From: a virus
IMG/VR virus record: IMGVR_UViG_3300032086_000940
Coordinates: 1-29,049 of that record
Length of the DNA stretch: 29,049 nucleotides
Direction: 5' to 3' (one strand)
Shown: positions 1 to 29,049 of the stretch, piece after piece
Layout of the letters: each line of letters begins with the position of its first letter
How positions within the stretch are numbered: position 1 is the stretch's first letter
Position numbers and translations under genes: made by a program
Notes under the pieces: model-generated
Told to the model about the DNA's origin: nothing
The model's input: the letters and a program-made list of their open reading frames with translations, nothing else
Database searches by the model: none

Positions 1-402
1 AATCTCAACACCATTAACAAACATGCGAACAGTATTTGCTGAACCTTTATAGGAACAGATGATGTGATACCAACCTATATCTCTAAAAATCATGTCGCTG
101 GTAAATGAAGCAGGGTTGGAATATGCTACTAATTTATTATTGTTATCAATTCTAATTGATGCATAATTACCCGTTCTTTCTGCTGACCAAAGATATTGTC
201 CAGCGGGTGAAATTGAAAAATCTAGTATTTGCACCCACGTTGCAAATGTAAAACAAGTTGGATCAGATTGCGCCGAGAATGCTGGACTATCCATTCTAGA
301 ATCAGTACCATTGAACCAAACTGAATTACCAATCAGCGTTGGATCAAATGATGCTGGACCTGTAACAAGATTACTACCGATTAAAGGGTTAATCAGAGAC
401 AT
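1..402 (-). CDS. LamG/concanavalin A-like lectin-fold protein, N-terminal part (likely receptor-binding tail protein)
   Basis: An open frame starts with ATG at 402 and stays open for 134 codons to the window edge, so the gene is partial. It begins MSLINPLIGSNLVTGPASFD and contains features typical of LamG/concanavalin A-like domains: a strand with FATWVQI (about residues 53-59), a RDIGWYHIICSY strand near residue 110, and MFVNGVEI at the edge. In the LamG family the W-Y-H and Y/F-V-N-G-V strands form the jelly-roll core that binds carbohydrates or surface proteins. The ATG overlaps the tail-fibre stop (TAATG), so the two are probably translationally coupled. Position directly after a T7-like fibre suggests a receptor-binding or fibre-tip protein; that role is inferred. 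The stretch is about 37% GC by hand count, far below the rest of the window, which suggests recent acquisition of this module. Confidence 0.8.
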   Translation of the reverse strand, partial: MSLINPLIGSNLVTGPASFDPTLIGNSVWFNGTDSRMDSPAFSAQSDPTCFTFATWVQILDFSISPAGQYLWSAERTGNYASIRIDNNNKLVAYSNPASFTSDMIFRDIGWYHIICSYKGSANTVRMFVNGVEI

Positions 403-1919
403 TAAGCGATTTCCAGAATCTCTAAAACTTGGGTGCCGTCAATGACGGTGCTTCTCATCAAGTGTTTAGCACTTGCAGCGTTGTTATAAGTACCGCTGAC
501 TTTGTCGTATCCCGAAGTGGTAATCGTGTAGCCGCCGGTCCCGTCATTCGTCGTCACCAAAGCGATCACCGAGTTCGCGGTCTGAGGCGCAAGCGTGAAG
601 CTGCCGTTGATTGTCAGCGTTTTGAGGTTTTCTTTAACTGACGAAATCTCTAGGGTTTGAGTCCCGGTTCCGCTGTTTCCTATCGCCTCAAAATCGGAAC
701 TGAAGCCAGCGGTTAGATTGTCGCTTACATCCGCGAACAGCGTGTCGGCGTCGAACGCCTGCACGTCGCTGCCGATTGAAACGCCGAGGTTCGTTCTGGC
801 GGTCGCGGCATTGTTTAAGTCGCTCAGGTTGTTCGCGACCTGAAGGACATCCGCCGACACTAACGTCGCGTTTATCCACGCGCTGCCGTTATAGACCTTC
901 ATTACGTTCAATGCGGTGTTAAAGTAGAGATCGCCCGCTTGAAGTGCTGAGGTGTCCGCCCGCTGTGTCGGGTCGGACGCCGACGGACCCACATACACGT
1001 CGGCGAAGTTGGTAATGTCGGTGACGTTGGTGGCCACCGTAGTAACGTCCGCGCTGATCCCGGCGACCGTGCCGATGTCGGCACCGTCAGCGGCCACCGT
1101 TGTCACGTCTGAGCTGATCCCGGCGACGGTCGTCACGTTCGCGCTGATCCCGGCGACGGTCGTCACGTTCGCTGCTATGCCGGATACGGTGTCAATATTG
1201 GCCTGATCCCCGGTCGTCGGGGTTGTGCGCTTCCACGTCGTCGTGCCCAGGTCGTAGACCTTCATCACGTTTAGCGTCGTGTCGAAGTATAGAGCGCCGT
1301 CCTGTAGCGCATTGCCGTCGTTGTCGAGTGTCGGGTCAGACGCCTTGGCCCCGAGGTACAGGTCCGTGAACTCGTCGAGCGCCGCCTGTGCGGCTTCGGC
1401 GTAAGATTGAGCGGATGTGATCTGGTCTGCGGTGGGACCGTTCTCGAAGCCATCTGCTGTAGGGTTGACCCTTAGCGCGGCCCCTGCGGTCAGGGTCAGA
1501 GGCAGCTCTACGTTTGCCAAAGACGACGAAACGGGGAAGCGGGGGATACGGGCGAACAGCTCGGCTTGGTCTTGTACCTGTTGCGTCAGCTTATCGTATG
1601 CGGTCTCCAGAACCTCCGGCTGCACGCCTCCACGGTTAACCAGATCAACCTCTTGGGTACGTGGCACCGCTCGGCTAAGCGTCAGGGTTTCCCCGGAGGC
1701 CGGCGGTGTAACCATAGTAACCGTGCCTCCGCCGGCATCGCCGACACCCGACACCGTATACTGCGTAACGATAGTCTGGACGGTTTCTACGTTGGCTGCG
1801 TTCTTTAGGGTGACGACCAGGTGGCTCGCGTCGATCAGCTTAAAATCATAAGCAAACTCTGTGGTGGATCCGTTCCCGTTGTACGGGCCCGTCCGTGCAT
1901 CCTGGTTTGATATTGTCAT
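402..1919 (-). CDS. Tail fibre protein, T7-like N-terminus, with decapeptide repeats
   Basis: 505 residues. The N-terminal 1-150 resembles the T7-type fibre attachment domain: an NGSTTEFAYDFKL segment, TQYTVSG, then a P-x-SGETLTLSR strand and a helix TAYDKLTQQVQDQAELFARIPRFP. This part normally docks the fibre on the adaptor/nozzle of short-tailed phages. Residues 187-231 and 308-350 are two copies of a module with ASDPT and ALYF/DLYF-x-T-LNVMKVY. Between them (242-301) lie six decapeptides of the VTTVAGISAN type, expected to form a trimeric rod. The C-terminal 395-505 is a beta-rich segment with NLTAGFSSDFEAIG. ATG at 1919 has GGAG 8 bases upstream. The gene follows the giant ejection protein after a 52-base gap and overlaps the LamG gene by one base. 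It is probably the adsorption fibre, with specificity carried by its C-terminus and the next gene. Confidence 0.88.
   Translation of the reverse strand: MTISNQDARTGPYNGNGSTTEFAYDFKLIDASHLVVTLKNAANVETVQTIVTQYTVSGVGDAGGGTVTMVTPPASGETLTLSRAVPRTQEVDLVNRGGVQPEVLETAYDKLTQQVQDQAELFARIPRFPVSSSLANVELPLTLTAGAALRVNPTADGFENGPTADQITSAQSYAEAAQAALDEFTDLYLGAKASDPTLDNDGNALQDGALYFDTTLNVMKVYDLGTTTWKRTTPTTGDQANIDTVSGIAANVTTVAGISANVTTVAGISSDVTTVAADGADIGTVAGISADVTTVATNVTDITNFADVYVGPSASDPTQRADTSALQAGDLYFNTALNVMKVYNGSAWINATLVSADVLQVANNLSDLNNAATARTNLGVSIGSDVQAFDADTLFADVSDNLTAGFSSDFEAIGNSGTGTQTLEISSVKENLKTLTINGSFTLAPQTANSVIALVTTNDGTGGYTITTSGYDKVSGTYNNAASAKHLMRSTVIDGTQVLEILEIA
1017..1196 (-). repeat. Tandem 30-bp (10-residue) repeats in the tail fibre
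   Basis: Six decapeptides in a row in the fibre (residues 242-301) follow the pattern [I/V]xTVxGI(S/A)A(N/D). At DNA level the copies at 1113-1140 and 1143-1170 are identical over 28 bases, while the others have diverged. Such repeats make triple-stranded fibrous shafts and can expand or contract by recombination. Confidence 0.8.
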
Positions 1920-1971
1920 AGAGCGGCTCCGTGGGTTCCAGATTTATATACCATGAGATGGGTTGGCATTT

Positions 1972-4900
1972 CTAGTTACGCTTCGGGCCAGTAACCAGCA
2001 GACGCCACCAGCTCTCGAACTCGTCAAACTCGAAGGTGTCTCCGTCGTCCATCAAAACCGACGTTGCTCGCGCCCCGGCGCGTGCCCCGGGAATATGGAG
2101 CATATACCCAGTCGACATAATCAATGACTTGACTAGAGGCGCGTCAACTTCGTTCTGGCCCAGTTGTTTAGACAGATTAGCAAGCTCCTTTATCGGGTTG
2201 CCTGCGGGGGTCGGCTGGTAATTAAAACCAGTTGTGGCTGCGTTGACTGCATCCCGCAAGAAGACCACTCCCCCGGTTGCTTGCCGCAGCAAGGTGCCGG
2301 CAATTTTCTGGTATATCTCGTCGTCGTCGTCTCCCCCAAACAGGTCGTTGAACAGTGCGTCTACTAACAAAGACGGTACGACGGTTAGCCATATTTGAGC
2401 CTTGGCGAACTTGAGCGCTTGTGCCGGGTTCCTGAAACTTGTCTGCTTCCAGAGGTCGGTCTGCATGTTCTGGTACGCGCCAAAGTACGAATAGAACATG
2501 GTGAACATCTTCTTCCAAACAGCCCCCTGCTGGATGTCCGCCATGTTCCTCGGCAGCCCGGAACCTTGCGTCCGCGCAACCATGTTGTCGGCGTAATCCA
2601 CCGCGTTGTCGTGGTTCATACCCTCGTCCTTGGCTTTATCATAAGCCCCTATCCAAGTCGGTATAGAAACAGCCATGTCGAGCTTCTGGATCCCCCAGAA
2701 GCTAGCGGTTACAAGATCATTCTTTAGACTGTCTGTGCCGAGCCACCGGTTTGCCTCGCGCACTTCCCGGTTAAATGTAGCCGACCGGTTCCGCATAAAG
2801 GCGCTGGCTTCCATAACCTCTTGAGCCGCGAGGCCGCGCTGGGTTGCAAATTTTAGCATACCTTTTGCGGCATATTTTTCGCCTATTAGAGCTATGCTGC
2901 TGGTGTACCCGAAAGGCTGCATCAACACGGTACGCACACTGAGGCCCATCTCAGCTATAGAACTACCCGTTCTCAGATATTGGGATATCTTTTCAACCGT
3001 AGTTGTCGGGGGCTTCGACGCAGCGACGGTATGCTCAAGCCAGTTGTTGAACATCCCGTAGAACTCGCTCCCCTTGGCGTCTGTAACAGCCTCAGAGAAC
3101 GGCTTGCTGCGGATAATTCTGGAGGTGTCAGCAACAGCCTCACGCATTTCGATATCGCGGATAACCCCGTCAACGTGTTCAAACAGGACGCGCAAATCGA
3201 GCCAGACAGGTTTATCACCGAAACCTTTGCGCTCTATGGTGCTGCCGTGCTTCGTCGATGTCTTAACTCGGCCCCCGGCCGAGAAGTGCTTTAGGCTGTT
3301 CGAGGCGTCGTAATCCTCCTTGCCCCGTGCGCTGCGGTTAGGATCAGCGACCAGAGGATAATAGCCTCCTTTGATTACTCTGCCGGATGGGAGGGTGAAC
3401 GGGGACGGCGAGACCTTGGCAGGAGACACACCTGTAGTACGTTTTTCGAGTGCGGACAGATCCTCCCAGTAGGTGTCTATGTAGCCCCATATGCTCTCCA
3501 CAACGTCCCAGTCACGGTCGGTCAGGGTGGCCAGAACAGCGTCGATCTGCGCGTCTGTGTACTCCTCCTTTAGAGCGGACACGTTCCCCGGGTTCCCCAT
3601 ATTTAGAGCAAACGCCAAGCGGGCGTTCAGGGACAGGCTGTCGTTAATCTCAGGGATACGCTTTTTCCTGAGGAAGGACAGCCGCTCTTTTCTGGTATAC
3701 GCGGACAGGATATCGTTGATGGCCTTGGCGGCCTTCATACTCCGGTCAATGTATGCGTCGTCGGCTTGCTTTATGCGCTGGAACACCTCGGTGTAAACAG
3801 GGCCGCCGGTCTCGTATCCATCCAGCTCCTCAGACAAGCTGAGGATTGTTCTGTGCTCGGCAAACGCCAGCCTGACGAACCCTGTAAACTTGTCCCACTT
3901 GCCCGCCTCGCGTTTGCGCGGAACTGTCTTTGTCGCGTTGGCGTCGATGCTGTAGCCCATGTTGCGGACCATCTGGTCGAACTGCGCAGTTTCAGCGTCG
4001 GAGTACCGACGGCCCTGGGTTACAAGGCTGCGGGCCGTGTCATGCATACCCTCCAGCTCAACGAACGTGAAGTCCCGCACATTTTGCTTTGTCAGAGCGC
4101 GATCTAGCTCAGGGGATATGTGAAAAGACGCACCGAACTTTTCAGACTGCTGGTCCGCCCACCTCTGCAGAGTTTCGGAAGACAGCGTGGCAAAGCGCCT
4201 CGAGCTCATCTTACCGCTAAAGTTTATGTCCCCCAGGAGGGCTTTGACCTGATCGATATATTCCGGGTGGACTTTCCGTGGGTCGAATTTGCGCCGGCTG
4301 TAGTCAGCCATGCGCGCAATCATCTTGTCCGACTTGGCTCTAAGATCCCGGGCCTGCCTGTACATGTGGAAGTTCAAGAGCTGCTGTGTCTTGAACCTCA
4401 GGGCTGCGTCGATATCGCCGGCAATAACAGCCTCGGCCGCTTTCATGGCAAACCGGCGCTCGGCGTTTAAGTACTTAGTCGGGGAACCGAGCTGCGCGAT
4501 AGTCTTTTCGCGCATAGTGTTTTCTGCTGCTGTCCGGGCAGCTCGATTGCTGACTTGATTAGTGCGCCCCGCTTTCCGGCTCAGCAGTCTCAGCTCATCC
4601 AGTATGATCTGGGCCTGCCGACGGGAGTGGACTTTACTCAAGGCCTCCTCGTGCATCTGGCCAGCGTCCATAAGGTCGCCGTGCTGCTGCAGCATATATT
4701 CTCTGGCCTGCCTGTCGGCGAATTGCCTGGCGGTCAAAAACTTACCGTCCTCGGACTTCGGTAGCTCAGATAGTTCGCGCAGTAACTGGTCAGCAGAAGG
4801 GTATCCAAGATCTTGAGCAGCACGCTCCGGGTTTACCCCATCCCTCGCGAACAGTTGATTTCCGCCAGGGAGGTCGTACCCGTACTCAGCGGCCATCTTC

Positions 4901-7900
4901 TTATTCAGCTTTAGGCGTGCGGGATAAACCTCCGGGAGCGGATCTCCGTTGGGGAGAGCGCTCTGCTGAATTATTGACCGAGCACGCCAGACCGGGTCTT
5001 CATTTAAGGCGTCAAGGATACGCTTGCTCTCGCGGGACAGCTCTTCGTTCCACCACTTAGTGCGCTCTCTGCGGATCTCCGCGAGGGCGGATTGTGTCAA
5101 CTCGTCCTGCTGCGCCTCTCTAGCGGCTTCGTAGTCTGCCTTGTATTGGGTAAACTCCGCCTCAGTCATACCGGCGGCTTCGGCATCCTTGAACATAGGA
5201 GCCATACGCATCTCGTCCCGGACTACAGCGATCTGCTCGTCGGAAGCCAGCAGGCGGTCCATTACGTCGGAGATGTCTTTATTCAGTGCTGCTCTGGGCA
5301 GCGAACCAGTCCTGCTGATGCGGCGATATAGCGTAGTCAGCCACGCAGTAAATTTAGCGAACGCAGACCTGAGTTCCTCGGAAGGGGCTTTACCTTCCCG
5401 GAGGTAGGCTTCGTAAGTCTCCGCCCACCTCTCGTGCTGCTCGCGCCCTATCTCGGCACGCGATCCCACGCCGAGCCATTTGAGCACGGTGGAAAAATCG
5501 TCCTTAATCTGCTGCGGGGCGTCGGCTCCTTCGGCGAACGCGCCCAGCATCTCAAGGTATAGGTGTCCGCTTTCGTGCAGAAAAGTGGATAGGTTCTCCG
5601 CGTCATAGAGGCGGATGATTATGCCTTCGGTGGACCCTATATCAATAGACCCTCGGGCGGTTACGCCTTCTTGCTGCTGGGAGAGGGCTGCCGCTGCGGT
5701 GGAGGTCACTTCGGTCGGTGTGAATTTGGCTACCGTAAGGCCCTGCATGGCGTTGTTGAAGTAGCCTTCGTACCCAGCATCTGAGATAGCGTTTTCGTAA
5801 AGGGTGTTTAGTTTCCCCAAATCATAGAGATGATCTCCATTCGGACGCCGGTGTGTAATAGCCTGATCTTGGACCGTTAACATAAGACCGTCCGGGTCTT
5901 GCTGGTAATCGTAGAGACTGTCTGCGGGAACTTGGGCCTCATAGGATGGCGTACCCGCAGGAAACTCGGAAACGTATCCGCCCTCTTTACCCACCGATAC
6001 GCCGAAGTAGGTACGGTCCACCCAACCCTCGACACTTTTACGAGCCCCCTCATCACCCGCCATCCCGGTACCGTGATAGCTCGGGTCAAGTTGAGTGAGG
6101 CCTTCTGTTTCACTGAAATGCGTCAGAGTAACAGTGCCGTCCTCGTTGACAGGCAAACCATACAGACCTGAGGTTCCTTCGCTCGATACCCACGACGGAA
6201 GCAGGGCCATCTTCTGCTCGGCAAACACCGTGTCCTCAAGACTAGCGGTACGGTTCTGCTCCCCGTATGGGCCGTAGTTCAGCCAGGAGTTCTGTCCGCG
6301 TGTCTCGGTGGTGATCGCCTTAACCGCGTCTCCTGTAAACAGCCGAACATGAGCCTGCCATGCGTTTTCTTCCCCGCGTGCGCGGAAGCCGGCTCCTTCG
6401 AGGCCATGGCCGAAAGCATCGTGAACAGCGCGGAACAGGTCATTAGCAAGAACCTTAATGTTGTTTCCGCTCTGGTCTTTCCATGTAAGACCCGTGTCTT
6501 CCAGCATCATATGCCCGCTGGGGTCGAACGTCTCGCCCGTGCCGTAGCCGGCCAGCGTCGAGTAGACAGCCATAGTCTTGTTATCCCGCAGATCACGCAT
6601 AGCGTTCCACGGGTTCCCATCGTAGGGGTCGCTGTCGTTGTCGAAGAAGGTGAATGTATACCCAGCGTCAATAAGGGCGTCGTACTGGGCTCTGGTCTGG
6701 GTAATCAGGGCCCGGTAAGCGCGACGGACGTCAGGGTTTGTGGGCTCGTGCTTAGCGTCCTCGTAGGCTTGGGCAATGCGCTCAGACCGGCTGGGCGTGA
6801 TGGGCACATAAACCGGCTGACGGGTGTAGCGAATACCCGCCTTTTCTGCGTAAGCCTCGGCTACAGAGACCAGCTCAGGTATAGGCCCAAACTGCTCTCC
6901 GTTTAGCTTCGGGGCACCTGGAAGCGGTTGTAACGGCGCTGCTGATACGCCCTCTTGTCCTGCTCCAAGCTCGCCTCTTCCGACGGCTCCGGCTCGAATA
7001 TCTCTGCCGGGTCTTTCGCCTTCGGTGGCGACATATCTTGCGGGGCTTGCTGTCGGGCTCTTGCCAGCATCTCCGACCGCATCTTGTTGATAGCTGACTG
7101 GAGTTCTGAGGGCATCTTCTAATCCTCTCGATTTAAGTGCGGTTTCTGCAGCACCAGAGAAGTTCTGGCTAACAGCTTTAACGCCGTGGCTTCTGTAGAG
7201 ACGCTGTTCGAAGTACCACAACGCCGCCTGCATGGCGCTGGGGTCAATACCTGCCTGCTCGGCGGCGTCACGAATAAGGCGTTTAATGTGGTTTCGCTCT
7301 TTAGCTCCGCGAACGTCACCAACAAGATCCCCGTCAGGGGTGTCAAGCAAACGACCTACGTACCGGTTGTAACTACGGGCCGCCCAAAGATCAACAGTCA
7401 CAGCGTTCTGGTCGATGCCAACGCTGTTCTGCATAAAGTCGCCGACCTTTGGCCCGAACATGTAAATCCCAAGGGTGGATGACCTTAGATTTAGTTCGCT
7501 GGGGGTATACTGACCTAGACGCGGCTTTTCCACGAACAGACCGCTGTCCCGCCGAATCTCTGCCATCTCCCTTCCGGTGTGCTCTTCTTGCACCCAGCGC
7601 ATAGCCCCTTCAAGACCTTTGGTGTCTATCAGGTACTGCAGGAGCTGTAGCCCTTTGGTGTTAACGCCGAACTTAGCCCCACTGGGCTTGGTAAGATCTA
7701 TACGCCCGGTCTCCTTCCAAGACCGTAAAGCCAGTATGGCGTTTTCCCAGTTAGGCCCCGGCTTTTGTTGCGGGGACAGCAGAGCGGTGGCAGTGAGGAA
7801 AAGATCCCGAAACTGGGGATTAGCCAGCTCTGGGTAGATATACTCCGTCAGGCGGACGGCCTCGGCGATGTCGTCCGTGTACCAGCTATCCCCGCTGTCA

Positions 7901-10668
7901 GGCTGGCGGGACTGCTCGGCATAGTCGGCCAGCAGGCTGTCTAACATAATAGCGTAATCAGCCGGATCTTCTGGGTCCAGAGCGCGGCCGTAAGCGGCCA
8001 TGTGTCGGTCGGTAAAAGCCTTGCCAATATCACGGTTAAGCACACGGCCGCCAGGGCCTGTTCCAACAATAGTAAGAGGCTGTTCTTGCAGCGGCGCTGC
8101 TGATTGGAACAGAAACGTGCCGGCGTCACCGAACTGGGCGTTCTTGGCGAGTACCAGCGGGCCAACCTGTATCACCTCGTCTGCAGACAGAATGGGCTGC
8201 TGGGTCTTCCGGTCGTAGAAGAACGTATGACGCCGGGGGTCATATCCAACCTGCGTCCACGCCGGGTCATTCAACGCGGCGTCGGCGGCGGCCTTCAGCT
8301 CGGCTGGGTCAACGCTTTCCAGCGTGCCGTTGATCTGGGCAAACGGTGCCTTTCCTTTTTCTCCCCGCCCCACCTTACCGGCGGCGGTCTCAGCGGCATC
8401 GCCCGGTTCAGTAAACGTAGCGTTGGTGATGCGGGCAGCGGCCTCGTGTGCTACGGGCTTACCCTGCGGGTTGTGGATCGTCGGAACCCAGACACCCTTC
8501 TGCGTGTACGCCGGGATGTCGAGCCGCAGCCCAACGCCCTGACCCACGAACTCACCACCCTTCCCGAGGCGGCCAACTTTGTTGCTGGCGAGAGCACCCC
8601 GCATCTCGGCGTCTGTAGCGGGCTCAGGGACGCTCTCGTAGGGCAAGACAGGTTTATACTGGTCAACTACAGCCTGATACGCTTCCTGCGTTATACGGCC
8701 CTCTGAGCGGTCTCTGGCGGCCTGTTCCAGCTCAGGGATGCGGGGATCAGCAAAACCCTGCTGCGCCTGCTCCAGCGTAGTCGCTGAGGGTTTAAGGCCA
8801 GCACCGGTTACGCGCTCGATGCGTGGAAGGAAGCGGCGCTGTATCGTCTCTAACGGAACCCCAGTCCTGCGAGCCATCGTGGAGAACACCGCCGCCATCT
8901 GCTGAGCTGCTGCTCTGGCCGCCGCAGGGTCACCGCTAAGCGCGCCGCCAGTCTCCATGAGGCGGCCCTCGATCTCCTGAACCAGTGCATCTGCGGCTGG
9001 CAGGTCGCCCATAGTCTGCTCGACTTCTTTGATGAACTCCTCGCGAGTAGCCATTTCGGTGAGGTCGGCAATTTCCTGAGCTTCGCTCGCGCTGACTTCG
9101 TTGACATCGAAGGAGATATGTTCTGCCAGCTTGTCGATGGTCTCCTTGGGTAAAGACCAGAAGTCTTCCGCTCTAAGGTCAGCCCCGGAACCTGTGGCGC
9201 TCCCGTCCATCAGGTTATCGGGCAGACGGAACAAGTCGGCCTGCTGAGGGGGGAGGCTTTCTACTTCCTGTAAAAGTATGTTGATGCCCTCGTCGGAGAG
9301 GCGGACGCGATCTACGCCATACTCCTCCATCAGGCCAGCCTGATACTCGGCCCAAGCCTCGGGGTCGCGCTCACGCAGATTGCTGTTCAGCCCATTAAGC
9401 TCCCGGAGCTGGTCTGCCCGTCTGCGAGTAACACGCGCCTTCACCGTGGCCTCTACGCTGGCCGTCACACCCCGAACAGACCCGCCTAACCCAGAACCCG
9501 CGACCATGCCGCCTATAGCTTCGTCGACCGCATCAGCTATGTTGAACGGCTTCTTGGTACCAATGGTCTCGCCGCCCTGCTCAATAATCCCCTGAGCGAA
9601 CTCAGTAACACCCTCCTTTACAGCGGCTTTACCCGACGCCTTAGCAACCCCTTTGGCACTTACTTCTTTGAGCGCATCGTCCAGCCCCAGCATCCCCCGA
9701 GCGCCAAGGCGTTCTAGGAAGGCGGACGCCGTAGCCGCAGGCAGAGCATTGATAAAATCACCAAAGGTGGCCTCTGTGCGGCCGTCGTTTTTAGCCCTCT
9801 GTGCGGCTATTTGCTCAGTCCGAGAGGCGGCATAGACGGGCAGGCTAACAATGGCCATCGCCATATCCGGGATGGATATGATCCCTTGCTCAACAATAAA
9901 CGGGAGGACTTTTGTAAGGGCGTCGTCTTTAACATCATCCCAAGAAGTCAGCTTCTCCTCTACGGCTTTAGTAACACCTGCCTTCTCTTTAGCCTTTAGG
10001 GGATCAGCGGCGTAACTTGACGTTTTAGGGGCCGCAGCGTCCCGTAGGCCGAGTGCCTCAGAAATAACATCTCCGACATCCATAATTGCGGTGGCTAGAC
10101 CGGGGCGCTGCTCAGCGCGCTTCCTGTACTCCTCCGCCGCCTCGTCACCGAACAATAGTCCCCTGATATTCTCAGACACATAATCTTGAGGAGCGCTAAG
10201 CCCTTTCGTCACGCGATCCACAACTCGGTTGAAGCCAAAAGTAAAAGCGAGCACCCGACCGTAGGTTGCCTTGCCGATAGCCTCAGACCTGGTAAGGCTA
10301 TCGGCATCATCGTGTGCCATCTTCGCGTTCTCAGGGACCCCAAACCATTTTCTGGCGTAAGGGCTGTCCTTGAGTGAATTCATAAGATCCTGAGCTTTTA
10401 AGGCATTCTGTAAAGCTCCGGTGTCTTGCTCAACAACGGACAGGGGCAGTCCGGTCTTGCGGGAAGCGTCCAGCTTCTGCTTAAACTGATCCGGGTTAAC
10501 AGTGACAGCATCCCGGGTCACTGCCCTTTCCCGGACAGGATCAGTGGACAATCCGTTGAGGTTGACAAAAGCCATAGGCTGCAGAGGCGGCTTAAAAATG
10601 TCGGCCCGCTTTTCCTCTAGGTCGTCAGCGGCTGGTCGTAATCCCGTGAAATCTTTAAACTCCACCAC
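1972..10668 (-). CDS. Giant polyvalent internal virion/ejection protein (metallopeptidase, ART-like and other domains)
   Basis: 2898 residues, in the position of T7 gp16 after gp14- and gp15-like genes, so probably packaged in the head and injected with the DNA (inference). Visible parts: hydrophobic helices near 252-280 and a Gly-rich one near 380-398; a segment with WTQVGYDPRRHTFFYDR (about 780-860); a conserved region about 863-1175 of a type recurrent in large phage proteins (tentatively DUF7178-like); a domain with HDAFGH (1416-1421) and a following ENAWQAH; an ADP-ribosyltransferase-like region about 1510-1655 (HFSE at 1517, TYFG at 1553); a zincin motif HESGH (1698-1702) with downstream HERWAE; charged helices 1830-1900; and a C-terminal 2260-2840 resembling large polyvalent protein-associated domains (LPD38 type), with a hydrophobic segment 2756-2780 followed by DDDDE. 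Start is GTG immediately after the preceding TAA; a second GTG at 10665 is equally possible and better spaced from GAGG. No lysozyme/transglycosylase motif is apparent. Confidence 0.85.
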   Translation of the reverse strand: MVEFKDFTGLRPAADDLEEKRADIFKPPLQPMAFVNLNGLSTDPVRERAVTRDAVTVNPDQFKQKLDASRKTGLPLSVVEQDTGALQNALKAQDLMNSLKDSPYARKWFGVPENAKMAHDDADSLTRSEAIGKATYGRVLAFTFGFNRVVDRVTKGLSAPQDYVSENIRGLLFGDEAAEEYRKRAEQRPGLATAIMDVGDVISEALGLRDAAAPKTSSYAADPLKAKEKAGVTKAVEEKLTSWDDVKDDALTKVLPFIVEQGIISIPDMAMAIVSLPVYAASRTEQIAAQRAKNDGRTEATFGDFINALPAATASAFLERLGARGMLGLDDALKEVSAKGVAKASGKAAVKEGVTEFAQGIIEQGGETIGTKKPFNIADAVDEAIGGMVAGSGLGGSVRGVTASVEATVKARVTRRRADQLRELNGLNSNLRERDPEAWAEYQAGLMEEYGVDRVRLSDEGINILLQEVESLPPQQADLFRLPDNLMDGSATGSGADLRAEDFWSLPKETIDKLAEHISFDVNEVSASEAQEIADLTEMATREEFIKEVEQTMGDLPAADALVQEIEGRLMETGGALSGDPAAARAAAQQMAAVFSTMARRTGVPLETIQRRFLPRIERVTGAGLKPSATTLEQAQQGFADPRIPELEQAARDRSEGRITQEAYQAVVDQYKPVLPYESVPEPATDAEMRGALASNKVGRLGKGGEFVGQGVGLRLDIPAYTQKGVWVPTIHNPQGKPVAHEAAARITNATFTEPGDAAETAAGKVGRGEKGKAPFAQINGTLESVDPAELKAAADAALNDPAWTQVGYDPRRHTFFYDRKTQQPILSADEVIQVGPLVLAKNAQFGDAGTFLFQSAAPLQEQPLTIVGTGPGGRVLNRDIGKAFTDRHMAAYGRALDPEDPADYAIMLDSLLADYAEQSRQPDSGDSWYTDDIAEAVRLTEYIYPELANPQFRDLFLTATALLSPQQKPGPNWENAILALRSWKETGRIDLTKPSGAKFGVNTKGLQLLQYLIDTKGLEGAMRWVQEEHTGREMAEIRRDSGLFVEKPRLGQYTPSELNLRSSTLGIYMFGPKVGDFMQNSVGIDQNAVTVDLWAARSYNRYVGRLLDTPDGDLVGDVRGAKERNHIKRLIRDAAEQAGIDPSAMQAALWYFEQRLYRSHGVKAVSQNFSGAAETALKSRGLEDALRTPVSYQQDAVGDAGKSPTASPARYVATEGERPGRDIRAGAVGRGELGAGQEGVSAAPLQPLPGAPKLNGEQFGPIPELVSVAEAYAEKAGIRYTRQPVYVPITPSRSERIAQAYEDAKHEPTNPDVRRAYRALITQTRAQYDALIDAGYTFTFFDNDSDPYDGNPWNAMRDLRDNKTMAVYSTLAGYGTGETFDPSGHMMLEDTGLTWKDQSGNNIKVLANDLFRAVHDAFGHGLEGAGFRARGEENAWQAHVRLFTGDAVKAITTETRGQNSWLNYGPYGEQNRTASLEDTVFAEQKMALLPSWVSSEGTSGLYGLPVNEDGTVTLTHFSETEGLTQLDPSYHGTGMAGDEGARKSVEGWVDRTYFGVSVGKEGGYVSEFPAGTPSYEAQVPADSLYDYQQDPDGLMLTVQDQAITHRRPNGDHLYDLGKLNTLYENAISDAGYEGYFNNAMQGLTVAKFTPTEVTSTAAAALSQQQEGVTARGSIDIGSTEGIIIRLYDAENLSTFLHESGHLYLEMLGAFAEGADAPQQIKDDFSTVLKWLGVGSRAEIGREQHERWAETYEAYLREGKAPSEELRSAFAKFTAWLTTLYRRISRTGSLPRAALNKDISDVMDRLLASDEQIAVVRDEMRMAPMFKDAEAAGMTEAEFTQYKADYEAAREAQQDELTQSALAEIRRERTKWWNEELSRESKRILDALNEDPVWRARSIIQQSALPNGDPLPEVYPARLKLNKKMAAEYGYDLPGGNQLFARDGVNPERAAQDLGYPSADQLLRELSELPKSEDGKFLTARQFADRQAREYMLQQHGDLMDAGQMHEEALSKVHSRRQAQIILDELRLLSRKAGRTNQVSNRAARTAAENTMREKTIAQLGSPTKYLNAERRFAMKAAEAVIAGDIDAALRFKTQQLLNFHMYRQARDLRAKSDKMIARMADYSRRKFDPRKVHPEYIDQVKALLGDINFSGKMSSRRFATLSSETLQRWADQQSEKFGASFHISPELDRALTKQNVRDFTFVELEGMHDTARSLVTQGRRYSDAETAQFDQMVRNMGYSIDANATKTVPRKREAGKWDKFTGFVRLAFAEHRTILSLSEELDGYETGGPVYTEVFQRIKQADDAYIDRSMKAAKAINDILSAYTRKERLSFLRKKRIPEINDSLSLNARLAFALNMGNPGNVSALKEEYTDAQIDAVLATLTDRDWDVVESIWGYIDTYWEDLSALEKRTTGVSPAKVSPSPFTLPSGRVIKGGYYPLVADPNRSARGKEDYDASNSLKHFSAGGRVKTSTKHGSTIERKGFGDKPVWLDLRVLFEHVDGVIRDIEMREAVADTSRIIRSKPFSEAVTDAKGSEFYGMFNNWLEHTVAASKPPTTTVEKISQYLRTGSSIAEMGLSVRTVLMQPFGYTSSIALIGEKYAAKGMLKFATQRGLAAQEVMEASAFMRNRSATFNREVREANRWLGTDSLKNDLVTASFWGIQKLDMAVSIPTWIGAYDKAKDEGMNHDNAVDYADNMVARTQGSGLPRNMADIQQGAVWKKMFTMFYSYFGAYQNMQTDLWKQTSFRNPAQALKFAKAQIWLTVVPSLLVDALFNDLFGGDDDDEIYQKIAGTLLRQATGGVVFLRDAVNAATTGFNYQPTPAGNPIKELANLSKQLGQNEVDAPLVKSLIMSTGYMLHIPGARAGARATSVLMDDGDTFEFDEFESWWRLLVTGPKRN

Positions 10669-12543
10669 TTACCTCGCCGAGTTATTGTTAAACAGCCGAA
10701 CATAATTCTCGGACGTGAGTGCTATACCTTCCCTCACAAGAACCATTGTCATTGTCTGATAATTGGCAAGAAAAGATGCTCGCTGCTGCGGGGGTATGGC
10801 GTCGGCGCTGGTTTTTAATCGCTTCCACTCAGCCAGCAGGGAGGCCCTAGTAATAGGAACTTTTTGAGCATTCAAGCTGGCGGACATAGTAGGGTATGTC
10901 TGTTTAAACAGATCTACTTGAGAGGCAGGCACATCAGCGTCTTCGGCGAGGTTTTTAATTTGGTTCTCAGTGATCTGGAATGCCTGAGCCGTACTATCCC
11001 ACCAGTCGTTGTCGTACACTACCTTGCTGGCGGCCATGCGGTTGATGATCTCAGCCCTCTGGGCCGGAGTGGTGGCGTTGGAGGCCATGGCCTGCCGGTT
11101 GAACTCAAGTTGCCACGCAAGGAAGCCCGCATGGTCTTTGGTCGGGTTGTTACCCGTGGTCGCCTGAAAGGTCGTCTTTAGCAGAGCCACGTCGCTGGTG
11201 GCCATAGACATCTTGCGCTGTTCCTCGCTGAGCTTGCGATCATCTGACGCCTTCAGTTTAGCAGTCTCCAAGTTAGCGGAGCGCCACTCAGAGGCGATCA
11301 TGTTCCACTCGGCCTTAGTTACATTCAACTCGTATTTAACCTTCAGATCCTGAAGGCTTATATTTGTAAGATATTTTGGGTCCGCGCTTTTCGTTCTGTA
11401 GTCGTCCATAGAAACGCCGCCGTCGCCGGGTCGATTATAATCCGGGTCGGCCGCCAGAGTTCTGGCGTTATCCTCGGCGTCTCGGATGTGCTTGCGCTGA
11501 TAGTAATCCAAGCCGTCGAGATCGGCCTCAGAAATTGACTCCCCTTTTGCAGCACGCTCGGAGGCGTTGTCGAAACGGTCAGCGATAGCCCGCTTCTTGA
11601 ATACCTCTGCCTCGTCAATCCGTGCCCTAACCCTAGACACAGCCTCGTCCCGGATGGCGGGGTCAGATAATTTTCTAGCCTCGGCCAGCCGCTGCTCATC
11701 GCTGAGACCCGGCTTGGCCATAATCCCGTCTGCGGCCTGCTGGCCTTCACCTTTAATGGTGGCCCCCTGAACAAGCTTAGCGGCGGCCTCTCGGTCCTCC
11801 GGCGTCATCTCGTCAGAATATCTATCCAGTAGGGTTTTTGCCCTGACGTAATCCTGCTTGGACACGGCGGCGGATATAGCCGATCTACTTCCTTTGCTAA
11901 GTTCCGAACGGATATACGCCTCGCGGGCCTCGCCGTCGATCTGGGTGTAGTCGGCGTAATTACCGCTTTGAGCTTCAATGGCTTTGCGCTCGTTAGCCAG
12001 GGTTGTGTCGTCATTATACAGGTCAGCCATTCGGGTTTGGCTGTTGCCAATTATGGCCGTAATCTGGCTGGCCTTATACTTGCCAATTTCAGTGCGTTCG
12101 TGCGTGGAAGCGCGGCTCAGTATCGAGGCCTTCACTTTATGAAGGAACTCTTGCTGAGCAATTTTTCCAGACTGGGTTGACGGTTCTGGCTGAGAGGCCG
12201 CCCAAGTGTTAAACCTCGCCATGGCTTCCGCAGACGCCCCCCCAGCGCCTTTCAGCTTCTTGCTCAACACCCCAGTCTCGGGGTTGTTCATTAGGTCGGT
12301 TTCAAAGCTGGTTGAAGACTCCTGCGTTTCGAGGAGCTTAATGGTGTCGTCATCCTTAGCGGACTTCAGAAGGTAATCGGCGAACCCATCCATGGCCTTC
12401 GCGGCCTGTTGCAAGGAGCGCCCCTGCGCCGCGCCGAACATGTCTGCGGATGTCTGGAAGCGCTGGAAGGGCTGAGCCACGACACGGCTTTGGACAGACC
12501 CAACAGCCTGTCCTGGTAGAGCAGGGGTAGGAATCCTCGCCAT
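10669..12543 (-). CDS. Internal virion protein, T7 gp15-like
   Basis: 624 residues, almost entirely predicted helical and charged, with many Ala, Lys, Asp and Glu residues and no membrane segment. The N-terminus has Pro-rich PTPALPGQ and FQRFQTSADMFGAAQGRSLQQAAKAMDGF, a pattern common to gp15-like internal core/ejection proteins of short-tailed phages. Those proteins are stored in the capsid and form part of the channel that carries DNA through the periplasm. The length is below the 747 residues of T7 gp15 but within the range of the wider family. ATG at 12543 is preceded by GGAGAGG. It lies between a gp14-like gene and the giant gp16-position gene, whose GTG start directly abuts its TAA, indicating coupled translation. 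Assignment rests on gene order and general character rather than on a signature motif. Confidence 0.72.
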   Translation of the reverse strand: MARIPTPALPGQAVGSVQSRVVAQPFQRFQTSADMFGAAQGRSLQQAAKAMDGFADYLLKSAKDDDTIKLLETQESSTSFETDLMNNPETGVLSKKLKGAGGASAEAMARFNTWAASQPEPSTQSGKIAQQEFLHKVKASILSRASTHERTEIGKYKASQITAIIGNSQTRMADLYNDDTTLANERKAIEAQSGNYADYTQIDGEAREAYIRSELSKGSRSAISAAVSKQDYVRAKTLLDRYSDEMTPEDREAAAKLVQGATIKGEGQQAADGIMAKPGLSDEQRLAEARKLSDPAIRDEAVSRVRARIDEAEVFKKRAIADRFDNASERAAKGESISEADLDGLDYYQRKHIRDAEDNARTLAADPDYNRPGDGGVSMDDYRTKSADPKYLTNISLQDLKVKYELNVTKAEWNMIASEWRSANLETAKLKASDDRKLSEEQRKMSMATSDVALLKTTFQATTGNNPTKDHAGFLAWQLEFNRQAMASNATTPAQRAEIINRMAASKVVYDNDWWDSTAQAFQITENQIKNLAEDADVPASQVDLFKQTYPTMSASLNAQKVPITRASLLAEWKRLKTSADAIPPQQRASFLANYQTMTMVLVREGIALTSENYVRLFNNNSAR

Positions 12544-12624
12544 TAAACCTCTCCAGCCTCCCTCGTCAAAAGCCCTTTACAGAAAATTAGAATCACTGAA
12601 AAGCCTGCGTTTGTCATGTTGATA

Positions 12625-13176
12625 CTACCAGACATCCACAGTCGGGGTAGACCTTCCCCACCACCCGGCATCCTTTCCAGCGGACGCCACCTTACCCGCA
12701 CCGCTTAGTAAAGCGCCGGCGGCAGCGAAGCCTGGGGACTGAGCGGCTGCTTGCATCCCAAACAAACTTGACTGGGCTTGAAAATTACTTCCCTGAATTT
12801 CAGCAGCGCGGGCCTCTTGTTCATAATTGTCGCGCAGCTTCAGTATATCATACTCTCCTGTTTCAGCGATATCCTGGAGGAATAGGGAGGAAGTCGCGTC
12901 TACGTCGTCGTCCACCAAAAGACCACTTGCCGCCAAGCGGGCGGTGGCAGCACCTTTGGTGAGCCTTAGTCTTTCGCGCTGCTCCTCTTCAGCAACCTCT
13001 GCCTGCTGCCGAATTCGCGCGGCATTTTGCTGTGCAATTATAGAGTTGTTCGCGGCAACTTGCTGCTGGAATTTAGCCTGGTTTTTAGCGGCCTGCGCCT
13101 GTTGTTGAGCGCTAGCCACACCTACTGCCGTGCTGGCTACGGCCGCTACAGCGGTGATTGTTGTTGCGGAAGACAT
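12625..13176 (-). CDS. Internal virion protein, T7 gp14-like
   Basis: 183 residues. A small-residue hydrophobic helix at the N-terminus (ITAVAAVASTAVGVASA, about 7-23) is followed by a long Gln/Ala/Glu coiled-coil-like stretch (24-75) and then RLAASGLLVDDDVDATSSLFLQDIAETGEYDILKLRDNYE, a pattern shared by gp14-like ejection proteins. In T7, gp14 is expelled first and makes the outer-membrane channel. The C-terminus is Ala/Gly-rich. ATG at 13176 comes 2 bases after the stop of the cupin-like gene and has AGGTG upstream. An 81-base gap separates it from the gp15-like gene. Confidence comes from composition, length and position before two larger internal proteins. Confidence 0.78.
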   Translation of the reverse strand: MSSATTITAVAAVASTAVGVASAQQQAQAAKNQAKFQQQVAANNSIIAQQNAARIRQQAEVAEEEQRERLRLTKGAATARLAASGLLVDDDVDATSSLFLQDIAETGEYDILKLRDNYEQEARAAEIQGSNFQAQSSLFGMQAAAQSPGFAAAGALLSGAGKVASAGKDAGWWGRSTPTVDVW

Positions 13177-13178
13177 AA

Positions 13179-13640
13179 CTACTCACCTGTTATAGTAATA
13201 AGGTTGCTTCCCTGGTCGGATCGCGAAACAAGGAGATCCACCTCGTCAGTTAACTCTGCCTCCGCCTCGGATACAGTTTTTGCGGATGTACAAAATACCA
13301 TACTTATGTCCGTATCCATATGGGAAACAAAAGCCTGCTTTCTGCCGGCGCTGGCAGGTACTACACCATAACCAATTAACTCAGCGTGCCCATCCCCCAG
13401 GTAAACCGTAACGTGTCCGCTGATAATCAATAGGGTGGGGACCTTCACTAAAGTCCCCGTCAAGATGTGCTGCGCAGGCATGCGAATAGTGCGTGAATAC
13501 ATACCACCGTGAATAACGTGCCTAGTCTCCAACTCAAACTGAGGGCTCTCCCGGAGTACGGCCTCCAGTTTACGCACATTATCCACAGCGTGCTGGCTCA
13601 TAGCAGAGATGCGGGGAGCACTATCTTGTAAGCTGTTCAC
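13179..13640 (-). CDS. Cupin-like phage protein in the tail module
   Basis: 153 residues. The central part (about 35-115) reads as a beta-sandwich: HVIHGGMYSRTIRMPAQHIL, TGTLVKVPTLLIISG, VTVYLGDG and LIGYGVVPASAGRKQAF, followed by VSHMDTDISMVF. This is the small cupin-like family found beside GNAT genes in tail or ejection modules of many short-tailed phages. Cupins often bind a metal through His residues; His42, His44 and the late His are candidates, but a full metal site is not certain. Its biochemical role is unknown. The ATG overlaps the GNAT stop by four bases (ATGA), so the two are coupled. Confidence 0.68.
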   Translation of the reverse strand: MNSLQDSAPRISAMSQHAVDNVRKLEAVLRESPQFELETRHVIHGGMYSRTIRMPAQHILTGTLVKVPTLLIISGHVTVYLGDGHAELIGYGVVPASAGRKQAFVSHMDTDISMVFCTSAKTVSEAEAELTDEVDLLVSRSDQGSNLITITGE

Positions 13641-14083
13641 TGCAGCTCCTTAAAGAAGACGGTATTGCTGGGGGCGTAGCCTACACCCACAGCAACAGAT
13701 TCAAGACGGCTACCTGTGGGAGCGCTCATAAGCATGCCAACAGCGCCGCGCTCTGTTGCTAAGTATTCAGCAGTTTTCAGTAAACGCAGGCCTGCCCCTG
13801 TTTTTCTGTGCTTTGGTGAAACAAAGAAACTCTCACTGCTGGCTATAGGCAGAGTGTATTTTGGGAGAATAGTAATCATCAAAGATAGGAAGCCCAATAG
13901 TTGGTCCCCGTCATAGGCGGCCAATATATTTATTAGACCGCTGCTCTCCATCTCCCGGTATGAAGTCTCACAAAAGTTGGCCGGCAAACCACCGAGAGCG
14001 CACTCCTGCTCGTATTCTCGCAGCATATCAGAAAACGACGGGTGGCTGCACAAGTCATCGAGTGTGACGCACCGGATGTCCAT
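13637..14083 (-). CDS. GNAT-family N-acetyltransferase
   Basis: 148 residues. The GNAT fold is recognisable: N-terminal helices with SFSDMLREYEQEC, a strand ILAAYDGDQLLGFLSLMI, then SESFFVSPKHRKTGAGLRLLKTAEYLA, in which R93-K-T-G-A-G98 is the acetyl-CoA pyrophosphate-binding motif A. It ends with a beta strand VGYAPSNTVFFKEL. GNAT enzymes move acetyl from acetyl-CoA to an amine; the substrate here is unknown. ATG at 14083 is preferred over an upstream in-frame TTG, because it overlaps the nozzle stop as TGATG. It sits between the nozzle and a cupin-like gene, a pairing seen in other short-tailed phages. Confidence 0.88.
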   Translation of the reverse strand: MDIRCVTLDDLCSHPSFSDMLREYEQECALGGLPANFCETSYREMESSGLINILAAYDGDQLLGFLSLMITILPKYTLPIASSESFFVSPKHRKTGAGLRLLKTAEYLATERGAVGMLMSAPTGSRLESVAVGVGYAPSNTVFFKELQ

Positions 14084-16617
14084 CAATCACCTCCAGGAAT
14101 TACTTCTGGGATGACCGCTAGCAAGTTCATAGGCAGGGGATCTCGCTGCTGTACAATTATCTGGCCATCTTTATTCCAGCTAGGAGACATGGTCAGATCC
14201 TTGTCGCCAGTAATCCAGTTCGCGTTCTGACCCCACTGCGCAGGCAAGCCATATTTGATCTCGCGTATATGATCTTTGTCGGGGCCGTACCACCCGCCTA
14301 AAGACCTTTCAAAACGCAGAGTAAGCCTGCTGATCTTTTTGTTTCTACCCTGGACCGTATCTGACACATTCCCGCCATCAATGCGGAGGGTCTGCACCTC
14401 AGCCGTATAGGGCAAACCTACATGAACCCGGCTAGCCTTATTCTGTAGCGTGATAGAACCATTGGAGACGGTAAGGTCGCGCTCAACGTAGCCATTACCT
14501 AAAGCCACGACTGACTGGCCCTCCAGGTGCCACAGTCCTGATATCGAGTTTACCGCTTCTCGAACTTGTCCTCGGCTGTGGTAAACTTTAAAGGACGAGC
14601 CATCGACGTTTGCCCCATTGTTCTGCAGCTCAAAAGTGGTGCTGGTCACGTTGGCCACAGTATACCCAGAACCCTCCAGCTCTGTGTCTAGGACCCACCC
14701 GCGTGTGGTGGTGTTATCCACAACCCGAATACCTGTGATGTCTACCGTGTCGCCGTTGGTTAAATTGTGCGGTGATGCGGTTGTGACGACAACTGGGTTA
14801 GCGTTAGTGAAGCCTGAAATATCCACAGGGTTATCCAGGGTCAGACCGCTATCCACAAAGAAGCTATCTTGAATATCCGTGAAGTCTCGGGTGGACATCC
14901 GCTCAACGTGCTTGAGGGTAGATCCATTAAGGGTGCGCTCCACTATAAAATAGGAGAAGTCGTCGTCCCCCTCCCGGATGGAGGCAACCGATTTAAAGTC
15001 GCCTTGTGTAGTGTGTCGAGCCCAGCCAAAAACATTCTGCTCTCTGGAGTATGTTAGGGATAGGCAGATACCGTCGTCGCGAACGCACCATATAAGATTG
15101 TGCGGGGCTTGAGCAAACGACCAATCCAAAACCGTGTTGTAATCAAATAGGTGTCGGGCGAGGATAGATAGATCATTACCTGTGTAACTATCCGTTTCGT
15201 ACTTGTACCCCAGGTCTCGAACCGATTGTCCCGTCTGCATATAAATTACAATGTCGCCCGCCACGATAGGCGTTAGTATGGTGGAGCCGTAGTAGGACTG
15301 CGGCTTAATCTGAATTCCACTAGGGGTAATAACACCGTCAACGCCTTGGACCAGCCACTCGCCTCCGGACGTTAATATCACCAGATCCGACAGAGATACA
15401 AAGTGGCGGATTGCGTTGACCTGCTGTGAGGCCAGGGTCACTGTAATGGCGTCGTCGTCCTTTTGTGGGCTGGAGAACGACATGTTGCTGATGTTCCCCG
15501 TTTGCGACATAAAGAACTTCTGTGTGGCGTTGTTGGTGTTTCCAAACACCCGACGTTGTTGGTGGTAGCCAACAGTCGACGGGTAGTCGCCTACCGCGTT
15601 AAACGGATTACGAGCCTTGGGGGGCGTGTCTGCGCTGTCCGGGTCTATATTGTCGTCATTAAACGAAGTGCCCTCTGCGCGGCCCACAAAGCCGTACAGG
15701 CCGTTTTTCTCGCGGTATATGTTATAAGTCCCAGCGCCGGCAGCAGCGACCCACGTAACCGTGTTATCCCAAGCGGCGTCTTTACTGGTAGAGCTGCTCC
15801 CGGTGGCCGGTAAACTCTCCTCAAGCGTCTCCTCGTTCACCGCCGTGACAGCGTATGTAAAGGTAGTGCTGCCCCCGGAAGCGCTTACAGATACCCCGGT
15901 AGGGGCTGCCTGGGACGGGGCAAAGGTTATCGTGGATAACGTCCAGGCGTCGTGATCTGTGCGTGTAAGGTCTCTCGGCTCGTAGGTGGGGTGCGTGATA
16001 GTCATCACATCAGCCGACTGCACGTAATCCAAGTCGAAGATATCGGCCGCGATATATGGTGTGGACAGCTCAAATATTTTGTCTGCCGTGCCTCCTGATG
16101 TGTACGCAGAATAGCCCGTGCCGTTAATAGAAGATCCGGCACTGTTGCTCAGGCTAAAGGTAGTGGAGGTTAGTGAAGTGATATTAAAGGTACGGCCGTT
16201 GAGCTGGGTCATACCGGACACGCCAGAGATATAAACGCTATTGTTATTAGACAGGCCGTGTGGTGTCGAAGTCGTTATCACAACGGGGTTAGCGGTTGTT
16301 GCCCCCGTGATAGTCAAGGACACCGAGGTGTCCAACACCTGACCCCCATCCTTAAACACCCTAATATACTGGTCGCCAAACTCTAAGATGTATGTCTGGG
16401 TTGTATTAAACTCAAAAGGTATCAGGCGGGTGACCCCTGTACCTTTTGTCTCAGCAATAAATTTTAAGCCAGACCGATTGGTCAGGCCGCCGTGAACTTG
16501 AGGAAAGAAGTTCTCACATTTATAGACAGAGGTTTTATACTTATCGATGTCGACCCGAGCAGCGATGGCATCGGATACCTCGCCCCCAGACATATTGGGC
16601 TGGATTACTTTTACCAT
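14083..16617 (-). CDS. Tail nozzle protein, T7 gp12/tail tubular protein B-like, with FCCH-type inserts
   Basis: 844 residues. The N-terminus (VIQPNMSGGEVSDAIAARVDIDKYKTSVYKCENFFPQVHGGLTNRSGLKF) is typical of the tubular tail protein B/nozzle family, which extends the portal-adaptor tube and carries fibres. Residues about 100-177 hold a domain with NPVVITTSTPHGLSN and MTQLNGRTFNITSLTSTTFSL, and about 595-680 hold a second one with NPVVVTTASPHNLTNGDTVDITG. Both match the pattern known in phage tail proteins as the ubiquitin-activating-enzyme FCCH domain. A fibronectin-like segment (FTYAVTAVNEETLEES) lies near 250. ATG at 16617 overlaps the adaptor stop (TGATG); no good ribosome-binding site is seen, so expression likely depends on coupling. 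Length is close to T7 gp12 (794) plus the inserts. Confidence 0.9.
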   Translation of the reverse strand: MVKVIQPNMSGGEVSDAIAARVDIDKYKTSVYKCENFFPQVHGGLTNRSGLKFIAETKGTGVTRLIPFEFNTTQTYILEFGDQYIRVFKDGGQVLDTSVSLTITGATTANPVVITTSTPHGLSNNNSVYISGVSGMTQLNGRTFNITSLTSTTFSLSNSAGSSINGTGYSAYTSGGTADKIFELSTPYIAADIFDLDYVQSADVMTITHPTYEPRDLTRTDHDAWTLSTITFAPSQAAPTGVSVSASGGSTTFTYAVTAVNEETLEESLPATGSSSTSKDAAWDNTVTWVAAAGAGTYNIYREKNGLYGFVGRAEGTSFNDDNIDPDSADTPPKARNPFNAVGDYPSTVGYHQQRRVFGNTNNATQKFFMSQTGNISNMSFSSPQKDDDAITVTLASQQVNAIRHFVSLSDLVILTSGGEWLVQGVDGVITPSGIQIKPQSYYGSTILTPIVAGDIVIYMQTGQSVRDLGYKYETDSYTGNDLSILARHLFDYNTVLDWSFAQAPHNLIWCVRDDGICLSLTYSREQNVFGWARHTTQGDFKSVASIREGDDDFSYFIVERTLNGSTLKHVERMSTRDFTDIQDSFFVDSGLTLDNPVDISGFTNANPVVVTTASPHNLTNGDTVDITGIRVVDNTTTRGWVLDTELEGSGYTVANVTSTTFELQNNGANVDGSSFKVYHSRGQVREAVNSISGLWHLEGQSVVALGNGYVERDLTVSNGSITLQNKASRVHVGLPYTAEVQTLRIDGGNVSDTVQGRNKKISRLTLRFERSLGGWYGPDKDHIREIKYGLPAQWGQNANWITGDKDLTMSPSWNKDGQIIVQQRDPLPMNLLAVIPEVIPGGD

Positions 16618-17210
16618 CAGACGCGAGCCCGGATCCATTCGGCGTCCGGTATAGCCTCCTCGACGCCTTCGTTGCTGTCAGTCTCCCAAGCGCTATTCAG
16701 AACAGCCTGCGCTTGTTGATATAGGTCGGCTGCGATAGCCCGTTCACCAATCAGGGGCATGACTAGGCGGGCAGCCAAGACATAGGAGAATGCCATTACG
16801 AACTCCGGGTCATAGTCCGTCGTGTCCTCCACCCGCATGGTATAATAAATTTCAGGGGTCTGGAGATCACACATCAAAACCCGTTTGCTGGAAGCATTAC
16901 GGGCAACCTCGAATTTCACCCTTGGCTGATCTTTCCCCAAGGGGTTCACAATACCCAGGATTCTCAGGCAGTCGGTGGGGTACAAAAACATGTAAGTCCA
17001 GTGACCCGGAACAGTGCCGGAAAGAGCGGCTGGCTTAGTGTACTTTGTAGCAAAGGCCCAGGGGTGCTGGCGAAGCAAGGCATCTCGCGTATCATCAAAT
17101 AGCAGGTTTACCTGCTCAGCCTCTGGAGTAGCCTCGGTGATATCACTTATATCATACCGATCTCCAATGTGCTGTAGGGCTAGCTTTGCGATCTGAACCT
17201 TGCTCGCCAT
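16617..17210 (-). CDS. Head-tail adaptor, T7 gp11/tail tubular protein A-like
   Basis: 197 residues. The signature is at the N-terminus: IAKLALQHIGDRYDISDITEATPEAEQVNLLFDDTRDALLRQHPWAFA, found in the tail tubular protein A family. Twelve copies of this protein bind under the portal and form the adaptor between connector and nozzle. The middle (WTYMFLYPTDCLRIL) and the C-terminal helix (LAARLVMPLIGERAIAADLYQQAQAVLNSA) also fit. Length is essentially that of T7 gp11 (196). It lies just upstream of the nozzle gene, with a one-base stop/start overlap, as in T7-like phages. Confidence 0.92.
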   Translation of the reverse strand: MASKVQIAKLALQHIGDRYDISDITEATPEAEQVNLLFDDTRDALLRQHPWAFATKYTKPAALSGTVPGHWTYMFLYPTDCLRILGIVNPLGKDQPRVKFEVARNASSKRVLMCDLQTPEIYYTMRVEDTTDYDPEFVMAFSYVLAARLVMPLIGERAIAADLYQQAQAVLNSAWETDSNEGVEEAIPDAEWIRARV

Positions 17211-17213
17211 GTT

Positions 17214-17417
17214 CTATTCCTCGGTTTGAGCAGCCCTCCCCCGCGTAGATGTGCGCGGAGGTTTATTGTCCCGGAGGGGACGATCATACGCTTTTCCGTC
17301 TATTTTAGCGATATCAAATTTCGGAAGCACAACACTGTCAGAAATAGTGTACTCCTCGCCTTTGCGGTATCGCTTACTCCCGTCAAAGAAATCTTCTCTA
17401 AATACTACCTGCGGCAT
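17214..17417 (-). CDS. Small protein of unknown function between cement and adaptor genes
   Basis: 67 residues, basic C-terminus (PPRTSTRGRAAQTEE). The first half reads VVFREDFFDGSKRYRKGEEYTISD, which could be a small SH3-like beta domain, but no family is recognised. ATG at 17417 has a strong AGAGGAG site 9 bases upstream. The gene follows the terminator-like hairpin and ends three bases before the adaptor start, so it is probably co-expressed with the tail genes. Confidence 0.7.
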   Translation of the reverse strand: MPQVVFREDFFDGSKRYRKGEEYTISDSVVLPKFDIAKIDGKAYDRPLRDNKPPRTSTRGRAAQTEE

Positions 17418-17451
17418 AGCCTATCTCCTCTGCTGTATACCAATGAAAGGT

Positions 17452-17479
17452 GAGGGGGGCCCGGTTAAGAGCCCCCCTC
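17452..17479 (-). terminator. GC-rich hairpin after capsid/cement genes, probable partial terminator
   Basis: GAGGGGGGC and GCCCCCCTC form a perfect 9-bp inverted repeat with a 10-base loop. It lies 10 bases after the cement-protein stop in the direction of transcription. The bases that follow on the transcript (CACCUUUCAUU) are only moderately U-rich, so read-through into tail genes is likely. A terminator after the major capsid gene is also known in T7, where it reduces expression of downstream genes. Confidence 0.7.
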
Positions 17480-17488
17480 CTGCGGCTA

Positions 17489-17944
17489 TTAGTTAACCGC
17501 ATCCGGATATGCTTTCCAGCCCTTCGGATCGAAGGTCAGGAACGCATTGATCTTACCGGCAGTAAGCGCGGCGGTGCCGACGTTCTGCTGGACGCCCAGG
17601 TACCGCTCGTAAGCGACAGAGCCTTCCAGAGGAACCGCAACGACGATCTCGTAACCGGCAACCAGAGACGCCTTCGGGATGGCGGCGCTGGCATAGTGAA
17701 GCGTCTCCGTACCGTTGGCCGCAAGGGTCGAGGTACCATCAGAGACAAGCTGGAACGACACGGTGGCCGAACCCGCCGAAGTGACAGCCGTATCCACCTG
17801 GATGACCAGGTAAAGGTGCCGGCCATTGCCAAGATCCTGCGGCGTAGCGCCGAGGTCGATGACATCGCCGACGGCCGCGAGGCCCGTCCCGGCGGTGCTG
17901 AGCGCGGTGGCATCCGCAAACTCAAGTTTCTCGTCCATAATCAT
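17489..17944 (-). CDS. Capsid cement/decoration protein, Bbp16-like
   Basis: 151 residues. MIMDEKLEFADATALS, then VIDLG, a long beta-rich centre (HLYLVIQVDTAVTSAGSATVSFQLVSDG) and PLEGSVAYERYLGVQ near the end are the pattern of the Bordetella phage BPP-1 Bbp16 cement-protein family. Such proteins form dimers or trimers on the outside of the HK97-fold shell and stabilise it. It directly follows the major capsid gene, as in BPP-1. ATG at 17944 has AAGGAAGGA upstream; a second ATG two codons in is possible. It is the last gene before the GC-rich hairpin. Confidence 0.85.
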   Translation of the reverse strand: MIMDEKLEFADATALSTAGTGLAAVGDVIDLGATPQDLGNGRHLYLVIQVDTAVTSAGSATVSFQLVSDGTSTLAANGTETLHYASAAIPKASLVAGYEIVVAVPLEGSVAYERYLGVQQNVGTAALTAGKINAFLTFDPKGWKAYPDAVN

Positions 17945-17968
17945 GGCGATATTTCCTTCCTTCTGAGG

Positions 17969-18967
17969 TTAGGATACGGTGGCTTCGTTGGTGCGCAGGG
18001 CATCGCAACGGCGGATCGGAATACCGCCCCACGAAGTCTGCATCGTGCCGCCAACCATGTCGACAGACAGGGTCGAGTTCTGCACCGCGTTCGAGGTCTG
18101 ACGACGCAAGAACGACATGACCTGCTTGTCCATGTACCATGCGCAACGGCCGGCCGAAGTGCTCGGCAGTTCCGTCCACGCCTGGTGCATCAGATCATTC
18201 AGGTCCGCACCCGTCGTGATGTCCGACGTCAACAGAGAGCGGTCGATGTTGGCGATGCGCACGAGGTAGCGCCAGTCGCGAACCGACAGGCCCACATCCC
18301 AGCGATAGTGCGTGCGGTACGCCTGCATGCGTCCGTTGTTGCCGTCGGCGTTCTCGATGGTGACTTCACCAAGGTCGCGCTGCTGAATACCAGCTTTAGA
18401 CCCCTTAGGAATAATACCATGACAGGTATTGGGGCCCCAGCAGATCAACCAAATCGAAGCATTGTCAGAGCCTGACCCACCGCCATTGACGATGTTATCG
18501 CCGTTCTCAGCCGAAAGGCTGTTATAGCGAGCAGCCAAGCCGGTGAACTCTTCCGGAGCGGTGCTTTCATCGCCATAGAACAGGGTGGAGGCAAACTCTT
18601 GGTTCATGCCTTCGATGTGCGGACGATCTTCCTGAAGACGAAACGCCGCAGGATTACCGGCCATATCAACCAGGGCTTTATCGACTTCGGAATAGTCCTC
18701 CATCATGCCTGTGTTGTCAGTCACTTGCACTGCGCGACTTTTCGTCGGCTGGACGCCGCCGTACAGTTTACGCCAGGTTGGCGTCGGAAGACCGGAGCGG
18801 ATCGAGGTCCGGTGGCCGGTCGTGAGGTTGCCCTCAAGGAACGTCATGTCCATGAGGATTTCGTTCGTGGCGTTGAGGATTTCCACAACATCCGCGATGG
18901 ACCCGTCGGGATCGGTGACCTTTGCGAGATCAGCGAGCGTCGGGTTAGAGGTGCCGAGGACTGCCAT
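17969..18967 (-). CDS. Major capsid protein, BPP-1/epsilon15 (GP7) type, HK97 fold
   Basis: 332 residues. The sequence shows the pattern of the epsilon15 gp7/BPP-1 Bbp17 major capsid family: ATNEILMDMTFLEGNLTTGHRTSIRSGLPTPTWRKLYGGV near 32-71, a DYSEVDKALVDM segment near 91, and SLSVDMVGGTMQTSWGGIPIRRCDAL at the end. Length agrees with that family (about 330). The protein makes the hexamers and pentamers of the icosahedral shell. It follows an acidic scaffold gene and precedes the cement gene. A good AGGAG-type site (AAAGGAGC) precedes ATG. No separate protease domain is evident nearby. Confidence 0.93.
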   Translation of the reverse strand: MAVLGTSNPTLADLAKVTDPDGSIADVVEILNATNEILMDMTFLEGNLTTGHRTSIRSGLPTPTWRKLYGGVQPTKSRAVQVTDNTGMMEDYSEVDKALVDMAGNPAAFRLQEDRPHIEGMNQEFASTLFYGDESTAPEEFTGLAARYNSLSAENGDNIVNGGGSGSDNASIWLICWGPNTCHGIIPKGSKAGIQQRDLGEVTIENADGNNGRMQAYRTHYRWDVGLSVRDWRYLVRIANIDRSLLTSDITTGADLNDLMHQAWTELPSTSAGRCAWYMDKQVMSFLRRQTSNAVQNSTLSVDMVGGTMQTSWGGIPIRRCDALRTNEATVS

Positions 18968-18978
18968 AGTTAGCTCCT

Positions 18979-19641
18979 TTACTCAGCGGGGTTGAACATA
19001 GTGGGGTACATTTTCTGAAGACTATCCGCACCTTCGACCTTACTGTCTCCGGTGATTAGAGAGTTTTCAGAGATGGCCTTCCCCACCCGATAAAATAGGC
19101 GGATGACTTCGGGGTGATTACCGAGACCGAGCCCGTCAGGGTTATCGGCCGACGGGGTATCGATTAGCTTTGCCAACTCTGGGCTGGCAAAAGTATCCAT
19201 AGCCCGTTTAGCCAAGCCAAGGTTCTCCGGTAGCTTTTCACCACCGAGTTCCTTGTCCACCTTAGTAGCGTCGGCCCAAGACGAGACGCGCTCGCCGTAG
19301 GCCTCCGACATCGCTTTCTGCGCGTTCAAGGAACGCTCGATGTCGAATTCGATGAGTTTCTGAAACTGCTCCTGGGAAAGGCCAAGGTCGTAGGCGCGCT
19401 CACCGAAGACCTCAAGTTTCTCAGGATCAATCTCTACCCCATCTGGTGGCGTGAACTCATACTCCTCCGGTGCCCCGGTGGCTTCGCCCTCGCCTTCTCC
19501 GTCACCCTCGTCACCCGACAGCAGGGTCTTGGATTGCGCTTCGCCGCTCTCCTCAGCGGCTACTGGTTCCTCAGTAGTTTCCTCAACAGGCTCCTCGACC
19601 TGGTCCTCAACCACTGCGACTTCTTCTTCTTCTTCAGCCAT
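18979..19641 (-). CDS. Capsid assembly scaffolding protein
   Basis: 220 residues. The first 45 residues are almost wholly acidic (EEEEEVAVVEDQVEEPVEETTEE), followed by a Gly/Glu-rich linker and the block EYEFTPPDGVEIDPEKLEVFGERAYDLGLSQEQFQKLIEFDIE, characteristic of phage scaffolding proteins. The C-terminus holds SPELAKLIDT and HPEVIRLFYRVGKAI, also typical. Scaffold copies guide shell assembly and leave before or during packaging. ATG at 19641 is chosen because GGAGGAG lies just upstream; an in-frame ATG at 19653 lacks any ribosome-binding site. It sits immediately before the major capsid gene. Confidence 0.88.
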   Translation of the reverse strand: MAEEEEEVAVVEDQVEEPVEETTEEPVAAEESGEAQSKTLLSGDEGDGEGEGEATGAPEEYEFTPPDGVEIDPEKLEVFGERAYDLGLSQEQFQKLIEFDIERSLNAQKAMSEAYGERVSSWADATKVDKELGGEKLPENLGLAKRAMDTFASPELAKLIDTPSADNPDGLGLGNHPEVIRLFYRVGKAISENSLITGDSKVEGADSLQKMYPTMFNPAE

Positions 19642-19656
19642 GTTCTCCTCCATTGG

Positions 19657-20538
19657 CTAGTTCAATGTGTAAATACCAGCAAAGCTGGCAGATACTGGGT
19701 TGTTATTGCCGCTGCTGGATGCGCGGCACTCAATATCAGTCTTTTCCGGGAACGGTAGAGGGATCTTGATATCCGTGACGTAGGTGCCGCTCTGCAGAAC
19801 GTTGACGAACAGTGTCCTGAATACCCCGCCAAACTCTCGCACGCGCAGCTTTGTGGTCATATATGTGTTAGCCAACGACACAGCGGCCGTGAAGTCCACC
19901 TGAGAGAGGTGGAAAGTGTAGCCTGCCGGGACGGTCCAAAGCGCCAACTGCGTCTGGTTATCGGTGCCCAAATCGGCAAGGATGTTTCCAGTCGGGATAA
20001 ACGAACCATTTAGTCCAGCGCCGTTAGCGATATAGATAATCCCTGCGGCTGTACCCAAGCTGCCCGCAGTGAGGGCGTAGGCCCGGTATACCCTGATATA
20101 GGTGTTGGCCGTGAGGGTCTGCGACTGACCCGTCATCGGGAGATCTTCAAAGACCTCGTTGTAGTTAGCGTCCAATCCGAATATGCGTATAGACCGAACG
20201 CCAGTGCCGCCGGCCGTGTCGTTGGAGGAAGTGCTGTTGACATACATGCGGGCGGCGGTGGTTGGGTAAACATAGATGCCCCCATTAGACCACACCGTCT
20301 CCTCGGCTCCGTTGATGTCAGGGTTAAAGCCGAACTTGTAAATAGACTTCGTGCCAGCCACTAAGTCGTCAGCGATGGCCGCGCTGGCTAGCTGCTCGGA
20401 TACCGGGAGTGGGGACCCCGGAGCAGCGTTCACGAACGTGCCGTCGCTCCTCTCGTGCAGAGAGACGCGAGCATGTCGATTCAGGTTGAATGGTCCTGGC
20501 TCCGTCGCCGGGGGGTATATGTACGTCGGGTTAACCAT
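19657..20538 (-). CDS. Beta-rich virion structural protein (candidate head decoration or minor head protein)
   Basis: 293 residues. After an N-terminal 55-residue part comes GTKSIYKFGFNPDINGAEETVWSNGGIYVYPTTA, then several strand-rich segments including RSIRIFGLDANYNEVFEDLPMTGQS and TYIRVYRAYALTAGSLGTAAG. This family is common in the head module of aquatic short-tailed phages and is usually listed as virion structural protein; its precise place is not established here. The ATG overlaps the previous stop by 8 bases (ATGGTTAA). It lies between a Bbp19-like gene and the scaffold. Confidence 0.72.
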   Translation of the reverse strand: MVNPTYIYPPATEPGPFNLNRHARVSLHERSDGTFVNAAPGSPLPVSEQLASAAIADDLVAGTKSIYKFGFNPDINGAEETVWSNGGIYVYPTTAARMYVNSTSSNDTAGGTGVRSIRIFGLDANYNEVFEDLPMTGQSQTLTANTYIRVYRAYALTAGSLGTAAGIIYIANGAGLNGSFIPTGNILADLGTDNQTQLALWTVPAGYTFHLSQVDFTAAVSLANTYMTTKLRVREFGGVFRTLFVNVLQSGTYVTDIKIPLPFPEKTDIECRASSSGNNNPVSASFAGIYTLN

Positions 20539-20824
20539 CGAAGTGGTTTTCCTCCAGCATCTGCATATACGCCTTCGGATTGTTAATCCGGAGCTGTTCG
20601 TGGATTACGCGACCAATGGACCGAGCACCCTCATTGAACGCAGTAGCATCAAAGCTGGCAGGAACATAACTCTGCGAGGCCATGTGACCCGACTCAAAGA
20701 TCAGGCGGTACAACCAGCGGCGGCCCCTGGGCTGAGAGGTAATGAAGTCCATATCCTTCTCTGCGTCGTTCTCAGCCTTCTGAGCATCGGATATAGCTTT
20801 GGGGTCACTGGCGTCATACGTCAT
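20531..20824 (-). CDS. Bbp19-like small phage protein
   Basis: 97 residues. DMDFITSQPRGRRWLYRLIFESGHMASQSY and TAFNEGARSIGRVIHEQLRINNPKAYMQMLEE give the pattern of the BPP-1 Bbp19 family: a GRRxxxRL segment, an FNEGxRxxG motif and a C-terminal helix. These small proteins lie next to the portal in BPP-1-like heads, with no proven function. The ATG overlaps the portal stop by four bases (ATGA). Confidence 0.78.
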   Translation of the reverse strand: MTYDASDPKAISDAQKAENDAEKDMDFITSQPRGRRWLYRLIFESGHMASQSYVPASFDATAFNEGARSIGRVIHEQLRINNPKAYMQMLEENHFDG

Positions 20825-22557
20825 ACAACACTGGCTCCGGTACCCAGAAGGTCAGTGAGTGCGTTGGGATTTTGCGTGTCGGTCTCAGATAGCACCTTAG
20901 CCGACTGAGCCAGCTTCGCCGCCTCTTCACGCTGGTGAACAGCCAGTTCAGCTTGTTTTCTCTGCTCGCGAACTTGCGTGACATCTTCCTGAGACATAAT
21001 GACATCGGGGCTGGTGCCCAAGATACTGGCGTATTGGCGCAGCGCCGCGTCACTATCGATGCCGTCCACGATGTTCGGGAACACAGCAACGAGGTTGCCG
21101 GCAAAGCCCATAACCCTTTCAAGGCTGGAAGCAGCAACGGCCTGCTGGGCCTGCGCGAGCAAGGAGATATACTCAACCTCCATGTCCTCACCCTCTAAAG
21201 CCTCTGGAGGATCAGGGAGGAGACCCGCCTCTAAGGCATACTCGAAGACGTCATCGAGCAGAGGATCCAAAAGCTCAACATTGATCCTTTGAAGCACAGG
21301 GCCCAGCAGCACAAGTTTCTCTTCGTGACGCTCGACCACCTCGGTAGCAGTCATCTGCCGGCGGTCGGAGTTAATCATCATGGCGAACAGGTCAGCGTAG
21401 AAGCCCCGCTGAATCCGGTTCTGGACTTCCGCAATATCGGCCTGCAGCTCCGAGATGCGCGGTTGCACCTGATAAGCCGGGACAAAACCCTGACCGCCCT
21501 GCATCGGGTCCACATATGTCGTCTGCCCAGGAAGCACGGTAGACGGCTTACCCTTTAGGCTAGTAGGTGCGACCATAGGCGGATTAACCATCTTGTCGAT
21601 GGCCTGGGCCTTGCGCTTTTGTTGGTGCTGCAACTGCTTAATGTCGCCCAGCGTATCCATTCCCGGACAACGTCCGTACACGTCGCCGCTGAGAACATCC
21701 CAGCGCGGCACGTAGGCAGGAAACTTGCGGTAGCCGCTTTCCATCAACAGCTCGTCGCTCTCCGAGGCCAGCTCGAAGTAGCAGCTCTTGAACGGCATGT
21801 TCAGGGCGTCTTTCTTACTGGCGTCCCGGTCACCCATTAGGCGCGGCTCAATCAGGTGTAGGATCTCCACCAACTCGTCGTAATTACTTTGATCCCATAG
21901 GCGGCGGGTAGCCTTACTGACCCCCGTCCAGTCCATCTTGCCGGTCGCTTCATCGTGAACAAACTTCTGCACGATCTGCCCGACGGTCATCGTGAAGTGC
22001 CGCCCCAGGGTGTCGACAACGCCCTGGTCGTTCTCGGCGATGACGTACTCCCCGACGGTGAACGGCCGGAACCGGATCACGTCGTCAAACGACGGCTGCC
22101 GGTAAAGGGGAGCCGTACCAAACGCGCCAAGCTCTGTGTAAACAGTGTAAATCGAATTGTAGAAGTTTGACTTATGCAGAATGGACCGCTCGACCATCTC
22201 GACCTGAGCCAGCCACTGGCGGACCTCGCCGTTATCCATCAAGTCGTCTCGAACCTTGCGCCGGTGCCAGGGTCGAGCCGGAGATGTCATACCCGACATC
22301 AAACCGGCCGCCATAACCCGCAGGGCCTGGGTGCCTGTACTATCGATAATCTTGGTGGTCCGCTTGCGGCCCCGGCTGTTCTGACCTTCGATCAGATACC
22401 TACCCCGCCTCGGGGCAATGTAGTCGCTGATCTCCATCCAGTGAGAACGGAACGACGATCTATCGTTCTCCAGTTTCACGTAGCGGCGATAGAGCGCCGA
22501 CTTCTTACCCTTCAGCGGGATCGTCGTGTGTAGATTATCAACACTAGGCAGAGGCAT
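20821..22557 (-). CDS. Portal protein (head-to-tail connector family)
   Basis: 578 residues. The N-terminal half carries LYRRYVKLENDRSSFRSHWMEISDYIAPRRGRYL and DSTGTQALRVMAAGLMSGMTSPARPWHRRKVRD, hallmark segments of the bacteriophage head-to-tail connecting protein family that includes the BPP-1 and T7-group portals. PAYVPRWDVLSGDVYGRCPGMDTLGDIKQLQHQQKRKAQAIDKMV is the conserved middle, followed by NRIQRGFYADLFAMM and the stem/crown helices. The C-terminus (400-578) is helical and Gln/Glu-rich, consistent with a barrel. Twelve copies form the DNA channel at one vertex and dock the terminase. The gene starts one base after the stop of the preceding small gene. Confidence 0.95.
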   Translation of the reverse strand: MPLPSVDNLHTTIPLKGKKSALYRRYVKLENDRSSFRSHWMEISDYIAPRRGRYLIEGQNSRGRKRTTKIIDSTGTQALRVMAAGLMSGMTSPARPWHRRKVRDDLMDNGEVRQWLAQVEMVERSILHKSNFYNSIYTVYTELGAFGTAPLYRQPSFDDVIRFRPFTVGEYVIAENDQGVVDTLGRHFTMTVGQIVQKFVHDEATGKMDWTGVSKATRRLWDQSNYDELVEILHLIEPRLMGDRDASKKDALNMPFKSCYFELASESDELLMESGYRKFPAYVPRWDVLSGDVYGRCPGMDTLGDIKQLQHQQKRKAQAIDKMVNPPMVAPTSLKGKPSTVLPGQTTYVDPMQGGQGFVPAYQVQPRISELQADIAEVQNRIQRGFYADLFAMMINSDRRQMTATEVVERHEEKLVLLGPVLQRINVELLDPLLDDVFEYALEAGLLPDPPEALEGEDMEVEYISLLAQAQQAVAASSLERVMGFAGNLVAVFPNIVDGIDSDAALRQYASILGTSPDVIMSQEDVTQVREQRKQAELAVHQREEAAKLAQSAKVLSETDTQNPNALTDLLGTGASVV

Positions 22558-22558
22558 A

Positions 22559-22852
22559 TCAGGCCCTCATGGTAGGATACATGCGATCAGCGGCAGCGCC
22601 CTGCTCGCTGTCATCCTCCATAAACTCCATTTCGATAACCTCCAGGGTGGCGTTCGTGCCGTCTTGCCCCTTGGAGATAGACGCAACTCGCACCTTGCAG
22701 TGGATCTCGCGCGTGTCGCCGACATCGCCAACGTCTCCCAGAGCTGCGATCTGCTCAGCCTGCAAGTACAGCTTCGGGAGATATTCATCTTCCTCGGCGA
22801 AGGGATCGCTCATCAGCGATCCGCCGGCGTCTTTTGAGTTCATGTACGCCAT
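22559..22852 (-). CDS. Small acidic phage protein upstream of the portal, function unknown
   Basis: 97 residues, acidic. The middle (EIHCKVRVASISKGQDGTNATLEVIEMEF) looks like a beta-hairpin pair, and the C-terminus is short (DRMYPTMRA). Small proteins of this kind are found before the portal gene in similar phages, where no function is assigned. ATG at 22852 is 1 base after the previous stop; MSD at residue 14 is an alternative start. Confidence 0.7.
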   Translation of the reverse strand: MAYMNSKDAGGSLMSDPFAEEDEYLPKLYLQAEQIAALGDVGDVGDTREIHCKVRVASISKGQDGTNATLEVIEMEFMEDDSEQGAAADRMYPTMRA

Positions 22853-22853
22853 A

Positions 22854-23090
22854 TCAGTTATTCAACAGGGTCTTGCTGGTTGTGGCCGCAGCATCCGTGA
22901 CGCCCAGGGCGCTAGTCTTCACGGTGCCACCCATGCCGGCCCGTTGCTTCTGGCGACGTACTTCGTCATCGCGGGCAGCCTGCACAGCGGCGTCTGCCTT
23001 CCGGGGAGGAGGCGGAGGCGGTGGCGGTGGAGGGGGCGGTGACGGGGCGGAACCCCCACCAAATCCGGGGATGATGAACAGCCTCTTCAT
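22854..23090 (-). CDS. Small polyproline protein, common phage family
   Basis: 78 residues. It starts MKRLFIIPGFGGGSAPS, then 12 consecutive prolines (residues 18-29) and a helical tail (DAAVQAARDDEVRRQKQRAGMGGTVKTSALGV) ending in a small TLL motif. Small proteins with a Gly-rich start, proline run, Arg/Lys-rich helix and TLL-like C-terminus recur in the terminase-portal interval of short-tailed phages; the function is unknown. A 12-proline stretch would normally need EF-P for efficient translation. The ATG overlaps the previous stop (ATGA). Confidence 0.78.
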   Translation of the reverse strand: MKRLFIIPGFGGGSAPSPPPPPPPPPPPPRKADAAVQAARDDEVRRQKQRAGMGGTVKTSALGVTDAAATTSKTLLNN

Positions 23091-23449
23091 GTAGTCAACT
23101 CCTTAGTCAGGTGTCGGTATAGTCGGTACGGTGTGAGGGCCCAGCTCCTGATGGCCATAGCCACCTTGACGTAACCCACGCAATTATTCAGCACCACAGG
23201 GGTGTTAGGCGGATCCTCTCCTCGCTGCATGGCGATCACCGTGTAGCCCCTCTCCTCGTAGTACGCAGCCAAATCAAAGTCACAACCTGCCTCAACCTGT
23301 ATGACCGGGACACCGTGGTGCCAATTGCAACTCACCCAAACACCGCGATCCTCGTCGCGCAAAGCACACCACACGTGCCGGAACGAGCGGTTTAAAAGAA
23401 ACGCTAGAGGGTGGCTATTGGCACTGGAGAATATGACAATCCCATCCAT
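23087..23449 (-). CDS. Small protein with possible permuted papain-like (LRAT/NlpC-like) fold
   Basis: 120 residues. Conserved-looking points are HPLAFLLNRSFRHVWCALRDEDRGVW (His24 in RHVW, residues 14-37) and a late NNCVGYVKVAMAIRSWALTPYRLYRHL, with the Cys about residue 89. In circularly permuted papain-fold families (LRAT/YiiX types) the catalytic His lies near the N-terminus and the Cys follows in an NC-x motif, so this could be a cysteine hydrolase or acyltransferase. That is inference from motif order. The gene is placed between terminase and the polyproline gene. ATG at 23449 has CAGGA 9 bases upstream. Confidence 0.75.
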   Translation of the reverse strand: MDGIVIFSSANSHPLAFLLNRSFRHVWCALRDEDRGVWVSCNWHHGVPVIQVEAGCDFDLAAYYEERGYTVIAMQRGEDPPNTPVVLNNCVGYVKVAMAIRSWALTPYRLYRHLTKELTT

Positions 23450-23476
23450 ACTAAAAATCCTGAGTAAACGTATACA

Positions 23477-24955
23477 CTAATTGACGCGCGCTGAGAAGGG
23501 GTCGTAATCAGCCGTAGTAGCCTGCTGAGTGCCCTGAAACCCCATCCGGGAGGGGTAGACAGGGAAAACGTAAGTAAGCGCCAGGGCGTCTGCTAAGTCC
23601 GGGGAGGGCAAGCCTCGCTTCTTGGCATCCTCCTTACTCTCCAGCTTCAGCTCGTTGCGCAGCGTGTATCCATACTCCAAGCCAGTCAGGTCGCTGACCA
23701 GGTCGGGATTGTCGGGCAGTCGGATGCCGTCCTTGATGGCATCTCGCAAGTTGCCCCACATCTGGGCGCGCAGGTTGGCATAACCAGCCTGGGTAGCCCG
23801 GCTGCCGAAGTTCACCTCGATCACGTCGAGCCCCAACTGCCGACATCGGTCGACAACACCGCCGCCCACGCCGCCGCCGTCGATAAAGATGGCGTCTGGG
23901 GCTAGCTGCCCGGCTAGCTCGGCTATCTTCGAGGCCAGCGTCATAGTATCCACACCTCGGAAAGTGTGAATACCACGGCTCTCGGCATCTCGACCCTGGC
24001 GTAGGTAGATCACGCTCTGGTCGCTGCCGAAGCGAGCCACATCGACCCCCATGACCAGCGGATCGTGCGGCTGCACAGCCACCTCCAGATCGATGCAGCG
24101 GCGCACGTCTGCCGTCGGGATGAGCTGCAGCTCGCCGGCCGACGGGAACTGTCCCAGCACGCGGACCTTCACGAAGTCGCTGTCGATGCCGTAATCCTTG
24201 ATCCACTCGTCGAACAGCCGCTTGTTGGTGATCTTCACGTCTCGGCTGTCGATGTGGCGTCGGGTGTAGCGGTGCCTGAACCTGCCCTGCATGTTCTCGA
24301 AGAACCGGCCCGTGTTCCGCGTCGGGTTGCCAAAGTCAAACGTCATCGGCTCGCCGTCGGTCAAGCCTCCCTCCCGGACCTCGAAGATCTTGTCGGGCAC
24401 GGCGGACGCCTCGTCGAAGATGTAGAACGGCGTAGCCTGGGCAGCGTGCAGGCCAGCGAACGCCTCGCTGTTCTCCTCGCGGCAGGTCTGGGCGTCGACC
24501 CTCCACGTCTCTCGGTGATCGAGGTGGTACATGTTCATCGACCCGCCGCCACTGTTCAGGTGGTACCAGTGCTTCGTGATCCCCAGGTGGTGCCACTTGG
24601 CCAGCTCGGCCCACGTCTTGGTGCGAAGCTGCTCCGACGTGTTCGCCGTCACGATGCCCTTGCTGAACGGCCGGGTGTCCATGATCCATCGGATCAGCCA
24701 CGCGGTCAGGGCAGATTTGCCGATGCCGTGACCGCTGGCCGTCGAGAATTGTATTGGGTCGACCGCCGTCCTGCCGTCAAAGCCTCGACGCCTGACCTCC
24801 TCACCCAGCTCGGTGAGGAAGCCGCGTGCCCAGTCGTCGGGCCCCTCGAAGCCGTCGAGCTGCAGCTCGTTCCACGGGTAGCTGAACAGCACATGACCTA
24901 GCGGGTCGGCGTAAAATTCGGCGATGGCGTCAGCCAGATCAACGTCAGAAGACAT
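23477..24955 (-). CDS. terL: Terminase large subunit
   Basis: 492 residues. Walker A is SGHGIGKS (74-81, Lys80), Walker B is FYIFDEAS (Asp181, Glu182) and the nuclease domain has VMGVDVARFGSD (Asp305), AIFIDGGG (Asp359) and PDLADAL (Asp453/Asp456), the RNase H-like three-acidic-residue centre. The N-terminal AIAEFYADPLGHVLFSYPWN is typical of the GVDVAR-type terminase family. The enzyme pumps DNA into the prohead through the portal and cuts it. ATG at 24955 is preferred over a TTG at 25006, which would overlap the previous gene and add 17 residues. Its small partner is probably encoded upstream. Confidence 0.95.
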   Translation of the reverse strand: MSSDVDLADAIAEFYADPLGHVLFSYPWNELQLDGFEGPDDWARGFLTELGEEVRRRGFDGRTAVDPIQFSTASGHGIGKSALTAWLIRWIMDTRPFSKGIVTANTSEQLRTKTWAELAKWHHLGITKHWYHLNSGGGSMNMYHLDHRETWRVDAQTCREENSEAFAGLHAAQATPFYIFDEASAVPDKIFEVREGGLTDGEPMTFDFGNPTRNTGRFFENMQGRFRHRYTRRHIDSRDVKITNKRLFDEWIKDYGIDSDFVKVRVLGQFPSAGELQLIPTADVRRCIDLEVAVQPHDPLVMGVDVARFGSDQSVIYLRQGRDAESRGIHTFRGVDTMTLASKIAELAGQLAPDAIFIDGGGVGGGVVDRCRQLGLDVIEVNFGSRATQAGYANLRAQMWGNLRDAIKDGIRLPDNPDLVSDLTGLEYGYTLRNELKLESKEDAKKRGLPSPDLADALALTYVFPVYPSRMGFQGTQQATTADYDPFSARVN

Positions 24956-24960
24956 CGGCG

Positions 24961-25242
24961 TCAACACTCTCCGCTGGCCATGCAGGGGATCGAACAGGGA
25001 AGCCAACCCGATCTGTCTGTCCGGATCGCTTTTCCGGTCTCCACAGAGTAGATAAACACCGCCCTGGTCGAGCCTTCCCAGACCAAAATCCGCAAATCAT
25101 CGGGAGAAACACTGCCCAAATCATCGGAGATCCACTGAGCATTGGTGCCAAATGTGTCGAAAATAAAGTCGGGATCAACCGACATGAGCGGAAGGTATAA
25201 CCAGTTCGCAAAAGATGAATCAGGCTCCTCAGATAGGCTCAT
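24961..25242 (-). CDS. Small protein of unknown function upstream of terL
   Basis: 93 residues from ATG at 25242; a second ATG at 25248 is just upstream. No family is recognised. The sequence has a DPDFIFDTFGTNAQWISDDLG segment and an LRILVWEGSTRAVFIYSVETG beta-hairpin-like part, with two Cys near the C-terminus. The start overlaps the end of the preceding gene by 14 bases and the stop is 5 bases before the terL ATG, so it appears to be a genuine member of the operon. An AGGATGAG site lies at suitable distance from 25242. Confidence 0.6.
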   Translation of the reverse strand: MSLSEEPDSSFANWLYLPLMSVDPDFIFDTFGTNAQWISDDLGSVSPDDLRILVWEGSTRAVFIYSVETGKAIRTDRSGWLPCSIPCMASGEC

Positions 25243-25450
25243 ACTCATCCTCAGTGAGGGGATGCGCCACGGGATCGAGACCGCTGCAGGAGTAGTCCGG
25301 GTGGTCCACCGTGATACTTGTGGCCAGCTCTTTAGCGCCACATTTGCGGCATATGCGCATCCTGCCAGACCCAGGGACAGGGTCTCCCCAGTGGTGAGGA
25401 ACAGGGCGAGACATGGGGTGGCCGCCTCTGGCGTAGTCGTCCTGGTTCAT
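25229..25450 (-). CDS. Small putative zinc-binding protein
   Basis: 73 residues from ATG at 25450, which overlaps the previous stop as ATGA; an upstream in-frame start is therefore not needed. C34-x2-C37, His50 and Cys55 could form a small zinc site (ICRKCGAKE...HPDYSC). The N-terminus is Pro/His-rich. No specific function is recognised. Small zinc-ribbon proteins with this look are frequent near phage terminases. Confidence 0.65.
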   Translation of the reverse strand: MNQDDYARGGHPMSRPVPHHWGDPVPGSGRMRICRKCGAKELATSITVDHPDYSCSGLDPVAHPLTEDEYEPI

Positions 25451-25698
25451 GCTGCCGACCTCGAACCCTTGCACTTCCACCGCTTGCGCGACAAGCGCAG
25501 CGGGGAATTAGGATCCCGCGCCGCCTTCGGGTGATCCTTCATCTGGCCGGCGCTGCGAGCGCAGTAGGCATCGCCCTTCGATGTGCCCGGCTTGACCCTC
25601 GGCCCGCCACCCTTAGCCTGCCCGGCTTGTCCGTAGCTGACCTTCTTGCCGCTCGCGGTGATCTTGACGCGGGCCTTGCCCTTCGCCGGTTTAGCCAT
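25447..25698 (-). CDS. Small basic phage protein, conserved GDAYCARS...LSRKRWKC type
   Basis: 83 residues, strongly basic. ITASGKKVSYGQAGQAKGGGPRVKPGTSKGDAYCARSAGQMKDHPKAARDPNSPLRLSRKRWKC matches a small conserved family seen in many phages; its function is not known to me. Two Cys residues (AYCARS and WKCKG) may bind metal. Start is ATG inside ATGGCTAA, overlapping the previous gene by 8 bases. Confidence 0.75.
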   Translation of the reverse strand: MAKPAKGKARVKITASGKKVSYGQAGQAKGGGPRVKPGTSKGDAYCARSAGQMKDHPKAARDPNSPLRLSRKRWKCKGSRSAA

Positions 25699-25861
25699 TT
25701 TTCACCCTGACCCGCCGCTTCTTGGCAGTCTTCGCGCTATCCTTGAACGCCTGGGCCGTCGGAGCTCCAGCCTCGCCAGGCTTCCGCATAGTCTCGCCGC
25801 TGCCCGCCTTGATGCGAGCACGCTTGCGCCTGATGTTTTCGTAAAGTCCAGGCTTAGCCAT
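25691..25861 (-). CDS. Tiny basic protein (56 residues), function unknown
   Basis: An ATG-to-TAA frame of 56 residues: MAKPGLYENIRRKRARIKAG, then SGETMRKPGEAGAPTAQAF and a Lys/Arg-rich end. The ATG overlaps the previous gene by 8 bases (ATGGCTAA), and the same overlap occurs with the next gene. The start MAKPGLYENI-x-x-K is frequent in small phage proteins near the terminase. DNA or head binding is plausible from charge only. Confidence 0.72.
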   Translation of the reverse strand: MAKPGLYENIRRKRARIKAGSGETMRKPGEAGAPTAQAFKDSAKTAKKRRVRVKNG

Positions 25862-25997
25862 ACTTCACCCGCCTCTTCTTCGACGCCTCGATTGCGCGAC
25901 CCTGCTTCTCGGCCTTGCCCTTGTCGGTGTAAGACTTGCCCGACTTGCCGTATTTGTAAGCGACTTTCCCACCCTTAGTAGTCTTGTGAACAGGCAT
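25854..25997 (-). CDS. Tiny basic protein (47 residues), conserved small phage type
   Basis: A 47-residue frame beginning MPVHKTTKGGKVAYKYGKSG and ending KKRRVKYG. YKYGKSGKSY and KAEKQGRAI resemble a family of tiny phage proteins with a GKxGK...QAxAI pattern; no function is known. The ATG overlaps the stop of the previous gene by one base (TGATG), and its end overlaps the next gene by 8 bases, so translation is chained. Confidence 0.72.
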   Translation of the reverse strand: MPVHKTTKGGKVAYKYGKSGKSYTDKGKAEKQGRAIEASKKRRVKYG

Positions 25998-26299
25998 CAG
26001 TTCTCTCCTACGACGCGCAGCTTTGCAACCCGAGCGCGGCCAGCCTGCAGCCGCTCGGTCAAAGCGTTTACGTCAATGTTGCGGTTCTCGTTTATGTTCT
26101 CGCTAGGCATCACCTTAGCCAGCAATGTGGCAAAGGTGCGCGGCTCGCTGTTGGCCAAAGCGTGCAAATAGTCCACGCCACCAGCCCTCTCAAAGGCTTC
26201 TAGGATAGCAGCCTTCATGTCTCGCGTCGTCTTGTTAGGCGTGCCTTTTTGTCGGCCGCCAGTCTTCTTCCCGTCTTTAGTCGCCATGTCTAAAACCAT
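25997..26299 (-). CDS. DUF5681-like small DNA-binding protein, candidate small terminase subunit
   Basis: 100 residues. GGRQKGTPNKTTRDMKAAILEAFERAGGVDYLHALANSEPRTFATLLAKVMP is a pattern frequent in phages and resembles the DUF5681 type: a basic G-x-PNKTT stretch followed by helices. In this genome it is the best-placed candidate for a small terminase subunit, as no other one precedes terL, but this is inferred from position and size. ATG at 26299 has a weak AGG upstream; MATKDGKK at 26287 is an alternative. Its stop overlaps the next gene by one base. Confidence 0.65.
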   Translation of the reverse strand: MVLDMATKDGKKTGGRQKGTPNKTTRDMKAAILEAFERAGGVDYLHALANSEPRTFATLLAKVMPSENINENRNIDVNALTERLQAGRARVAKLRVVGEN

Positions 26300-26304
26300 C
26301 TAGT

Positions 26305-26634
26305 TTAGACCTGAGATAATAGCCCAGCTCGACGTAACAAGTCGAGCAAGGTCTGCTCCTCCAACAAATAAAGTCGCCTGGATCTGTCTTGCCTGACAAC
26401 CAGCAAGTCAGCGCCGTCCTGATCGAGAGCATCGTACAGAAACTTGAAGCCAGCCTTCTTCCGCTTTGCCTCGACAGTGTAGGGACCCAATTTGATGTCG
26501 CCCTCCAGATCCTCGCCGGCCGCTTTGAACGCGCCACTCCCAAATACTCTCCGGACATCAGCGCCAGCACCTTCCCAGAACAGGACGGTCTCACGCTCCA
26601 GTTCATATCCTCGTTTCTTGTTTCTGTTAGGCAT
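26305..26634 (-). CDS. PDDEXK-type endonuclease, Holliday-junction-resolvase-like
   Basis: 109 residues. Conserved pieces are RGYELERET (Glu11/Glu13), EGDIKL (Asp46) and TVEAKRKK (Glu55-Ala-Lys57), which together make the E...D...ExK centre of the PDDEXK nuclease fold; the order and small size fit Hjc/RusA-unlike archaeal-type resolvases and related phage nucleases. In phage it would resolve branched replication intermediates before packaging, as T7 gp3 does. ATG at 26634 follows GGAGG by 7 bases. It is the first gene after the repeat-rich intergenic region. Confidence 0.8.
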   Translation of the reverse strand: MPNRNKKRGYELERETVLFWEGAGADVRRVFGSGAFKAAGEDLEGDIKLGPYTVEAKRKKAGFKFLYDALDQDGADLLVVRQDRSRRLYLLEEQTLLDLLRRAGLLSQV

Positions 26635-26672
26635 AAGCAAGCCTCCAATGGGGCTTGCATGCCAAAAGCATA

Positions 26673-26686
26673 GCCCCTATAGGGGC
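26673..26686. repeat. 14-bp perfect palindrome GCCCCTATAGGGGC
   Basis: A perfect 14-bp dyad lies at the edge of the octamer cluster, adjoining the first exact copy (26686). It overlaps a candidate -10 box on the minus strand. It may be a dimeric-regulator site or a structure in the leader. Confidence 0.75.
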
Positions 26687-26704
26687 GTGCAAGCGTGCAA
26701 GCAA
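26676..26704 (-). promoter_or_regulatory. Weak candidate promoter for the nuclease/late operon
   Basis: On the minus strand TTGCTT (26699-26704) and TATAGG (26676-26681) are separated by 17 bases, and transcription would start about 35 bases before the nuclease ATG. Both boxes are imperfect, and the -35 lies in an octamer. A phage polymerase promoter or read-through is equally possible. Confidence 0.25.
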
Positions 26705-26851
26705 GTTTTTTCCAGTATTTTCAATCATTTAAGCCAGCTTGCACGCACTTGCATGCCCAACTTGCACGTGCAAGCAGTTTTTCGCAGTTTTCTGCGGGTT
26801 TGAGTGCGTGCAAGTGCCCAACTTGCACGTCAGTCACCGTGCAAGCTGATA

Positions 26852-28996
26852 TCAGTTCTGAGAGCATCTAAAAGTCCACCTCCCCGTCGTCTTTTTGCGC
26901 TCGTCGAAAATCAAAACCACATCCCCGACATTAGTGTTTACCGGCTGCTGGAACATGTCGTACAGCCGCTCCATCAGGCCAGACGGCATCCTGTCTGCGC
27001 TGCTCGGCCACCCAGCGTCGTCCCTCAGACTATCATGCACATCAGACGCAGAGTGCTCTCCATATCCGCAGATGCCGATGATCTGCTCGGCCAGGTGCAG
27101 CGCCAGCACGGCATCCCCGCCCGACACCGACATCGAGTTCAGCGCGTCCTCCCTGCTGCTCAGATGACACACGCCGATCTCGAACCCCTCCGGAAGCTCA
27201 CAGCCCTGCAGCTCATACACAATGGGCTGCAGCGGGCTGCCCTCTCGTATCTTGCCGGTGTCTAGCACGACCCACCGCCCTAGGTTCTGCTCCAGCGTAT
27301 TCCTGCGCCACTCCCTACGGTCATTGCCGCCGGCAGGCATCCAGTTGGCCAACGTGAAGCCACAGTCCAGCGCACTGTAGATGGCACCTGATCCACGCCA
27401 CGCGCTGCTGTCCGCCCTGTACCAGTCGGCATCCTTCGACCGATCCTTCGGGGTGTGGTGGGCGTGCATAACGGCAGCGCCGGTCATAGAGGTAATCAGC
27501 AGGAACGCCTTGGTCAGCATCGCAGCGCTGTTGGCGCTGTTCTCGTCCATCGCGTCGGACAACGTGATGTAGGGGTCGAGGATCACCAACCGAGCGCCGG
27601 TCTTCCGGACCCAACCCACAATCTTAGCGACATTGTCCTCGTCGATTTCAGGCGTGCCTACCTCATTCAGAGCGATCAGTCGCATCATGCCTTCGGTCTT
27701 GCCGCGCACCGAGACCCCAAGGCTGTGGGTCAGCCCCAAGTCGACGGCAGCGGCCTTCAGACGCCTCTTGATGTCGGAGACGTGCTCCTCGTTCGCGATC
27801 CAGAGCGAGGGCTCTGAGCGCTCAGCCCTGGGCAGACCTATTCGCTCAGTGCAGCCGGCGGCCAGCGTGACAGCAAGAGACGCCAGCCACCGCGTCTTGC
27901 CGACGTTCGACGTGCCGCCCAGCGAGGTCAAGCCGCCGGCCGGGATCATTCCCTCAATCAGCCAATCGATGGCCGGCAGCTTTTCCAAGTGCAGGCCCTC
28001 GACCGTGATGGTCTCTATCTCATCAACATCCGCAACGCGAGCCTCGATATCTGCGGCCGTCGTCTCGCGCTGCGGCCCGATAGGGCGCGACGGGGGTACC
28101 TCCATTATTGGGGTCTCCGCCAGCAGCGCCTCAATCACGTCGTCATCGAGGTCTGCCGACATCTTGGATAGAGCGCTGTCCACCAGGCTCTCTATCTTGC
28201 CGTACCGATCCAGCCAGTCATCGTGTCGTCGATGAGCCGGATCTACCGCCTCCGACGCATCCATCAGCGCCTTCAGCAGGGCCACCTGATCGTCGCGGGA
28301 CAGCGGTCTGCCGTCCTTGCGCCGCTCCGTCAACCTCATCGACAGGGTGCGCAGCGCCGGGTACAGATCCTCTGCAGTGCGAATGCGATCAATCAGCTCG
28401 TCGTCGGTCGCATTGTTCCACGACGTAGACGTCAGGTCTCCTGTGCCGCCCTTCTTCACCATAATTGCGCGCAACACATCGAGCGGAAATTTCGAGACCG
28501 GAACGTCGCCAAACACTTCATAGCCTGGCGTGCCTGGCCAGCAGATGTAGCCTGTGCCGCCGGCCTTTACATCGACGCCATCGGCGAGCTGAGCGGGGAA
28601 GCGGATGCCGTCGGCGTGGCGAAAGATAAAGTGCAAGCCCCTCGACCGTGTCGAGTGCGACCGCGTCTCCATCAGCCATCGGTGGTTTTCATCGAGCCAC
28701 TGCTGGACCTGCGGGCCCTTGTGCAAGTCGACATCGACGCACATCAGCCCCGACATCTCGCCCATAGGTACCGCGATCTCCTTGGCCCTGGGGTGCGAGA
28801 ACAGCTCGACCACCCGATCCGGGTCGGTCGTAGCTATCTTATATCCGCCCTGTCCGGTGCCCACCCCAAGCTCTGCGTTGGACCAGGCGGGGACCTTGTC
28901 GCTAGTCGGAAAAACAGGCAGCCCTGAAGCTGCAACGTCAAGTGCCGCCTTGATTAGCGGCCGCTCGTTGTCGTATAAATCATAAGTCGGTGCCAT
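26852..28996 (-). CDS. Primase-polymerase/helicase fusion replication protein
   Basis: 714 residues. The N-terminal part is a Prim-Pol (archaeo-eukaryotic primase) domain: VDVDLHKG (Asp88, Asp90), RGLHFIF (His122) and GVDVKAGGTGYICWPG (142 on). The C-terminal half is a RecA-fold helicase of the RepA/AAA_25 kind: Walker A GGTSNVGKT (360-368, Lys367), Walker B RLVILDP (Asp474), then a HAHHTPKD segment and GSGAIYSALDC. Together they would prime and unwind phage DNA at the fork. An upstream in-frame start at 29047 at the window edge is rejected, because ATG at 28996 has AGGAGA 7 bases upstream. The gene ends beside the octamer-repeat region. The last 120 residues (with SASDVHDSLRDDAGWPSSADRM) look like a winged-helix domain. 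Confidence 0.9.
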   Translation of the reverse strand: MAPTYDLYDNERPLIKAALDVAASGLPVFPTSDKVPAWSNAELGVGTGQGGYKIATTDPDRVVELFSHPRAKEIAVPMGEMSGLMCVDVDLHKGPQVQQWLDENHRWLMETRSHSTRSRGLHFIFRHADGIRFPAQLADGVDVKAGGTGYICWPGTPGYEVFGDVPVSKFPLDVLRAIMVKKGGTGDLTSTSWNNATDDELIDRIRTAEDLYPALRTLSMRLTERRKDGRPLSRDDQVALLKALMDASEAVDPAHRRHDDWLDRYGKIESLVDSALSKMSADLDDDVIEALLAETPIMEVPPSRPIGPQRETTAADIEARVADVDEIETITVEGLHLEKLPAIDWLIEGMIPAGGLTSLGGTSNVGKTRWLASLAVTLAAGCTERIGLPRAERSEPSLWIANEEHVSDIKRRLKAAAVDLGLTHSLGVSVRGKTEGMMRLIALNEVGTPEIDEDNVAKIVGWVRKTGARLVILDPYITLSDAMDENSANSAAMLTKAFLLITSMTGAAVMHAHHTPKDRSKDADWYRADSSAWRGSGAIYSALDCGFTLANWMPAGGNDRREWRRNTLEQNLGRWVVLDTGKIREGSPLQPIVYELQGCELPEGFEIGVCHLSSREDALNSMSVSGGDAVLALHLAEQIIGICGYGEHSASDVHDSLRDDAGWPSSADRMPSGLMERLYDMFQQPVNTNVGDVVLIFDERKKTTGRWTFRCSQN

Positions 28997-29049
28997 ATTT
29001 GGTCTCCTGTCCCAGGCATGCGATAGTCGGGTGTACCCTACCCGCACAT
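28997..29049 (-). other. Upstream region of the replication gene (window edge)
   Basis: 53 bases hold the AGGAGA ribosome-binding site for the primase-helicase. Nothing else can be assigned; the previous gene lies outside. Confidence 0.4.

Follow-up and report, generated by a model that had tools for sequence, protein, structure and literature searches.

The window analysed here is the whole of a 29,049-base viral fragment (IMG/VR record IMGVR_UViG_3300032086_000940), for which a near-identity DNA search of phage records returned no match. A single gene, P0001 (1972..10668), takes up 30% of it and lies on the minus strand, as do all other window features given coordinates below. Its reading frame is open throughout, starts with GTG, and encodes 2,898 residues. 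A giant single gene of this length and share of the window had been described in an earlier sequence-only reading, which gave its position and left out its strand. In minus-strand order, the genes encode a Prim-Pol/AAA protein, a GP7-type major capsid protein, a tail-tube protein, a nozzle protein, a GNAT protein, a short tail-fibre protein, a T7 gp14 homologue, P0002, P0001, and a T7-type tail fibre. The surroundings of P0001 are thus virion genes by Pfam and PHROG matches (capsid, tail-tube, nozzle, gp14, and fibre). Its immediate neighbours suggest a gp16 position for P0001: the T7 gp14-type internal virion protein (12625..13176; PF24072, T7_gp14, 5.2e-10) is followed by the 624-residue gp15-position gene P0002 (10669..12543), which matches only PHROG families named endolysin, and does so with its N-terminal part. 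Beyond P0001 is the tail-fibre gene, with its T7-type N-terminal part (402..1919; Pfam and PHROG matches). The nozzle protein (14083-16638) carries FCCH domains, and the GNAT acetyltransferase gene (13637-14086) lies between tail genes; Nostoc phage Nsp-JY18 (L010) has an acetyltransferase at the same place.

P0001 is a member of the Bbp10-type family, the LPD22/zincin polyvalent proteins found in BPP-1-like podoviruses. Relatives identified by tblastn come from Bordetella phage BPP-1 (Bbp10) and from Caulobacter, Pseudomonas, Vibrio, Xanthomonas, Cobetia, and other podoviruses, and they align mostly with residues 1660-2870, at 24-34% identity. This C-terminal conserved shell (residues 1663-2898, 1975..5682) is delimited by the alignment of relatives and by a match to phrog_9880 (residues 1659-2874, E 4e-277). 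Within it is a zincin-like metallopeptidase domain (residues 1666-1790, 5299..5673) with HESGH at residues 1698-1702 and a second conserved glutamate at 1746. H1698, E1699, H1702, and E1746 are invariant in an alignment of the C-terminal part of 56 sequences, and the predicted zincin model has two strands and helices, with the second glutamate on the following conserved helix. P0001 is not a chance open reading frame, since the C-terminal parts of relatives are 94%, 61%, and 53% identical to its own and the zincin is present in all 79 open reading frames picked by the shell. The N-terminal shell (residues 1-635, 8764..10668), at the end of which DNA-level conservation with the relatives L004 and L005 stops, contains LPD22, a recognised polyvalent-protein domain (PF18834; residues 48-131, 10276..10527; Pfam E 1.2e-14, over the cut-off). 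LPD22 was found in 57 of 66 scanned relatives and is N-terminal there as in P0001. Residues 277-588 (8905..9840) are weakly similar to a phage virion RNA polymerase family in its N-terminal region (phrog_2206, E 1.3e-4), and residues 734-833 (8170..8469) form a Phage_L5_gp82-like segment (E 0.0013, below the Pfam cut-off). Sequence searches against solved structures, run with P0001 and with the shell and HDxFGH profiles, yielded no useful match.

Overall, one chain appears to combine several unrelated enzyme-type domains: a glycosylase fold, an HDxFGH domain, an ART-like part, and the zincin. The sequence-only reading had proposed a polyvalent protein in the gp16 position with a domain set that may be new. 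The analysis supports this in outline: the set is unusual, and LPD22, the zincin (HESGH at 1698), and HDAFGH (at residue 1416) are all present in a gene that follows P0002 and the T7_gp14 homologue.

Bbp10-type proteins (L006, L008-L012) are annotated in their records as lysin, lysis protein, or crystallin beta/gamma motif-containing protein. That P0001 is a lysin, as these annotations of its homologues would imply, is very improbable, given that no lysozyme, peptidoglycan-hydrolase, or crystallin family was found by Pfam in P0001, Bbp10, or the other relatives scanned; for instance, Pfam scans of the BPP-1, Carin1, and ctEw122 homologues gave no lysin or crystallin family. The identity was dropped on these grounds. 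Limnohabitans phage DC33 (L007, PQ492659.1) is filed under Inoviridae, a taxonomy that looks wrong; its 39-kb record has a podovirus-like gene order and includes a gene for a Bbp10-type protein of ~3,100 residues.

Comparison with close relatives showed that the conserved N-terminal (LPD22) and C-terminal (zincin and long helical region) parts enclose a middle that is exchanged among them as a cassette. Three syntenic relatives (L002, L004, and L005) have about 72-94% DNA identity to the P0001 gene on both sides of this middle. Homology ends at residue 635 (versus L004 and L005) or 856 (versus L002) and returns at 1663-1664, directly before the zincin, in L002 and L004, where the contig continues. 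The cassette junction at residue 1663 (5680..5682) is followed by an ARG.I motif. The C-terminal part of L002 is 94% identical to that of P0001, but its glycosylase domain is only 36% identical. Similarly, other pairs of relatives have shells that are 97-99% identical, yet 67-73% of the middle is unmatched. The length before the shell ranges across the family from about 190 to 3,026 residues, of which the shortest may represent truncated reading frames. Among the 66 relatives, the cargo includes ART-PolyVal (19), DUF7178 (8), PBECR5 (7), Zeta toxin (5), RadC (4), MuF-C (3), and GGDEF (2), along with single cases of ddrB-ParB, Pol-beta, and others; BPP-1 carries PBECR1 and Cobetia phage Carin1 carries PBECR5. 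In L004, the alternative cassette opens with a weak match to GNAT (L004:8573-8860, PF13508, E 0.029), and its cargo is therefore of another type. Such cargo domains have been described in polyvalent proteins, and zincins have been proposed to process them (Iyer et al. 2017, PMC5512222). The kind of protein is thus known, and what is newly seen is the cargo pair described below and a clean view of cassette exchange beside the zincin.

The first member of this pair is a predicted HhH-GPD DNA glycosylase domain at residues 905-1174 (7147..7956), which contains DUF7178 (2.4e-8). The idea came initially from an alignment, in which 'GPKVGDF...VTVDLW' resembled the helix-hairpin-helix and catalytic aspartate of EndoIII/Ogg, and was tested afterwards with an AlphaFold2 model of residues 868-1668 (62 sequences, mean pLDDT 82). 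The best 50 VIA-align matches to this model were essentially all HhH-GPD DNA glycosylases (Z 8.3-12.8), one of the 50 being an unnamed Pyrococcus protein (1xg7). The top match was MjOgg (Z 12.8, rmsd 3.5 A, 190 of 206 residues), and the nearest folds are 8-oxoguanine glycosylases. The predicted catalytic lysine, Lys 1074 in GPK (7447..7449), is present in 34/34 sequences, and the predicted catalytic aspartate, Asp 1093 in VTVDLW (7390..7392), in 33/34. The two are 19 residues apart, the same spacing as between Lys249 and Asp268 of human OGG1. Because both are kept, the predicted glycosylase is probably bifunctional. At the sequence level, PF00730 had no Pfam match in P0001, and hhalign of the domain against cellular EndoIII/MutY (HhH-GPD) sequences aligned them in the expected register with a score within the shuffled range. 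Foldseek E-values for both P0001 models, this one and the C-terminal model below, were above 0.1. No paper naming DUF7178 was found in the open literature searched, and neither glycosylases nor helix-hairpin-helix domains come up in the main text of Iyer et al. 2017 (PMC5512222).

The second member, the HDxFGH domain (residues 1250-1490, 6199..6921), is related to phrog_3170, a family without function, and no family for it was found in Pfam, NCBIfam, or PADLOC. Its HDAFGH motif occupies residues 1416-1421 (6406..6423). Across 56 phage and bacterial sequences, H1416, D1417, H1421, E1433, H1440, E1455, and Q1459 are invariant; these residues, including five histidines or glutamates, fit a metal enzyme, which the domain probably is. 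In the structure comparison of the joint model, where the glycosylase filled the matches listed, no fold was assigned to HDxFGH. A likeness to aromatic amino acid hydroxylases (PF00351) is only a lead: HDxFGH followed by a glutamate 34 residues on resembles their HxxxxH...E metal site, and just the 7-residue motif aligns, with a score of 27.4 against a shuffled maximum of 24.4.

The HDxFGH domain is encoded in at least 571 IMG/VR stretches. Among 80 HDxFGH proteins fetched from these, mostly 2,000-4,200 residues long, 36 also contain the glycosylase domain, which comes before HDxFGH in 31 and after it in 5. By comparison, the glycosylase occurs in 8/77 shell proteins without HDxFGH (Fisher p 1e-6, a guide only, given the different selection of the two sets and the relatedness of the sequences). 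The two domains are also encoded separately in actinophages. In mycobacteriophage ET08 (Bixzunavirus), they are the adjoining genes gp94 and gp95, both of which have an N-terminal EQFEML that, searched as a DNA pattern, occurs nowhere else in the ET08 genome. Likewise, genes 165 (annotated as a glycosylase) and 166 of Gordonia phage Skog adjoin and have a similar N-terminal leader, and in Streptomyces phage Dagobah the glycosylase and HDxFGH genes are about 2.3 kb apart. Skog gene 165 (L229:7-2109) additionally has a C-terminal stretch similar to the C-terminal part of phrog_3170, as though one of the adjoining genes had passed sequence to the other. That the glycosylase and HDxFGH domains keep appearing together, in three arrangements, is the best pointer to function obtained here, and the two probably act together. 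The sequence-only reading, although right in outline, had overlooked the HhH-GPD glycosylase, the fact that it is paired with HDxFGH, and the exchange of the middle.

Standalone small HDxFGH genes are found in Actinobacteria. In 14 Micromonosporaceae loci (L201-L208, L210-L215; HDxFGH region around 3.2-12 kb of each), which are related and may have inherited the association once, the HDxFGH gene adjoins a conserved HTH/N6-adenine methylase gene on the opposite strand. The representative methylase from L212 matches PF02384 (2e-30), PADLOC MTase_I (1e-97), and mad2 (3e-20). In about 10 of the 14 loci, a UvrD-type helicase gene and a Cas3-type gene are nearby (one representative gene of each kind was examined), and a CRISPR array with a 61-nt period is present in L212. 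DUF7178 was absent from the one Micromonosporaceae genome and the six other HDxFGH-bearing bacterial genomes tested. The methylase-HDxFGH pair is a possible undescribed defence pair in Micromonosporaceae. In Enterovibrio and a BD1-7 clade bacterium (L195:4784-6723, L196:4768-7239), the HDxFGH gene comes directly after a gene for a Rossmann NAD-binding domain with AdoHcyase_NAD/TrkA-N matches. A further HDxFGH frame (L189:5749-6717) is broken by a stop between 6450 and 6454 and is possibly a decaying copy.

Between HDxFGH and the zincin is an ART-like domain (residues 1508-1661, 5686..6147), a region already noted in the sequence-only reading. The ART-PolyVal histidine and tyrosine of strands 1 and 2 are kept (H1517 in 13/14 sequences, Y1554 in 12/14), but the usual third acidic residue is missing: P0001 has FTP rather than FDP, at a position that is variable in relatives. 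The best Foldseek match of this part is 6kyf, titled an anti-CRISPR protein (probability 0.96, E 0.23), which we take to be AcrIF11, an ADP-ribosylating (ART) anti-CRISPR. Judged by its residues, this part has probably degenerated or employs a different residue, and its activity is doubtful.

Structure prediction, which the sequence-only reading had suggested, was run on parts of the protein; in addition to the HhH-GPD fold, it gave a gp16-like region with modest Z scores. The predicted structure of residues 1660-2859 has a mean pLDDT of 82. It matches a PhiM1 ejectosome chain (Z 7.4 over 222 residues) and two T7 core-protein chains (Z 6.5 over 220 residues and Z 5.9, both over about 200-220 residues), values in a range where helical arrangements can coincide. 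These are the only phage entries among the matches listed, and all fall in one region (residues about 2271-2646, 2731..3858), with the alignment of one T7 chain extending to residue 2715. The comparison is supportive rather than proof of a T7 gp16/PhiM1 ejection-protein fold in part of the predicted C-terminal structure. Matches of the same model to transporters were dismissed as unspecific helix matches. 'LFQG'-like words that precede the zincin were not taken as a cleavage site. According to a review of ejection proteins (PMC8954989), T7 gp16-C binds DNA and presumably resides in the host cytoplasm. No virion proteomics for the Bbp10-type family was found in the open literature searched.

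We favour, with moderate confidence, the reading that a BPP-1-like podovirus has turned its gp16-type ejection protein, P0001, into a carrier, with DNA-acting cargo delivered early. P0001 would sit in the head core and exit together with gp14 and gp15; by analogy with T7 gp16-C, the C-terminal part of P0001 may reach the host cytoplasm. The zincin just after the cassette would cut the chain, either at assembly or post-entry, and free the cargo, namely the predicted HhH-GPD glycosylase and the HDxFGH probable metal enzyme. The most likely targets of this cargo in a newly infected cell would be DNA bases, of host DNA or of defence elements, such that takeover or defence escape could start before any phage gene expression. 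It is improbable that P0001 is purely a structural or ejection protein whose middle consists of inactive spacers or DNA-binding aids to genome translocation. The gp16-like fold of the C-terminal model and the ART-like domain without a catalytic residue are consistent with that account, and HhH folds can bind DNA without catalysis. However, the glycosylase catalytic residues are kept in almost all of 34 diverse sequences, five histidines and glutamates of HDxFGH are invariant in 56, and unrelated phages encode the same two domains in separate genes.

An alternative with more weight, though still unlikely, is that the glycosylase and HDxFGH serve the phage's own genome, repairing or editing oxidised or hypermodified bases on entry, and are not aimed at the host. 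The resemblance to 8-oxoguanine glycosylases points this way, as does the expectation that the protein would enter alongside the DNA. In contrast, swapping of the cassette with ART, PBECR, and Zeta conflict domains would be unusual for housekeeping repair, and cellular HDxFGH genes adjoin a DNA methylase gene, often near CRISPR genes. The carrier reading can be extended tentatively: phages might deliver the glycosylase and HDxFGH as an attack or counter-defence module in exchangeable ejection-protein cassettes, and HDxFGH with the N6-adenine methylase might form a defence system in Micromonosporaceae. This extension is doubtful as a whole. The carrier reading makes two questions directly testable. 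One is whether the giant ejection proteins of phages bring swappable sets of enzymes into the cell before any genes are expressed; the other is whether a base-excision enzyme is among what phages inject. In the libraries searched, no function is described for the glycosylase/HDxFGH pair, although it turns up repeatedly in unrelated phages, and HDxFGH by itself does so near defence genes in bacterial genomes. These comparisons also give a short list of genes that could be assayed, in phages of Mycobacterium smegmatis, Gordonia, and Streptomyces that are in cultivation.

Among known systems, Bbp10 of BPP-1 (phrog_9880) is like P0001 in gene position, LPD22, zincin, and C-terminal shell, with 29% identity over about 1,200 residues; it differs in its length of 2,052 residues and its PBECR1 cargo, and no glycosylase or HDxFGH domain was found in it. 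The polyvalent proteins of Iyer et al. 2017 (PMC5512222) are similarly large and multidomain, with a zincin, LPD22, and an ART-like part, and are encoded among virion genes, and to these P0001 adds a cargo type, the predicted glycosylase with HDxFGH. The T7 gp16/PhiM1 ejection (core) proteins seem to resemble P0001 in the order of gp14, gp15-position, and gp16-position genes and, with modest Z scores, in predicted fold over about 220 residues, but P0001 is 1,580 residues longer than T7 gp16, adds the zincin and cargo, and has no transglycosylase family that could be found. HhH-GPD glycosylases (MjOgg, Ogg1, MutY, and EndoIII) are alike in predicted fold (Z up to 12.8) and in the 19-residue Lys/Asp spacing, whereas the P0001 domain has no PF00730 match, is only 8-13% identical to them, and is located inside an ejection-type protein. 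Finally, ET08 gp94-gp95 and Skog genes 165-166 have the same two domains in adjoining genes with a common N-terminal leader; unlike P0001, these are separate proteins in larger actinophage genomes, with neither shell nor zincin.

Follow-up and report, generated by a model that had tools for sequence, protein, structure and literature searches.

A putative iteron replication origin directly downstream of the primase-helicase gene in an uncultured podovirus

Described replication systems and the present locus

The alpha protein of P4 combines a TOPRIM-type primase, a helicase and a C-terminal winged helix in one polypeptide, which binds the origin repeats (PMC4234260). The SaPI origin consists of short iterons located directly downstream of the helicase gene and recognised by the C-terminal domain of the helicase (PMC7581432). 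In pRN1 ORF904 and in its proposed relative from Bordetella phage BIP-1/BPP-1, an archaeo-eukaryotic (AEP) prim-pol, an SF3 helicase and a C-terminal winged helix are joined, and the origin was proposed to lie 3' of the gene, where a large (~100-nt) stem-loop and no iterons are found (PMC4234260). The iterons and small hairpins of the RSF1010 oriV are recognised by a primase (PMC4234260).

The window analysed here is the whole stretch of 29,049 nucleotides of IMGVR_UViG_3300032086_000940, an incomplete viral contig of 29 kb. It is a contig of an epsilon15/BPP-1-like podovirus; its portal was 44% identical to the portals of BPP-1 and epsilon15, and BPP-1-type virion genes matched the window in a similar gene order. 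An array of octamers was found at the 3' end of its primase-helicase gene.

Like P4 alpha, the primase-helicase carries a C-terminal winged helix (seen in a model, with a modest Z of 5.3). However, it has an archaeo-eukaryotic Prim-Pol (by Pfam and by the pRN1 fold) and an AAA_25/RecA-like helicase, and TOPRIM is absent. The helicase of P4 alpha belongs to SF3. P4 also possesses crr as a second repeat region, and none was present within this incomplete window. The position of the iterons directly downstream of the candidate initiator gene is shared with SaPI Rep/ori, with which SCCmec Cch2 was grouped as a similar system. In contrast to SaPI Rep, which contains a DUF927 or a D5/Primase_Cterm helicase, only AAA_25 was detected here; the primase is fused to the RecA-like helicase, the genome is that of a phage rather than an island, and the host differs. 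The AEP Prim-Pol, the winged helix and a candidate origin 3' of the gene are features in common with pRN1 ORF904 and BIP-1/BPP-1, whereas AAA_25 in place of SF3, and dense iterons with short hairpins in place of a large stem-loop, are not. RepA, RepB' and RepC of RSF1010 are three separate proteins, whereas a fused protein is encoded here. Since some defining features of each family are absent, the array was regarded as one of the iteron-origin kind that lies outside the P4, SaPI and pRN1 families. Among the papers covered, literature searches returned no description of this array. The preliminary description went too far in naming no known phage system, as P4 alpha/ori and SaPI Rep/ori share the working principle in outline.

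The array and the neighbouring genes

The array fills the gap between the primase-helicase and nuclease genes. The location of this gap had been given correctly in the preliminary description, but its extent had to be revised, since the downstream gene starts at 26634 and the true gap is therefore 26635-26851. The eight exact and two variant octamers reported in both orientations were all recovered. Exact copies of CGTGCAAG/CTTGCACG numbered eight in the whole window, all within 26686-26845 and none outside the array; dinucleotide shuffles of the window averaged 1.24 copies and never exceeded 4. Five lie on the plus strand: iterons 1 and 2 in tandem (26686-26693 and 26694-26701), iteron 5 (26767-26774), iteron 6 (26807-26814) and iteron 8 (26838-26845). 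Iterons 3 (26738-26745), 4 (26761-26768) and 7 (26822-26829) lie on the minus strand, as do both variants CATGCAAG (26654-26661 and 26748-26755). The palindromic pairing described earlier was found where iterons 4 and 5 overlap and form CTTGCACGTGCAAG. The commonest 7-mer of the array region occurred 8 times, a count equalled in none of 200 shuffles of the region and in none of 321 other windows of the contig.

The AT-rich core was also confirmed. It lies between iteron clusters at 26702-26737, is 69% AT (99.6th percentile of the window) and was considered a candidate unwinding element. A degenerate IHF-like site, TTTCAATCATTTA (26719-26731, plus strand), differs by one mismatch from the consensus WATCAANNNNTTR, the exact form of which is absent from the window. 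Of 26 origin regions, 15 carried this exact consensus, where 0.2 would be expected; because these regions are related, the number of independent cases is below 15.

A short hairpin, GCCCCTATAGGGGC (26673-26686, minus strand), is located at the downstream end of the array. In most relatives the array terminates in a hairpin of this kind, CCCC(C)TAxx(G)GGGG, whatever the iteron word, and base pairing is preserved in the variant CTCCCTACGGGAG of L047 and L048. A second hairpin read from the sequence, GCAAGCCCCATTGGAGGCTTGC (26637-26658, minus strand), contains the ribosome-binding site of the nuclease gene; counterparts of a different sequence were noticed by eye in relatives. For the conserved hairpins, a role in priming, in loading or in ending transcripts is conceivable.

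The array had been placed between replication and late genes, and the gene order agreed with this: on the minus strand, the primase-helicase gene runs down to 26852 and is followed by the genes for the nuclease, the TerS-like protein and the terminase. The primase-helicase gene (26852-29047), whose start may lie past the end of the window, encodes a Prim-Pol N-terminus, an AAA_25/RecA-like helicase and a C-terminal winged helix. The protein matched PF09250 (1.2e-18) and PF13481 (8.3e-28), both above the curated cut-offs, and its full-length model matched the pRN1/NrS-1 prim-pol by Foldseek (E 1.6e-7 to 4e-5). The next gene (26305-26634) encodes a PDDEXK/Hjc-like nuclease of 109 aa, a candidate Holliday-junction resolvase. 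It showed a conserved E..D..ExK pattern and weak matches to Pfam PDDEXK_15 (E 0.0037, below the cut-off) and, in the PDB, to ST1444 (E 0.075). An NCBIfam search gave no match for either the nuclease or the primase-helicase. The TerS-like gene (25997-26299), a putative small terminase, and the large terminase gene (23477-25006; PHROG 2, 4.5e-42) complete the series. A search of the window against Rfam gave no match. None of the 54 pattern matches returned by a genome-database search with the primase-helicase was a relative, so a host or prophage was not identified.

The last ~87 residues of the primase-helicase (residues 645-731; 26855-27115, minus strand) were modelled by AlphaFold2 as a winged helix of the order H-E-H-H-E-E, with a block pLDDT of 85-95. 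The predicted recognition helix is encoded at 26951-26983 and the predicted wing at 26879-26905, both on the minus strand. Foldseek with this domain alone gave no significant match (best E 0.82). A second fold comparison returned winged-helix proteins, with domains 2-3 of RctB on top at the modest Z given above, and most of the best fold matches span the C-terminal winged-helix domain.

Arrays in relatives and the swapped tract

The primase-helicase, the TerS-like protein and the nuclease served as queries in the searches for relatives, which yielded ~100 or more viral contigs. A comparison of the gap had been suggested in the preliminary description, and it was found that the array is kept in place while its word is lineage-specific: close relatives have the same octamer in the same gap, and in more distant ones an array built of another word likewise sits immediately 3' of the primase-helicase gene. 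These words were CAGCAAGC (L016, L019), TATCCAACA (L048, L140), TGTAGCAA (L146), AGCAGAT (L021), AACTCTATC (L160), GTACCGAA (L168, L170), GTACTGAT (L169), CGTCTACC (L175), GACAGATC (L176), GAACAAGT (L049), GAACAAAC (L050), GACATCCC (L158) and ACTTGTGC (L156). In the relatives with these words, no more than 3 of 200 shuffles equalled the top 7-mer count. Across lineages, the words with statistical support numbered at least 12, counted as exact words rather than as independent inventions, because some of them resemble each other. The shuffle test did not support an array at the 7-mer level in L148, L155, L164, L178 and L182, and no clear array adjoined the primase-helicase gene in L161, L162, L165, L166 and L185. 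BPP-1 itself showed only a weak 4-copy cluster of GAGGCAA near bbp27/28, and no comparable array was found in mycobacteriophage Zemanar.

Two contigs bear on the gene to which the arrays belong. The replication protein of L207 shares the Prim-Pol N-terminus (41% over residues 31-336) and differs in the rest; an array of AAGGTGTCAC lies directly after its gene, upstream of the nuclease. In L210, an array of GGTACGAA follows the stop of an upstream gene for which no similarity to the primase-helicase could be detected. These arrays suggest that such repeats belong to the 3' end of the replication gene and not to the nuclease.

Few parts of the primase-helicase are less conserved than its C-terminal ~90 residues. 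When word similarity was compared with windowed protein identity, the correlation peaked in the winged helix, at residues 676-720, but was weak (partial rho 0.25) and was given no weight.

One pair of contigs showed a change of the word within an otherwise similar sequence. The flanks of L168 and L169 are mostly 95-100% identical in DNA, whereas in a tract of ~1.2 kb (L168 2032-3224) the identity falls to 68-93%. This tract comprises the 3' part of the primase-helicase gene and the array, and no other gene. Within the compared parts of the contigs, the nuclease was 100%, TerL 99.6% and the TerS-like protein 96% identical. TACCGA occurs 12 times in L168 and never in L169, TACTGA nine times in L169 and never in L168, and no copies are shared. 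L170 has the word of L168, though it is more distant overall (92% vs 96% identity outside the C-terminus). Ten C-terminal changes set L169 apart from both L168 and L170. Six of them (D683N, A690R, E712D, G713A, K714G and K715G), at which L170 keeps the residues of L168, correspond in the AlphaFold2 model to helix 3, the turn that precedes it and the wing. The tract of this single pair was replaced whole, so that many changes are linked, and by count the clustering of the L169 changes in the C-terminus was not significant within the tract (P = 0.14). The two contigs belong to separate metagenome records, which makes an assembly artefact unlikely, though possible. As the word and the helix and wing residues change together among L168, L169 and L170, the reader of the word is most likely the C-terminal domain.

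The candidate origin and other explanations

Repeats confined to one site, an adjoining AT-rich tract and a candidate initiator gene next door are features of iteron origins that were all found here. The sequences showed the array and where it lies, the retention of an array while the words change, its joint swap with the C-terminus of the candidate initiator and the IHF enrichment. From these, together with the modelled winged helix, it was concluded that the array is probably a replication origin of the iteron type, recognised by the primase-helicase of the phage itself. As to binding, melting, helicase loading and priming, and the part of the hairpins in these, we infer the following. The primase-helicase would bind the octamers through its C-terminal winged helix and assemble at the 3' end of its own gene, with IHF bending helping the assembly in many relatives. 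It would then melt the AT-rich tract between the clusters; the RecA-like helicase ring would be loaded onto the exposed strand, and the Prim-Pol domain would carry out the priming. The GC skew of eight long relatives tracked the gene strand and did not single out the array, and it was uninformative on the origin because gene orientation dominates.

The preliminary description had left the choice between an origin and an operator array. The origin was favoured by the position, the conservation of the array, the joint change of word and C-terminus and the IHF-like site, and the operator received less support. It was considered improbable that a repressor or activator bound to the octamers controls transcription of the downstream nuclease-terminase (late) genes. 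The array does lie directly upstream of these genes on the same strand, a hairpin stands at its end, and initiators often double as regulators; however, a search for promoters of the sigma-70 type found none in the array, and the swapped tract holds the 3' part of the primase-helicase gene alone, while hardly any change was seen in the nuclease, TerS-like and terminase genes. Moreover, the arrays follow the end of the replication gene even where the next gene is RuvC-like.

A pac/cosB-like packaging site, with the small terminase as the binding protein, would fit the nearby terminase genes, the TerS-like gene lying ~340 bp downstream, and pac or cos sites are often found near terS. The TerS-like proteins, however, keep 74-93% identity between lineages whose words are unrelated, and 96% in the pair L168 and L169, in which every copy of the word differs; because of this the TerS-like protein is not likely the reader, and packaging was judged a very unlikely function of the array. 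Least probable of all was a partition or host-factor array or a functionless selfish repeat. Short repeats in clusters may resemble centromeres or be mobile, but no ParA-like gene was recognised nearby, and the words turn over in a concerted way at one position and are not scattered over the genome.

The reading of the array as an origin provides a candidate origin and a testable candidate initiator for a widespread group of uncultured podoviruses, for which no close isolate was found. With at least 12 natural words, matching winged helices and one near-isogenic swap, the recognition code of the initiator could become directly readable, and the natural words could supply orthogonal replication origins. 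We tentatively proposed, as a possibility with the odds against it, that the iteron word is under diversifying selection, and that the winged helix and the array turn over together as one recombining cassette, which would block the use of the origin by co-infecting relatives or satellites. If so, the group would form a family of mutually orthogonal initiator-origin pairs.

Several further observations were made around these loci. In L148, L156 and L157, a RuvC-like protein with a GIDPG motif adjoins the array in place of the PDDEXK nuclease, which suggests that unrelated resolvases were exchanged at the same place. By eye, an HNH-like ORF of the homing-endonuclease type was seen to separate the nuclease gene from the origin region in L039, L041, L044, L045 and L046. 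Also by eye, a ParB-like coding sequence was noticed in L035 upstream of the TerS-like gene, in the position otherwise taken by the nuclease gene, and an apparent fusion of the TerS-like gene to a GIY-YIG-like N-terminus in L021 (6618-7451). The structural region of the window contains a very large ORF of 2898 aa (1972-10668, minus strand). A gene for a small basic protein (25447-25698) showed ~69% DNA identity to Vibrio lentus phages, the replication region of which is otherwise different.
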